A DNA stretch of 64,000 nucleotides from the NCBI RefSeq assembly GCF_000018865.1, contig NC_010175.1, forward strand, positions 1,550,001 to 1,614,000, read 5' to 3'. Positions 1-64,000 of the stretch are shown in pieces (positions within the stretch are counted from its first letter, which is position 1; each line of letters begins with the position of its first letter). The notes beneath the pieces were generated by a model. That model was given only the letters and a program-made list of their open reading frames with translations, was not told where the DNA came from and did not search any database. The DNA is from Chloroflexus aurantiacus J-10-fl. Its GTDB lineage: Bacteria > Chloroflexota > Chloroflexia > Chloroflexales > Chloroflexaceae. The position numbers and the translations under genes are program-made.

Positions 1-1
1 C

Positions 2-355
2 CATTCTTATGTTCAGTCCTTCATTATCGATATTGATCCCTCTCCAGCCAGCATTGCCGATATTCTAGCTGCTCTCGCCGAAGCCGATCTGGTGATCATA
101 GGAACAATCAACGCCCAAACGTATCGTGGTCAGGCTTCGCTCGTACACGAGATCTTTCAAAGAGGCATTCCCCTGATTACCGTAGCATTACGTCTCCCCA
201 CCGATTTGCTCGCCTACCCGGAAGTGTCAACGCATCTCTGTACTTATAGTTTGCAACCGGTAGCCTTGAAAGCACTTGCTGCTGGCCTATGGGGTGAAAT
301 TCCATTCCAGGGTAAGCTACCATTACGAGTATTGTCTGAGGAATTTAATGTATGA
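2..355 (+). CDS. Glycoside hydrolase family 3 protein, C-terminal part (partial)
   Basis: The frame is open from the left edge of the window, so only about the last 117 residues of a longer gene are visible. The segment has the alternating strand/helix pattern of the C-terminal domain of GH3 beta-N-acetylhexosaminidases (stretch ADLVIIGTIN, then PLITVALRLPTDL), a domain that follows the catalytic barrel in the longer bacterial members. The family removes terminal N-acetylglucosamine from cell-wall or chitin fragments. The stop overlaps the start of the next gene (ATGA), so the two are probably translated together; the neighbour is an amino-sugar SIS protein, which fits aminosugar recycling. 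The catalytic part lies outside the window, so the family call rests on the tail and on context. Confidence 0.6.
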   Translation, partial: HSYVQSFIIDIDPSPASIADILAALAEADLVIIGTINAQTYRGQASLVHEIFQRGIPLITVALRLPTDLLAYPEVSTHLCTYSLQPVALKALAAGLWGEIPFQGKLPLRVLSEEFNV

Positions 356-1386
356 CCATTCAACACGAAATTTACGCACAACCCACAGTTATTAGTGAAC
401 TACTTGAACATGGGTTGGTACAGGCATACCAATTGGCCGCTAAAATTCGCAAGCATGATATCCGTTATGTGTATGCAGCCGGTCGGGGAACTTCTGAACA
501 TGCCAGTATTTACGGTCAGTATTTGTTCGGGACGCTCAATCGGTTACCGGTAGCGCTAGCTGCGCCATCACTTTTCACTATCTATCAGCAGCCACCAAAC
601 CTGCGCCACGCATTAGTTATCGGCGTTTCGCAATCGGGGCAATCTCCAGACATTCTGGCAGTGATTGATGAAGCACAACGGCAAGGGGCTCTCACGCTGG
701 CTATAACCAACGATCCAGCTTCGCCATTGGCTCAGCACGCTGCCCTCCACTTCGACATCGCTGCCGGCCCAGAGTTAGCAGTAGCCGCGACGAAAACCTA
801 CACGGCTCAACTGACCGCTTTCGCATTGCTGGCAATAGCGCTGGCCGATGATCAGGCAAGATTAACTGAATTGCGCCGACTTCCTGTAGCACTTACTGAA
901 GCCTTGCAACTCGAAGAAGTTGTAGCAACTGCTGCCAGCCATTTTCGCACGATGTCATACTGTGTAGTACTTGGTCGTGGATTTCAACTGGCAACTGCTC
1001 TGGAATGGTCGCTGAAACTGAAAGAGATGGCCTATGTCGTAGCCGAACGCTACTCTACCGCCGAGTTTCAACACGGCCCAATTGCTCTGATCGAGCCAGG
1101 GTTTCCAGTGCTAGCTGTGGCTACCCGCGATGCTGGCAGTATGTACATCGCCAATCTGCTCGACCGCTTACGAGCCGCTGGCGCTGAATTGCTCGTACTC
1201 AGTGATGATCGCACACTCTTTGCGCACGGTGTTACCGGCTTGCTCATACCCGCAGGTATTCCCGACTGGTTAACCCCCATCGTTACCATCGTTCCGGCAC
1301 AACTATTCTGTTACCATCTAGCCCTGGCACGAGGCGTCGATCCGTTGCATCCCCGCGGGTTACGAAAAATAACACGCACCCACTGA
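352..1386 (+). CDS. SIS-domain protein, GlmS isomerase-like (no glutaminase domain)
   Basis: The 344-residue product consists of two SIS sugar-phosphate domains. The first holds GRGTSEHAS (about residues 44-52) and the Ser-rich phosphate loop GVSQSGQSPD (about 90-99); the second holds LGRGFQLATALEWSLKLKE and the EFQHGP motif of GlmS. The C-terminus DPLHPRGLRKITRT matches the conserved end of glucosamine-6-phosphate synthases. The N-terminal glutamine amidotransferase domain is absent, as in AgaS-, FrlB- and GlmD-like enzymes, so the likely role is isomerisation/deamination of an amino-sugar phosphate rather than its synthesis from glutamine. It overlaps the GH3 gene by 4 bases and sits upstream of a PIG-L deacetylase, consistent with salvage of N-acetylglucosamine. 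The exact substrate is not readable from sequence. Confidence 0.85.
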   Translation: MTIQHEIYAQPTVISELLEHGLVQAYQLAAKIRKHDIRYVYAAGRGTSEHASIYGQYLFGTLNRLPVALAAPSLFTIYQQPPNLRHALVIGVSQSGQSPDILAVIDEAQRQGALTLAITNDPASPLAQHAALHFDIAAGPELAVAATKTYTAQLTAFALLAIALADDQARLTELRRLPVALTEALQLEEVVATAASHFRTMSYCVVLGRGFQLATALEWSLKLKEMAYVVAERYSTAEFQHGPIALIEPGFPVLAVATRDAGSMYIANLLDRLRAAGAELLVLSDDRTLFAHGVTGLLIPAGIPDWLTPIVTIVPAQLFCYHLALARGVDPLHPRGLRKITRTH

Positions 1387-1535
1387 TATGATGAGCCTGG
1401 ATTGGCACCTGCCTGATTGCAACTTATTCATCGTCAGCTCATGATGAAACTGCTAAAAGCACGAAAGCGTCTATCATGCGCAGCAGCTTATCAGCTATGC
1501 TGCCAGCATTTCAGGCGTGAAAGGTCATTTCAGCC

Positions 1536-2372
1536 ATGATTGTCTCGCATCTCGCCAATCTTCAGCGTTCGTATCACCATATTGTGCTTTCACCTCATCT
1601 CGATGACGCTGCCCTCTCCTGTGGCGGTTCACTGGCCGCCGCTGTGGCTGCCGGCGAACCGGTGTTGGTGGTGACGATCTGTACCGCAACGCCACCCACT
1701 GATATGCAATTTAGTGCGCTGGCCCAACAATTTCATGCTGATTGGGGGTTGTCACCGACGATGGTAATGCAGACCCGCTGCCGCGAAGAGGAGACAGCGC
1801 TGTCGATATTGGGGGCCGATGGGGTGTGGGTCGGTGCGCTTGATGCCATCTACCGGATGCCAGAGGTGTACAACAGTCGTGCAGCTCTCTTCGGCGAGCC
1901 GGCTGCTGGTGATCCGCTGTTCACCACTCTTCACGATCTGTGTCACCAGCTTCGCCACCGGTTTCCCCACGCTACCGTCTACGCCCCCTTGGGTGTGGGG
2001 AATCACGTCGATCACCAATTGACCTGTCTGGCTGCGGCGACGATAGAGGGTCCGGTGATGTGGTACGAGGATTTTCCCTACGTGGTGCGCCCCGGTGCAC
2101 TTGAACAACGACTGGACATCCTCGATTGGCCATTGCGCCCGTTGGTTCGGACTATTGACGAACGAATGACGACACGTCTGGCTGCCATTACGGCGTATGC
2201 CAGTCAACTGGCCGAACTGAGCCGTAGTCAGTTAGGCCATCCGATCGCGAATGGTGAGGCAGTTGATGTGATGGCCGATGCCGTGCGCACGTATGCCCGA
2301 CAGGTTGCACCGCCGGGTACGCTCTACGGTGAACGCTTTTGGGTGCGTAGTGGAGACTGTCGGTATACATAG
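1536..2372 (+). CDS. PIG-L/LmbE-family deacetylase
   Basis: The 278-residue protein carries the family zinc motif as SPHLDDAALSCGG near residue 18 (normally HPDDxExxxGG) and a third ligand in GNHVDHQL near residue 160. PIG-L enzymes remove the acetyl group from N-acetylglucosamine attached to a lipid, mycothiol/bacillithiol precursor or diacetylchitobiose. The Asp pair and the HxxDH-like motif are intact, so the protein should be active. The gene is 149 bases downstream of the SIS gene on the same strand and may be its operon partner; the gap between them has no clear terminator. The substrate cannot be assigned. Confidence 0.85.
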   Translation: MIVSHLANLQRSYHHIVLSPHLDDAALSCGGSLAAAVAAGEPVLVVTICTATPPTDMQFSALAQQFHADWGLSPTMVMQTRCREEETALSILGADGVWVGALDAIYRMPEVYNSRAALFGEPAAGDPLFTTLHDLCHQLRHRFPHATVYAPLGVGNHVDHQLTCLAAATIEGPVMWYEDFPYVVRPGALEQRLDILDWPLRPLVRTIDERMTTRLAAITAYASQLAELSRSQLGHPIANGEAVDVMADAVRTYARQVAPPGTLYGERFWVRSGDCRYT

Positions 2373-2433
2373 CAAGATGTGCTAGCATGGGTGAGAGCGA
2401 ACAAACATTCACCTGCTACGTAAGGAGACTCCC

Positions 2434-3476
<1,043 letters not shown>

Positions 3477-3480
<4 letters not shown>

Positions 3481-4334
3481 AGCCGACCAGGCGACTGTAA
3501 CACTTCGCGCGCTCCCCGCAGGCGAAAACCGAGCTGACGCGCCCGGCTGATGTCGAGCGCGCAGTTGCGTGGTCGTGGTGTTGGACTCTCGGCACTCCAG
3601 GCACCACGTATGAGACCTGGATCGAGACCGTAAGCCTGCGCCAGCAGGCAGCCCCACTCATAGCGGCTGAGTATCTCGGCGCCGGCAAGGTTGATCACTC
3701 CACGGTAATCCCGCTGCGCCAGATCGATCAGGGCTACGGCCAGATCATCAACAAAGATCGGACAACGGAACTCATCACGAAACAACCGTTCCGGGCGCTC
3801 TCCGCGTGCCACGGCCAGAGCAAAAGCCGTATGGCGATCCATCGGCTCAAAACCGTAAATGAGCGACGTGCGCACAATGGCTGCCGCCGGATATGCTGCC
3901 TGCACCAACGCTTCAGCCCGCGCTTTTGCGCGACCATAATCGGTGATTGGATTGGGCGGATCATCTTCTGTGTATGGTTCGCCCTTTTCTCCGTCAAAAA
4001 TGACATCGCTCGACATATGGATCAGGCGGGCGCCAATCTGGGCAGCAGCCACGGCCACGTGGCCGGCACCCTCCCCGGTTACCGCCATCAAGTCGGGATC
4101 GTATTGGCGGAATGCGGTATGGACAATCACGGTCGGCTGCACCTCGCGGATCAATGCCATAACCGCCGCTGCGTCGCGGAGATCGAGGGGATGCCAGGCA
4201 ACCTCTGCCAGCGCTGGCGGAGTCTGCGAGTGAAAGGTAGCAGCAATCTGCACACCCAGACAACGGGCGTGACGGATCAACGCCTGCCCCAGGTACCCTG
4301 TACCACCGGTGATCAGATACCGTTCGCCATTCAT
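3477..4334 (-). CDS. RmlD-like dTDP-4-dehydrorhamnose reductase family protein
   Basis: The 285-residue protein is an extended short-chain dehydrogenase. It begins with [13 protein letters not shown], the NAD(P) binding glycine motif, and carries [11 protein letters not shown] and the catalytic YGRAKARAE (YxxxK). The order of motifs ([24 protein letters not shown]) is that of RmlD/StrL-type sugar nucleotide reductases. No other rhamnose gene is nearby, so a role in dTDP-rhamnose synthesis is not demonstrated. It is the last gene of a minus-strand run fabF-rnc-reductase, 11 bases after rnc. Confidence 0.8.
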
Positions 4335-4345
4335 CGTGGTATGCT

Positions 4346-5080
4346 TCAGTTGCGCTCATCCTGAGCGTCTATGGCCGTTGCAGTGAAGCCGTGCTTATCC
4401 CAGGCAGCCAACGCTTTACGTGCAGCCGCGCGCTTGGCCTCTTTCTTGCTCGAACCAGAGCCGGTAAATTTGCGACCCGCTACAGTGACTGCCATGACGT
4501 ACTCGCGCTGGTGTTCAGGGCCTCGCTCCTCTTCTATTGAATAGTCGGGGAGTTGCTTGAAGCGAGCCTGCATCAATTCCTGTAAGCGCGTTGTTGGATC
4601 GAGATCGATGTGAATAATCTGCTCGATCCGGGCTTGCCAGAATGGCACAATGAACGCCCGTGCAGTCTCAAGCCCTTGATCCAGGTAGATGGCCCCTACC
4701 AGCGCTTCAAACAGATCGGCTAACAGCTTCTGGCGGCTACGACCGCCAGGGTTGTCTTCGCCTCGCGATAGATAGGCATACTGGCCTAGATTGAACTGAG
4801 CGGCACATTCTGCCAATCCCTTCGTGCTCACCAACGCGGCCCGCCAGTTGGTCAGGGTGGCCTCATCCTGGTCGGGAAAGGTCTCGAACAACCAGGTTGT
4901 GGTTACAAAATGGAGTACCGAGTCGCCGAGAAACTCTAACCGTTCATTGTCGGTCAGGTGATTCAGCAGATGCGGCTGTTCGTTGAACAGCGAACGGTGC
5001 ATAAATGCCGTCTGCAACAGCGTTCGATCACGAAAGGTGATCCCGATTGCCCGCTCAAGTTCGGCCAGTCGATCACTCAT
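4346..5080 (-). CDS. rnc: Ribonuclease III
   Basis: The 244-residue protein has the RNase III signature [12 protein letters not shown] near residue 43 with both catalytic acidic residues, a second conserved acidic patch [16 protein letters not shown], and a C-terminal double-stranded-RNA binding domain ending in the typical [18 protein letters not shown]. It cleaves double-stranded precursor rRNA and other structured transcripts. It is six bases downstream of fabF and is probably cotranscribed with it, an arrangement found in many bacteria. The 16S unit in this window carries a long flanking stem that would be its natural substrate. Confidence 0.96.
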
Positions 5081-5085
5081 AGCGC

Positions 5086-6327
5086 CTATCCGTGGTATTT
5101 ACGAAAGGCAAGGCACACATTGTGTCCGCCAAAGCCAAACGAGTTGCTTAGGGCCACCTCAATCCGAGCCGGACGCGGCTGACCGGGCACAAAATCGAGA
5201 TCACAGGCCGGGTCTGGTTGCTGAAGATTGATGGTTGCCGGCAGGAGATTGTTCTGCATCGCCAGGATAGTCACAACTGCTTCGATAGCACCGGCTGCAC
5301 CGAGCAGATGACCGAACTGCGACTTGCTGGCACTCACCGGCGGTGATTTCTCGCGTCCGCCGAAGACCTGCTTGATAGCGGTTGTCTCAACCGGGTCACC
5401 AGCCGGAGTTGAGGTGGCGTGCGCATTGATATAATCCACATCCTCTGGTGCCAGAGCACCCCGCTGCAGGGCCAACCGAATCGCCCGTGCGACACCTTCG
5501 CCATCCTCGGCCAGATTCGAGATATGGTAGGCATCAGATGTTGCACCATACCCCACCACCTCGGCTAAAATACGCGCACCACGGGCAAGAGCGAATTCAA
5601 GGTCTTCGAGGATGAGTACCGCTGCACCCTCACCCATCACAAACCCATCACGCTCGGCGTCAAATGGTCGTGAGGCGTGGGCATAGTCTTCGTTGCGCGT
5701 CGAGAGGGCACGCATCGCATTGAAGCCGGCGACGCCAATAGGGGTAATGCTGGCTTCACTGCCACCAACAATGATCGCCTTTGCCCATCCACGGCGAATG
5801 GTCTCTGCCGCCTCGCCGATGGCGTGGGCTGAACTCGCACAGGCCGATGTCACACAGTAGCTCGGCCCACGGGCACCGGTGACAATGGAAACCTGACCGG
5901 CGGCCAGATTGGTGATCATCGCCGGAATGAGGAAGGGACTGATCCGCCCCGGCCCGCGACTGCGCAGAACGTCTAACTGCTCCGAGAGGGTGCCAATGCC
6001 ACCGATCCCACTGGCAATAAAGACCCCGATCTCATCACGATTGGCGGGCGTGATCTCAAGCTCGGCATCGCGTAACGCTTCTCTGGTCGCAGCCACCGCA
6101 AACTGCACGAAGCGGTCGGTGCGTCGCGCCTCTTTGCGATCCATATAATTCGTGGGATCGAAGCCCTTCACCTCAGCGGCAAACCGGGTATCAAAACCGG
6201 TCGAATCGAACAATGTGATCGGACCGACGCCGCTCCGCGCTGCGACGATCCCCTGCCAGAGTTCGGCTACGCTGAGACCAAGTGGGCTGATTGCCCCCAT
6301 TCCGGTCACCACCACCCGTCGATCCAT
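5086..6327 (-). CDS. fabF: Beta-ketoacyl-ACP synthase II
   Basis: The 413-residue condensing enzyme opens with [15 protein letters not shown]. The catalytic cysteine is in [14 protein letters not shown], and the two histidines are in [14 protein letters not shown] and [13 protein letters not shown]. It elongates acyl-ACP with malonyl-ACP in type II fatty acid synthesis. An AAGGAG ribosome binding site lies upstream of the ATG, and a TATAAT with an extended TGA lies 44 bases upstream (6371-6379). No acpP or other fab gene precedes it here; rnc follows directly. Confidence 0.95.
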
Positions 6328-6370
6328 GATTACTCCTTAGTGTTGTATGTAACTACTAACATCGGCGCGC

Positions 6371-6379
6371 ATTATATCA
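6371..6379 (-). promoter_or_regulatory. Extended -10 promoter for fabF-rnc-reductase
   Basis: On the minus strand the sequence reads TGATATAAT. The predicted start is near 6364, giving a leader of about 37 bases to the fabF ATG. No good -35 box is visible at 17 bases. Confidence 0.55.
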
Positions 6380-6445
6380 TGTTGCTCACTATCTGACGAC
6401 AATTGCCTGATGGCTGAACTATGCCGGGTACGTAGGTTTTAAAGC

Positions 6446-6478
6446 ACGAATGCACAGAAAAATGCTCTGTGCATTCGT
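6446..6478 (-). terminator. Hairpin downstream of the FAH-family gene
   Basis: There is a perfect 13-bp inverted repeat (ACGAATGCACAGA and its complement) with a 7-base loop, 33 bases after the stop of the minus-strand hydrolase gene. It is followed only by a short weak T stretch (GCTTTAAAA), so it is either a weak intrinsic terminator or a 3' stabilising hairpin. Confidence 0.6.
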
Positions 6479-6510
6479 CTGCCGTGGATATGGAATAGGG
6501 GCAACCTGGT

Positions 6511-7373
6511 CTACTCACTTACAACATTCTTCAGCACCCCAATCCCATCAATCTCGGCCTCCATCACATCGCCTACCTTCAACCAGCGTTGTGGCGTCAT
6601 GCCCATGCCGACCCCCGAAGGTGTACCGGTCGCAATAATATCACCCGGTTCGAGCGTCACGCCACGGCTGAAGGTGGCAATACAGGTGGGAATATCAAAG
6701 ATCATATCGCGCGTCACCGAATTTTGTACCAGCTCGCCATTGAGGCGCAGCCGGATGCCGAGCGCGTGTGGATCGGGAATTTCATCAGCGGTGACAATCC
6801 ACGGTCCCAGCGGGGCACTACCGTCGAGGCTCTTGCTGTAGAAAAACTGTTGATGGCGCGTCTGAAGATCGCGTGCGCTCACATCATTCATAATGGTATA
6901 GCCGAAGACGTAATCGAGCGCAGCACTTGCCGGAATATTCCGCCCACGCCGCCCGATAATCACCGCCAGCTCAACCTCCCAGTCGCGCTGCGCCGAGACA
7001 TCAGCCATCAACGGTACCGGTGCATTGGGATGATTGACTGCCGTGGGCATCTTACTGAAGAAGACGGGGTATTCGGGCAGCTTTTCCGGCAACCCCTTCG
7101 CCCGCAACGACTCAATCGCATGAGCAGCATAATTCATCCCCAGACAGATGATGTTCTTGCGCGGGCGCGGAATTGGCGCACGCAACTCAACCGCAGCCAG
7201 CGCACCCCTCCTTCCGCCGTAGCGACGACCTGCTGTGCCGCAGCCAGTAACTCTGGCCCACCATCGATCAGATCGAGCATGGACGCTGCCACCGCCGACA
7301 GATCGATCACCTCATCGCCCCGCAGGGCACCAACCCGTTCAACCCCACCATACCGATAGGTTAAGAGCTTCAT
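6511..7373 (-). pseudogene. Fumarylacetoacetate hydrolase family protein, split by a frameshift
   Basis: The N-terminal part (7373 down to about 7205) and the C-terminal part (about 7200 down to 6511) are in different frames but together make one normal FAH-family protein of about 287 residues. The start MKLLTYRYGGVERVGAL is typical of the family's lid region. The catalytic domain has NIICLGMNYAAHA, PVFFSKMPTAVNHP and WEVELAVIIG, whose acidic residues bind the metal. Reading on requires one extra base near 7203-7208; adding one G to the run of four would give AEGGGALAAVELRAPIP. The family hydrolyses or decarboxylates acylpyruvates and hydroxymuconate-type diacids. It lies 22 bases after the M50 protease gene on the same strand. 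Whether the frameshift is real or a homopolymer sequencing error cannot be told here. Confidence 0.8.
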
Positions 7374-7395
7374 GTGACCTCCGTATCACCCACAC

Positions 7396-8490
7396 TTACG
7401 GCGTCATGACCGTAATCGGAACCGGTGTGAAGACCAGAATAAACGTCAAGAGACCAAGATACGCCAGCCAGCGCCATGGCCCCTCAAGCGGCGAAATCTC
7501 ATTGCGCAACGGGCTACGCTGCTGACCGATCAGCGCGACCATAACCGCCCAGATGAACCAGCCCGACCAGAGAAATCCCAGTCCCAGCAAAGCAACTGCA
7601 ACGATCATGCTCATAATCCGTGCCGCTCGTGCACCAAACAGAGCGAAAAAGATATGACCACCGTCGAGTTGCCCAGCCGGCAGCAGGTTCAGACCGGTCA
7701 CCAGCAAACCGGCCCAACCGGCCAGGGCCACCGGATGGAGATAGACATCTTCGCCGCCTGAGGGCAGGAAGCGCCCGAAGATAAGAATCTTCATTGCGGC
7801 ATACAGCAATGAATTGCCTTCGGTAAAACTGCCAGGGAGCGGCACTACCTGCTTCACTTCCGAGATGCTCAGCCCAATTGCCAGAACCGGAATGGCGACG
7901 ACTAATCCGGCGAGTGGACCGGCAATACCGATTGCCAGCAGTGCCCGTCGATTCGGAACGAGGTCTTTAATCGCGATGAAGGCACCCATGGTGCCGAGTA
8001 AAAAGAACGGCATCGGGATAAAGAACGGATAACTGACGGCCACGCCCTCACGTCGGGCCACAATGAAATGGCCGAGTTCATGGGCAAGCAGGATTGCCAG
8101 CAACGACGCACTAAAACTCAGAGCGTAGCCCCAGTTGAAGACAATCTGACCGGTGCTTTCGATATATTCCTGCCCGCCGACCAGCATCGTCGAGGCAATC
8201 GTCAGCACAAAGAGCAAGACCGCTAACCAGAGTCGCGACGGCGGAGCCTTCGGCGGTGTCGGAATAAACAAAATCGCGGCCCCGATAGGATCGTGCTGAA
8301 AGAGTGGCGTATACCCAAGCGCCTGGGCACGGGCAACAATAGTATCGTGGGCTGCCTGCGCCTCCAGTAGTAACTGCCCTCGACAACGCACCGCCCGCTG
8401 ATCACCGTTTGCCAGTTCTTCACTGGAATGCACCAGCATCACTTCGGCGGCCAATATGCGGAGTGCAGACGTAGGATCAAAGTCAAACAT
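7396..8490 (-). CDS. M50 (site-2-type) membrane metalloprotease
   Basis: The 364-residue protein has a soluble N-terminal region of about 110 residues, then several hydrophobic segments. The zinc motif HELGH lies in LLAHELGHFIVARREGV (about residue 176), followed by the family's FFIPMPFFLLGTMGA segment and the third-ligand motif NLLPAGQLDGGHIFFALFG. This matches the EGY1/S2P-like branch in which the protease core is fused to an N-terminal cytoplasmic domain. Such enzymes cut membrane-spanning substrates inside the membrane. The frameshifted FAH gene follows 22 bases downstream; no functional link is known. Confidence 0.9.
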   Translation of the reverse strand: MFDFDPTSALRILAAEVMLVHSSEELANGDQRAVRCRGQLLLEAQAAHDTIVARAQALGYTPLFQHDPIGAAILFIPTPPKAPPSRLWLAVLLFVLTIASTMLVGGQEYIESTGQIVFNWGYALSFSASLLAILLAHELGHFIVARREGVAVSYPFFIPMPFFLLGTMGAFIAIKDLVPNRRALLAIGIAGPLAGLVVAIPVLAIGLSISEVKQVVPLPGSFTEGNSLLYAAMKILIFGRFLPSGGEDVYLHPVALAGWAGLLVTGLNLLPAGQLDGGHIFFALFGARAARIMSMIVAVALLGLGFLWSGWFIWAVMVALIGQQRSPLRNEISPLEGPWRWLAYLGLLTFILVFTPVPITVMTP

Positions 8491-8971
8491 AGCGATGAGT
8501 CCTTTGCTGCGATGATGTCACTGTTCATCTTACCACAGACGCGCCTCAGCGCTGTTTGCCAGTTCGATGTAGAAGCCATTTTATTTGACAAGTCAGATGA
8601 TCGCAACGATCCCGCACGTTGCCCCTACGACCGGTATGGTGACTGATGCAACGCTGGTGCAAAGATGCGGGCAGCACTGGCATAGCGGTGGGCACAGCAT
8701 GGGGCGCAGGTGATTATCGTCTGAACTACACGCTGCTAGCATAGTAGGGCGAGGAGCATACCGGGTCATGGTACATTCCTGACCAACAGGGATGCCTCTG
8801 CAGGTGACGCAAAGTGGGATGCGCTGCGGCGCTGGGATGAACAGCGGCACGCCAGTTGTACTTTAACACAGAGAGTATGCCGGTGCCTGTCGTTGAGCAA
8901 GAGTTGGTATACATGCAGGTAACACTGGCGTGAAACACGATACTGCAACCTGGCATATTCCGGTGATGAAA
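8491..8971. other. Intergenic region without a supported gene
   Basis: About 480 bases between the M50 start and the gmd terminator. Reading frames here are short, use no ribosome binding site and have no recognisable domain. The segment GCCCCTACGACC near 8620 resembles one arm of the palindrome found at 28516-28549, but no partner arm is present. Confidence 0.5.
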
Positions 8972-9007
8972 CAAAAAAACCGCTCTACCCATATCCGGGC
9001 AGAGCGG
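8972..9007 (-). terminator. Intrinsic terminator of the gmd unit
   Basis: A 7-bp stem (CCGCTCT/AGAGCGG), extended inside the loop by CCC/GGG, is followed on the minus strand by seven T residues. It lies 27 bases after the stop of the small gene that follows gmd. Confidence 0.85.
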
Positions 9008-9033
9008 CGGATTGAGACCGGATGCGAGGTGAG

Positions 9034-11925
<2,892 letters not shown>

Positions 11926-12009
11926 GCCAAATCTCCACTGCCCGCATCACGATCTTTTGGTAGAAGAGAACGCCTATACTCACGGGATATCTACCATATA
12001 ACTGCCGGA

Positions 12010-12039
12010 ATAGTATCACAGGGATCGGCGAGATGTCAA
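12010..12039 (-). promoter_or_regulatory. Sigma-70-type promoter of sucC
   Basis: On the minus strand TTGACA (12039-12034) is followed after 18 bases by TACTAT (12015-12010). The leader to the sucC ATG is about 78 bases. Confidence 0.65.
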
Positions 12040-12462
12040 ACATTTTGCCTGTGCAAACTATGTGCATGAGATTGATCTTTGCTTGATCTCATGAGTTGTT
12101 GAGATGTCGAAAGATGCGACAAAATTTTTGACACTTCAATGGTTCGTGAGGATTGTAATCCGATGCTCTTTCAACGTTGCCAAGCCACATGTTTTAAATG
12201 CACTGGCTATCCTGATGTGAGCCTGATTTCCTGTTGCCAACGCGATTACCACCACGGCATTACCAGCAGTGCGGAACGCCTTTCACCCATGATCACCAGC
12301 AGCGCCTGTTTTGTATTGACCACGGATGTCCAAAGCTACAACGGATTAGGACGAATTTACCATCCGCGACTATCTGTGGTTACCCCTCTTCATCAGGGAT
12401 ACGCGCGCCTTATCGACATTGCCTCTCTCCGTAAGACCACAATGCGCTACGTTCAAAGGAGG
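12040..12462. other. Intergenic region without a supported gene
   Basis: About 420 bases between the sucC promoter and the hairpins behind pyrG. A frame of about 110 codons on the plus strand lacks a ribosome binding site, is rich in Cys and His without a pattern, and has no domain, so I do not call it. Confidence 0.5.
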
Positions 12463-12509
12463 CTGGTGTGACAAAACACACCAGGTGCGGAAGCTATGCT
12501 CCCGCACCT
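12463..12509 (-). terminator. Tandem hairpins downstream of pyrG
   Basis: Two adjoining inverted repeats lie 40 bases after the pyrG stop: an 8-bp stem CTGGTGTG with a 6-base loop (12463-12484) and an 8-bp stem AGGTGCGG with an 11-base loop (12483-12509). They share two bases and therefore compete. There is no T run, so rho-independent termination is uncertain. The second stem, followed by TCCAAACC, belongs to the dispersed hairpin family also seen at 44418 and 49990. Confidence 0.5.
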
Positions 12510-12548
12510 CCAAACCGACGCTACATATCCGCTGTCTGTGCTTCCGCA

Positions 12549-14207
<1,659 letters not shown>

Positions 14208-14217
14208 TTAAAGATTT

Positions 14218-14252
14218 GTGGGTCGGTCAACCTTCGGGTTGAACCGACCCAC
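14218..14252 (-). other. Strong hairpin in the pyrG leader
   Basis: A 15-bp stem with one bulged T and a four-base loop lies 29 bases upstream of the pyrG ATG (arms GTGGGTCGGTCAACC and GGTTGAACCGACCCAC). On the minus strand the stem is followed by AAATCTTTAAG rather than a T run. It could end transcripts of the upstream MBL gene, act as an attenuator of pyrG, or mask its ribosome binding site. Confidence 0.55.
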
Positions 14253-14371
14253 ACCGGTACTCGTTTCACTTGTATCCAGGACGATTGCATGCTTCACAAT
14301 CGTTGCTTAGTGATGATACGAACGGTCAAATATGTCCCTGATCAAGACAGCGTTTTTCACCTCAATCGCTT

Positions 14372-14380
14372 AGTATACCA
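14372..14380 (-). promoter_or_regulatory. Extended -10 promoter of pyrG
   Basis: The minus strand reads TGGTATACT, the same word found upstream of the genes at 21554 and 24957. The predicted start near 14365 leaves a leader of about 175 bases. Confidence 0.55.
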
Positions 14381-14397
14381 CAAACAAAACCCGTTCG

Positions 14398-15069
14398 TTA
14401 GCCATTCACCGGTCGTAAAATGACAATCCGCGTCTGTTCTTCGTCAGCCGGTAGTGCGTTGGCATTGATCACAAACTTGTCTTCAGCCGTATACTCTTTC
14501 AATCCCATTTCACTGATGAACTTCTCCAAGGGCGCCAGGGGAGGATCGAAATTTGTTTGCCCCATCGCATAGTGCATCGGTATCACAAACCGTGGTTCAA
14601 TCTGGCTGATCACATTACTGGCAAGTGCTGACCCAATCGTCTCACCACCCCCCACCGGCACAAACAGGACATCAACATTGGAGCCGATCTCTTCGAGCTG
14701 ACCGGTTGTCAACTCATGACCAAGATCGCCCAAGTGACAAAAGACCAGATCGTCCAGATGGATGATGTAGACCGTATTAAACCCACGTTCGGCACCTTTT
14801 ACCTGATCGTGGAAGGTACGCACACCGGTGATCAGGACACCACCGATTTCGTACTCGCCAGGACCATCAACCACGAACACGCGCTCGCGCAACGGGCGGA
14901 TAGCGGCAGCATTATCGTGATCGGGATGGTGATGGCTGACGGTCACAATGGTTGCGGTGGGTCGGCCAATATCGAGGCCGATTGAGCGATGGTAGGGATC
15001 GCAGACGATAGTGCCATCACGACCGCGTAATCGAAAACAGGAATGACCGAGAAACTGTACTTCTGCCAT
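14398..15069 (-). CDS. UPF0173-type metallo-beta-lactamase-fold hydrolase
   Basis: The 223-residue protein is a short MBL-fold hydrolase of the YtkL/UlaG-related type: GHSCFRLRGRDGTIVCDPY at the start, the zinc motif HHHPDHDN near residue 48, DGPGEYEIGGV, HLGDLGHELT and the late ligand in VIPMHYAMG. These proteins are metal-dependent hydrolases with unknown natural substrates in most bacteria. The gene has its own -35/-10 promoter and is followed by the pyrG promoter, so it is probably a single-gene transcript, possibly reading into pyrG. Confidence 0.88.
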   Translation of the reverse strand: MAEVQFLGHSCFRLRGRDGTIVCDPYHRSIGLDIGRPTATIVTVSHHHPDHDNAAAIRPLRERVFVVDGPGEYEIGGVLITGVRTFHDQVKGAERGFNTVYIIHLDDLVFCHLGDLGHELTTGQLEEIGSNVDVLFVPVGGGETIGSALASNVISQIEPRFVIPMHYAMGQTNFDPPLAPLEKFISEMGLKEYTAEDKFVINANALPADEEQTRIVILRPVNG

Positions 15070-15112
15070 AAAGATAAATCCTTACCGTCCTGGTATCCTT
15101 TTCACTCACAGT

Positions 15113-15141
15113 ATTCTACTCAAACAGCGACCTTTGCTCAA
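15113..15141 (-). promoter_or_regulatory. Sigma-70-type promoter of the MBL gene
   Basis: On the minus strand TTGAGC (15141-15136) and TAGAAT (15118-15113) are separated by 17 bases, ending 43 bases upstream of the ATG. Confidence 0.55.
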
Positions 15142-15299
15142 ATAACGTCATTGCAACTGCAAGCGAAGTAATCCTGCACATTGCCCCTGCAATCAGGTTC
15201 ACGGTACGCTGAAAGGTACGCTTATCACAATTCTTGCCGGTCAAGGGGTACTCGCTCGCGCCGTGCGTGTATGAGCATGTCAGGACAATCACGACCTGT

Positions 15300-15977
15300 T
15301 CAATAGGGTTCCTCATCATCGATGTCGTCAGCAGGATGCGCTTCTCGCCAGAGGCGCAGGAGCAGTGGACGCACCAGATCGCTCGCAAAACCCCGACGCA
15401 GCAAATATCCACCCAGTCGGCGTTGGAACGTCAGCCAGTCAGTATGCCTGAGGTAACGCGCTAACACAGCACGAGCTGCCTGCTCTGCCCGCAACGCTTC
15501 CCCAAGTTCGTCTTTCTCGCCGGATAGTGCATCCTCGATCAACTCGGGTGCAATCCCTTTCTGGCGTAGTTCTGCGCGCAAAGCCCGTTCACCTCGATAG
15601 CGCAGTGTACGCCGGTTTGCGACCCAACGCTCGGCGAAGTCGGCATCATTGAGCAGGCCTAATTCCTGTAACCGGGCAACGACCTGTTGACAGATCGCTT
15701 CGCGAAAGCCTTTGCGTTGCAAATAGCGATAGATTTCATTGACGGAACGTGGTCGTCGTTCAAGCTGGCGCAGGGCCTTTTGCATCGCCTGATCAGCCTC
15801 TTCACAAGCAACGAGCTGTTGCCAGCCGTGATCGTCGAGATGCACGCCAACCGCCAGGCGCATACGGGTGAGAGTATTGAGGCTAATCCCAATCGCAAAC
15901 TCACCGTCGATAAAGATATTCACACGCTGCGCGTCGTTCGTTTGTTGCCGAATTGCAGTGATTGTTCCAGCAGGCAT
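15300..15977 (-). CDS. recX: Regulatory protein RecX
   Basis: The 225-residue protein has the three-helix repeats of RecX: KALRQLERRPRSVNEIYRYL, then LQELGLLNDADFAERWVANR with RGERALRAELRQKGI, and a third repeat near FQRRLGGYLLRRGF. An N-terminal beta extension and an acidic tail (DDIDDEE) are present. RecX binds RecA filaments and limits recombination. recA is not in the window. The start lacks a ribosome binding site; a 32-codon frame ends nine bases upstream and may provide translational coupling. Confidence 0.9.
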   Translation of the reverse strand: MPAGTITAIRQQTNDAQRVNIFIDGEFAIGISLNTLTRMRLAVGVHLDDHGWQQLVACEEADQAMQKALRQLERRPRSVNEIYRYLQRKGFREAICQQVVARLQELGLLNDADFAERWVANRRTLRYRGERALRAELRQKGIAPELIEDALSGEKDELGEALRAEQAARAVLARYLRHTDWLTFQRRLGGYLLRRGFASDLVRPLLLRLWREAHPADDIDDEEPY

Positions 15978-15986
15978 ACGATACAG

Positions 15987-16085
15987 TCAGAATTGGCGCA
16001 CGAGACGGACACCGCCACTACGACGCAGAGGTTCGCCAGCCAGATGCTTCCCCTTGTGCGCCCGACACCGCCCATGTCGTGTCAT
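15987..16085 (-). CDS. Possible 32-residue basic peptide upstream of recX
   Basis: The frame MTRHGRCRAHKGKHLAGEPL continues with RRSGGVRLVRQF and ends nine bases before the recX ATG. About a third of the residues are Arg, Lys or His, and codon choice looks like that of neighbouring genes. There is no evident ribosome binding site before its ATG. It could be a short leader peptide that couples translation to recX, or chance. I do not recognise it. Confidence 0.3.
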   Translation of the reverse strand: MTRHGRCRAHKGKHLAGEPLRRSGGVRLVRQF

Positions 16086-16239
16086 TTGGCTAAAATACGT
16101 CAATCCCGTTTTACATGTTCTGCACAACGTCGGTTTCTACAGGAGAATGAACCTGTTACCGAACAAGTGTACTATATTTCAGGTGCAAACGCAAGCAGCG
16201 TATGGGTTGTTTAAGGACATGCATAGATGCCAGGGGAGT

Positions 16240-16446
16240 TTCGTGTTAACCCGTCGGGTCATGCGGGCTGAAGCCCTGCCTGACAGCGTGGAAGCCCCGT
16301 TGGGGCTGGATGCATTCCCCATCCCGCCGGCAGGCTAGCCCCGTAGGGGCTTCAATGACTTGAGGCAGGGTTTTAACCCGCCGACTTCACCCCCGCCGGC
16401 AGGCCAACCCTGCCGGCCTGCCACGACGTGAAGCGGGGTTTTTAAT
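16240..16446. repeat. GC-rich inverted-repeat element
   Basis: The stretch is built from nested inverted repeats: GAAGCCCCGTTGGGGCT (16291-16307) faces AGCCCCGTAGGGGCTTC (16337-16353), each also a small hairpin by itself, and GCCGGCAGG pairs with its complement at 16395-16417. Short copies of GCCGGCAGG and of GGGTTTTTAA/GGGTTTTAAC recur. Composition differs sharply from the flanking 250 bases, which hold no gene apart from the small frame before recX. This looks like a non-coding repeat cassette, not a coding sequence. Confidence 0.6.
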
Positions 16447-16473
16447 CTACTGGCCTCTTGGGATGCAACAGGT

Positions 16474-17376
16474 CTAGCCGGTGGCCTGGCGACGCTTTAA
16501 TTCGTAACGAATGAGACCGGCTACGCTCATCTGTGTCCAACTGCGCGCCACTACGCCAGCCGGGCCGTCTGGAGGGTAAGGGACCCAACGGGCTGCCAGT
16601 GCGGCAACGTCGGGATCGCCATCGGCGAGTGCCCGTTCAACCAGATCAACCAGTTCATCCAGCCGATGAGCTGCCCGATCAAGCTGATAAGTAACGTCAT
16701 CGTGTGGCCCGTAGTGTGTGAGATAGATCCGTGGCAGGTTGAGGGTTCGCAACATGGCAATTGTCGAGCGATGGGCTTCGAGATTGTAGGCAGGAACTGG
16801 CGTAACCGGAAACGCCAATCCCCAGCGATCCATTGCCAGGCCAGCCGCATCACCGATAAACAGACCACCACTCTTGTGGTCAAGGTACGAGAGGTGATCA
16901 GGTGAATGACCCGGCGTCGCAATCGCCGTAAGGATTATGTCTCGCCCCAGATCAAGGTGCAGGTGCTCGGCAGGCCGAATCCTTTCGGCAGCGATGGGTA
17001 ACATCTCGCCGTGCAATGGCCACGCCTCTTCGCCAACAGCACGGCGGACGCTGGCCATGAGTTTGGCGGGATTCGCCAGGTGTTCAGCCATACTGCTGTG
17101 GATGTAGACGACAGCGTTCGGTAATGCCTCAGCCAGGTGTCCCGCACCACCGGCGTGATCCATATGAATGTGTGTGCAGAGGATGTGGCGGACAGCTTCC
17201 CGCTCGATACCGAGTGCTTCCAGACCGGCCAGTGTTTGCGGCACAGTAAGCGCCGTTCCGGTCTCGATCAGCGCAATCTCTTCTCCCCGCACCACATACG
17301 TCACGCCAACTCCGGGCAGGCCGAGCAATTCGTGGTCAATAGCCCAGATGTGATGATCTACCGCGAAAACTTCCAT
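16474..17376 (-). CDS. Metallo-beta-lactamase-fold hydrolase (glyoxalase II-like)
   Basis: The 300-residue protein shows the classic HxHxDH motif as THIHMDHAGGAGHL near residue 68, the next ligand in ATPGHSPDHLSYL and the bridging Asp in LFIGDAAGL, then YLTHYGPHDD. The C-terminal 80 residues are helical (AHRLDELVDLVERALADG), as in multidomain MBL hydrolases. The substrate is unknown; thioester or quorum-lactone-like esters are possible. The flanking genes on the same strand begin over 100 bases away, so it may be transcribed alone. Confidence 0.85.
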   Translation of the reverse strand: MEVFAVDHHIWAIDHELLGLPGVGVTYVVRGEEIALIETGTALTVPQTLAGLEALGIEREAVRHILCTHIHMDHAGGAGHLAEALPNAVVYIHSSMAEHLANPAKLMASVRRAVGEEAWPLHGEMLPIAAERIRPAEHLHLDLGRDIILTAIATPGHSPDHLSYLDHKSGGLFIGDAAGLAMDRWGLAFPVTPVPAYNLEAHRSTIAMLRTLNLPRIYLTHYGPHDDVTYQLDRAAHRLDELVDLVERALADGDPDVAALAARWVPYPPDGPAGVVARSWTQMSVAGLIRYELKRRQATG

Positions 17377-17483
17377 CCCTCACCTTCGCTCGTTGCACAA
17401 TAAAACGAACACCCCTCGCCCTGGCAGGCGATTAGGAAACAGGACTACATGCAGAAAGCCAGATCAATATTGACCGACCCTGA

Positions 17484-18731
17484 CTAATTCCGCCGCCGTC
17501 GGCGCCGCCTACCGGCACTGTTGCCGGCGGGTGGCGTCGCTTTTTCCGCTGCATCCCTGGCCGGTGTTGCTTTGGAAGCGGTTGCCGGTTGCTGTGATGC
17601 CGACGTTTTGGCCGGTTTGGTGGCAGCTTCTGCTTTGGCTTTCATCGGCTGATCATTACGGCGGTTTGGCCGTGATTTGGGTGTTGGCTTCTGTTCTGTA
17701 TCCCGCTTTGATTCTACAGGCGGCGGTAACACCGATGCAGGAGGTAACACCGGTGCAGGAGGTGGAGATGGCAGCACATCTTCATCTTCCAGCAGGCTGA
17801 GATCATCACTCCAGTCAAACGCATCAATCTCATCGCGCAGCATGCGGCGCTCGCCACGATCAGGTTTAGCGGGTGAGACCGGTGTAATTCCCTCGGCAGC
17901 TCGTGCGCGTGCCAGTGCTGCTACCTGCTCAGTTGCCAGCGTAATCTGGCTCAAATCGTAGGTCTCAATCATTCCACTGCTGGCCAGTTGTACCAGAACC
18001 TGTTGCTTCAAAACATTCTGGCCAATCACCTCACCCGGCCCATCGGGGGTCATGACCCAACTCCCACGTTTGGGCAATTGTGCACGCATCTCAAGATACT
18101 GTTCATGCTCATACGACAGACAACACAGCAGACGGCCACAAACGCCACTGATCTTACTGGGGTTGAGTGGCAGGTCTTGATCCTTGGCCATCTTGATGGT
18201 CACCCGGGCATAATCAGGCAGAAACGAGGTGCAGCACAGGATACGACCGCACGGCCCGATGCCGCCGAGCATTTTTGCCTCATCGCGCGGCCCGATCTGT
18301 CGTAACTCAATGCGCGTCTTGAAGGTACGGGCCAGATCACGCACAAGCTGACGAAAATCGACGCGCTGGTCAGCAGTGAAATAGAACGTCAAACGCGAGC
18401 CGTCGAATGAATATTCGGCTTTCACCAGCTTCATCGGTAAGCCATGCTCTTGCACCTTTTCGGCACAGCGAGCCAGCGCTTCGGCGTGATACTGCTGCAA
18501 TTCAGCCATGCGCATCAAATCGCTCGCCTCGGCACGCCGCACAACCGGCTTTAGCTCACCGACAATCTCATCATCGCCAACTTCGCGCCGTTCAAAGGCA
18601 ACTTTGGCCAGTTCAAAGCCACGTACCGTTTCAACAATGACCTGATCGCCAACGCGCAGCTCAAGGTCTCGTGGATCGAAATAGTAAATCTTGCCACTAT
18701 CTTTGAAGCGAATGCCAACTACGACAGGCAT
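17484..18731 (-). CDS. PSP1-domain protein, RicT/YaaT-like
   Basis: The first 240 residues are the PSP1 domain, with the paired cysteine motifs GIGPCGRILCCTSFL and SGVCGRLLCCLSYEHEQY that bind an iron-sulphur cluster in the RicA-RicF-RicT complex of Bacillus, where the complex acts in RNA maturation and phosphorelay control. The last 130 residues are low-complexity Pro/Ala/Lys and end in seven arginines, which may bind nucleic acid. The gene starts 49 bases after the FHA-cyclase gene on the same strand and is probably cotranscribed with it. RicA and RicF partners are not in the window. Confidence 0.88.
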   Translation of the reverse strand: MPVVVGIRFKDSGKIYYFDPRDLELRVGDQVIVETVRGFELAKVAFERREVGDDEIVGELKPVVRRAEASDLMRMAELQQYHAEALARCAEKVQEHGLPMKLVKAEYSFDGSRLTFYFTADQRVDFRQLVRDLARTFKTRIELRQIGPRDEAKMLGGIGPCGRILCCTSFLPDYARVTIKMAKDQDLPLNPSKISGVCGRLLCCLSYEHEQYLEMRAQLPKRGSWVMTPDGPGEVIGQNVLKQQVLVQLASSGMIETYDLSQITLATEQVAALARARAAEGITPVSPAKPDRGERRMLRDEIDAFDWSDDLSLLEDEDVLPSPPPAPVLPPASVLPPPVESKRDTEQKPTPKSRPNRRNDQPMKAKAEAATKPAKTSASQQPATASKATPARDAAEKATPPAGNSAGRRRRRRRN

Positions 18732-18780
18732 AGGTTGTCTTTCTTACACGATATGCAATCCCTCAAGGGAATGATATTCC

Positions 18781-20337
18781 TTATGAACTGGTGTACGCTA
18801 TTGTTTGCAATCCACCCGGCTTAGGTCGTGTCCCGAGCACCTTAAACGCGCGGACACGCTGTTGTTTGCCCTTCAACTGCAATTCTCCCATCTCTTGCAG
18901 TTCAAACTCGCTACTCACCAGACGGGCCGTGTCTTCGCCGATAAAGACCGTCCCTGGTTCGGCTGCCGACTCTAACCGCGATGCGGTATTTACCGTATCG
19001 CCGATGGCGGTATATTCCAGGCGGTGGCGCGTACCGAAAAAGCCGGTGAAGGCGGGGCCAGTGTTCACACCGATCCGAATGGTAAAGACTTTATCTGGAT
19101 CGAGCCGACTTACCAGCCGTTGTTGAGCTTGCTGCATCTCAACAGCGGCTGCCACTGCCCGCACGGCGTGCTGTTCATCGAGTGGGTCTTCCGGTAAGCG
19201 TGGTGCTCCGAACACGGCCATAATCCCATCACCAATGTATTTATCAACGGTGCCATTGTACCGGAAAATGACATCGGTCATTTCGTGCAGGTATTCATTG
19301 AGCAAATCCTGCACCTCACGTGGTGAAAGCCGTTCGGAGAGCGAGGTGAAGCCCTTCACATCGGCAAACAATACGGTGACGATTTGTTCCTGCGCCTCCC
19401 AGAGTTTACCGTGCTGAGCCACATAACGCGCCAGCGCCTGAGCGACATTTGGTGACAGGAATCGCTCAAGGTTTTGCCGCACCTGACCCTGGATGCGTAG
19501 TTCTTCCGTGAGACGTGCCCGTTCAATCGCCACCGCAGCCAGATTGGCAATTGCTACCACAATATCCCGGTCGCGCACCGAAAATTGTTCTCGGCCCGGC
19601 GAGTCAAGCAGGATAACGCCAATCGCGCCGCCTTGCGTCATCAGCGGTGCGCAGATAGCCGAACGAATATTTGCGGCAATGATGCTCTTTGAGCCGGCAA
19701 ACTCGATACGGGCATCGTGAGTCAAGACAGCTTCGCCACGCTCAATGGCTTTACGAACGATGCTCCCGGCGATGGCTACATCACCCAAGCCGGGGGGATA
19801 GATGACGCGCGGAACCAGTTCATCACCTTTGCGCAAGAGCAGAAAACCGCGTTGGGCCGGAACCAGACGGATAATCTCCTCCATCACCAGATCGAGCAGT
19901 TCGCGATAGTCGAGCGCCTGGTTGACCCGCATACTGATCTGGTAGAACGCTTGCAGATCGGACGGCAGTAACTGCAACTCGTGGGCTGCGACAACCTGAG
20001 ATTCTGAGGCAACCGGAAAATAACGATTGTCATCCAGGACAACACTTTGCGCTGCCCGGTCTTCGTAGACCAGCTCGAACGGACCAACACCAATCACATC
20101 GCCATCGTTGAGCTGTTCTTCTTTGACCCGTAGTCGGTTAACAGTTACACCGTTGCGGCTATTGAGATCGATGATCCATGCGCGCCGGCCCCGTAATTCA
20201 ATTCGTGCATGCTTGCGCGAGACAATCGCGTGGTTGAGCACAATCTCGTTGTCAAGCTGGCGTCCAATCGTCAGACCGCGCTCGGTAATCGGGAAGGTAT
20301 GCTGTTCGCCATGAATGGTGACCGTAATCCGTGCCAT
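18781..20337 (-). CDS. FHA-GAF-class III adenylate/guanylate cyclase
   Basis: The 518-residue protein has an FHA domain (about 1-95; GRQLDNEIVLNH, VSRKHARIEL, LNSRNGVTVN), which binds phosphothreonine peptides, a GAF domain (about 140-280) and a class III cyclase domain (about 310-500). The metal aspartates are in LFADVKGFTSLSERL and KYIGDGIMAVFG; the nucleotide-binding part is YTAIGDTVNTASRLE. All catalytic positions seem intact. It probably makes cAMP in response to a phosphorylated partner and a small ligand sensed by GAF. A Ser/Thr phosphatase (24957-25922) and a Crp/Fnr regulator (50998-51654) elsewhere in the window could belong to the same kind of network, but no direct link is shown. 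Confidence 0.93.
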   Translation of the reverse strand: MARITVTIHGEQHTFPITERGLTIGRQLDNEIVLNHAIVSRKHARIELRGRRAWIIDLNSRNGVTVNRLRVKEEQLNDGDVIGVGPFELVYEDRAAQSVVLDDNRYFPVASESQVVAAHELQLLPSDLQAFYQISMRVNQALDYRELLDLVMEEIIRLVPAQRGFLLLRKGDELVPRVIYPPGLGDVAIAGSIVRKAIERGEAVLTHDARIEFAGSKSIIAANIRSAICAPLMTQGGAIGVILLDSPGREQFSVRDRDIVVAIANLAAVAIERARLTEELRIQGQVRQNLERFLSPNVAQALARYVAQHGKLWEAQEQIVTVLFADVKGFTSLSERLSPREVQDLLNEYLHEMTDVIFRYNGTVDKYIGDGIMAVFGAPRLPEDPLDEQHAVRAVAAAVEMQQAQQRLVSRLDPDKVFTIRIGVNTGPAFTGFFGTRHRLEYTAIGDTVNTASRLESAAEPGTVFIGEDTARLVSSEFELQEMGELQLKGKQQRVRAFKVLGTRPKPGGLQTIAYTSS

Positions 20338-20677
20338 GCTTCTTCTCTCCTGTACCCGTTACTTGCCAACTGTTGGCGGTCACCGTTCGTTCCTCGTTGC
20401 TCTCTGGCCTGCGCGTATATTCTCCTCTTGCCACGAAGTCGGCTGCCTGCTGTACGAACTCACCTTCAAAAGCCTGAAAACAGCAACGAAAGTGACAGGA
20501 TATACGCTGAGTAAAAATGGTTTACGGTTTGATCTGAAACCGTCCCAAAGCCGAGAGGGCACTGCTGACAAAAGAGCGTTACATTATCGCCGATCTTTTG
20601 CGGCTAGATTGCGCATAGTTTTGCAGAGAAAGCGGCAATTGGTGAAGCACGGGTTTTCGCAAAGGTGCAGTACCCCC
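20338..20677. other. Intergenic region without a supported gene
   Basis: About 340 bases between the cyclase start and the DtxR-type gene end. I see no coding frame with a start signal, no long inverted repeat and no convincing promoter here. Confidence 0.5.
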
Positions 20678-21400
20678 CTATTGCGCAGAGGTCTCAACAT
20701 CACCCCAAATCATCTCAGCAATGTGCGCCGGAACAGTAATCGATAAACCCGGTCGCTGAAGGGTGACCCCGATTGCCGCCGTATTATCGGCAACGGTAAA
20801 GATAGCTCCCGGTACCAGCCCATTCGCCTCAAGGAAGGAGACAATCGGCGTTTCTTCTTCGGCCTCTTCTGCAATCCGCCGTATTCTGAACTGTTGCCCG
20901 GGTTGGACTGTATCCATGCGGGTATTCCCGGTATACACTTCATTTTGTCCTGGAATAGGATTACCATGTGGACAGGTCGTTGCATGGCCGACCAGCGCCA
21001 TAATCCGCTCTTCCATCACCGGCGAAAGGGTATGTTCCAAACGAACGGCTTCCTCGTGAATCAGATGCCAGGGCAATCCCATGACATCAACGAGGAAATG
21101 CTCCAGGATTCGGTGACGACGCACCATTGCTTCGGCCAACTGAAAACCCGTTGCGGTGAGTGTAATCTCGCCATGGGCGTTGCGTTCGATCAAACCCTTT
21201 TCAAGCAAACGAGAAACAATATGGGTTACGGTAGGTGGCTGTACCTTCATCCAACGCGCCAGACGGGCTGCAATAACCGGTTCGTTACGGGATGCCAGAT
21301 AATAGATAACCTCAAGATATTCGCGCTCTTTGGCCGTCGGTTCACTACCGCTACTGGTGTGACGGCGCCGTAAGGTTGTGGTAGAATGCGAAGTATTCAC
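20678..21400 (-). CDS. DtxR/MntR-family metal-dependent repressor
   Basis: With the GTG at 21400, preceded by AAGGAGG, the protein has 240 residues; a TTG at 21445 would add 15. Residues about 20-85 are a winged helix (EYLEVIYYLASRNEPVIAAR, VQPPTVTHIVSRLLEKGLI). The dimerisation and metal domain follows with RRHRILEHFLVDVMGLPWHL and HEEAVRLEHTLSPVMEERI, and the cysteine segment HATTCPHGNPIPG. The last 75 residues are an SH3-like FeoA-type domain. It should repress metal uptake genes when loaded with Fe or Mn. It is divergent from the small gene at 21554, which may be a target or simply share the promoter region. Confidence 0.93.
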   Translation of the reverse strand: MNTSHSTTTLRRRHTSSGSEPTAKEREYLEVIYYLASRNEPVIAARLARWMKVQPPTVTHIVSRLLEKGLIERNAHGEITLTATGFQLAEAMVRRHRILEHFLVDVMGLPWHLIHEEAVRLEHTLSPVMEERIMALVGHATTCPHGNPIPGQNEVYTGNTRMDTVQPGQQFRIRRIAEEAEEETPIVSFLEANGLVPGAIFTVADNTAAIGVTLQRPGLSITVPAHIAEMIWGDVETSAQ

Positions 21401-21466
21401 TCCTGCCTCCTTTTCGTCAGCAGTGTTGCTGGTGGGTTGCAACAAGATGAACGTATGCTAACCCTC

Positions 21467-21475
21467 ATTATAGCA
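21467..21475 (-). promoter_or_regulatory. Extended -10 promoter of the DtxR-type regulator
   Basis: The minus strand reads TGCTATAAT, giving a predicted start near 21460 and a leader of about 60 bases to the GTG start. Confidence 0.5.
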
Positions 21476-21497
21476 GACGGCAAGAGTGTGCGACAGA

Positions 21498-21506
21498 TGG
21501 TATACT
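21498..21506 (+). promoter_or_regulatory. Extended -10 promoter of the small helical protein gene
   Basis: TGGTATACT, predicted start near 21513, leader about 41 bases. The divergent DtxR promoter is 23 bases away, so one bound repressor could cover both. Confidence 0.5.
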
Positions 21507-21553
21507 GATGATCGTTCCGCCGAACATACATGTGAAGTTAAGGAGTGTCAACG

Positions 21554-21787
21554 ATGAGTTCAGGAAAGACACTGGTTGAGTTGATCCGCGAGAAGACGGG
21601 GGTTAGCGCCGAACAGGCTCAACAAGTCGTAGACGTGGTCACCGGTTTTCTCAAGGAGAAGTTGCCGGAACCGATTGCAGCCCAAGTTGATCAGGTGTTG
21701 AAAGGTGACATCAGCGCCCTTGCCGATCAGATCGATGCAGCCAAAACGATGCTGGGCAGCCTGTTTGGGGGCAAGAAAGACGAATAG
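21554..21787 (+). CDS. Small helical protein, DUF2267-like
   Basis: The ATG at 21554 sits eight bases after AAGGAG; an upstream GTG would overlap that site and is rejected. The 77-residue product is predicted to be all helical: KTLVELIREKTGVSAEQAQQ, VVDVVTGFLKEKLPEPIAAQ, VDQVLKGDISALADQID, then a Gly-Lys-rich end. The pattern resembles the DUF2267-type helical repeat proteins, but the match is by eye only. No catalytic residues are evident. Confidence 0.75.
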   Translation: MSSGKTLVELIREKTGVSAEQAQQVVDVVTGFLKEKLPEPIAAQVDQVLKGDISALADQIDAAKTMLGSLFGGKKDE

Positions 21788-21925
21788 CGCTCTCATCGTC
21801 TGTTGTCGCCGGCAATCCTGACTGCATATCGATAATGCCTTTGCCCGTGTTACAGTAAAAAACACTGTTCACTACCCATCTCAGCTCCCTGGTAACCTCG
21901 TTTTAGCTATCATTGAGGTGTACTC

Positions 21926-22678
21926 ATGATTGTCGGCGGTGTATTGTTGCTTGTGCTGGCCGTCATCTTCTTTTTTGTTGCGCGGGCCAATGCCGGCAAG
22001 TTGCAAGCCCTGAATGCGGTTGACACCTACGATACGGCCACCCTGTCGGCAATTCACCGCCGGATCACAACAGCGCTGGGGGCACATGATTTTGCCCAAC
22101 CCTGCGAAGTGATGGGATTGATCGAATGTGCCACGCCACTCACCGGTCCCGTTTCAGGACAGGCGCTGGTTGCGTATCTGTACACGACTCATCGGGAATA
22201 TGAGGAACGGATCACTACCCAGGAGAGCGGACGGAGCACAACCCGTATCGAACGCCGGAGTGAGCAGCTCGAACAGAACGAGCGGCGCGTGCCGTTTACC
22301 ATTCGTGACGACACCGGTCAAGTGCTGGTTGTCCCCGATGGCGCTAAGATTGATCTGATTGAAACCGCGAATCGCTTTCTTGAAACACCCCAACCGTGGA
22401 CAGGCGCAACCCGCACACTCGGTCAACGTCAGTTTGAGCGTGGTCTGGAAGTAGGGATACGTGTCTTCGTTTCTGGTACAGCAATCGATCAGAACGGTCA
22501 GGTCGTGATTGCCCGCCATCCGACCAACAGTAAGCAGACCTTTATTATCAGCCGCAAAAGTGAACACGAACTGGCCAACTCCGCTGCGACCTGGGCACGG
22601 AATATGCGCTACGCTGCCATTGCCAGCGGGGTGATTGGACTGGCGCTTGTGGTCGGCGGTGTCTTGGTGAGTGGGTGA
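21926..22678 (+). CDS. GIDE-domain membrane protein (bacterial MUL1-like, no RING finger)
   Basis: The 250-residue protein has one membrane helix at each end (GGVLLLVLAVIFFFVARA near residue 4; ASGVIGLALVVGGVLV at the C-terminus). Between them lies a domain with the pattern of the GIDE/BAM domain of mitochondrial E3 ligase MUL1: PCEVMGLIECATPLTGPVSG, YLYTTHREYEER, VPFTIRDDTGQVLVVPDGA, and a late beta-rich FVSGTAIDQNGQVVIA. Bacterial members lack the RING finger and their function is unknown. The gene follows the small helical protein by about 140 bases on the same strand. Confidence 0.75.
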   Translation: MIVGGVLLLVLAVIFFFVARANAGKLQALNAVDTYDTATLSAIHRRITTALGAHDFAQPCEVMGLIECATPLTGPVSGQALVAYLYTTHREYEERITTQESGRSTTRIERRSEQLEQNERRVPFTIRDDTGQVLVVPDGAKIDLIETANRFLETPQPWTGATRTLGQRQFERGLEVGIRVFVSGTAIDQNGQVVIARHPTNSKQTFIISRKSEHELANSAATWARNMRYAAIASGVIGLALVVGGVLVSG

Positions 22679-23082
22679 GTGTAGGGCAGGGATCGCATCG
22701 GGTTGTGCATTCCCCGCCAGAGTTGTGTCACATCTTGACAAGCCCTCACCCCTGTCCCCCGCTGGAGTTGGGAGAACGCCCGATCAGAGTGATGCAGCAG
22801 AGCGTGCTATGCCTGGCAGTAAGCGAGCTGGAGGCTCGCGATCCCAGGGCGCGACCGGTACTTGCGCACCGTACTGGAGCGCTCAAGGGTACAACGTGAG
22901 CGTGATGGTAGATAGCGTACCACAACTTCTCTAAAACCAGATTTGATCGTATTGCAGTTCAGACCACGGGAACGCTGTTCAATAAACCACGGTCAAACCT
23001 TATCATTCACCTTTCAGCCAGTAAGCCTGGCAATCAGCCATCTACAGGGCCGGGATGGCTCATAGCTGCACGGAGCAACATA
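22679..23082. repeat. Intergenic region with dispersed repeat fragments
   Basis: No gene is supported. The stretch 22822-22849 matches 28313-28340 in inverted orientation at about 24 of 28 bases (core CCCTGGGANCGCGAG). CCCTCACCCCTGTCCCCC at 22744 resembles the CCCTCGCCCCAGCCCCTC stretch at 28670. These appear to be decayed copies of non-coding repeats. Confidence 0.5.
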
Positions 23083-23117
23083 CTGGGAGGGCGGAAGCAG
23101 ATGTTCCGCCCTCCCAG
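23083..23117 (-). terminator. Hairpin downstream of the M14 carboxypeptidase
   Basis: A perfect 14-bp stem (CTGGGAGGGCGGAA and its complement) with a 7-base loop lies 41 bases after the gene's stop. No T run follows; it probably ends or protects the transcript. Confidence 0.6.
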
Positions 23118-23158
23118 AAGTCGCGCACGTGCAGTGCCGCCTATTCTCTAAGGCGATA

Positions 23159-24835
23159 CTAACCGTCTAGCTGCACCGTTGCCCGGGCCGTACCGGCGCG
23201 CTGGGAACGGGCAACCACCGAGACGCTGCTGCCCGCCGGTGCACGTACCGTCCAGGTCAGGCGCCGCAGATGATCGGTTGGGAAACTCCCTCCCCACAAC
23301 GCGCGCTTGTTCGCCCGCCCTTCCAGTTGGCCGATCTCCTGGCGCCGTTCACCGCTCACGATCTCACCGCCTTCAGGAAGCAACACTTCGACCTCAATTG
23401 GCTGCACTGCTTTTACTTCTAAAGCCTTGCGGCTGCCATACGTCGGCAGATAGCCGCTGTTGACCACGACTGCCTGCAAGCGGTAGAGATCACCGCCTAG
23501 CGCTTCGGCCTGCACGTGGCGCAATTCGAGCCGTGGGCCGGTCTGAGCAAAGGCCAGGACAAAGCGTGTATTGGGTTCCAGCGTTCGTAGCAGAAATTGT
23601 TCGGGCGGATTGCCAAACGTGCGGCGCTCGATCCATCCCCCAATTTCGACCGGGCCAAGCTGCGGATGATTGAACGGTCGCCAGTTGACAAAACCGGCGC
23701 CGCCAAGCTGTTCATCATTCCAGCGCAAGAGCTTGAGATCGTCCTCTTCGGGATGATCGCGGAACCATTCGATGAAATCACGATCCTTAATGCCGGCCTC
23801 GCCGATCATATCCCACAACTCGACGGTAAAGGCGAAGATGCCAAGCTGTTCGTAGGCCCAATCATCGAAAGCGCCGCGCATGACTTCACGCGGGTGATAA
23901 CGAAAGCCGTGATAAACCGAGACGTGTTTGTAGCCGGTGATCTCCTGGCCGCGATTCCCCAGCTCTTTGTACGTCCAGAGATCATCAATCGGCATCTGAT
24001 CGTCGGGTTTATCGGAATAGGGGCGGAGAATAGCACCGGAATAGGTGTGGTATGAGATGGCCCCACTAACGTTCAGATGGGAGGTGAGAAACTCAACCGC
24101 CGCCCGAATCTCCGGCTCAGAGGTTGGATACGGGCCAGCACCACGCTGTACCCCTTCCGGTGCCCAGATGTAGGGAAAATTGCGATTAAAATCCAGCCCC
24201 TGGGCCGGTGGTGCAATCTTGACCTCGTAGCCATCAAAATTGCGAATCAATCCCTCGGTATAGACCCGGTAGTACGTGCCACCGCGCTCGTCGGGAGCAC
24301 GCCGCCGCATCAGCCGCGGATCGCGCTCACTCACCTTCCAGCCCCCATCGGGATCGACCACGCGCATCTGCAAGATCAAACCATCGCCATCAATATCAGC
24401 CGGGTAGAGACCGTCCCGGTCGTCGGTGAATGGGTAACGCCGGGTACCTGAGCGCACATAGACCGGTGAGGTGAGCGCCTGTTCCATGCCATCGGGGTTG
24501 AGGCATGGCACGATATACAATGCACGTTCATCGAGCAAAGCAGTCAGGTTAGGATCGTGACCGTAGCCGGTCAGCACAGTCTGAATAACGTGCAGCGCCC
24601 CCATACAACCGGTCACTTCGGTCGCATGGATGTTGGCATCAAGCCAGAAAGCCGGTTTTTCGTCATCGGCTCCGGTAGCCTGATTGGTCAACGTCAGCAA
24701 CCAGATCGAACGTCCCTCGTAGCTGGTACCGATGCTACGCAGAGAACAAAGGTGAGGATACTCTTCGGCCCAGGCTTTCAATGCGGCTTCAACTTCGTGT
24801 GGACGGTAATAGCGCGTGAAATCAATTGCGGGCAT
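23159..24835 (-). CDS. M14-family zinc carboxypeptidase
   Basis: The 558-residue protein carries the M14 zinc motif HxxE in DANIHATEVTGCMGALHVI near residue 70, an arginine-rich substrate region (NFDGYEVKIAPP, DFNRNFPYIW), the third ligand in GAISYHTYSGAILRPYS and the catalytic glutamate in FTVELWDMIGEAG. The C-terminal 150 residues form a beta-rich domain. There is no signal peptide at the chosen ATG, so it seems to act in the cytoplasm, though a secreted form cannot be excluded. It would remove C-terminal residues from peptides or cell-wall peptides. It diverges from the PP2C gene. Confidence 0.92.
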   Translation of the reverse strand: MPAIDFTRYYRPHEVEAALKAWAEEYPHLCSLRSIGTSYEGRSIWLLTLTNQATGADDEKPAFWLDANIHATEVTGCMGALHVIQTVLTGYGHDPNLTALLDERALYIVPCLNPDGMEQALTSPVYVRSGTRRYPFTDDRDGLYPADIDGDGLILQMRVVDPDGGWKVSERDPRLMRRRAPDERGGTYYRVYTEGLIRNFDGYEVKIAPPAQGLDFNRNFPYIWAPEGVQRGAGPYPTSEPEIRAAVEFLTSHLNVSGAISYHTYSGAILRPYSDKPDDQMPIDDLWTYKELGNRGQEITGYKHVSVYHGFRYHPREVMRGAFDDWAYEQLGIFAFTVELWDMIGEAGIKDRDFIEWFRDHPEEDDLKLLRWNDEQLGGAGFVNWRPFNHPQLGPVEIGGWIERRTFGNPPEQFLLRTLEPNTRFVLAFAQTGPRLELRHVQAEALGGDLYRLQAVVVNSGYLPTYGSRKALEVKAVQPIEVEVLLPEGGEIVSGERRQEIGQLEGRANKRALWGGSFPTDHLRRLTWTVRAPAGSSVSVVARSQRAGTARATVQLDG

Positions 24836-24913
24836 AAGACAATCCTTGCTTTGTCAAACATTCTTCGTCATAATAATACCACAAATGGCCCGTCATACAT
24901 AACAGAAAGCATA

Positions 24914-24922
24914 TGGTATACT
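24914..24922 (+). promoter_or_regulatory. Extended -10 promoter of the PP2C gene
   Basis: TGGTATACT lies 34 bases upstream of the preferred ATG; predicted start near 24929. Confidence 0.5.
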
Positions 24923-24956
24923 TCTAACAATCAGCATGGAGGCAACGGAGTCGCCA

Positions 24957-25922
24957 ATGCGTGTGCGGTACAGTGCTCGAACGGATGTTGGGCAGCGACG
25001 GGAAGTAAATCAAGATGCATACGGCAGTGCCGAGATCGATCAGGGCACACTGCTCGTAGTCTGCGACGGGATGGGGGGGCACCTGGCCGGCGAGGTTGCC
25101 AGCAGGCTAGCCGTGGAAACGATCATTACCTCATTTCGGGCTGACAATGACCCCGCAGAAGGATTGCGCCAGGCTCTCATCAGCGCCAACCAGCGCGTAT
25201 ATCAAGAGGGCCGTGGCACGATGGGCACCACGGCGGTAGCCGCCTTTTTCTGGCATAACATGCTCTACGTTGCCAATGTCGGTGATAGCCGGGCCTATCT
25301 GGTGCGCGAAGGGCTTATCCGCCAACTGACCAACGATCACTCATTGATTGGCGATCAGGTTGCCGCCGGTTTACTCACACCTGAACAGGCACGCACATCA
25401 ACCATCCGCAACATTATTACCCGCGCCATTGGTCATCAGTCCCATGTCGAGGTTGATATTTTCCGTGAGCCACTGTTGCCGGGTGATACGGTTGTTCTTT
25501 CCACCGATGGGATGCACGGTTTACTAACCGATGAAGAGATTGCGGCCATTGCCAGCATGCATCCGCTCGATGTCGCGAGTCGACGTCTGGTCGATGAGGC
25601 GAATGCACGCGGTGGGCCGGATAACATTACCGTCGTCGTGGCTCAGGTTGATGGCCTTGAACCAATCGGGTATGACACGCCGGCAGAGACGGTGACATCG
25701 CCATCGGCACCGGTTTCGCCGCCGATGGCCCGTCCGCTTTCGCGAACCGGTCTGATCACGAGCATCCTGATCCTTGTGTTGCTGGTCGGGCTGGCAACGT
25801 CGCTACTGGTCACCAATGAACCTTCGCTCCCACCTCTGCTCAGTTCGCCAACGCTTGCCGCTACCGCCACCCTGCCACCGACGACAACAACACCCCTGCC
25901 ACGGCCCACCGAGACACCCTGA
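24957..25922 (+). CDS. PP2C-family Ser/Thr protein phosphatase with membrane anchor
   Basis: The ATG at 24957 is preceded by CGGAG six bases away; an ATG at 24936 would add seven residues. The product has 321 residues. Metal-binding aspartates are in REVNQDAYG, VVCDGMGGHLAGEVAS, STDGMHGLLTDEE and GGPDNITVVV, so the catalytic core (about residues 1-240) is complete. A single membrane helix follows (LITSILILVLLVGLATSLLV) and then a Pro/Thr tail outside the membrane. It should reverse Ser/Thr phosphorylation by Hanks-type kinases; none is encoded here, though an FHA-cyclase is in the window. Confidence 0.93.
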   Translation: MRVRYSARTDVGQRREVNQDAYGSAEIDQGTLLVVCDGMGGHLAGEVASRLAVETIITSFRADNDPAEGLRQALISANQRVYQEGRGTMGTTAVAAFFWHNMLYVANVGDSRAYLVREGLIRQLTNDHSLIGDQVAAGLLTPEQARTSTIRNIITRAIGHQSHVEVDIFREPLLPGDTVVLSTDGMHGLLTDEEIAAIASMHPLDVASRRLVDEANARGGPDNITVVVAQVDGLEPIGYDTPAETVTSPSAPVSPPMARPLSRTGLITSILILVLLVGLATSLLVTNEPSLPPLLSSPTLAATATLPPTTTTPLPRPTETP

Positions 25923-26063
25923 TGAATGGGAAGCGGATAGATCGTAGCCTTCGCATGCCATCCAACGCAATATGCCCATACAGCGTATGGCAGGGAATCA
26001 TCTCGCAGAGTGCTATACACCTGGATTTGTTTTATTCAGGTGATTGCCCTGAAGGAACAGAGA

Positions 26064-26072
26064 TGGTACAAT
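26064..26072 (+). promoter_or_regulatory. Extended -10 promoter of mutL
   Basis: TGGTACAAT, predicted start near 26079, leader about 90 bases. The same nine-base word lies upstream of the zinc-ribbon gene (38744-38752, minus). Confidence 0.5.
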
Positions 26073-26169
26073 AGCGTTGAACATTTGTTTGTATTATTGG
26101 CCTGGCACTCAGTAACGACTCTTCATCAGACACCAGTAGAACTTCGGGAATACAGCTCAATGGTGTAAT

Positions 26170-28044
26170 ATGCCCATTCGTCTCCTCGATGAAACCATTG
26201 CCGCGCAAATCGCTGCCGGCGAAGTAGTTGAACGACCGGCGTCAGTCGTCAAAGAGTTGCTCGAAAATGCCATCGACGCCGGTGCGCAACGGATCGTGAT
26301 CGAGGTACGGGGTGGCGGATTGCGCGAGATTCGCGTGCAAGACGATGGCTGTGGTATTCCGGCTGACGAAATTGAACTGGCCTTTGCCCGCCACGCAACC
26401 AGCAAATTGCAATCTGCTGACGATTTGTGGGCTATTCGGACACTGGGGTTCCGCGGCGAAGCCCTGCCCAGCATCGCCAGCGTTGCTCAGGTCATCTGTA
26501 TCTCGCGGGTTGCCGATGCTGAACTCGGTGTTGAGTTGCGGATTGCCGGTGGTGAAGTTCAATCCCGATTGCCGTGCGGTTGTCCGGTTGGTACGACGAT
26601 CACGGTACGCAACCTCTTTTACAACACGCCAGTCCGGCGGGAATACCTCCGTTCTGAAGCGACGGAAACCGGAGCCATCAGCGCAATTGTCCAACAATAC
26701 GCACTGGCTTACCCGGAAGTGAGCTTTAGTTTGTTGATCGATGGCCGTATGGCCTTACAGACCAGTGGTGATGGCGATCTCCGGACGGTGGTCGTCGAGC
26801 TGTACGGCCTCGAAGTTGGGCGAGCACTATTGCCGGTACAGGCAGAAGCTGGCGTAGACGAAACATGGGTCGCGGTCAATGGTCTGATTTCGCCACCTGA
26901 ATTAACGCGCAGTTCACGGAATTATCTTTCGCTCTTTGCCAACCGCCGTGCGCTGCAACCGCGGGGGGCACTGGCTGCGGTGGTCGAGAATGCGTACCAT
27001 ACGATGCTGATGAAGGGACGGTTTCCGATTGCCATCCTCGATGTGCGCGTCCATCCAGCCGCCATCGATGTCAATGTCCATCCTACCAAGAGTGAAGTGA
27101 AGTTTCGCTACGCTGCTCACGTTCACAGTGTCCTAGGACGTGCCATTCGTGACGCTTTGCTGCGCGGCGCCGATATTCCAACCTGGGATGCCCCTGATCC
27201 GGCAACGGCCCAGCGACGCTTTGAGTTACGTCGGCTGGGTCAGGTAGCAACCACACCCTCCTCTGGCTGGAGTGTTGGAGCCTCGGCGTGGGATCGTGAA
27301 CGCTCGCGCTGGGATGTCGGTTCGCCGGCAACTGCGCTGAACACGCCCCTTCCCATTGTGCCCGAAGCACCACAGTCACCGCCATCGCCAACGCTTGTGC
27401 CCGAACCTGCCCGGCAAACCCCAGGCGAGCCGATAACTCCAGCAGTTCCGGCAGCGGCACCCTCGGCACTACCCCCGTTACGGGTAGTTGGGCAGGTCGG
27501 CCTGACCTACATCGTGGCTGAAGCTCCCGAAGGGATGTATCTGATCGACCAGCACGCAGCCCACGAACGCATCACCTACGAGAAATTGATGAATCAGTAT
27601 GCCCAACACGCGGTTGAGTCGCAGCAGTTGTTGATTCCACAGGCGGTTGAGGTTAGCCCGGAAGCAAGTGCCTTGTTGTTGGGTAATGCAGAGCGGCTGG
27701 CAGAATGGGGCTTTGTCCTCGAACCGTGGGGCACCGGTGTGCTGGTTCGCGCCATCCCGGCCACCTTACCGACCGATGAACTGACGCAAGCTATCCACGA
27801 GATAGCCGAAAAGCTGGCCGGACGTGGGGGCAGTGATCCGCTGGAATGGCGTGAAGCGATGTTGATTACGCTGGCCTGTCACACCTCAGTCCGCGCCGGA
27901 CAGCCACTTTCCCACGAAGAGATGCGGCAATTGTTGCGACAACTTGAACAGTGTGTCAGTCCGCGTACCTGCCCCCACGGTCGTCCGACGATGATCTTGA
28001 TGACACCGGCTCAGCTCGAACGCCAGTTTGGGCGACGGGTATAG
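26170..28044 (+). CDS. mutL: DNA mismatch repair protein MutL
   Basis: The 624-residue protein has the GHKL ATPase motifs ENAIDAGAQ, DDGCGIP and TLGFRGEALPSIASV, then a Pro/Ala-rich linker (about 370-430) and the C-terminal dimerisation domain. The endonuclease motif DQHAAHERITYE is intact, with the later ACHTSVRAGQP, CPHGRPT and a final QFGR; this is the nicking type of MutL found in bacteria that lack MutH. It acts with MutS, which is not in the window. The Dam-type methylase at 54.6 kb is therefore unlikely to serve MutH-style strand discrimination. Confidence 0.96.
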   Translation: MPIRLLDETIAAQIAAGEVVERPASVVKELLENAIDAGAQRIVIEVRGGGLREIRVQDDGCGIPADEIELAFARHATSKLQSADDLWAIRTLGFRGEALPSIASVAQVICISRVADAELGVELRIAGGEVQSRLPCGCPVGTTITVRNLFYNTPVRREYLRSEATETGAISAIVQQYALAYPEVSFSLLIDGRMALQTSGDGDLRTVVVELYGLEVGRALLPVQAEAGVDETWVAVNGLISPPELTRSSRNYLSLFANRRALQPRGALAAVVENAYHTMLMKGRFPIAILDVRVHPAAIDVNVHPTKSEVKFRYAAHVHSVLGRAIRDALLRGADIPTWDAPDPATAQRRFELRRLGQVATTPSSGWSVGASAWDRERSRWDVGSPATALNTPLPIVPEAPQSPPSPTLVPEPARQTPGEPITPAVPAAAPSALPPLRVVGQVGLTYIVAEAPEGMYLIDQHAAHERITYEKLMNQYAQHAVESQQLLIPQAVEVSPEASALLLGNAERLAEWGFVLEPWGTGVLVRAIPATLPTDELTQAIHEIAEKLAGRGGSDPLEWREAMLITLACHTSVRAGQPLSHEEMRQLLRQLEQCVSPRTCPHGRPTMILMTPAQLERQFGRRV

Positions 28045-28312
28045 CCCGGCCTGAAGGCACAACGCCGCAACGGAGCAGTCTCTGCCGGCAGGCAGTGAGC
28101 TGCATTTGGGGCTGTATAGTGGTTGGCTCCATGCCAGAGACGTTAATCCGATGGCTGGGTTGCCTTATGCCTGGTTTAATCAGAGGCATGGCATGCTATC
28201 TACGCCTTGAGCGCTCCATCGTAGAGCCTAAGCGCTGGTCTCCCCTGAGAGCGCGAGCCGCGACGTGCTATACCTCTTCGCGTGGCGACTTGTGTGCACA
28301 AACACCGTTCTT

Positions 28313-28340
28313 CCCTGGGAGCGCGAGTCTCCGGCTTGCT
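28313..28340 (+). repeat. Dispersed repeat fragment (second copy at 22822-22849, inverted)
   Basis: CCCTGGGAGCGCGAGTCTCC followed by GGCTTGCT matches the complement of 22822-22849 at about 24 of 28 positions; the related GAGAGCGCGAGCC lies 70 bases upstream. Confidence 0.45.
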
Positions 28341-28515
28341 CACGACCTGAACCAGATTGCAACAGCGGAAGCCATCCATCACCAGTGGTTCCCGCCTCTG
28401 CAGGCCGGGTATACCAAATCTTGCTCTACAATGTGCATTGTTCAGGTGTGATCATCGTGCTGAAGCGTTACCAGGTGCACCAACTGCGAGTCGCTGGTGG
28501 GTTGTTGTTGGCGTA

Positions 28516-28549
28516 GTCGTAGGGATACGGCATGCCGTACCCCTACGAC
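28516..28549. repeat. 34-base palindrome
   Basis: The arms GTCGTAGGGATACGGCA and TGCCGTACCCCTACGAC are complementary except at one symmetric pair. It has no loop and could form a cruciform or an RNA hairpin in both directions, as expected for a bidirectional terminator or REP-like element between convergent mutL and recJ. Confidence 0.6.
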
Positions 28550-28711
28550 CCGCGCGCATCATTCAGGTGTGGTATCAGGTTCATAACCGACTCGTGGGTC
28601 ATGACTTCTCTGATAGACAGAACATGCGAACGCATGCAGAAATAAAGCCTGGAGATGAACTGAACGCCCTCGCCCCAGCCCCTCTCCTGCGCAGCAAAAG
28701 AAGAGAGAGTA

Positions 28712-28744
28712 GACATTGTGTTCGATCATATTTTCTGTCCGTCC
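28712..28744 (+). repeat. Dispersed repeat fragment (second copy at 44293-44325)
   Basis: GACATTGTGTTCGATCATAT followed by TTTCTGTCCGTCC matches 44293-44325 in the same orientation at 28 of 33 positions. Weaker similarity may extend upstream through CGCAG and GAGAG runs. Confidence 0.5.
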
Positions 28745-28965
28745 CCGATGGCGAGCTAGAGTGAGGGCGTAACGCGGCACCCTGTTCGACACAACACCAC
28801 TGTCACTTGCTCACCACCCATCACCCCGGCGTTGCCCCTGCGCCTGACAGCCTGTGAACCAGTTCGTGCACCGATGGCAGCAATTTAGTTGGTAGCACAT
28901 CTGACAGCGTGCCGGCACGGGCATAACAATCTGCACGATGCCAGGATTGCTGCCATCTTCTCCAC

Positions 28966-30678
28966 TCACTCGCTCTTCGTTGCGCGCCGGAAATCGCGCA
29001 CCAGCAGCCGTAAGCGACGCTGTCCGTTCCATTCATCAACTGCCAACTGGTACGCCAGATCGATGTTTGGATGACGACGAAGCGCATCCGCGAAGCGACC
29101 AAAGTGAAAACCGATAGCCTCGAACGAGGTCTGACCGACACGCACACGCATCCGCAGATGATTGCCATCAGTTGTCGGTTGCGGATCGATGACTGTAACA
29201 TTGGGGGTCATGAACACAGGCTGCGGATTACCCTGTCCAAACGGTTCGAGCTGGCACAGGGTAGCGTATAGATCCCACGATAAATCACTTAATGGCACAG
29301 TGGCATCGATCAACAATCGTGGTACGAGCTGTTCGGCTGACAGATGCTGGCTCCCCAGGGCCAGTAACCGCTGTTCGAGCGCCGTAATCTGGTTCGTGGA
29401 AATCGTAAAACCGGCAGCCGCAGCATGTCCACCATAACGGACAAAGAGATCGGCACATTGATCGAACAGATCGATGATACTAAACCCGGGGATCGAGCGC
29501 GCTGATCCACGTGATGTCTCCTCGCCTTGCTCGATCACAATTACCGGACGATGATAGGTCTCAACCAAACGGGCGGCGACCAATCCGATAACACCCGCGT
29601 TAAAACCGGGGTGCGAGACGACAATCAGCGGATGTTCGGTGCGACCACTCTGCATCACCATGGTTTCTGCCATGGCATATAATTGCCGGGTCAATGCCTG
29701 CCGCTCACGATTGGTGGTATTCAATTCGGCAGCCAGCAGATCGGCTTTCATTCGCTCATCAGCCAGGAGCAGCTCATACGCACGACGCGCATCGGCTAAG
29801 CGACCGGCTGCGTTGAGGCGCGGTGCCAGAGCGAACGCAATTGCGCCGCTGTCGATCATACCCGGCGACAGGCCGGCAGCCGCCACCAATGCCAGGACAC
29901 CAGGACGCGAACTTTCATTGAGCGCAATCAAGCCGGCCCGTACCAACACCCGATTCTCGTCGTGGAGTGGACCCATATCGGCGACAGTGCCTAGCGCAAC
30001 CAGATCGAGCAGATCACGTCCACGTAAACCGGCTGGCCGCTTACCGTAGCGTGCCAGTGCCTGCACGACTTTGAAGGCAATCCCGACCCCAACCAGACCT
30101 TTGAATGGATAGGCACAGTCGGGCTGGCGTGGATTCACTATTGCCAGGGCTGGCGGCAGCAACATGGGTGGATGGTGGTGATCAGTGACAATCACATCGA
30201 GGCCGAGCCGATTGGCTTCGGCTACCTCTGCATAATTGGAAATGCCGCAGTCGACCGTTATCAGCAATGTGACACCATCGGCCACCAACTGACTAATCGC
30301 CAGATTGTTAAGACCATACCCTTCGCGGGCACGATGCGGAATGTATGGCCGAATCCGTCCCCCCATCGCCTTGATCGCCTGCGTCAGCAGGGCAACCGCA
30401 GTGATCCCATCGACATCAAAATCGCCGTAGACGGCGATCAATTCGCCCCGCTCAATCGCTTCGGCAATACGACCGGCAGCGGCTGCCATACCTCGCATGG
30501 CAAACGGATCGTGCAGGCCGGAGCTGTAATCAGCGTTAAGAAAAGCTCTGGCGATGGATGGCTCATGCAAGCCACGCTGATAAAGAAGGTGTGCAAGCAA
30601 CGGGTGCAGACCAAGTTGCTCAACGAAAGAAGTGGGTGCTGGCGGACGGATCTCCCAGCGCTGACGGCGAGCTGACAT
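28966..30678 (-). CDS. recJ: Single-stranded-DNA-specific exonuclease RecJ
   Basis: The 570-residue protein has the DHH phosphoesterase motifs in order: VYGDFDVDGITAVALL, VDCGISNYAEV, IVTDHHHPP and, in the DHHA1 domain, RYGGHAAAAGFTI. The C-terminal OB-like domain follows. RecJ degrades 5' single strands in recombination and repair; here it converges with mutL across a 920-base repeat region. All metal ligands appear intact. Confidence 0.95.
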   Translation of the reverse strand: MSARRQRWEIRPPAPTSFVEQLGLHPLLAHLLYQRGLHEPSIARAFLNADYSSGLHDPFAMRGMAAAAGRIAEAIERGELIAVYGDFDVDGITAVALLTQAIKAMGGRIRPYIPHRAREGYGLNNLAISQLVADGVTLLITVDCGISNYAEVAEANRLGLDVIVTDHHHPPMLLPPALAIVNPRQPDCAYPFKGLVGVGIAFKVVQALARYGKRPAGLRGRDLLDLVALGTVADMGPLHDENRVLVRAGLIALNESSRPGVLALVAAAGLSPGMIDSGAIAFALAPRLNAAGRLADARRAYELLLADERMKADLLAAELNTTNRERQALTRQLYAMAETMVMQSGRTEHPLIVVSHPGFNAGVIGLVAARLVETYHRPVIVIEQGEETSRGSARSIPGFSIIDLFDQCADLFVRYGGHAAAAGFTISTNQITALEQRLLALGSQHLSAEQLVPRLLIDATVPLSDLSWDLYATLCQLEPFGQGNPQPVFMTPNVTVIDPQPTTDGNHLRMRVRVGQTSFEAIGFHFGRFADALRRHPNIDLAYQLAVDEWNGQRRLRLLVRDFRRATKSE

Positions 30679-30796
30679 ACCTGTAACTCCTGGCCAATAG
30701 CATCATGGCAAGCGGCGATTATTATACGCTGTTTTCATCTCAGAGGTAATTGCAACGATTTTTCATACGTATCTCCATTTGTCGGTAATAGTGGAG

Positions 30797-30805
30797 TGCT
30801 ATTAT
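30797..30805 (+). promoter_or_regulatory. Possible extended -10 promoter of the binding-protein/kinase unit
   Basis: TGCTATTAT lies 46 bases upstream of the lipoprotein ATG. No clear -35. Confidence 0.4.
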
Positions 30806-30850
30806 TAAAACCGTTGAGAATGGTAAATCGTTGCACTATCATCACACTTT

Positions 30851-31903
30851 ATGCTACCACGTCTCATTTCTACAATCCTGCTCTGCTGCATCCTGATCGG
30901 ATGTACCATACCACCATCACCGCCATCACTGCCTTCTTCGTTGCCGGTGTTGCATATTCTGAACCGGGAAACCTCGATTGATCATGCGCTCCTGGTGCAA
31001 TTTACTGCCGAAACCGGGGTAGATATTGCGTATCATACGTACAGGAGTAGTGAAGAAGCGTACAATCTGCTAACAACGAGCAAGCAAGGCTACGATCTGA
31101 TCATCGTCAGTGATGAACTGGCCGAGCGCTTACGTCGTGAGCAAAGACTGGCTGTGCTCAATCACGAACGGATCACACATCTGAACAACATCGATCCGGT
31201 CTTTGCCAGATCGAGCATTGATCCAGGTTATCGCTTTTGTGTGCCATACTTGTGGCGCATCGTCGGCCTTGGTTATCGTTATTCAGCCATCGGTCGCGAG
31301 ATCGAGAGTCTGGCAGCAGCGTTTGATCTGGCTCAAATCAAGCGCATGGCCTTGATCGATGATGCACGTGTAAGTTTGGGACTGGTCCTGATTATGTTGG
31401 GGTATAGTCCAAATACCAGTGATCCGGTCGCTATCGGTGCGGCCCGGGACTGGTTACTAACGGTGCGACCGTACATACAGTATCTTGCCGCAAATGACGG
31501 ACAGGATATGTTGCAACAAGACAGGGTTGACATTGTTGTGGAGTGGAGCGGTGATTTGTTGCAAGTGGCACGTACCGATGATAACCTGCGTTTTGCCATT
31601 CCCCAGGAGGGTAGTCTGTTTACGGTTGATAGCATGTGTATACCGACTGGGTCTGCTCAGCAAGCGGCTGCCGAACAGTTTATCGATTTTATCCTGGATG
31701 CTGAAAACGGTGCAGCTCTAGCCAATACGACCCGCTACGGCACACCCAATCAGGCTGCGTGGCCGCTGTTAGATGCTGAGTTACAGGCGCAGATTCAGCA
31801 TCAACAGACTCTTGAGCAAAGAGGATTACTCTTTCGGCTAATTGATGTAGACCCTGCGGTACGTGAACTGTACCGTGCGGCGTGGATAGAGGTACGCCAA
31901 TGA
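30851..31903 (+). CDS. Periplasmic-type solute-binding lipoprotein, PotD-like
   Basis: The 350-residue protein begins with a lipoprotein signal (LISTILLCCILIGC, cysteine near residue 18). The mature part follows the two-lobe fold of spermidine/putrescine-type binding proteins: YDLIIVSDELAERL, RFCVPYLWRIVGLGYRY, WSGDLLQVARTDDNLRFAIP and AAEQFIDFILDAENGAAL. There is no permease or ATPase gene next to it. Instead its stop overlaps the start (ATGA) of a sensor-kinase gene, so it probably delivers a ligand signal to the kinase rather than feeding a transporter. Confidence 0.85.
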   Translation: MLPRLISTILLCCILIGCTIPPSPPSLPSSLPVLHILNRETSIDHALLVQFTAETGVDIAYHTYRSSEEAYNLLTTSKQGYDLIIVSDELAERLRREQRLAVLNHERITHLNNIDPVFARSSIDPGYRFCVPYLWRIVGLGYRYSAIGREIESLAAAFDLAQIKRMALIDDARVSLGLVLIMLGYSPNTSDPVAIGAARDWLLTVRPYIQYLAANDGQDMLQQDRVDIVVEWSGDLLQVARTDDNLRFAIPQEGSLFTVDSMCIPTGSAQQAAAEQFIDFILDAENGAALANTTRYGTPNQAAWPLLDAELQAQIQHQQTLEQRGLLFRLIDVDPAVRELYRAAWIEVRQ

Positions 31904-32622
31904 CGTCATCAACCCCTTCATGCCGACGTCGTCTCGTTGTCGGGATTGCCGGTGCCGTTTCGTTTTCGTTATTGATCTCATTCATTGGGTTGGGCCTGTT
32001 CTTATTCCTTCAAGATCAGGCCATTCGGCGATCACGGCAACTTGAAAAGATACTGGAAACAACGCTCGATCTCAAGGCAGACTTTCTGATAGCCCGCCAG
32101 TACGATTACGACCTGATTGAGCTGGCGCGTCACAATCAACGCCTCGACTCGATAGTTGAGAGGAAACATTCAGCAGCCATCACTAATGTTGTAACAGGGT
32201 TGCATGAACTGGCGACGTTTGATGCAGATGTTCCTGAACTGGTATCCCATCGACAAGCGATGGCTCGTCTGCTGGAGCAATACCAGACGACAGTAAACCA
32301 GATCAAAGATCAGATCGAACAGCGTCAGCGTACTGACGGTATTGAACAGGAGCTGCGTGACGCACGGTACAAACTCTGGCAACACCTTGAGCGTAGTCCC
32401 GCCGACTTTCGAGAACTTGGTTTACGTCTCTCCTTAGACGAACAGGCATATCTCTCGACCCGACGACAAGAGTATATCGATAATGTTCGACTTCAGATTA
32501 ATAAACTCTACGCCATCGCATCCTCTTTGCCGGATACGGAACGAGTCGTGGTAGAACGAGATGTTGCTGACTATCTGGAAGATTTTTTACTGTTAGTCAC
32601 ACTTGATCGCGATTTGCAGTAA
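31900..32622 (+). CDS. Sensor histidine kinase, N-terminal sensor half (cut by an in-frame stop)
   Basis: Starting on the ATGA that overlaps the binding-protein stop, this 240-residue frame has a membrane helix (GIAGAVSFSLLISFIGLGLF, about residues 15-40) and a long helical extracytoplasmic region of about 190 residues rich in coiled-coil repeats (four-helix-bundle type sensor). It ends at TAA 32620-32622. The frame then stays open and continues directly into the HAMP-kinase frame at 32755, so this is the front part of one kinase of about 1,030 codons split by a single nonsense codon. Confidence 0.75.
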   Translation: MTSSTPSCRRRLVVGIAGAVSFSLLISFIGLGLFLFLQDQAIRRSRQLEKILETTLDLKADFLIARQYDYDLIELARHNQRLDSIVERKHSAAITNVVTGLHELATFDADVPELVSHRQAMARLLEQYQTTVNQIKDQIEQRQRTDGIEQELRDARYKLWQHLERSPADFRELGLRLSLDEQAYLSTRRQEYIDNVRLQINKLYAIASSLPDTERVVVERDVADYLEDFLLLVTLDRDLQ

Positions 32623-32754
32623 CACGCTAACACCTTACAGTATCAGACTGATGATCTCCTGCTGATCATCAGCGAACTTACGCGCATACTGAAATCTGAA
32701 CAACAACAAGTAAATGCCTCTTTTTCGACAACGATCTGGATTGGCTTCTGGCTC

Positions 32755-34998
32755 GTGATGTGGATGATCGGGAGCAGTGCCGCAATTTTCATCGGCGGTG
32801 GCTGGTTTATTAACCGCTACTTTACTCAGCCACTCATCACATTGACAAACGCAGCGCGACGAGTTGCCGAGGGATGGCGCGATACACCAATCCCGCTCGT
32901 CGGTACTGATGAAATTGGTGACCTTGCCCGCTCATTAGCGAGGCTAACTGCCAGCTTGAATGCAACGATTGCTACACTTGAAGAGCGCATCCAACAGCGT
33001 ACTGCACAATTGCAAGACGCCTTACGCGAAAAAGAGACGGTTCTTGTCCGTTCGCAGCAGCAACGATGGCGCGAACGGACATTGATTGATTTGAGTTTGC
33101 GCTTGAATAGTGCCCACAGCGAGGAGGAGATTTATCGATCTATCGTCGATGCGTTTGTTGCCATTCGTGAAAATCAAGATCGGATTGGTATCTACGTCCG
33201 TGATACGGATTCAAGGCAATGGCTGCCCTACATTACCTATGGTTATCAGCATAATCCCCTCCTTACGCTGACGGCGCCGCCTGCACTTGAGCAGTATACA
33301 GCTAATCCGTTCTACATTCCTGATCTTCGGCAGCATCAGTTCACAGACCTGATCCAGGCCGAGGGATCGGCGATTGTGGCAACGATTGCCGTGCAAGGAC
33401 ATCCCCAGGCCATACTGGTTGTCTATCGTCCACAGCCTCACGCCTTCGATCACGCTGATATTGAGAACTTGCGCCTTGCTGCGCAGTTAACGACGTATGC
33501 GCTTAATCGGGTATCCATAATGGCTGAAATGGCTGAATTACAGCGTGCCCGAGAACGCGCTGAGGTGGCCGTCCGGGAACGCAGCACATTTTTGGTTCGT
33601 CTCGATCACGATATTCGTCAACCGTTAAATACCATTATTGCGCTCAGTGAATTGTTGCGCGAGGCGCTGGCCACCCAGACCATGTTTGCCGAAGATATCG
33701 ACAAGATTCGGCGTGCCGGACGTCACCTGGTGAACCGTTTTAACCTTCTTCTCGACAGTGCAAAAATCGAGATCGGTTCTCTCAGCTTACAACCGGAACC
33801 TTTTATCTTTGATGCCCTGCTCGATAATATTCTTGAAGAAATATCACCTCTCATCCACCAACACCAGCATCGTTTTGACATTGAGCGCCCTGCACAAGTG
33901 GGGATGATCGTAGCTGATCTGAATCGGTTACGTCAGATCTTTATCTATCCGCTGCGTTTTGCTGCCACGACCACGATGCGCGGTGTGATCACACTACGTG
34001 TACAGCGATTGAGTGGCGACGAAATAGACACACTCGAAGTCATAATCACCGATACTGGACCATCACTGAGTTCAGAGCATCTGAATGCACTACTTACGCC
34101 TTTCGCCGTTCCCCCAGACACAACACGCCAGTTAGATGAAGGATGTGGTCTGGCGCTGAGCCGTCAATTGTGTGAGTTGATGGGAGGGACATTTCAGGCA
34201 GTTCCTCGTACTGCGGGTGGAGTCAGGTTCACTATTCGTATCCCTCTTAGCACGCTACGCAATGCTGAGGAAGTGTCACCGCCGGCGTACCTCCCTCAGC
34301 CTGATCTGGTGTTGATTACGACAACGCAGGCACGTGTGCTACAGTCAGCATTAGAACAATTTGGCTGGCAGGTGCAAAGCGAAGCCAGTCTTGCGCATGT
34401 GCTAAATCGTCTCTACCGTCCGCCTGCTGCCATTCTGATGGATGTACCGGAAAATCGTGATCTGGTGGTAGCGACCTTACAGGCTGCCGGCTGGCAAGAT
34501 GTGCCGATCATCTGGTTGACCGATAACGTTGAGAGTACCGGTAGCACCGATTATGCAGTATGGCCGGGGGAGACTGAACAGGTGATTCAGACGGTGCAGG
34601 TCGTGTTATCTCGCCGCTCAAGAACTGCAATGTCGCGCACCATTCTGGTAATTGATGATGAACCTCCAACACGGCTGATGATCCGTCGGGCATTGGAGAG
34701 TGATGGTTGGGTTGTATTGGAAGCAAACAACGGGCAGATTGGAGCAACCATCTGGCGTACCAATAAGCCACAACTGGTGATCATGGATATGACGTTGCCG
34801 GACGTTGATGGTCTGGTACTCTTACGCGAAGTGCGCGCCGATCTGGAAACACCGGTGATTGTGGTATCAGAGCGGACACTGCGGCGCGAGGAGCTGGAAC
34901 TTCTTGCCAGTATTGGCGCAGTCGTGTTGCAGAAGGGGCGTTATCGACGGGGTGATCTCCTTGAGCTGGTTCGCAAACTGATATGGGAACGGCTGTGA
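32755..34998 (+). CDS. Hybrid histidine kinase, HAMP-GAF-HisKA-HATPase-REC half
   Basis: This 747-residue frame is in the same frame as the upstream sensor half. It has the second membrane helix at its start, a HAMP domain (PLITLTNAARRVAEGW), a coiled coil, a GAF-like domain (about 120-260), a dimerisation domain with the phosphoacceptor in LDHDIRQPLNTIIALSELLR, an ATPase domain, a degenerate receiver-like stretch and a C-terminal receiver with ILVIDDEP, VIMDMTLPDVDG and the Lys in VVLQKGRY. The ATPase domain is degenerate: the N-box asparagine is missing (QIFIYPLRFAA), DTGxG reads DTGPS and GxGLGL reads GCGLAL. The initiator is uncertain (GTG 32755 or ATG 32758/32764), without a ribosome binding site. 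Confidence 0.8.
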   Translation: MMWMIGSSAAIFIGGGWFINRYFTQPLITLTNAARRVAEGWRDTPIPLVGTDEIGDLARSLARLTASLNATIATLEERIQQRTAQLQDALREKETVLVRSQQQRWRERTLIDLSLRLNSAHSEEEIYRSIVDAFVAIRENQDRIGIYVRDTDSRQWLPYITYGYQHNPLLTLTAPPALEQYTANPFYIPDLRQHQFTDLIQAEGSAIVATIAVQGHPQAILVVYRPQPHAFDHADIENLRLAAQLTTYALNRVSIMAEMAELQRARERAEVAVRERSTFLVRLDHDIRQPLNTIIALSELLREALATQTMFAEDIDKIRRAGRHLVNRFNLLLDSAKIEIGSLSLQPEPFIFDALLDNILEEISPLIHQHQHRFDIERPAQVGMIVADLNRLRQIFIYPLRFAATTTMRGVITLRVQRLSGDEIDTLEVIITDTGPSLSSEHLNALLTPFAVPPDTTRQLDEGCGLALSRQLCELMGGTFQAVPRTAGGVRFTIRIPLSTLRNAEEVSPPAYLPQPDLVLITTTQARVLQSALEQFGWQVQSEASLAHVLNRLYRPPAAILMDVPENRDLVVATLQAAGWQDVPIIWLTDNVESTGSTDYAVWPGETEQVIQTVQVVLSRRSRTAMSRTILVIDDEPPTRLMIRRALESDGWVVLEANNGQIGATIWRTNKPQLVIMDMTLPDVDGLVLLREVRADLETPVIVVSERTLRREELELLASIGAVVLQKGRYRRGDLLELVRKLIWERL

Positions 34999-35183
34999 AC
35001 CGCATTCTTACTGCACCGGCGGGAGCACTGATGCAGCGTCAGGGTGATGGTTGGGTAGCGTGTCATGCATTCGCTGCTACCAGATGTGAAATCATACAAT
35101 GTGTTCGTGAGAAACTGGTATGAATAGCCACTGGGTCAGGGAGATCGCCGCGCCAGCTTCGCCCATAACAGGATGAAATACCA

Positions 35184-35216
35184 ACAAAAACCCCCTGTCA
35201 CATCGTGACAGGGGGT
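35184..35216 (-). terminator. Intrinsic terminator of the 16S rRNA unit
   Basis: A perfect 11-bp stem (CCCCCTGTCAC and its complement) with a three-base loop is followed on the minus strand by five T residues. It lies about 75 bases beyond the mature 16S end, which shows that transcription stops after 16S. Confidence 0.9.
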
Positions 35217-35221
35217 AGCAC

Positions 35222-35258
35222 CTGGACAGGCAAGCGTGATCCATCAGCGGCATCGTAG
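35222..35258 (-). other. 3' arm of the 16S rRNA processing stem
   Basis: This stretch is nearly complementary to 36784-36819 on the other side of the 16S gene (shared core GCAAGCGTGATCCATC on one strand). In the transcript the two arms would form a helix of about 35 base pairs that brings the 16S ends together, the usual substrate of RNase III. Confidence 0.8.
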
Positions 35259-35289
35259 CAAGAACAATCGTGATAGTGGGATTGCTCCC

Positions 35290-36779
<1,490 letters not shown>

Positions 36780-36783
36780 TGGA

Positions 36784-36819
36784 CTACGATGCGCGATGGA
36801 TCACGCTTGCTTGTCAAGG
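36784..36819 (-). other. 5' arm of the 16S rRNA processing stem
   Basis: This is the leader counterpart of 35222-35258. The minus strand reads CCTTGACAAGCAAGCGTGAT then CCATCGCGCATCGTAG. The TTGACA inside it is part of the stem, not a promoter, since no -10 follows. Confidence 0.8.
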
Positions 36820-36840
36820 TACAGGTGATGCGGGGGAACA

Positions 36841-36870
36841 AAAAACTAGTGTCACGGGAGTGACGCTAGT
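36841..36870 (-). terminator. Terminator-like hairpin in the 16S leader
   Basis: An 11-base inverted repeat (ACTAGCGTCAC/GTGACACTAGT on the minus strand, one mismatch) with a 4-base loop is followed by a T run. It lies between the 16S promoter and the 16S gene. It could be an attenuator overcome by rRNA antitermination, or the end of read-through from the upstream TPR gene. Confidence 0.6.
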
Positions 36871-36941
36871 TGGCGAGTTCGCGCCCGCTGGATTGTCAGG
36901 TCTACCGTGGAGGTGAGACCGTTGCCGTCGCAACGCTGCGT

Positions 36942-36970
36942 AGTATACTCGAAGGTCGTCAGTCTGTCAA
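36942..36970 (-). promoter_or_regulatory. Consensus sigma-70 promoter of the 16S rRNA
   Basis: On the minus strand TTGACA (36970-36965) and TATACT (36947-36942) are spaced by exactly 17 bases, the best promoter in the window. The predicted start is near 36935, leaving a leader of about 155 bases before 16S. Confidence 0.85.
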
Positions 36971-37054
36971 GTGGCAGAGTAATCACAGGCAACGCACACG
37001 CCAGATCGCTTCAGGAAGCGGTAAAGCGCTGATTCGCCTCTCATACCACCAGCA

Positions 37055-38503
37055 CTACGTACCCAACAGTTCAAGCGCAGTTTCAGCTCGTTGTCGCCAG
37101 ATGCTGGCTGGTGCCTGATCGGCAACTGCTTCCAGAGCGGCACGTCCGCGCCTTAGGTCACCTTGAGCACAAAGAATTAACCCGTAGTAGAAACGTGCTT
37201 CAACGCCACCCCCTGCTGTCAGGGCAGCATCGGCTGCGGCTAACGCACCGCTCAGATCGCCGCAATAGTAGCGGGTACCGGCCAGGATGGTTAAGGCTTC
37301 GGGATCGGTAGGTAAGCTATTGACTGCTGCCTGCGCTGCGAGGATGCCACTACTGCAACGCTCGAAGCCGCTATCAAGATGAAAACGAGCGGCTATTGTC
37401 AGATAACGGCTGCGCTCATCTGGTGAAGCAGTAATGACTGCCTGTTCGTAAGCATCGGCAGCGGCCACAAAGTCACGTTGAGCAAAAGCTAATCCCGCCT
37501 GTGCCAGGGCAATGGCCGGTCCGCTATGATGCTGAGCCTGAATCTGTTGCAGGCGAGCGGCCGCTGCCGAGAGGTCGCCGGTACGAATATAGGCGACTGC
37601 GAGCAATGCCCCGATCCGGACATCGTCAGGATGCGCCGCAGCAAGCTGTTCGAGTTGTACGATCCCCTGTTGCTGGTTCCCCAGACGCAAGTGAGCGTAG
37701 GCTCGATAGATGGCTGCACTCAACCCATGGGCACCTGCTGGATCGACCTGCGCGAAGAATGCGAGGGCCAGATGATCGTATCCCAATTCCAGGGCCAGTT
37801 GGCCGAGTAGTTGTGGTCGTGCAGCCGGATCGGCCATAAGTGCAGTTGAAAGAGCTTCTGTCCCTGCCTGCGGCGGAAGGAGTGGACGCAAAAAGGGATC
37901 TGCAAGGACAGTAGACACTTGTAGATTCACCGGCGTTTCGTGGTTTGGATTGTGCAGAGCACTGAGTAATGTTAGCCGTTCCCCTACCATTGCAACCCAG
38001 TCTGCTGGTAATTGTTCCGTCGCCACTGATTGATACGCAGCGAAGGCTGCGTCAAACCGGCCTGCCCGCAGATCATCGTCGGCCAGCAATAGATCACGAA
38101 TGGCACAACGATTGGGAAGACAAGTGGTTAGTGTCTGCCAGGTGCGACGTGCTGCTCTGGGGTCACCCTCCAGGAAGGCTATCTGTCCCAGGTAGAGCAC
38201 AGCAAGCTGATATTCTGCCGGCCGTAGACCGGTTTGAATAGCAGCAGCGAATGCTCGCCGGGCCGGATCGGTTTCACCACGTATCGTGAATACAATACCT
38301 CGCCGCAGCTCTGCTTCACTTAACACATTTGCCAGGGCTGCATATTGGTTAAGTGCAGCACGGTAGTGACCAGCAGCGAAGAGGGTATCTACCTGTCGCA
38401 ATGCATCGTAGGGATCAGGGCGAAGTGCAAGCCACCCTGCAATACCAGCGATCAGGATGCTGATTGACCAGGCAGTGAGTTGTCGCCAGTGGGAGGAGAT
38501 CAC
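37055..38503 (-). CDS. TPR-repeat protein with N-terminal membrane anchor
   Basis: The 482-residue protein has one membrane helix at the start (LTAWSISILIAGIAGWLAL) and then a chain of TPR-like helix pairs through to the end: DTLFAAGHYRAALNQYAALA, AVLYLGQIAFLEGDPRAARR, IYRAYAHLRLGNQQQGIVQL, LAVAYIRTGDLSAAAARLQQ, AGLAFAQRDFVAAADAYEQA and YYGLILCAQGDLRRGRAAL. It is probably a scaffold on the membrane surface; partners are unknown. Its start overlaps the zinc-ribbon gene stop (ATGA), so the two are cotranscribed. Confidence 0.85.
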   Translation of the reverse strand: MISSHWRQLTAWSISILIAGIAGWLALRPDPYDALRQVDTLFAAGHYRAALNQYAALANVLSEAELRRGIVFTIRGETDPARRAFAAAIQTGLRPAEYQLAVLYLGQIAFLEGDPRAARRTWQTLTTCLPNRCAIRDLLLADDDLRAGRFDAAFAAYQSVATEQLPADWVAMVGERLTLLSALHNPNHETPVNLQVSTVLADPFLRPLLPPQAGTEALSTALMADPAARPQLLGQLALELGYDHLALAFFAQVDPAGAHGLSAAIYRAYAHLRLGNQQQGIVQLEQLAAAHPDDVRIGALLAVAYIRTGDLSAAAARLQQIQAQHHSGPAIALAQAGLAFAQRDFVAAADAYEQAVITASPDERSRYLTIAARFHLDSGFERCSSGILAAQAAVNSLPTDPEALTILAGTRYYCGDLSGALAAADAALTAGGGVEARFYYGLILCAQGDLRRGRAALEAVADQAPASIWRQRAETALELLGT

Positions 38504-38697
38504 GACTCGTCATCTTCAGCGGGCGATTCAGGACGGCGACGCTGATTATCGCGACGATTACGGCATTTTGGGCAGCGTGTCGGCTCATTAAGAAAGCCTT
38601 TATCAGCGTAAAATTCCTGTTCACCGGCAGTGAAGATAAACGTTGCTCCACAACTACGGCAGATCAATTCCATGTCTCGATAAAAGATCATTGCCAT
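38500..38697 (-). CDS. Zinc-ribbon protein (zinc_trcl-like)
   Basis: The 65-residue protein has two CxxC knuckles, LICRSCGATF and PTRCPKCRNRR, separated by FTAGEQEFYADKGF, the pattern of the small bacterial zinc-ribbon family whose members have no known function. The tail is polar and acidic (PESPAEDDES). The gene overlaps the TPR gene by four bases and has an extended -10 promoter 47 bases upstream. Confidence 0.85.
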   Translation of the reverse strand: MAMIFYRDMELICRSCGATFIFTAGEQEFYADKGFLNEPTRCPKCRNRRDNQRRRPESPAEDDES

Positions 38698-38743
38698 AGG
38701 CGCCTACCGAAACCGAAACGATGCAGATTATTCTTTATTTTAT

Positions 38744-38752
38744 ATTGTACCA
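38744..38752 (-). promoter_or_regulatory. Extended -10 promoter of the zinc-ribbon/TPR unit
   Basis: The minus strand reads TGGTACAAT, the same word as upstream of mutL. Predicted start near 38737. Confidence 0.5.
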
Positions 38753-38796
38753 CGCTGACTTATGTTTTGTCGGTATATTACTACCCGTGTCGGTAG

Positions 38797-39759
38797 TTAT
38801 CCTGGTCGTCCGACAACGATCCGATTTTTGCCGGCGGCTTTCGCCTGTAAGAGTGCTGTGGTGGCAATTTGCAGCGCAACCCCGGCAGTATGACCGTGTT
38901 GTGGGATCGAGGCAATTCCAACCGAAATTGTGACTGGAAACGGCCAGAGCTGTGATCGTTCGATGACACGCTGGCGTAATCGTTCAGCCAGTGCAGCCGC
39001 TCCACTTACACCGGTGTTGGGTAATACCGCCAGAAACTGGTCTCCCGTCTGCCAGCGGGCGAGAAAATCACTCGGTCGTAATTGTTCACGGAGGACGGTA
39101 GCCAGATCGCGGATCATCTGATCGCCGGCAGCATAACTCATTTCGTTGTAGCGACGGAGGTCATCACCATTCATCAGCAACACACTACACGCCTGACTTT
39201 GTCTCTGCGCTGTTAGAATCAGCTCCTCAAGGCGTTGCCGGGCAGCAAAGCTATTTGGCAAACCGGTAACCGGGTCGAGATCGAATTGATGCTGATCATT
39301 GAGCGTAGCCCCTAACGCTGCGAGTTGAGCAATCAATCGGTTGAGCAGTGTCCCCGGATCGGCGGTATCGGGGATCAGAAATTGCAGAATCGTCGCCGGG
39401 TCACTGTCCGCGGGAACGTGATGGTAGCGAATAACCGGTATTGTGCTCAGATCGAGACGTTGTGCCTGCCGGTGCAAGAGTGTCTGTAACCGTTCAATCT
39501 GTGCAACCTGTGTGGCTGGAGCGCCTGGTGGAACTACGATCACAAATTGGGTATTCCCCGGTTGGTAGATTGTTCCCGCCAGCTCTTCGCGCAACAAGAG
39601 GGCCAGCCAGCGTAATGTTGCGGGTGTTGGCGGATGTGGTAGTTGAATGTCGATGAGGCCACATGGCGTGGTCGGTTGCGCCAGCCATTCGGCGAAAGCG
39701 AGTAGGTTAGCGGTACCGGTGTTGGGGTCACGGCGCAGAATAGTTGTTATGTCTGGCAT
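38797..39759 (-). CDS. GGDEF-domain protein with a degenerate active site
   Basis: The 320-residue protein has an uncharacterised N-terminal part of about 160 residues and a diguanylate-cyclase fold from FDLDPVTGLPNSFAARQRLE to the end (ISVGIASIPQHG, ALLQAKAAGKNRIVV). The signature that should read GGDEF is TGDQF (ARWQTGDQFLAVLP), so the first Gly and the catalytic Glu are changed. It is unlikely to make cyclic di-GMP and may instead bind GTP or act as a protein partner. No membrane helix is present. Confidence 0.85.
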   Translation of the reverse strand: MPDITTILRRDPNTGTANLLAFAEWLAQPTTPCGLIDIQLPHPPTPATLRWLALLLREELAGTIYQPGNTQFVIVVPPGAPATQVAQIERLQTLLHRQAQRLDLSTIPVIRYHHVPADSDPATILQFLIPDTADPGTLLNRLIAQLAALGATLNDQHQFDLDPVTGLPNSFAARQRLEELILTAQRQSQACSVLLMNGDDLRRYNEMSYAAGDQMIRDLATVLREQLRPSDFLARWQTGDQFLAVLPNTGVSGAAALAERLRQRVIERSQLWPFPVTISVGIASIPQHGHTAGVALQIATTALLQAKAAGKNRIVVGRPG

Positions 39760-40023
39760 AGGTTGCTCTCAGCTTTATTCAATAGTGCCAACCCGGCATG
39801 ATGTTGGCCCGATTGTCGTTTGATGGTATGCTATCTCATTATACGAGTCATTTTGGTGAATTTGCAGCTATCGGTTGCACGAATCTGGAGATGTCAGGAT
39901 CATGTCATAGATGATCTGGCATCTCGAACACGGGCATGGTACAGCCACCCGGAAAACTATCTTTCCTGCAAACACAAGAACTGCTGACATGCGCCAGGGA
40001 GATCGCCAGGGTTTTTCCAATCA
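39760..40023. other. Intergenic region upstream of the GGDEF gene
   Basis: A TATAAT at 39843-39838 on the minus strand could serve the GGDEF gene, though it lacks the TGn extension. No gene is supported in this stretch. Confidence 0.4.
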
Positions 40024-40240
40024 GTGTAGAAGTTATCTCATTCATTACTGAATGATCGTGACGAATACACATAGCATCCCTGTGACCAGCAGGGTCAACG
40101 GCGTAACCCGCATCGGATCGTGAGCACGGCTGCTGCGGCAGCGTGGCTGCCGCACTCCAAATGCTGCGACACGCGGATGACATCGGACAAGGCAATTAAT
40201 CCAGCGTGTGACTGCACCGGAGATGGTTGGCAGCCATCCT
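40024..40240 (+). repeat. About 220-bp dispersed repeat R1, copy 1
   Basis: This stretch is homologous along its whole length to the reverse complement of 49750-49977. Conserved blocks in order are TGTAGAAGTTATCTCAT, ATCGTGACGA, ACCAGCAGGGTCAACG, GGATCGTGA, GCGGCAGC/GCTGCCGC hairpin (40135-40153), CCGCACTCCAAATGCTGCGA, GCAAGGCAAT/CAAGGCAAT, AATCCAG and GCACCGGAGATGGT. No reading frame is preserved between copies, so the element is non-coding. It lies upstream of no obvious start and may be a MITE- or REP-like element. Confidence 0.7.
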
Positions 40241-40463
40241 CATTGCCATCCTGGCAGACTGGAATCAGGATATACTTCGTTAGTGATTGGCAAGCGTTTA
40301 TGCGCCTGTGTGATGGTCAGGTAACACGACCGCACAGCCTTTATGAAATAAGTTCTAGCACAGGTTACAGCCTGTGCTGCACGTATGGCTGCGCGTCCTG
40401 TCTCGCCCCGCGTTATCCAAAAGCGATATTTTTGTGACGAGTTTCCGGCACATAACAGCGTGC

Positions 40464-40718
40464 TTACCGATGCTCGACTATCCGCAATTGGCTAATCTGC
40501 CCAAGTGCCGAACGATCTCGCGGATCGATAGGGAGACGGGCACCGCGGTAGTTGAAGCGGTAGATGCGACCACTCACCGGGCCGATGACAATCAGCGCCG
40601 CATGACCGGTGTACTCGCAGAAGGTAGCGAAGCGCTGATTACCCGTGGTTTGCGAGGGACTGGTCGTTGTGCCGGTTGTGATCGGTGCCCATGCTCGATT
40701 CTTGCCGCAGCATGTCAT
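40464..40718 (-). CDS. Small conserved protein with N-terminal CCGKNRAW motif
   Basis: The second of two adjacent ATGs, at 40718, follows GGGAGG at five bases and gives 84 residues. The N-terminus MTCCGKNRAWAP is followed by a low-complexity Thr/Ser linker and a compact beta-rich domain (FCEYTGHAALIVIGPVSGR, IYRFNYRGARLPIDPRDRSA). It overlaps the end of the DUF1360-like gene by about 80 bases and completes the three-gene unit led by the Trp-rich protein. I recognise the general look of the domain but no function. Confidence 0.65.
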   Translation of the reverse strand: MTCCGKNRAWAPITTGTTTSPSQTTGNQRFATFCEYTGHAALIVIGPVSGRIYRFNYRGARLPIDPRDRSALGQISQLRIVEHR

Positions 40719-41031
40719 CATAACCTCCCTGAGATGGTATCTCATAGACTATTGGTTTCGGTGCACTTACTCGCTCGATAACGATAGCGCCACCAGAAAA
40801 TGCCAGCCAGTACAATCCTGCTTCAACCCAGGTTGGCGCGTAGTATAAGGCGACCGGTAATGCGAACCAGAGGCTCAGGCAATAGAAACAAGCGAGTGCC
40901 TGACCCAAAAAACTCCCATCTGCCCACTGTCGCAAGCGTAAGAACATCGCCCAGGGGCCATCTTCAGCATGAAAGAGGTGGGTGATGCGCCAGACGGCAC
41001 ATATCGCAATGATTAGGCTCAGCCATGACAT
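40639..41031 (-). CDS. DUF1360-like small membrane protein
   Basis: The 130-residue protein has a first hydrophobic helix (SWLSLIIAICAVWRITHLF), the segment EDGPWAMFLRLRQWADGSFL, a cysteine pair in LACFYCLSLWFALPVALYY, another helix (AGLYWLAFSGGAIVIERV) and a polar tail. This is the pattern of DUF1360 proteins, whose function is unknown. It lies 90 bases after the Trp-rich gene and overlaps the next small gene, so the three are likely one operon. Confidence 0.75.
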   Translation of the reverse strand: MSWLSLIIAICAVWRITHLFHAEDGPWAMFLRLRQWADGSFLGQALACFYCLSLWFALPVALYYAPTWVEAGLYWLAFSGGAIVIERVSAPKPIVYEIPSQGGYDDMLRQESSMGTDHNRHNDQSLANHG

Positions 41032-41121
41032 AACAGCAATCCGTGATATTCAGTGTTGGCGAGTGGTGTTAGCCGATTCGGTAGAAAATGCCGTACCGGC
41101 TAACACGCACTCACCGCTCTC

Positions 41122-43215
41122 CTAGACGGCAACCGTCAGGCTGTAGAAACTGAGCTTTCGCGGGTGATAATCGTAGTTGCAATTGACGATGGTGCGCTTG
41201 TAGACCCGCAACTCGATTTGATAGCAGCATGTGATCGGGAAGGCGCAGCGCAGGTCAGGAATGGTTAAGCGTAATCCCCCACCACGCCAGTGTGGTGCCG
41301 TTGCCCCCTGACTACGTGCTGCTCCGTAATCGGGACCAACCTGATCAGCGGCGGGAGCAGTTGGCGGTAGAGAAATAGGCGTTAGTGTGGCCCCCGGACA
41401 CGTCAGCAGATTGACACGACCGTTCTTGCCGTAGGTTGCTTCGAGGGTGTAGAACGCCAGATGCTGACCGACATCGTAGGCGATAAAATCAATCTCAAGC
41501 GTGCCGCCGCTGTCGGCAATGATATTGGCACAGGGATCGGCCAGACTACCATTGATGCGTACTGCGACAATATCGGCTGCCGGCTCAAGATTGCTGGTAC
41601 TGTTGTCAATGGTAAGCACCAGGTAGTTCGGGTGATCGGTATTGCAGATCGGCAGGATTTGGGGATGACCCAATTGCGGATTCGCTCCTGTCCCGGTGTT
41701 TTGATAACCGACCAGACGCAAATAGTACGTACCATCGGTAAAGGTATTGGTAGTCAGCCACTGGAGTAGCAGATTGGGATTACTCACCCAGAAACGGCTC
41801 AGCCCCCAGCTCCCCGGAGCATTGTTTGCCTCGAAGAATGTCCGTGAAGGAGCAACCAGTCGTCCGCTGATCGGGGTGAAATTGATCGGGACCGTATGGA
41901 AGTCAACCGGCCCCGCAGGCAGTGCCGGCCCCCAGAAGGTGCGCGTAAAATTCCCAACTGCCGCGGGTGGCATGGGTTGCCACGGCCCACCTGGACTGGT
42001 CGCCCATTCAAATTCGTAGAAATCAACCATCGCTGCACTGCCAAACTGTCCGCCAATTGATACCGTACCGGCAAAGGGGCGATCACCGTACAGGGCTGCG
42101 ACATTCGGATTTAGATAACCAGCCGGTGCTGGAATAGCGCCCATATTCCCGCCGATATTGTTGCTCAGGCTACTGCACACATTCGCTACCACAACGCAGT
42201 TGCCTTCAGGTGGCGGTGGATTGTCAATGCAACACGCTGCCTCGTTAGCGACCAGCGTCACACTCATATTCGTGGGAATATTCCAGCGCGTATCGGCGAT
42301 AGTCTCGTCAACGATGACTTTGAGTCGACCTTCGCATTGCTGGGTGACTTGAAAGATAATATCCGGTGTACAATCCCACCATGGTTGCCAGGGTGCCCAG
42401 GGCCAGATGCGCAATTGTTCAAGTTCGGGGATATGTGGCAGACGTGTGCGTAGCTTCTCACGCAGTGCTGGCAACACGGCTGTATCGAATGGTTGGCTCA
42501 CCAGGGCCATTGCCTGACCATCGCGTTCCAGCAATGGCGCAAAGACAGCGGGTGAGGGCCGCGGATCGGGGATAGGAATGGGAAAATCAGGTACCTGCTC
42601 GACAATCGGGCGTAACAGATCGACGAGCCAGGGTTCAAGCTGCCAGTAGCGAATTCGCCACCACCACCATGGCCACCAGCCACAACACCAGCGAAACTTG
42701 ATGGTGAACGCACCATTGGCATCGGTCGTATCACACCCCACCTGTTGGCGACTGGACCACCACCACCAGTGGTCGATATCGAAGGCACACACCCGTGCCC
42801 CAGGGACCGGCTTTCCATCAGGACAGACAACCCGACCGGTGATCACAAAATAGCGACACCAGCGTCGCCACCAATGCCAGTAGTAAGTTGAGATCGAGAT
42901 CGGTTCCAGCTTAAACTGGCGCTCCTGCAACGTCCGTGCTGATATAGTGCGACTAATGCTTTGGAGACGAGGCAAATCCTCGTCCTCAGCATCGGCTGGA
43001 CCAACGATGATGTTCAGGGTATCAGGAGCACCACTCAGTTCAACGCGGACTACCGCTCTGCCCGTTTTATCAAAACGAGCCAGTGAAGAGTGCAAAATGT
43101 TACCGGCACCCTCAACCACGACTTTGACCGGCGTCTCAGGAGAGAAATCATCAACGCTGCTTGCATCGAGGGGAATCTCGAAACTCAGTCGCCGTGATTG
43201 CTTTTGGTCTGCCAT
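41122..43215 (-). CDS. Large Trp/Cys-rich protein with carboxypeptidase-regulatory-like domain
   Basis: The 697-residue protein has no signal peptide. Residues 1-110 are ordinary and mostly beta-strand. Residues 124-172 form a carboxypeptidase-regulatory (transthyretin-like) beta domain: FVITGRVVCPDGKPVPGARV, then CDTTDANGAFTIKF. Around it, 22 Trp occur between residues 113 and 280, including WWWW at 150-153 and at 183-186, plus YYWHWWRRWC and WPWAPWQPWW. Cysteines are numerous (CC at 177-178, ACC, ITCC). Residues 340-697 are Pro/Gly/Asn-rich beta repeats like a structural or fibre-type protein. I know of similar Trp-rich proteins annotated only as hypothetical; no function is proven. It heads a three-gene unit and is preceded by an AT-rich island. 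Confidence 0.8.
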   Translation of the reverse strand: MADQKQSRRLSFEIPLDASSVDDFSPETPVKVVVEGAGNILHSSLARFDKTGRAVVRVELSGAPDTLNIIVGPADAEDEDLPRLQSISRTISARTLQERQFKLEPISISTYYWHWWRRWCRYFVITGRVVCPDGKPVPGARVCAFDIDHWWWWSSRQQVGCDTTDANGAFTIKFRWCCGWWPWWWWRIRYWQLEPWLVDLLRPIVEQVPDFPIPIPDPRPSPAVFAPLLERDGQAMALVSQPFDTAVLPALREKLRTRLPHIPELEQLRIWPWAPWQPWWDCTPDIIFQVTQQCEGRLKVIVDETIADTRWNIPTNMSVTLVANEAACCIDNPPPPEGNCVVVANVCSSLSNNIGGNMGAIPAPAGYLNPNVAALYGDRPFAGTVSIGGQFGSAAMVDFYEFEWATSPGGPWQPMPPAAVGNFTRTFWGPALPAGPVDFHTVPINFTPISGRLVAPSRTFFEANNAPGSWGLSRFWVSNPNLLLQWLTTNTFTDGTYYLRLVGYQNTGTGANPQLGHPQILPICNTDHPNYLVLTIDNSTSNLEPAADIVAVRINGSLADPCANIIADSGGTLEIDFIAYDVGQHLAFYTLEATYGKNGRVNLLTCPGATLTPISLPPTAPAADQVGPDYGAARSQGATAPHWRGGGLRLTIPDLRCAFPITCCYQIELRVYKRTIVNCNYDYHPRKLSFYSLTVAV

Positions 43216-43359
43216 TACGAACCTCCTTCTAATACTGAATCCTTCTAATCCCGACGTGCGTACTGAGACCAGAACAGTGCCTTGCTTCGTGGTCGTGGAT
43301 GGAGTTAGTTGTAAATTTCACAACAGTACCGTAAACCATTGCTGAACAGCAAATGGTTT

Positions 43360-43640
43360 GTGGGTTTGTTTGTGAAAATCAGCGTTTTCTCAGTTTATTT
43401 GTTCTAAACCATACGTTTACCTTTCACGTCATTATTCGCACTCGATGTCTTTATTAACGTTGAAGAGTATGATTTTTGCGATTTTTATTGATTTTAATAA
43501 TATATTAACTATTTTGCGGCTTTAACCAATACAAAATTTATCGATATTGCATAATTAATCATACAACACTTTTATCAAATAACCAGTAAAAATATTATTT
43601 AATCTAAATAAAAAGTTAACAAAAAGTATAATCCGGTTAT
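43360..43640. other. AT-rich island upstream of the Trp-rich gene
   Basis: Within a moderately GC-rich genome, this stretch is strongly AT-rich, with runs such as TTTTTATTGATTTTAATAAT, ATTATTTAATCTAAATAAAA and CATAATTAATCATACAAC. No reading frame of useful length is present. It could be a promoter/curved-DNA region, a transfer footprint or a replication-related site. Its position directly before the unusual operon is suggestive. Confidence 0.6.
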
Positions 43641-44292
43641 CTGTCTTTTATCTCTTCAGCACGAGGAACATCCTGTATCTCTTGGTTCAGCAGAGGCACA
43701 TCCGGTAAGCGCAGGGGATGATGACGAGGAGGTAGCCCGATGTTGTCGAATAGCCACTATCAGATGCTAGCGGGAGACATACAGTGCGATGAAGACAGCC
43801 GCGTCTTTGTGCTACCGATGACGTGATCTGGTCTTCCGTGAACGCAGCGTAGTCCTGGCCTCCGCAAGATAGGGTCACCCCTGAACCAATGCGCCAGGAG
43901 CATCGATTCAGGGGTGACTGTCGTGGTATGACGCCGGGTTATATCAAATCTTGACTGACACGGTATATCATGCAGGTTTCAGACCCTTGCTAACTACCAG
44001 TGAGCCACTGGCGGGTCAACACGGGTGCATGTGCCAGTTCACGGGCAGTCGTGTGAGGGCAGCACCAGTATGATGCGTGGTTAGCGTGTCGTGCTTGCAC
44101 TGCTTCCAGCAGTGCTCTGCAACACGCTTCTACACTAACCCGCTCATGCTGGATGTCAACAGAGCATGAAAGCACGTGCGGGGAATACGGCTTGGGAATG
44201 CGCTGAATACCATCACCCCGACCCTTCTTCTATGCTGCGCGAGAGGGGAGTGCAGCAGTCTGATCCAGGTCCTCCTGATGAGGTAATGAGGG
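43641..44292. other. Intergenic region with scattered hairpins
   Basis: No gene is supported. It includes the 12-bp hairpin at 43874-43918 and a partial inverted repeat around 44079-44146 (GTTAGCGTGT against ACACGCT and AACC). Reading frames are short and lack ribosome binding sites. Confidence 0.45.
43874..43918. repeat. Hairpin with 12-bp stem
   Basis: GTCACCCCTGAA pairs with TTCAGGGGTGAC across a 21-base loop that contains its own small inverted repeat (ATGC/GCAT). No gene is close on either side; it may be a remnant of a repeat element. Confidence 0.5.
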
Positions 44293-44325
44293 GGCATTGT
44301 GTTAGCTTATATTTTCTGGCCGTCC
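44293..44325 (+). repeat. Dispersed repeat fragment (copy of 28712-28744)
   Basis: GGCATTGTGTTAGCTTATAT followed by TTTCTGGCCGTCC matches the other copy at 28 of 33 positions, same orientation. Confidence 0.5.
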
Positions 44326-44417
44326 TTGAACCCACTACCGGCCGGAGTCACCGTTACAGAGTGCCTCCGCTGGCGCTGGTTCAGGAGTGCGGTACCCCAC
44401 CAGGAGAGAACTACGGT

Positions 44418-44444
44418 GAGTGCGGAAGCCAGGCCTCCGCACTC
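44418..44444. repeat. Dispersed hairpin repeat R2
   Basis: A perfect 9-bp stem GAGTGCGGA with a 9-base loop, followed by CAAACC. Related hairpins with the same flank occur at 12483-12517 and, imperfectly, at 49990-50027; the central part of R1 carries a similar one. Confidence 0.6.
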
Positions 44445-44646
44445 CAAACCATGTGGCACGCGACATTTTGAGCATGAACGGTATTCGCGTCGATCCGTGA
44501 TGTTTGCGTGGATCGATGACAGATGAATCTTCTCCTGCCGCAACCCCACCGCTTGTACAACGAGGGGTGTTGTTCAGAGACATCCCTTTGCTGAAACAGC
44601 ACCTGACAGGCTACTTGTGCGGCAGGGTTCAACCTGTCCAGATTGA

Positions 44647-46269
44647 CTAAGCACGACGCACAATCAGGCTCTGCCCGGTCATATCGGGTGACGGTTCTAA
44701 CTCCAACAGTTCGAGCAGTGTTGGTGCCACGTCGGCCAATCGTCCACCGTGCCGCAGTTCGATAGCATCTTTGCCATAACCGGCACCACCGATCAGGAAA
44801 CAAGGTGCCGGATTGGTGGTGTGTGCCGTGTGCGGCCCCCCAGTTTCCGGGTCAATCATCTGCTCGGCGTTCCCGTGATCGGCGATGACGAGGGCCACGC
44901 CGCCCCGCTCCAGAATGGCCGGCACCACCCGCGCCAACCCGGCATCAACGGCTTCACAGGCTTTGATCACCGCCGGGATACTCCCGGTGTGACCAACCAT
45001 ATCAGGGTTGGCGTAATTGACCACGATGAAATCGTATTGATCGCTATCAATTGCGGCCAGCAGAGCCTCGGTGACTTCCGGGGCACTCATTTCCGGTTTC
45101 AGATCGTAAGTGGCGACTTTGGGTGATGGAATGAGCTGACGATCTTCGCCAGGAAACGGCTCTTCGCGCCCACCATTGAGGAAGAAGGTGACGTGCGGGT
45201 ATTTCTCGGTCTCGGCAATATGAAACTGGCGCAGCCCGGCCTGACTGATCACAGCGGCCAGCGGATTGGTGACGTAACGGGGCGGGAAGGCAACCAGTAC
45301 CGGCAAGCCCTCTTCGTATTGGGTCATGGTCACGAAACAGAGATCGCGCAACTGACGCTCACGCTGCCAGATCGTGGCAGGCAACGGCTGGCCTTCAGCC
45401 TTTTGCCGTTCATAGTGCTGACGAATACGTTCGTTGAGGTCTGGATCAACAAAAGCGCGGGTCAACTGCCGACCGCGGTCGGGGCGGAAGTTGGTAAAGA
45501 TCACGGCATCGCCATCGCGCACGGTAGCGGTTGGTTCGCCGCTGGCGGTGACAATCACTGTGGGTAAGACAAATTCATCACTGACATCACGGGCATACGA
45601 TGCCTCAATCGCTGCCCGCGCTGAAGGTGCCTTCTCACCCACCCCATCAACCAGGGCCGCATACGCCCGTCCCGTGCGTTCCCAGCGCTTATCACGATCC
45701 ATCGCATAGTAACGACCGGAAACGGTAGCAATCGTGCCGACGCCAAGCCGGGCGATCACCCCTTCGAGGGTGTCGAGAAAACCCAGGGCACTGCGCGGCA
45801 ACACATCGCGCCCGTCGAGGAAGAGGTGGAGATAGACGCGCTGGAGATGATGGCGGTGGGCCAGTTCCAGCAGCGCGTGCAGGTGATCTTCATGGGCATG
45901 GACGCCTCCAGGCCCAAACAACCCCATCAAATGTAAGGCCGAGTTGCGCTGTTTGACGTGTTCGATAGCCTGGAGCAAGACCGGGTTGGTAAAAAAATCA
46001 CCATCGGCAATCGCTTTGCTGATGCGCGTCAGTTCTTGATAGACCACAAAACCGGCCCCAATATTGAGATGGCCTACCTCGGAGTTCCCAATCTGACCTT
46101 CAGGCAGGCCAACATCAAGCCCTGAAGCTCCCAATGTTGTAAAGGGGCAATTCGCCATCCACGCATCAACATGGGGCGTATCGGCCAAATCAGCCGCATT
46201 ACCCGGCCCTGGCGGCGCAATACCCCAGCCATCCATAATTATCAAGACCACCGGACGTGGACGTGTCAT
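44647..46269 (-). CDS. gpmI: 2,3-bisphosphoglycerate-independent phosphoglycerate mutase
   Basis: The 540-residue protein has the metal-binding start VVLIIMDGWGI, the phospho-serine motif GQIGNSEVGHLNIGAG, the HAHEDHLHALLELA segment, FLDGRDV, FTNFRPDRGRQL and the C-terminal metal site MVGHTGSIPAVI and IADHGNAEQM. It interconverts 3- and 2-phosphoglycerate using two manganese ions. It is the last gene of a five-gene minus-strand run with glcD and glcE, 12 bases after a small membrane protein gene. Confidence 0.96.
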   Translation of the reverse strand: MTRPRPVVLIIMDGWGIAPPGPGNAADLADTPHVDAWMANCPFTTLGASGLDVGLPEGQIGNSEVGHLNIGAGFVVYQELTRISKAIADGDFFTNPVLLQAIEHVKQRNSALHLMGLFGPGGVHAHEDHLHALLELAHRHHLQRVYLHLFLDGRDVLPRSALGFLDTLEGVIARLGVGTIATVSGRYYAMDRDKRWERTGRAYAALVDGVGEKAPSARAAIEASYARDVSDEFVLPTVIVTASGEPTATVRDGDAVIFTNFRPDRGRQLTRAFVDPDLNERIRQHYERQKAEGQPLPATIWQRERQLRDLCFVTMTQYEEGLPVLVAFPPRYVTNPLAAVISQAGLRQFHIAETEKYPHVTFFLNGGREEPFPGEDRQLIPSPKVATYDLKPEMSAPEVTEALLAAIDSDQYDFIVVNYANPDMVGHTGSIPAVIKACEAVDAGLARVVPAILERGGVALVIADHGNAEQMIDPETGGPHTAHTTNPAPCFLIGGAGYGKDAIELRHGGRLADVAPTLLELLELEPSPDMTGQSLIVRRA

Positions 46270-46281
46270 TGGACGTTCTCC

Positions 46282-46530
46282 TTATCCCAAACCAAGAGCT
46301 ACCTGAACGATGCGCCACGCTGCCAGTAGCCCAAGCAGCGCGGCTCCGAGTAGAGGAACAACGGTCAGCAACAGGCTCCAGATGCGTTCACCCATTGCAG
46401 GATTGGTACTCACGAACCCACGCAGTAATTCGCGACGGATTGCCTGCCAGCCACCCCATAAGGTTGCCAGTGCCAGTGCGGCAAAGACCAGTGCGGCACC
46501 GAGCGCGATAAGTGAACCGAGTAGCGCCAT
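46282..46530 (-). CDS. Small two-helix membrane protein
   Basis: The ATG at 46530 follows AGGAG at eight bases; an upstream ATG at 46572 would run into glcE. The 82-residue product has one helix near the start (LLGSLIALGAALVFAALALA) and one near the end (LLTVVPLLGAALLGLLAAW), with an arginine-containing loop (RRELLRGFVSTNPAMGER) between them. No family recognised. It lies between glcE and gpmI in the same run of genes. Confidence 0.65.
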   Translation of the reverse strand: MALLGSLIALGAALVFAALALATLWGGWQAIRRELLRGFVSTNPAMGERIWSLLLTVVPLLGAALLGLLAAWRIVQVALGLG

Positions 46531-46564
46531 ACGACATCTCCTGACTTCGTGAACATCATCGCTC

Positions 46565-47752
46565 TTATTCAATCAGCCAGCGCCCTGGATTGAGAATGCC
46601 TGCCGGGTCCCAGCGTTGACGCAAGGCACGCATCAGATCGATGGTTGGTGGCGGCGGCCCCCAGCGATCAATCCTGACCGGACTATATTCAACCACGGCA
46701 TACCCGCCTGCCCCGGCCAGCGCTTGGCGCAACACGGGCAAGTGCGTGGCAGCAGTCTGCGGACAACAGGCAATGATCAGCCCCAGACCGGGAAAGACGG
46801 TTACTGATTCAGGTGTGACCGTCGCCAGCGCAGCCATCGCCACCGGCAGCGCACTGTCAGGCACACCGATCCGAAGGATCAGGCTGGAGGCAGATGCGGG
46901 TGGATAGGCGGCATGGGGCAGGGCGCGATAGTTGTATTCGACCGTCAGATCGGTCACAGTAAAACAGGCTGCGGTAGCCAGCGCTAGCTGGCGTTCCACC
47001 GCGGCTGCCACACCGGCGAATTGGGCTTGTAGCATGATAGTATTTGAGATGGTAATGACCAGCCCGACCGGCTGTAATGGCGGTCTACGCAGCGCCTCGG
47101 CCACCTGCCAGGCCTCGTCAACGGTAGAGCAGGTAACGCGCAGTGAAACAAATGTTTCCGGGAGTGGCGCGACTTTGAACGTTGCTGTTGCCATCACCCC
47201 AAGCGTGCCATACGCGCCGAGGTGTAGCTTGTGGGTATCGTAACCGGCCACATTTTTGACCACCCGCCCACCACTCTGTACCACTCGCCCATCGCCGAGC
47301 ACGACCTGCATACCGAGGAGCCACTCCCGTGGCCCACCGTAACCCAACCGCAACGGCCCCCATGCCGCGGTCGCCAGTAATCCTCCGATAGTCGCACCAT
47401 CTGATGCAGGTGGATCCCAGGGCAGCCACTGTCCCCGTTCGCGCAACAGTGCCTGTACCGACCCTAGCGACGCACCGGCTTCAACCGTTATCACCAGATC
47501 GGCAGGCTGGTATTCAATCACCCTGTTCAGTTGGCGCAGATCAAGGGCAACATCGTAACGCTGCGGCGGATCGAGCAGAAACTGGTGTGTACCGCCCCCC
47601 CACGGCACCACTGCGGTGTGGGTACGGGTCGCTGCGGCGAGCAATTCGCTCACATCAGCGACGGATGTCGGCTGCACAACCTGCTGCGGTTGTTGATCAG
47701 CCAATGCATACGTTGTCGGCGATGGCCTGGTTGAAAAAGGCAAGGCATTCAT
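46565..47752 (-). CDS. glcE: Glycolate oxidase subunit GlcE-like FAD-binding protein
   Basis: The 395-residue protein has the PCMH-type FAD domain: VVPWGGGTHQFLLDPP, ITVEAGASLGSVQALLRERG, ATIGGLLATAAWGPLRLGYG and GGRVVKNVAGYDTHKL. It is shorter than GlcD and lacks the long C-terminal lobe, as in GlcE. With GlcD and GlcF it forms the membrane-linked glycolate dehydrogenase that passes electrons to quinone. glcD is immediately upstream with a six-base gap. The iron-sulphur subunit GlcF is not in the window. Confidence 0.88.
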   Translation of the reverse strand: MNALPFSTRPSPTTYALADQQPQQVVQPTSVADVSELLAAATRTHTAVVPWGGGTHQFLLDPPQRYDVALDLRQLNRVIEYQPADLVITVEAGASLGSVQALLRERGQWLPWDPPASDGATIGGLLATAAWGPLRLGYGGPREWLLGMQVVLGDGRVVQSGGRVVKNVAGYDTHKLHLGAYGTLGVMATATFKVAPLPETFVSLRVTCSTVDEAWQVAEALRRPPLQPVGLVITISNTIMLQAQFAGVAAAVERQLALATAACFTVTDLTVEYNYRALPHAAYPPASASSLILRIGVPDSALPVAMAALATVTPESVTVFPGLGLIIACCPQTAATHLPVLRQALAGAGGYAVVEYSPVRIDRWGPPPPTIDLMRALRQRWDPAGILNPGRWLIE

Positions 47753-47758
47753 ACCAGT

Positions 47759-49210
47759 CTAAATCCACGCCCCCCGGTCAAGCGCACGCAGAGCACCGCG
47801 AGCAAACCGGATGTCGGCACAACTACTGCCCCCCGGCAGCAGTTTACAGGGGTTCATCACCCCATTCGCATCGAAGATGGCGCGCAGGTCGGCGAAGGCG
47901 GCCAGATCGGACGGGCCAAAAATCCAGCCCAGATAATTACGCTTCTCAATCCCGATACCATGTTCACCACTGATCGTACCGCCGGCAGCAACACACGCCT
48001 GCAAAATCTCTTCACTGGCGGCAACTGCCCGCTCAAGCGCACCGGCGTGACGGAGATCGAACAGCAATAGCGGGTGGAGATTACCATCACCGGCGTGAAA
48101 AATATTGACAATCGTGATCTGGTGGCGGGCCGCCACCTCTTCGGTCAGACGCAACAGTTCCGGCAGACGCGACCGCGGCACGACGCCGTCCTGAATGTGA
48201 TAGTGCGGGGCAATCCGTGCGCAGGCCGCCAGAGCGCCTTTACGACCGGCCCACAACTTCTCGCGCTGATGGGCATCTTGCGCCGCCCGCAACTCGCGCA
48301 CCCCATAATGGTGGCAGATCTGTTCAATCGCTTGCGCCTGGGCAATAACCTCTTCGCGCAACCCATCCAGCTCGATCAACAATACCGCCCGCGCATCAGA
48401 CGGATACCCCGCCTGGACTGCGGCTTCGACAGCGGCGATGCCCTGCCCAACCAGCATCTCAAGCGCAGCGGGAATGATGCCATGGGCAATAATCGCGGAT
48501 ACTGTCTCGCTGGCTGCGTCGAGATCGTCGTAGATGGCCAGAAAGGTGTAGATCGACTCGGGATTTGGCGTTAATTTCACCACTGCTTCGGTGACGATCC
48601 CGAGGGTTCCTTCACTGCCCACCACAACCCCCAGCAGATCGTAGCCTGGCGCATCAAGGGCAGCGCGACTCACCTCGATCACCCGCCCATCACCCAAGAC
48701 TAGCGCTACCGCCAGGACATGGTTGGTGGTGACGCCATACTTCAGACAGTGCGGACCACCAGCGTTGGTAGCAATATTGCCGCCGATGGTACTGGCGCGC
48801 TGGCTACTGGGATCAGGAGCAAAGTGGAGACCGTAAGGTGCAGCAGCGAGACTAAGATCGGTGTTGACTACACCGGGTTGCACGCGAGCAGTACGCGCCA
48901 CCGGGTCGATGGCTAGAATCCGATTGAGGCGGGTTAGGGAAATGACCAGCCCACCCTGTTCGGGTACCGAGCCACCGGCCAGACCGGTGCCCGCACCACG
49001 GGCAACGATTGGCACGCCAAGCTGAGCTGCCACCTGCACACAGGCCGCAACTTCGGCAGTAGTGCGCGGCACAACGACCACCTCCGGCATACCCTGATCA
49101 AGGGCTGAGCCATCGTACTCGTAGAGCATCAGCTCTTCTGGCCGGCGCAGCACAATTGCCGGATCAACGACGCTCAGGAGAGCGGTTATCAGGTCATCAC
49201 GCATTGTCAT
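47759..49210 (-). CDS. glcD: FAD-linked oxidase, glycolate oxidase subunit GlcD
   Basis: The 483-residue protein is a full-length FAD-linked oxidase: VVVPRTTAEVAACVQVAAQL, VARGAGTGLAGGSVPEQGG, STIGGNIATNAGGPHCLKYG and, in the C-terminal lobe, FHAGDGNLHPLLLFD and GTISGEHGIGIEKRNYL. The His and Glu residues of the active site are present. It oxidises glycolate or a related 2-hydroxyacid (D-lactate is the main alternative); glcE next door favours glycolate. It overlaps the upstream small membrane protein gene. Confidence 0.93.
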   Translation of the reverse strand: MTMRDDLITALLSVVDPAIVLRRPEELMLYEYDGSALDQGMPEVVVVPRTTAEVAACVQVAAQLGVPIVARGAGTGLAGGSVPEQGGLVISLTRLNRILAIDPVARTARVQPGVVNTDLSLAAAPYGLHFAPDPSSQRASTIGGNIATNAGGPHCLKYGVTTNHVLAVALVLGDGRVIEVSRAALDAPGYDLLGVVVGSEGTLGIVTEAVVKLTPNPESIYTFLAIYDDLDAASETVSAIIAHGIIPAALEMLVGQGIAAVEAAVQAGYPSDARAVLLIELDGLREEVIAQAQAIEQICHHYGVRELRAAQDAHQREKLWAGRKGALAACARIAPHYHIQDGVVPRSRLPELLRLTEEVAARHQITIVNIFHAGDGNLHPLLLFDLRHAGALERAVAASEEILQACVAAGGTISGEHGIGIEKRNYLGWIFGPSDLAAFADLRAIFDANGVMNPCKLLPGGSSCADIRFARGALRALDRGAWI

Positions 49211-49557
49211 TTTGTCCGTACACGGCGCTTCAGATCAAAAACCGGCCGGCGAAACGTCAGGATGTCGAGCGTACCGCGAGGATATGAACGCAAGACCAGT
49301 GCCAGACCACGCGGATGGCGGCGCCAGATACCGGCCAGGGCCAGCCCAATCAGCAGCGGAGTCATTACCCAAACCAGTACTGGCGTTCCATTGTTCAGGA
49401 TGATCGAACCAAGCCCGACACCGACCAGCAACCATTGTCCAACCGGCAGCAGCAACATCCGCTCGCGTAGATGAAAGAAGGCAACGGTGTAGGCTATCAC
49501 ATACCAGGCCGACAACAATATCATGACGATCAACAACCAGGAAAGCAGTGTTGCCAT
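49207..49557 (-). CDS. Small membrane protein heading the glcDE-gpmI operon
   Basis: The 116-residue protein has three hydrophobic segments (LLSWLLIVMILLSAWYVIAY, LLVGVGLGSIILNNGTPVLV, VWVMTPLLIGLALAGIW) and a basic C-terminus (RRPVFDLKRRVRTK). No family recognised. Its stop overlaps the glcD start (ATGA-like overlap of four bases), so it is translationally coupled to the oxidase, possibly as a membrane anchor for it; that role is inference from position only. Confidence 0.7.
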   Translation of the reverse strand: MATLLSWLLIVMILLSAWYVIAYTVAFFHLRERMLLLPVGQWLLVGVGLGSIILNNGTPVLVWVMTPLLIGLALAGIWRRHPRGLALVLRSYPRGTLDILTFRRPVFDLKRRVRTK

Positions 49558-49591
49558 AGATAACCCCGTGATACTTGCCAGTGCTATCCGT

Positions 49592-49600
49592 ATGATAGCA
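49592..49600 (-). promoter_or_regulatory. Possible extended -10 promoter of the glcDE operon
   Basis: The minus strand reads TGCTATCAT, 35 bases upstream of the first gene's ATG. Confidence 0.4.
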
Positions 49601-49749
49601 CACCAGCAGTCATCAATATCAATCTTGACCAGAACTTATTTCACAAAGCTGCACTGTCGTCCTACCAGCCTTGCACCCAGGCGCATGAACGATTACCGAT
49701 CACCAAAGCCTTGCCTATCCTGCTCCCAATCTGTCGGCTTAGCTGCGGG
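49601..49749. other. Intergenic region before repeat R1
   Basis: No gene is supported between the operon promoter and the R1 repeat; composition is unremarkable. Confidence 0.4.
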
Positions 49750-49977
49750 GATGGATGACGACCATCTCCGGTGCTATCACGCACTGGATTGATTGCCTTG
49801 CCCGTGCGTGATGCACATGTCGCAGCATTTGGAGTGCGGTAGCCAGGCTGCCGCGTCAGCCGTGATCACGATCCGGCGCGTGCCTGACGTTGACCCTGCT
49901 GGTAACGGAGATGCTGAGTGTGATCGTCACGATTATGGGGTCTGTCAGTAGTTCATGAGATAACTTCTACACACACC
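49750..49977 (-). repeat. About 220-bp dispersed repeat R1, copy 2
   Basis: Inverted copy of 40024-40240. Reading the minus strand, the same blocks occur in the same order, including TGTAGAAGTTATCTCAT at the start, the internal hairpin (49836-49854) and GCACCGGAGATGGT at the end. Differences include substitutions and small indels without codon periodicity. Confidence 0.7.
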
Positions 49978-49989
49978 CGACATCGAGCA

Positions 49990-50027
49990 CGGTGAGTGCG
50001 GAAATGTGGCTTGCGCACGCCAAACCA
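49990..50027. repeat. Dispersed hairpin repeat R2, imperfect copy
   Basis: ACGGTGAGTGCGGAA is shared with 44414-44428 and CCAAACCA with its right flank; the stem is only partly preserved (GTGCG/CGCAC). It directly adjoins R1 copy 2, so the two repeats may form a composite. Confidence 0.45.
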
Positions 50028-50193
50028 GGAAACCTACACGATGTCCCATCCAGCGCGTGATTACGCTGCGAATGAGCGACAGCGTTTACTCCTTTCTTCA
50101 TCTCAGGTACGTTGTAAACGTTCATCAGCCTGTGTTGCTGTCACCGTAGCACAGCTTTACGTTCAGCCCCTGACGAGGAGTGCACGACGCCTG

Positions 50194-50202
50194 TGTTATA
50201 AT
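50194..50202 (+). promoter_or_regulatory. Extended -10 promoter of the glycosyltransferase gene
   Basis: TGTTATAAT, predicted start near 50209, leader about 34 bases to the ATG at 50243. Confidence 0.5.
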
Positions 50203-50242
50203 CAGCCGGCGGCACTTCAAACGGCGCATGGAGTTCAACTGT

Positions 50243-51001
50243 ATGGACAAGCGACCCAGTATCAGCGTCTTTTTTCCCGCCTGCAATGATGCCGGTACAA
50301 TTGGTAGTATGGTGGTTGCAGCTATCGAGACGCTGGAAGAAATTACCGATGATTACGAGGTGATTGTTGTCGAGAATGGAAGTACTGACTACACGGTTGA
50401 TGTTCTCGAATCACTGGCAAAGCGCTATGATCGGCTGCGCGTGTACACACATCGCCAGGCGTTAGGGTACGGTGGAGCGTTACGGGTTGGCTTTGCCAAA
50501 GCAACGAAAGACCTGATCTTCTACACCGACGGCGATGCGCAGTACGATCCACGCGAACTCAAGCTTCTCTTACCGGCACTGCGTGACGATATCGACATTG
50601 TGAATGGCTGGAAGATAGATCGCGGAGACCCGTTGCATCGCATTATCATCGGTCGTATCTACCACCACACGGTGAAATTTCTCTTCGGCTTTAAATTGCG
50701 CGACGTTGACTGCGATTTTCGGCTTATTCGCCGGCATGTATTCGACGATATTGAGCTGGAATCAGACAGCGGGACGATTTGCCTGGAGCTGGTGAAGAAG
50801 CTACAAGATGCCGGCTATCGCTTCGCCGAAGTACCGGTTCATCACTACCACCGCACTTACGGCAAGAGTCAGTTCTTCAACTTCCCACGGCTCTGGCGCA
50901 CCTTTGTTCAACTTATTGGCCTGTGGTGGAAGCTGGTGGTACGTCGTGAGCACATGCGCAAGCGCAAAAAGCGCCTGGCACCTGAAGAGATTGCTCGCTA
51001 A
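50243..51001 (+). CDS. Family 2 glycosyltransferase (DPM1/ DolP-mannosyltransferase-like)
   Basis: The ATG at 50243 has GGAG nine bases upstream; in-frame ATGs at 50180 and 50228 are less likely (the first lies before the promoter). The 252-residue protein has the GT-A fold: ISVFFPACNDAGTIGSMVVA, EVIVVENGSTDYTVDVLE, ALGYGGALRVGFAKATKD and the metal motif YTDGDAQYDP. The later RIIIGRIYHHTVKFLFGFKL and DCDFRLIRRHV match dolichyl/undecaprenyl-phosphate sugar transferases. It probably loads a sugar onto a lipid carrier at the membrane. Its stop overlaps that of the converging Crp/Fnr gene. Confidence 0.9.
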   Translation: MDKRPSISVFFPACNDAGTIGSMVVAAIETLEEITDDYEVIVVENGSTDYTVDVLESLAKRYDRLRVYTHRQALGYGGALRVGFAKATKDLIFYTDGDAQYDPRELKLLLPALRDDIDIVNGWKIDRGDPLHRIIIGRIYHHTVKFLFGFKLRDVDCDFRLIRRHVFDDIELESDSGTICLELVKKLQDAGYRFAEVPVHHYHRTYGKSQFFNFPRLWRTFVQLIGLWWKLVVRREHMRKRKKRLAPEEIAR

Positions 51002-51654
51002 CTCTGAGCCAGCTCGCGTAGTCGGGATGGGTTCAACAGGGTAATGCCGGAACTATCCACGTCGAGCAGACGGGCATCGCGGAACTGATTAATGACCTTA
51101 GTCACGGTTTCGCGATACGCATTGATCATATCAGCAAGCTGTTGATGGGTGCGCCGGGGCAAGCGATTCGGTTGCGGGGCAGCCACCTGTTGCGTCTCCG
51201 ACATTTCGAGGAGGACTGAAGCCAACCGGGCCGGAACTGACTTAAAGGCCACCTCCTCAATTCGTCGGCTCACGATCATACGTTGCTGGCCGAGAAGTTC
51301 AAGCATTGCCATGGCCAGCGTCCCGTCTTCAGCCATCGCTTGCAGTACCTCACTCCGGGGAACCGCCAACACCCGTACCGGCGTCAACGCTTCGGCAAAG
51401 GTATCATAGGTTGCATCACGCTCAAAGACACTCAAGCCGAACGCCTGTCGCTCTTCGACAACACGCATAGTGAGTAGCCGTCCTTCGCGTGACGCAAGAT
51501 GTAACCCAACCTGACCACTCATTAGCAGGTAAAGGGTTTGTGCCGGTTGGGTCGGAGTGTAGATTGTATTGTGCCGGCGAAAGGATTGCGCCTGTCCAAA
51601 AGGGCTTAAACGATCCCAGACGATCACTTCCGCTTCTTGCAGCCGTGAGGTCAT
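50998..51654 (-). CDS. Crp/Fnr-family transcription regulator
   Basis: The ATG at 51654 follows AAGGGA and gives 218 residues; an upstream ATG at 51705 would add 17. The cyclic-nucleotide-binding fold covers about residues 20-140 (TIYTPTQPAQTLYLLMSGQV, LHLASREGRLLTMRVV). The C-terminal winged helix has LPRRTHQQLADMINAYRETV followed by TKVINQFRDARLLDVDSSG. There are no clustered cysteines, so it is not an FNR-type oxygen sensor. Whether it binds cAMP is open; a cAMP-making cyclase is encoded at 18.8-20.3 kb. Confidence 0.9.
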   Translation of the reverse strand: MTSRLQEAEVIVWDRLSPFGQAQSFRRHNTIYTPTQPAQTLYLLMSGQVGLHLASREGRLLTMRVVEERQAFGLSVFERDATYDTFAEALTPVRVLAVPRSEVLQAMAEDGTLAMAMLELLGQQRMIVSRRIEEVAFKSVPARLASVLLEMSETQQVAAPQPNRLPRRTHQQLADMINAYRETVTKVINQFRDARLLDVDSSGITLLNPSRLRELAQS

Positions 51655-51760
51655 TGTGGTTCCCTTTCCGTGCCCCGGTGTTCGGTCGGAATTGTGTTTC
51701 TGCATTGCTTTTGTATTGTACCATAAGGTTTCGGTAGGTGCTGCCCAAGAAAATAAGCGT

Positions 51761-51769
51761 TGGTATAAT
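51761..51769 (+). promoter_or_regulatory. Extended -10 promoter placing the start at the ATG
   Basis: TGGTATAAT ends six bases before the ATG at 51776, so the predicted transcription start coincides with the start codon and leaves no room for a ribosome binding site. Confidence 0.6.
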
Positions 51770-51775
51770 ATTTCT

Positions 51776-53479
51776 ATGCATAACGATTACAGGCTTCGCC
51801 ACAACCGATTGCTATTCATCTTGATCATGTTGAGCGTCCTCCTGGCTGCATGTGCCACACTCCCCCCACCGACGCCAACGGCAACGATGCTGCCTACAGC
51901 CACGCTCCCACCAACGGCAACCCCACTTCCCCGTGGTGGTACACTGAGCATACGAATTGCTGCTCCTGTTACCGATCTGCGCCCCTGGCAGCCACGTTCT
52001 CGTGGTGAAGAACATCTGATCAGTCTGCTCTACAGTGGTTTGATGCGTCTCGATGCCGATCTGTGGCCAAACCCCGATCTGGCTGAGCGGCTTGACATTG
52101 ATGTCGATGGACGACGATTGACGTTTACGCTCCGTCAGAACGTGTACTGGCACGACGGTGAACCGCTGACGGCTGCCGATGTGCTCTTCACATTGGAAGC
52201 GCTGCGCAGTCTGCCCGAAACCAGTACTGCCCTCCTGGCCGACCTGCGCTACATTGCTGCGGCGTCTGCCCCTGATGAACGCACGGTCGTGATTGAGTTG
52301 CGCAGCCGCTATGCGCCGATGCTGAGTCTGCTAGCCGTTCCTATCTTACCCCGTCACCTGTTTGCCGGGCGTGATGTGAGTCAGATCAATTTTCTTGATC
52401 AGCCGATTGGGAGCGGCCCTTTTCGTCTGCGGGAACGGCAGGCCGATGGCAGTCTGGTGCTGGAACGACACGATCAGTATCATCACGGCTCACCACTCCT
52501 CGATCAGGTGATGCTGACAGTCATGCCGGAAACAGCGACAGCTCAGCAAGCCCTTCGTGATGGGCAATTGTTGGTGGCCGAACTGCCCTGGGGTGCCCAG
52601 GATGCGCTCGTTGATGTCACAACCTTGCGTAATGGCAGTATTCCCGAAAATGGGGTCTATTTTCTGGCCTTCAATTTGCGTCCCGGTCGTCCGTTTGCCG
52701 ATGTGCGCCTGCGGCAGGCGCTGGCAACGGCTATCGATTTGCCGCGCCTGGTGGAGACGGCAACCAAGGGGGTGGGGGTGCCGGTCGGCAATGGCGCCTT
52801 GCCGGGTAGCTGGGCCGATCTGACGCCGCCACTGCCGGCTGGCGACCTGCCGGCTGCACGCGAGATACTTGATGCCGCCGGTTGGGTATTGCCTCCCGGT
52901 GCAACAATCCGCCAACGGGAGGGAGTACCGCTGATCGCCCGCCTCTACGTTCGGAACGATGATGAACGGCGATTGGTGGCTGCCCGTCGCATCGCCGAAA
53001 TTGCTGCCAGCATCGGTATCCAGATTGTCGTAGAACCGGCTGATTTCGCAACCGTCATTCTGGCACGCTACGTGGCACCATACGATTTCGACCTCTTGCT
53101 GGGAAGCTGGTTGAACGGCGCCGGTGATCCGAACTTTGCCGATACGATGTTCTACGACCCCGATGATTTTGCGCTCTTCCATTCCAGTCAGCTTGAACAG
53201 GGGCCGGGTGACACCCGTGCTACCCGCAATTTTGTTGGCTTCAACGATCCGGTGTACGACGAGCAGGCACTGATTGCCCGTCAGCTCTACGGTCGTGAGG
53301 AACGGCGCAGTGCAATTGCCCAGACCCAGGCTCGCCTGGCCAGTGAATTGCCTTACCTCTACTTATGGGTTGATCGCACCGCAGTCGTGATCAACACACG
53401 GGTACAAACGCTTGACGGGCCGGTTGATCTGACGACACCGCGCTACTTGTGGAATATTGAACGCTGGTACCTTCAGTAA
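51776..53479 (+). CDS. ABC transporter solute-binding lipoprotein, family 5
   Basis: The 567-residue protein has a lipoprotein signal (LLFILIMLSVLLAAC, cysteine near residue 24), a Thr/Pro-rich spacer (PPPTPTATMLPTATLPPTAT) that tethers it to the membrane, and the family 5 oligopeptide-binding fold: RRLTFTLRQNVYWHDGEPLT, AADVLFTLEALRSLPETST, IGSGPFRLRERQADGSL, FADVRLRQALATAIDLPRLV and DFDLLLGSWLNGAGDPNFAD. No permease follows; the next gene is an ATPase of a different type. A far-upstream ATG at 51569 is rejected because it would remove the signal peptide from the N-terminus. Confidence 0.9.
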   Translation: MHNDYRLRHNRLLFILIMLSVLLAACATLPPPTPTATMLPTATLPPTATPLPRGGTLSIRIAAPVTDLRPWQPRSRGEEHLISLLYSGLMRLDADLWPNPDLAERLDIDVDGRRLTFTLRQNVYWHDGEPLTAADVLFTLEALRSLPETSTALLADLRYIAAASAPDERTVVIELRSRYAPMLSLLAVPILPRHLFAGRDVSQINFLDQPIGSGPFRLRERQADGSLVLERHDQYHHGSPLLDQVMLTVMPETATAQQALRDGQLLVAELPWGAQDALVDVTTLRNGSIPENGVYFLAFNLRPGRPFADVRLRQALATAIDLPRLVETATKGVGVPVGNGALPGSWADLTPPLPAGDLPAAREILDAAGWVLPPGATIRQREGVPLIARLYVRNDDERRLVAARRIAEIAASIGIQIVVEPADFATVILARYVAPYDFDLLLGSWLNGAGDPNFADTMFYDPDDFALFHSSQLEQGPGDTRATRNFVGFNDPVYDEQALIARQLYGREERRSAIAQTQARLASELPYLYLWVDRTAVVINTRVQTLDGPVDLTTPRYLWNIERWYLQ

Positions 53480-53509
53480 CCCGGTAAACAGGTTAGCGGT
53501 GGAGGTCGC

Positions 53510-54562
53510 ATGAAAAATCCCTTCGCTGAGCGCGGACGGATTACCGATCCGGGCAAATTTGTTGGTCGCTGGCGCGAGCTGGGAGCGGCATGTGAACAAC
53601 TCGAACGCCGTCGCCCACTCTTGCTGTACGGGCCGAGCGGGAGTGGTCGATCATCGCTGTTGACGCACCTGGCACAGGCCGCTGGAGCAGTGCTGGAAAT
53701 CCCCAATCTGAACGCCTTCTACCTTGATCTTTCCCTGTTGCCTGATGCGGCGACAACGTATGGTCTGATCGTTCGTGCTCTGGGGGGGAGTGAACCAACG
53801 ATTGCGGCTTTGGAACAGCGTCTGGCGGCCAGTGGCAGGCCGGTCTTGATCTGTCTCGATGGGGTCGAGGCCGCGATTGCCGCCGGTTGGGGTGAAGACC
53901 TGCTCGAACGATTGGGCCGCCTGGCCCGGCGAAGTGCGCCCGGCTACCACGGAGTAGCCGGGCCAACCGGGCAAACGCTGGCATACGATCTGATGGTTGT
54001 CGGGGCCATCCGTGGCACACCACCCATGCTGAGTGAACCATTCGCCACGGTGCGGCTAGGGCCATTGAGCTTCGCCGAAGCGCGCCTTTTGCTCGATAGC
54101 TACCTCGAAGAAGGTGAGCGTCTGTTTAGTGCTGATGAAGTACGCGAGTTGATGACGCTGAGTGCCGGTCAGCCGGCCTTTTTGCAGCGTGCGGCCTACC
54201 ATCTCTACGAGACGCGCCGGCGGCCAACATACCGCTGGCGGAAAGCGTACCGGGCCGAGCTACGCGAACATCCACCGCTCGATAACCCCTTACCACCTGC
54301 TATTTTCGAGACAGACGAAGACGATGACGACGAAACTGATGATACGTTACCCGAACAGCTAGAGAGGGCAACGCCGGTGCGCCGTCGTCTGCGGGCCAGT
54401 CATCCGCCCGGTGACGATTTGCGTCCGCTGTTGGCAGCCGTTGGGCCGTTGCTGGCCGGTCTGATCAGTTTTCAGGCCAGTAGTTCCTGGCCGGTAGGTA
54501 TCGCAATTGGTGCCGCAGGTTATCTGGCCGTGATCGCCTGGAACTGGCGCCGGAGCGAGTAG
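53510..54562 (+). CDS. AAA-type ATPase with C-terminal membrane segment
   Basis: The 350-residue protein opens with NPFAERGRITDPGKFVGRWR and then Walker A in LLYGPSGSGRSSLLTHLAQA; Walker B is LICLDGVEAAI. The lid part contains FAEARLLLDSYLEE and LSAGQPAFLQRAAYHLYE, like AAA_16/STAND-type ATPases. An acidic linker (TDEDDDDETDD) leads to two short hydrophobic stretches at the C-terminus (LLAAVGPLLAGLISF, GIAIGAAGYLAVIAW). It starts 30 bases after the binding-protein gene and is probably cotranscribed, but it is not an ABC ATPase. Role unknown. Confidence 0.82.
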   Translation: MKNPFAERGRITDPGKFVGRWRELGAACEQLERRRPLLLYGPSGSGRSSLLTHLAQAAGAVLEIPNLNAFYLDLSLLPDAATTYGLIVRALGGSEPTIAALEQRLAASGRPVLICLDGVEAAIAAGWGEDLLERLGRLARRSAPGYHGVAGPTGQTLAYDLMVVGAIRGTPPMLSEPFATVRLGPLSFAEARLLLDSYLEEGERLFSADEVRELMTLSAGQPAFLQRAAYHLYETRRRPTYRWRKAYRAELREHPPLDNPLPPAIFETDEDDDDETDDTLPEQLERATPVRRRLRASHPPGDDLRPLLAAVGPLLAGLISFQASSSWPVGIAIGAAGYLAVIAWNWRRSE

Positions 54563-54603
54563 ACGCATCTATATCGTTGACAGGCCGTGTACCGGCACAC
54601 ATT

Positions 54604-55482
54604 CTAATCACTGGCAAGCTTGTGTGGAGTGAACACGCCAGCCGGAAAACTACAGGCAATCAGCTCTTCAACCAGCCCGCGACGTGAGCCGTTGCAATTG
54701 ATTTTACGACTGGCCAGCACAACATCGACCCGGCAGGCGTTGGCGTACAACTGATGTGCCAGGGTTGTTGATGAATTCGAGAGCATCACGAAACAATTCC
54801 GCGCTGCCAGTTGATGAAAGACCAGGGCAAGCCGACGCTGTTCACCCTCATCGAAGCCGCGTCGTGTGTAACTGGTAAAGGAAGCGGTACTGCTTACCGG
54901 CACATACGGCGGATCGAAGTAGACAAAATCACCCGCCTGAGCCTCATCGAGGACAGCCGCGAAATCGGCCACCCGCAGATCAACATTGCGTAAGGCCCGA
55001 CTCACCTCACGGAGATTATCGCTGTCTACAATCTGCGGATTCTTGTAATAGCCGAAGGGGGCGTTGAACTGCCCCTTATTGTTCAGGCGATAGAGACCAT
55101 TGTAGCAGGTGCGATTGAGAAAGATGGTGCGGGCTGCACGTTCCACCCGTGAGCGACGAGCAAAATCTGGTTGGCGATCCCAACTGCGAATATCGTAGAA
55201 GAAATCACGGTCGGTCGCATACGGGCGCAGACGATGCAGCAGTTCAATCAGATCCTCAACCTCATCACGAACAGCAATGTAACAGTCGATCAGTTCCGCG
55301 TTGAGGTCGCTCAGCATGGCCCCGTGTCGCAACAGACCATTGTTCCAGAGGTAAAAGAAGAGTGCGCCACCACCGACAAACGGCTCGTGATAGCGGCCAA
55401 AACGCTCTGGAATGCGCCGCGAAAGCTCTGGCAAGAGCTGACTTTTCCCACCAGCCCACTTGAGGAATGGACGCGCAGGCAC
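54604..55482 (-). CDS. dam: Dam-type DNA adenine-N6 methyltransferase (D12 class)
   Basis: The preferred start is GTG 55482, six bases after AGGAG, giving 292 residues; ATG 55530 would add 16 without a ribosome binding site. Motif order is that of Dam/DpnM enzymes: RPFLKWAGGKSQLLPELSRR, EPFVGGGALFFYLWN for S-adenosylmethionine, the linker YYNGLYRLNNKGQFNAPFGYY-like segment, and the catalytic DPPYVPVSSTASFTSYTRRG. The expected target is GATC or a relative. No restriction endonuclease gene adjoins, so it is a solitary methylase in this window. It converges with the ATPase gene. Confidence 0.9.
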   Translation of the reverse strand: MPARPFLKWAGGKSQLLPELSRRIPERFGRYHEPFVGGGALFFYLWNNGLLRHGAMLSDLNAELIDCYIAVRDEVEDLIELLHRLRPYATDRDFFYDIRSWDRQPDFARRSRVERAARTIFLNRTCYNGLYRLNNKGQFNAPFGYYKNPQIVDSDNLREVSRALRNVDLRVADFAAVLDEAQAGDFVYFDPPYVPVSSTASFTSYTRRGFDEGEQRRLALVFHQLAARNCFVMLSNSSTTLAHQLYANACRVDVVLASRKINCNGSRRGLVEELIACSFPAGVFTPHKLASD

Positions 55483-55498
55483 ACAAGGCTCCTCGCCA

Positions 55499-55520
55499 AA
55501 CCTGCCAGACCAGGCAGGTT
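55499..55520. promoter_or_regulatory. Palindrome in the dam leader
   Basis: AACCTGCC and GGCAGGTT flank a 6-base spacer between the predicted transcription start and the preferred GTG start. It could be an operator or an RNA hairpin that limits translation. Confidence 0.4.
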
Positions 55521-55550
55521 CGACTCCCATATGCGGTTATTGAGAATTGG

Positions 55551-55559
55551 ATTATAACA
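55551..55559 (-). promoter_or_regulatory. Extended -10 promoter of dam
   Basis: The minus strand reads TGTTATAAT; predicted start near 55544, leader about 60 bases to GTG 55482. Confidence 0.5.
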
Positions 55560-56252
55560 TATCGCATAGAAGAGCTATGTGCAAAACGGCCACGGCCTGA
55601 TCTGGCGTCGGGTTGGTTTGGGTCGAGATTACAGGCATCTCGGTCATCGGTATTTCTTGATGATATAGTAGCGATCTCGTGGTAATTTCTTCCCTGGACT
55701 TGGAGCGGAAATGGGTTCATGCAGGCCAAACTGGCAGAGATAATATCAAATGTTGGCTTCCATCGCACCTGACGTCACACCGTTATCACACACTTCTAAC
55801 GAACAGGAACCAGACCCGGTCATCTACCCGCATATCGCCCATCCTGGCAGTTGCACAACCTATCAATCCCCGCACCAGCGGCAAGAAGCCTCTCAAGCTC
55901 TTGCCCGACCAGAGCCTGGAGGTGGTCGTTAGATTGACCCAACCGGTGCCTCATAGCTGACTGAGCGCACCAATCGTCGAATCTACTCACAACCTGGTGA
56001 TATCTATCTCTGAATACTAACTATGCCACGCACATCGCATTCGCAGTCATGGCACGCTGTGCGTTCCTGACAATGCAACCGAACATCATTCAGTAACGAA
56101 CTAACGAATTGGTAGTCTCAGCTATGATGCACATCATCTATCCTGCTATCACACACACGACGTAACGCAATAGCCTGAAAAAACAGGCTCGCTATAGATT
56201 CACGAAACAGGTTTTAGCCGCAACATTTTGTGGAAAGATTCGGACATTTATA
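55560..56252. other. Intergenic region without a supported gene
   Basis: About 690 bases between dam and the importer operon. Reading frames are short and lack start signals. I see no long inverted repeat before 56253. Confidence 0.5.
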
Positions 56253-56291
56253 CAGAGACACAAAGGTGCAAAGAAAACCTTTGTGTCTCTG
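56253..56291 (-). terminator. Hairpin downstream of the ABC importer operon
   Basis: A perfect 14-bp stem (CAGAGACACAAAGG and its complement) with an 11-base loop lies 69 bases after the last importer gene. The loop is A-rich on the plus strand, but there is no T run after the stem, so it may be an RNA-stabilising or factor-dependent stop. Confidence 0.6.
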
Positions 56292-56360
56292 TGTAGAGAT
56301 ACCAGAAGATCTTGTTTTTACCCAAGACTCGCCATCCTGCTCCTGGCAACCAGATAACGT

Positions 56361-57173
56361 TTACACCGTCGAGAGATCCCATTCCTCATAGATTTTGGGC
56401 ACATCACTGATCAATCGGCGGGTATACGGATGTTTTGGCTGCAAAATCACATCATCGGCAGAACCCCTCTCAACGAAGCGTCCACGTTCCATGATGTAGA
56501 TTGTATCTGAAACATAATAGGCCAGACCAATGTCGTGGGTGATAAAAATAAGCGTCATGCCAGTTTCGCTGCGCAGCTTCATCAGATAATCCAGAATAGT
56601 TGCGCGTGAACAGGCATCGATCATGGAAGTCGGTTCATCCGCTATCAAAATTTTGGGTTTCAGGAGGAAAATGCGAGCGATCATCAAGCGCTGCATTTGT
56701 CCACCTGACAGCTCGAAGGGATATTTGTTGGTCAGCTCGGCGAACTTCAGGTTGACAAAACTGCACGCCTCCGTCATCAACTCCACCTTCTGTTCGCGCG
56801 GAAGGTTACCCCCGCCGCGCATTCGGATACAATCAAGCAGTACGGAGTCGATCTTATGGAAGATATTGTAGGAAGAGAATGGATCCTGAAAGATAGCCTG
56901 GATGTTGCGCCAGTATTCCTGCTTCTTTTTGCCGGAGCTGAGGTCGCGTTTCTTTCCCTGGAAGTAAATTTCCCCCTCAGTGGCATTGATCAGCCCTAGC
57001 AACATCTTTGCCAGAGTAGTCTTACCACTACCCGACTCACCGACAATCGAGACGATTTCTCCTTCGTGGAAATCAAAATCAACATGATCGACGGCGATCG
57101 TCTTGTGACGGCCAAAGCCGAAAATTTTGGTAACTCCTCTACCGCTCAAACACGGATTTCCCTTGCTCACCAT
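56361..57173 (-). CDS. Oligopeptide-type ABC transporter ATPase (OppF/DppF-like)
   Basis: The 270-residue ATPase has Walker A in [20 protein letters not shown], the signature [17 protein letters not shown] and Walker [14 protein letters not shown], then the switch His in [15 protein letters not shown]. It lacks the iron-sulphur/C-terminal zinc-like extension of many OppF proteins and ends soon after the [20 protein letters not shown] segment common to this class. It overlaps the OppD-like gene by 35 bases and is the last gene of the importer operon. Confidence 0.93.
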
Positions 57174-58185
57174 GGTTGTATGCCCTCCTCAACTCCTCCT
57201 CTGACAAAATGCACCGATAGGCACGGCCCTGGCTTACCTCGTATAGAGGAACCGACATGACTCTGCACTCTGGCTTGACATATTTACAACGGTCAGCAAA
57301 GCGACAACCGGGTGGCGGGTTTTTGAGGTTTGGCGGTGCGCCGGGAATGGCAGTCAGCTTGGCACTGCGCAAGCCACTCTCTGGCACAAGGATCGACCCC
57401 ATTAACCCTTTGGAATATGGATGGAGTGGGTCAAAGACCGTCTGTTTGGCCGTACCCTTTTCGACGATCTGCCCTGCATACATAACCATGATGTCATCGG
57501 CGACATTGTAAAGCAGCGGCAACTCATGCGTGATAAAAATCATCGCCTTGATGAAGCCACTCTCCATCATGTCGCGCAACATCTTGATAACCATCTTCTG
57601 CGAAGTAACATCTAGTGCCGAAGAGGGTTCATCAGCGATCAACACCTTTGGTGTCAGGATCACGGCCACAGCAATCACCGTGCGTTGCTTCATACCACCC
57701 GACAATTCCACCGGATATTTGTACAGCACCTCGGGCGGTAGACCGAGCCGCTCAAACAAAGCGCGGGCGTGATCAAGGATCATCTGCCTGGTCCAGCTCG
57801 GCTCATGGGCACGAATGACATCACCGATGAAGTCGATGACTTTACGTGTCGGGTTAAGCGCATTCATTGCCGCCTGCGGGATGTAGGCAATCTCTTTCCC
57901 CAGAATCGACTTGCGCACCTCATCCGGTTTCATGCCGGTAATATTCTGTCCGTCGATGATAATCTCGCCGCTAATGTAATGGAGGGGTGGAAAGTAGTAG
58001 CCCATCAGACTGAGGGCCAATGTCGATTTGCCACAGCCTGACTCACCAGCGATACCGAGAGTCTTGCCTTCCTCGATCTTCAGCGATACGCGGTCAACGG
58101 CATAGACGTCTTCCTTGTAGCGGGTGACATATTTGGTAGTGAGGTCACGGACCTCAAGCATGACTTTTCCCATCGCTTTACTCAA
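57139..58185 (-). CDS. Oligopeptide-type ABC transporter ATPase (OppD/DppD-like)
   Basis: The 348-residue ATPase has Walker [21 protein letters not shown], the signature [17 protein letters not shown], Walker [14 protein letters not shown] and the switch His in [10 protein letters not shown]. The C-terminal oligopeptide-transporter domain is complete with [15 protein letters not shown] and the cysteine segment [17 protein letters not shown] that binds an iron-sulphur cluster in this class. It overlaps the permease gene start-to-stop by four bases. Confidence 0.94.
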
Positions 58186-59441
58186 TCTCTCAAAGCAGGG
58201 TTGAAAACCTGATCAAGACCAGTGTTCATCAGATTCATCGAGAAGGAGATCAATGCAATTGTCACGAGCACCGGCAGATAGGCCCACCATTTGCCTAGAA
58301 TATGCGCCTGATAAATCATGGCCCAGTTCATCATCAACCCCAAGGTCGGTGTTTCGGTAGTGCGTGGACCAAGACCCAGGATAGATAGACCTGCCTCTGC
58401 TAAAATGCCCGATGAGACTTGCAGGATGAATGCCATCACTACATATGAGGCAATGTAGGGCAGAATATCGGTCAGAATGATACGAGGCACCGAATGGCCG
58501 GAGAGTTTCGATAAATTGACATGATCACGATTACGCAGGGAAAGTACCTGCGACCGTACAGCTCTGGCTGTCCACACCCACGAGGTCAAGCCAATTACAG
58601 CAGCAATGGTAATTGCTCCGCGCTGATCCTGACCAATACTGAACGAAATGAGAATGAGCAGCACAAACGTGGGAATAACGGTAAATAAGTTGGTTAAGAA
58701 CATGATCATGTCATCAACTAGCCCACCAATATATCCTGCCAGTAGCCCTAATGTCAGGCCGATGGTAGTAGCAATCAATCCTGCAACCAGTCCGATTACC
58801 AGAGAAACCGCCGTAGCTGTCACCAGTTGGGTCAGTACGTCACGTCCAAAATTATCCGTGCCCAATGGCAGAATGCGCACATTAGCGATCTCACCCACGT
58901 TAGCGTAGTCCGTTTGTTGGATTATCGCTTTCTGCTCGAGGGCACCCGTCGCTGAGTTGGGCACAGCAATGATCGCCGGCTCCGTAGAGAGTAGCCCTTC
59001 AAGAGCAGCATCAACCCGTTGGAAATAGCGCTGCCGGGCAAAGGTCATGCCCTCTAAGCGCAGGTTCGGATCATAGTTCGCCTCCCAGAGTGCCAACAAC
59101 TTTTCCGTATCGTTGGTATCGATCTCTTCTGCGGGCACCCCGAACGCGACCAGCCACTCCTTCATGGCAACACGGTCTTCCTGACGCAACCGGTTTTCAA
59201 TGCGCTTGACGGCGGCGTCCTCAAGGTTAAGCGTATACAAGACCGGCGAGTTGACGGCATCGTAGACACTGACATAGATACCAGGTGGGAAGAACGTTCC
59301 CTGCCCAATGATCTGTAACGGTGGATGGCGCACGATTAAAGGGTAAACAATGACAATCAGGAGGATTGTCATCAGGATAGTGAATCCCACCACAAACTTA
59401 CCAGAGCGAAAAACCTGTCGAAGTGTGTGTTGCATAAGCAC
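58182..59441 (-). CDS. Oligopeptide-type ABC transporter permease (DppC-like) with extracytoplasmic insert
   Basis: The 419-residue permease has a first membrane helix ([20 protein letters not shown]), then about 150 residues outside the membrane, longer than in a typical DppC of about 300 residues, including [20 protein letters not shown]. The transporter core follows: [40 protein letters not shown] and the EAA-like loop [20 protein letters not shown]. It forms the channel with the DppB-like protein encoded eight bases upstream. Confidence 0.92.
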
Positions 59442-59449
59442 TTATCCTC

Positions 59450-60454
59450 TCAATCAGACTGAGCCGCCTTTATACGCGGGTCGATCACGCCATATAAAAT
59501 TTCGAGGATAAAGTTGGCGGTCAATACCATAAATGTGATGATCAAGGTTGCCGCAGAGATGAGCGGGTAATCCTGCCCCATAACGGCATTCAGGAGCGTT
59601 GTACCAAGACCCGGATAGCTAAAGACGATCTCCGCAATCAGCGCACCGCCCACCATCGTGCCGAGTGACAATGCCAGACCGGTTACCTGTGGCAACATGG
59701 CGTTGCGAAAGACATAAGTGACAATCTTGTCGTCTTTGATTCCCATGAAGCGAGCGAATTTCACGTAATCCGCATTCAGTTCATAAATTGACATCGAACG
59801 CATGCCAATTGCCTGCCCGCCGATGGCAATCAACACAATCGACCAGAAGGGTAGCTGGTAGTGGATAAAAGCTGACCATAGAAACGTTGGTGTCAGGCCA
59901 GGAATAAGCGTATAGCCGTAGCCTCCCGAAGTGGGAAACCACTTCAAATACACCGCAAAGATCACCAGTAAAATCACTGCCATCCCAAAAGCCGGAAAGC
60001 TGCTCAAGAAGAGTGCAGAGGGCATGAGTACCTTATCAAAGCCGCCCCGGAGATAGGCAGCCATGGCACCGAGCAAGTTTCCTAAAATCCAGCCAACAAG
60101 GATGGCTGGAAACTGCAAGATCAGTGTCCACCCAATCGACGAACCAATCACCTCGGCCACTGTGCGTGGATACTGACTAAATGAAAACCCGAAGTCACCC
60201 CGAAACACATTGCGTACGTAAATAAAAAACTGCTCGATAATCGGCTTATCGGTGCCAAACAGCTCAGTATATTGCTGATAGATTGCCTGCACACCGGTTG
60301 GATTGCTGATGCCTTGCGCCTGCCGTGCCACGATTGCGGCAACCGGATCACCTGGCATTAGACGAGGCAACGTAAAATTCAGGACGAAGGCAAAGACAAA
60401 GGTGATTACAAACCAACCGAGTTTGTTGAGAAAATATCTGATGTACCCTTTCAA
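59450..60454 (-). CDS. Oligopeptide-type ABC transporter permease (DppB-like)
   Basis: The 334-residue permease has the DppB start [28 protein letters not shown], the periplasmic [20 protein letters not shown] and [14 protein letters not shown], then six membrane helices with the coupling loop [20 protein letters not shown]. It is full length. It lies about 190 bases after the binding-protein gene, beyond a strong hairpin that may reduce read-through. Confidence 0.94.
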
Positions 60455-60600
60455 CGCAACCCTGCCTTCCGTTTGTCAATCCCCACCGGCTTGCTCAGAG
60501 CGAAGCCGTATTCCGGAGAACCATCTTCCAGAACAAGACCCTACATCCAAAATGCCTGGAAACACGTTTGAGCCTGTGAGTTGAGCATGTCAGTGATTTG

Positions 60601-60638
60601 AAGAGACCCTTTCGGAGATAGTCCGGAAAGGGTCTCTT
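60601..60638 (-). terminator. Hairpin between binding protein and permease genes
   Basis: A 16-bp stem with one bulge (AAGAGACCCTTTCGGA against TCCGGAAAGGGTCTCTT) starts nine bases after the binding-protein stop. It lacks a T run and is probably a partial terminator or 3' protector that lets the binding protein be made in excess of the permeases. Confidence 0.7.
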
Positions 60639-60646
60639 CAGCCTCG

Positions 60647-62545
<1,899 letters not shown>

Positions 62546-62669
62546 AGGTACCTCCACGAAAAAACGTCTGGGATCCAAAACATGGAAATAAATCGATAAG
62601 GTACAACATTTACTCCTGGTAGTCCTGGCCTGGTTCACCTCCTTGTTTTTTATCTTGCGTTCCGAATCC

Positions 62670-63719
62670 TTAATGAGTCTTGGGATGAGTGCTACGTCGC
62701 AGCGCTGCTCCACAAGACATACGAACAATCAACCTGGTAGGTAGGACAATATGCTGAACACTAACTTTCGCCGCCTGGGTTGTACAGGTCTCTAACTGTT
62801 CAATTAGCGTAGCAGCAGCCAGAAAGCCGATCTGCTCAATTGGATGATGTACCGTAGTCAGAGGCGGATCAATCGTTGTCGCTACCGGCAAGTTATCAAA
62901 TCCCACTACGGCAATATCATCAGGAACCTTCAACCCCGCCGCCTGGATTGCTTTTATCGCGCCGACAGCCATGCTGTCATTGGCAGCAAACACGGCATCA
63001 GGCCGAGGGGTAACCTGCAATAGGCGTTGCATAGCGTACTTTCCGCTGGCTTCTGACCAATCGCCCCCCTGAATATATTCCGGATGCGGCTCGATACCCG
63101 CCTCGCGCAGCGCACACAGATAGCCTTCCAGGCGATCATAGGCGCCGACCAGGCTCATTAAACCGGTAATAGTGGCAATCTTCGAGTAGCCAAGCTTCAA
63201 CAGATGCTGCGTAGCCAGGATAGCGCCTTTGAGGTTATCAACATTCACCGAAGAAATATCTGTGCGACCAGGAATTCGACCGATCATGACAAGCGGCAGT
63301 CGTTTGGCCAACAAATGCTGCACGAACGGGTCATCCATCAACGGTGGTGCCAGAAGCAGACCATCTATGTGTCGAGCGTGAATTAACCATTGATAGGTGT
63401 CGTCTTCTTGTCGTAGCACCAGTGATAGCATCAAATAATACCCACGCTCATCACATGCCTTTGCACACCCCTGAATCAATACTGAAAAATACGGATCGGT
63501 AAAAATCGTGCTGAGTGGATGAGGTATGACCAGACCGATGACTCGACTGCGACGACCAGCTAATGCGCGTGCTGCAAGATTAGGCTGAAAATCGTGCTCT
63601 TTAATGATTTGCCATACTCGCTCTCGCATTTCTGGACTCACATGTGGATCGTGGTTAATCACCCGAGAGACTGTCGAGCGTGAACAACCGGCAAGGCGCG
63701 CAATTTCTTCTAGTGTCAT
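62670..63719 (-). CDS. LacI-family transcription regulator
   Basis: The ATG at 63719 follows GGAG at seven bases and gives 349 residues. The helix-turn-helix reads [20 protein letters not shown] followed by [19 protein letters not shown], with the hinge [20 protein letters not shown]. The effector domain has the two-lobe sugar-binding fold ([78 protein letters not shown]). It lies 124 bases upstream of the binding-protein gene on the same strand and very likely controls the importer. I could not pick out a convincing operator palindrome. The 281 bases to its left edge of the gene up to 64000 hold no supported gene. Confidence 0.95.
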
Positions 63720-64000
63720 CTGTATCTCCATTTGGTAGAAACGAATTGCGAGTACATCAGCACTGTATGCTTGTTGTGTTGTTTGTTGGTAAATACCCAC
63801 AAAATGCTGATCATCTTGCTCAGTACTTGATAGGCCAATACTTTGGAACACAGTTCTTGGCTTCTGTGCGACTGCCGGTGCGGAAATAACATGTAGTAAC
63901 GAGGCAATTTGGCAATCGTCCAGATTTGATCAACTCTGTGACTGTATCTAACGTACAGGGATAGTCTCGAATACTGGTCAGCGTGTTGTAAGGAATGCAG

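Follow-up and report, generated by a model that had tools for sequence, protein, structure and literature searches.

Several described proteins and domains resemble parts of the locus reported here. RbmA is a biofilm matrix protein of Vibrio cholerae (PMC5605196), and a tryptophan-rich undecapeptide of cytolysins has been tied to membrane binding (PMC3390400). In the one paper found that names the family DUF1360 (PF07098), the name appears in a table only (PMC10551460). We found no description of a cassette or a tryptophan-rich protein such as those below in the open-licence PMC literature. The window, which is the whole 64,000-nt stretch of DNA analysed from the hot-spring bacterium Chloroflexus aurantiacus J-10-fl, carries three adjoining genes that we call W, D and S (Table 1). 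The cassette to which they belong and the Trp module of W are new, in that they fit no system tested.

Table 1. Features of the W-D-S locus (window coordinates)
Feature	Position	Strand	Basis
Gene W, 697-aa Trp-cluster protein, no signal-peptide-like start	41122..43215	-	ORF, homologues, model, hydropathy
W first Trp cluster WHWWRRW, residues 113-119	42859..42879	-	alignment, 26 sequences
W transthyretin-like beta-sandwich, residues 120-180, including run 150-153	42676..42858	-	weak domain match, model and alignment
W core motif CCGWWPWWWW, residues 177-186	42658..42687	-	alignment
W Trp-Pro motif WPWAPWQPWWDC, residues 271-282	42370..42405	-	alignment
W C-terminal FN3-like domain, residues 540-697	41125..41598	-	fold search, profiles, C-terminal motif test
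Stem-loop between W and D, 16-nt arms, 88% complementary, no T run	41066..41106	-
Gene D, DUF1360-like small membrane protein, 130 aa, invariant CxxC (C48, C51)	40639..41031	-
Gene S, 84 aa, N-terminal CCG and C-terminal small beta domain, start within D	40464..40718	-
AT-rich (72%) region upstream of W, likely promoter region of the unit	43317..43650	-

Tryptophan conservation in W and features of the three genes

A first-pass annotation of the window had described three ORFs here, the largest encoding a 697-aa protein with 22 Trp in residues 113-280 and two WWWW runs. All of this is confirmed: the ORFs lie where they were placed, residues 113-280 of W hold exactly 22 Trp, and the WWWW runs occupy 150-153 and 183-186. 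Among the 42 window ORFs taken as genes, the count of Trp per 168 residues is 22 for W, 10 for the runner-up and 7 for the third.

We aligned W with its homologues from 25 loci, giving 26 sequences including that of the window. Within residues 113-280, 15 of the 22 Trp are invariant (26/26 sequences), compared with one of the eight outside this region. Over the whole alignment, 16 of the 30 Trp columns are invariant, compared with 74 of the 697 columns in total (odds ratio 12 and p = 2e-9 in a Fisher test). The Trp clusters are more than chance, and the conservation check that the first-pass annotation had named as a possible refutation does not refute it. In the first cluster, W113, W116 and W119 are kept in all 26 sequences and W115 in 25; in the run at 150-153, W153 is kept throughout and W150 to W152 in 19 to 21 sequences. 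The core motif CCGWWPWWWW is identical in 26/26, as are W271, W273, W276, W279, D281 and C282 of the Trp-Pro motif, in which W280 is kept in 18. Single Trp are also strictly kept, without swaps for Phe or Tyr. Because the Cys columns are strongly kept too (14 of 19 invariant in the same alignment), these column statistics say that W is conserved, not why. Nonetheless, for 22 Trp to fall within 168 residues and 15 of them to stay unchanged across about 10 phyla, an exact role of those Trp must exist.

Between the window and the second Chloroflexus copy of the locus, dN/dS is 0.06 for W, 0.06 for D and 0.31 for S, values that are rough because synonymous sites are near saturation. Judged by these ratios, W and D are under strong purifying selection, in agreement with the earlier proposal that W is selected.

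None of the family models used spans W as a whole. The transthyretin-like domain that had been proposed is weak by sequence, with a CarboxypepD_reg (PF13620) match at residues 125-173 reaching 22.4 bits, under the curated cut-off of 32.3; residues 120-177 are modelled as beta strands, mostly with good confidence. The AlphaFold model of W (mean pLDDT 83.6) depicts a chain of beta-sandwich domains and is weak at residues 180-190, 210-250 and 270-280, the first and last of which include two of the Trp motifs. A VIA-align fold search, dominated by residues 337-697, returned RbmA for residues 543-697 (Z 8.2, rmsd 2.9, 103 aligned, 9% identity) below two rows with an rmsd of 14 or more; these matches lie near the level of common beta-sandwich similarity, and the search warns of Z under 8. 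Sequence searches for solved relatives of W, D and S gave none that was convincing. By simple hydropathy, we found no signal-peptide-like start in any of 24 W sequences or in seven other large proteins (X, introduced below), the start codons of X being uncertain.

The D protein of the window matches DUF1360 at 20.2 bits, just under the cut-off of 21, which was passed by three of five homologues in one scan (26.3 for L060, 22.2 for L020 and 21.8 for L096); the D proteins of L005 (20.8) and L097 (13.4) fall below it, as does that of L058 (19.2). C48, C51 and S53 are present in all 16 aligned D proteins and phage relatives, with the CxxC beside a hydrophobic segment, a DUF1360 feature that we took from the alignment and not from Pfam text. 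Most D proteins have two or three hydrophobic segments (17 sequences), and that of L015 has one only.

The overlap of the S gene with D, also part of the first-pass annotation, is confirmed. The S ORF as called spans 40464-40745, but its start is probably the ATG at 40718 (MTCCGKNRAW) and not 40745, since homologues and a ribosome-binding site fit there; the product would then have 84 residues and its gene an 80-nt overlap with D. The S model is confident from residue 41 and contains a small beta domain and one helix, for which a fold search gave no clear match (the best hits had E 0.32 for PDB and 0.037 for viral models).

The ribosome-binding site upstream of W was rated good. The AT-rich region farther upstream holds two sigma-70-like matches, each 9/12, the number of such matches being only about twice that in shuffled sequence. 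No RNA element reached the Rfam gathering score between 38000 and 46500. A repeat flanks the unit; its second copy is 76% alike, and a 3-mismatch search, too strict for that copy, returned the query copy only.

Co-occurrence and spread of W, D and S

W homologues occur at 31 loci in about 10 phyla. To count co-occurrence we used the 22 loci with a full-length W and at least about 0.8 kb of flank on both sides. This leaves out L007 and L017 (flank too small on one side, the D of L017 reaching the end of its contig), L022, L030 and L032 (W truncated at a contig end), and the short forms at L026, L028, L029 and L033. D and S adjoin W in 17 of the 22; of the other five loci, L024 has S without D, and L010, L012, L013 and L014 lack both. 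The order is W-D-S, or D-S-W in L018, L019 and L023. W, D and S therefore form a real unit, as the first-pass annotation had supposed when it called for a co-occurrence check. In the genomes of the five exceptions we found no D elsewhere (this genome-wide search was made with D and not S), and the four full-length W without D and S imply that W can act by itself or with different partners. In the 12 host genomes that were searched we found one W copy apiece, full or short, and in one of them a small partial match in addition.

The neighbour family found most widely besides W, D and S is present at 6 of the 31 loci, in varying places. The contractile-injection and spore-coat genes that had been suggested as possible neighbours were absent from the 20 neighbour proteins scanned, which are a part of all neighbours.

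The acidobacterial short forms keep the Trp runs and lack the C-terminal domain, D and S; the Cys at 120, 131 and 177 are lost (three sequences, by eye). These forms, small in number, are in keeping with a need of D and S for this domain of W.

Among 60 relatives of the window genome, W is found in only one other, a Chloroflexus (G002). In three further Chloroflexus genomes (G006, G001 and G007), the homologues of the gene at 7396-8490 and of the GGDEF gene at 38797-39759 are separated by 444, 484 and 579 bp, measured between alignment ends, and W, D and S are all absent from this interval. The unit of G002 is next to the 7396-8490 gene and is followed by a contig end; that of the window is next to the GGDEF gene. 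Most simply, both carriers have the unit in the same interval, it was acquired or lost in one piece, and the window underwent a later rearrangement. Such a rearrangement is indicated by the gene at 44647-46269, whose product we read as phosphoglycerate mutase, since in six relatives its homologue is followed instead by homologues of parts of 28982-34998.

In the W tree, starred branches join the window sequence first to one from Acidobacteriota and then to one from Deinococcota. Given the starred branches, Acidobacteriota need at least 6 changes and Pseudomonadota at least 4. Phyla are thus mixed at high support, and horizontal movement of the unit is probable, although errors in metagenome bins could add to this mixing.

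D and S beside other large proteins

Weak profile matches led to proteins without Trp runs that likewise lie upstream of D and S. A D profile search found matches in 7/297 genomes of the phylum of G430, 1/398 of that of G425, 3/247 of that of G434 and 1/246 of that of G733, G430 and G434 being W hosts. A single-protein D search of the window's own phylum matched in 4/400. S adjoins D in all ten D matches with E of 1.1e-29 or better (in the phyla of G430, G425 and G434; two are W hosts). Outside the W family, D searches reached all nine of the D-S pairs we know (L058, L060, L062, L072, L073, L074, L075, L096 and L097). Eight of the nine follow a large ORF on the same strand, termed X, of 463 aa (cut by a contig end) to 785 aa; at the ninth, L097, D is divergent and has no large neighbour. 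Weaker D matches at L059, L061, L076 and L098 lack S, and a further weak match is L037 in G375.

The eight non-W X proteins contain no WW, and their richest 168 residues hold 4 to 10 Trp. By hhalign, the X of L060, L062 and L075 are related to W, at 95 to 97%. Those of L074 (5%) and L096 (3%) give non-significant alignments that are longer and colinear, and those of L072 and L073 non-significant ones to the C-terminus alone; the comparison covered these seven X, and the highest value among 120 controls was 3.1%, for an alignment of 9 columns. A further protein, at L063, combines a signal-peptide-like start with the C-terminal part of W (98%, profile comparison).

In a leave-one-out test with profiles of the last 60 residues, eight of nine proteins (seven of the eight X, and L063) ranked first against about 492 control C-termini, and that of L060 ranked eighth. 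The controls include non-gene ORFs and are unmatched for beta content, and L062 and L075, both in the test, are relatives of each other; two of 494 initial controls, ORFs at L035 and L048, were dropped before ranking as overlapping copies of the X of L058 and L062. With a profile covering the entire C-terminal domain, L063 was the single match among seven proteins tried, and the leave-one-out test is the one basis for a short C-terminal motif common to W and seven of the eight X. A candidate for a general common motif, IP-x-PDP-x-P, failed, occurring in 2/8 proteins and 8/26 W versus 1/190 controls. Where W has its Trp runs, the X of L072 (39 Cys) and L058 (29 Cys) have Cys-rich repeats, placed there by eye.

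It is well supported by these observations that D and S are the constant part, and X the variable part, of a wider cassette. With the same two small genes beside quite different large proteins, an odd protein becomes a testable system. The first-pass annotation had not gone this far: W itself is here a variable part beside constant D and S.

Possible roles of the cassette

The best explanation, which we advance tentatively and at a little under an even chance, is that X-D-S is a cassette kept and moved together, with W-D-S as one version, in which D and S would dock X at the cell envelope and the Trp of W would provide a contact surface. The data above show the unit, how well it is conserved, how widely it is spread over phyla and that X is exchanged; the mechanism that follows is inference. 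X is a large protein lacking a signal-peptide-like start, with a varying N-terminal part and a largely common C-terminus. D and S would act as a dock in the membrane, taking up the C-terminal domain of X and either holding X or passing it at the envelope. The invariant Trp motifs of W, which closely flank its transthyretin-like sandwich on both sides, may unite as one contact surface, whose partner would most likely be a membrane interface or an envelope glycan. The cysteines of all three proteins may have a part in assembly, by forming disulfides or by binding metal.

We propose an envelope passenger because constant D and S beside a variable X whose C-terminus is largely common suit a pair that handles or docks a passenger, and we place it at the envelope because of the RbmA-like fold, the hydrophobic segments of D and the signal-peptide-like start of L063. 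The surface, envelope or secreted assembly put forward in the first-pass annotation is plausible: beta-sandwich and FN3-like folds, the hydrophobic D and L063 speak for it, and the lack of a signal-peptide-like start in 24 W speaks against it, as export of X would need an unproven route. The four full-length W loci without D and S count against a dock, as do the acidobacterial short forms, which have Trp runs but no C-terminal domain, D or S, and the D-S pair of L097 without a large neighbour. The low model confidence at two of the Trp motifs counts against a joint Trp surface. Proteome data for C. aurantiacus exist (PMC9316378).

A bolder version of the docking proposal, which we regard as possible though doubtful, is that X-D-S is an undescribed protein-handling system. 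D, through its CxxC, and S, as a CCG adaptor, would recognise the common C-terminal beta domain of differing large, signal-peptide-free proteins and place them in or on the envelope, with the Trp patch as the working surface of the W passenger. If true, this would be a new bacterial way to handle large proteins without signal peptides.

The same lack of a signal-peptide-like start, in 24/24 W, favours an intracellular complex, in which cytoplasmic W would be tethered to the inner membrane face by D and S as a redox, metal- or ligand-binding scaffold, with the Trp runs as an aromatic pocket. Many Cys of W, the CC of S and the CxxC of D are invariant or nearly so, and the strict retention of Trp, with no Phe or Tyr exchange, suits a pocket better than simple membrane insertion. 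Against this, chains of Ig- or FN3-like domains with many paired cysteines are usual in extracytoplasmic proteins, and the C-terminal part of W occurs in L063 behind a signal-peptide-like start. We hold this reading to be possible but doubtful, and less likely than the envelope dock.

It is unlikely that X is instead a released payload, toxin-like or active in the colony, freed by lysis or another machine. Its Trp patch would then enter target membranes, D would serve passage or protection, and the short forms that neighbour CHAT proteases would represent a related effector. The pairing of variable X with constant partners, the patchy spread and the membrane-binding Trp-rich undecapeptide of cytolysins are compatible with such a payload, as are L026, L028 and L032, where a TPR-CHAT gene precedes the start of the W-like gene by about 100 to 170 bp (this is not so in L033). 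Yet W evolves slowly (dN/dS 0.06), unlike arms-race toxins; immunity proteins usually vary with their toxin, whereas D is constant; domain scans found no toxin domain; and the PADLOC models gave no match at E 0.1 for W, D, S and five other X.

Less probable still is a phage-derived module, with D and S stemming from tailed-phage head genes and X being a co-opted particle protein. In its favour, two phage relatives of DUF1360 are flanked by the genes for the large terminase and the portal protein, D has a match to phrog_781 (E 6e-4 with the window protein and 7e-6 with that of L009), and S weakly resembles small phage proteins in fold. However, W has no homologue in viral contigs, phages or plasmids; the D family has none in viral contigs or plasmids and five weak, remote matches in phages; S, searched in plasmids and phages, has no plasmid match and two poor phage matches; and other X have none in viral contigs (three X), plasmids (two X) or phages (one X). 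A phage or plasmid origin is improbable, given no match for W, only remote phage relatives of D and no match for other X where searched. Chance co-location of unrelated genes or a gene-prediction artefact, for which the four full-length W loci without D and S could be cited, is negligibly probable, being contradicted by co-location in 17/22 loci over about 10 phyla, purifying selection and the empty interval in relatives.

Comparison with known systems

Like PF13620 and PF01060 domains, W has beta strands at residues 120-177 with GxPVPGAxV- and TDxxGxF-like stretches, and its relative at L060 is over the PF01060 cut-off (32.4 vs 24.9 bits). Unlike PF13620 members, W itself is under the cut-off, and its Trp runs and CC pairs lie both inside the domain and next to it. 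D shares with DUF1360 a CxxC, with the residues Ser and Trp after it, beside a hydrophobic segment, while the window protein and that of L058 stay just under the family cut-off. The predicted fold of W 543-697 gave a match to the FN3 protein RbmA of Vibrio cholerae that is near the level of common beta-sandwich similarity; W differs in having 9% identity to it and no signal-peptide-like start. The undecapeptide of cholesterol-dependent cytolysins (PMC3390400) resembles W in its dense Trp beside Arg and Cys, a comparison of how the two may work only. We found no relation of fold or family between them; the Trp motifs of W are arranged around a transthyretin-like domain, and the protein is not a known toxin.

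Gene order and repeats around the three-gene unit

In other Chloroflexus genomes, the homologue of the window's GGDEF gene adjoins the homologue of the window gene at 7396-8490, and homologues of parts of 28982-34998 adjoin the homologue of the gene at 44647-46269. On this gene order, 8500-9000 and 44450-44650 of the window are likely rearrangement breakpoints. Direct repeats of 42 nt, imperfect (76%) and palindromic at their core, flank the three-gene unit, one copy on each side; the unit comprises the Trp-cluster protein W, the DUF1360-like membrane protein D and the small CCG protein S.

Relatives of W and S

Within the acidobacterial branch of short W-like proteins, a TPR-CHAT gene lies directly upstream of the W-like gene at three of the four loci with visible upstream DNA, L033 being the exception. 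In L032 the contig end truncates the W-like gene; upstream in L026 and L028 there is also an anti-sigma-like zf-HC2 gene. L063 encodes a protein of 606 aa whose start resembles a signal peptide and which matches SGL (propeller-type) weakly; its end is a counterpart of the C-terminal part of W. Neither D nor S was found at a convincing score in this locus's 14-kb stretch.

Two versions of X, the large protein preceding D-S pairs, carry repeated Cys-rich hydrophobic segments where W has its Trp runs, and are followed by D and S. Behind D in L073 is a tandem pair of S-like genes, the second without the CCG motif.

DUF1360-like proteins in phages

In two phages of different actinobacterial hosts, a gene lying between those for the large terminase and the portal encodes a DUF1360-like protein.

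Coordinates of the features described
Feature	Source	Positions
Direct repeat, copy 1	window	40134-40175
Direct repeat, copy 2	window	44421-44462
TPR-CHAT and W-like genes	L026	4653-9134
TPR-CHAT and W-like genes	L028	5119-9134
TPR-CHAT and W-like genes	L032	3-3942
606-aa protein	L063	6437-8257
Cys-rich X, 29 Cys	L058	5229-7457
Cys-rich X, 39 Cys	L072	6808-9165
Tandem S-like genes	L073	9607-10345
DUF1360-like gp16	phage AWGoat (L056)	5992-6291
DUF1360-like gp81	phage A3Wally (L057)	5989-6273
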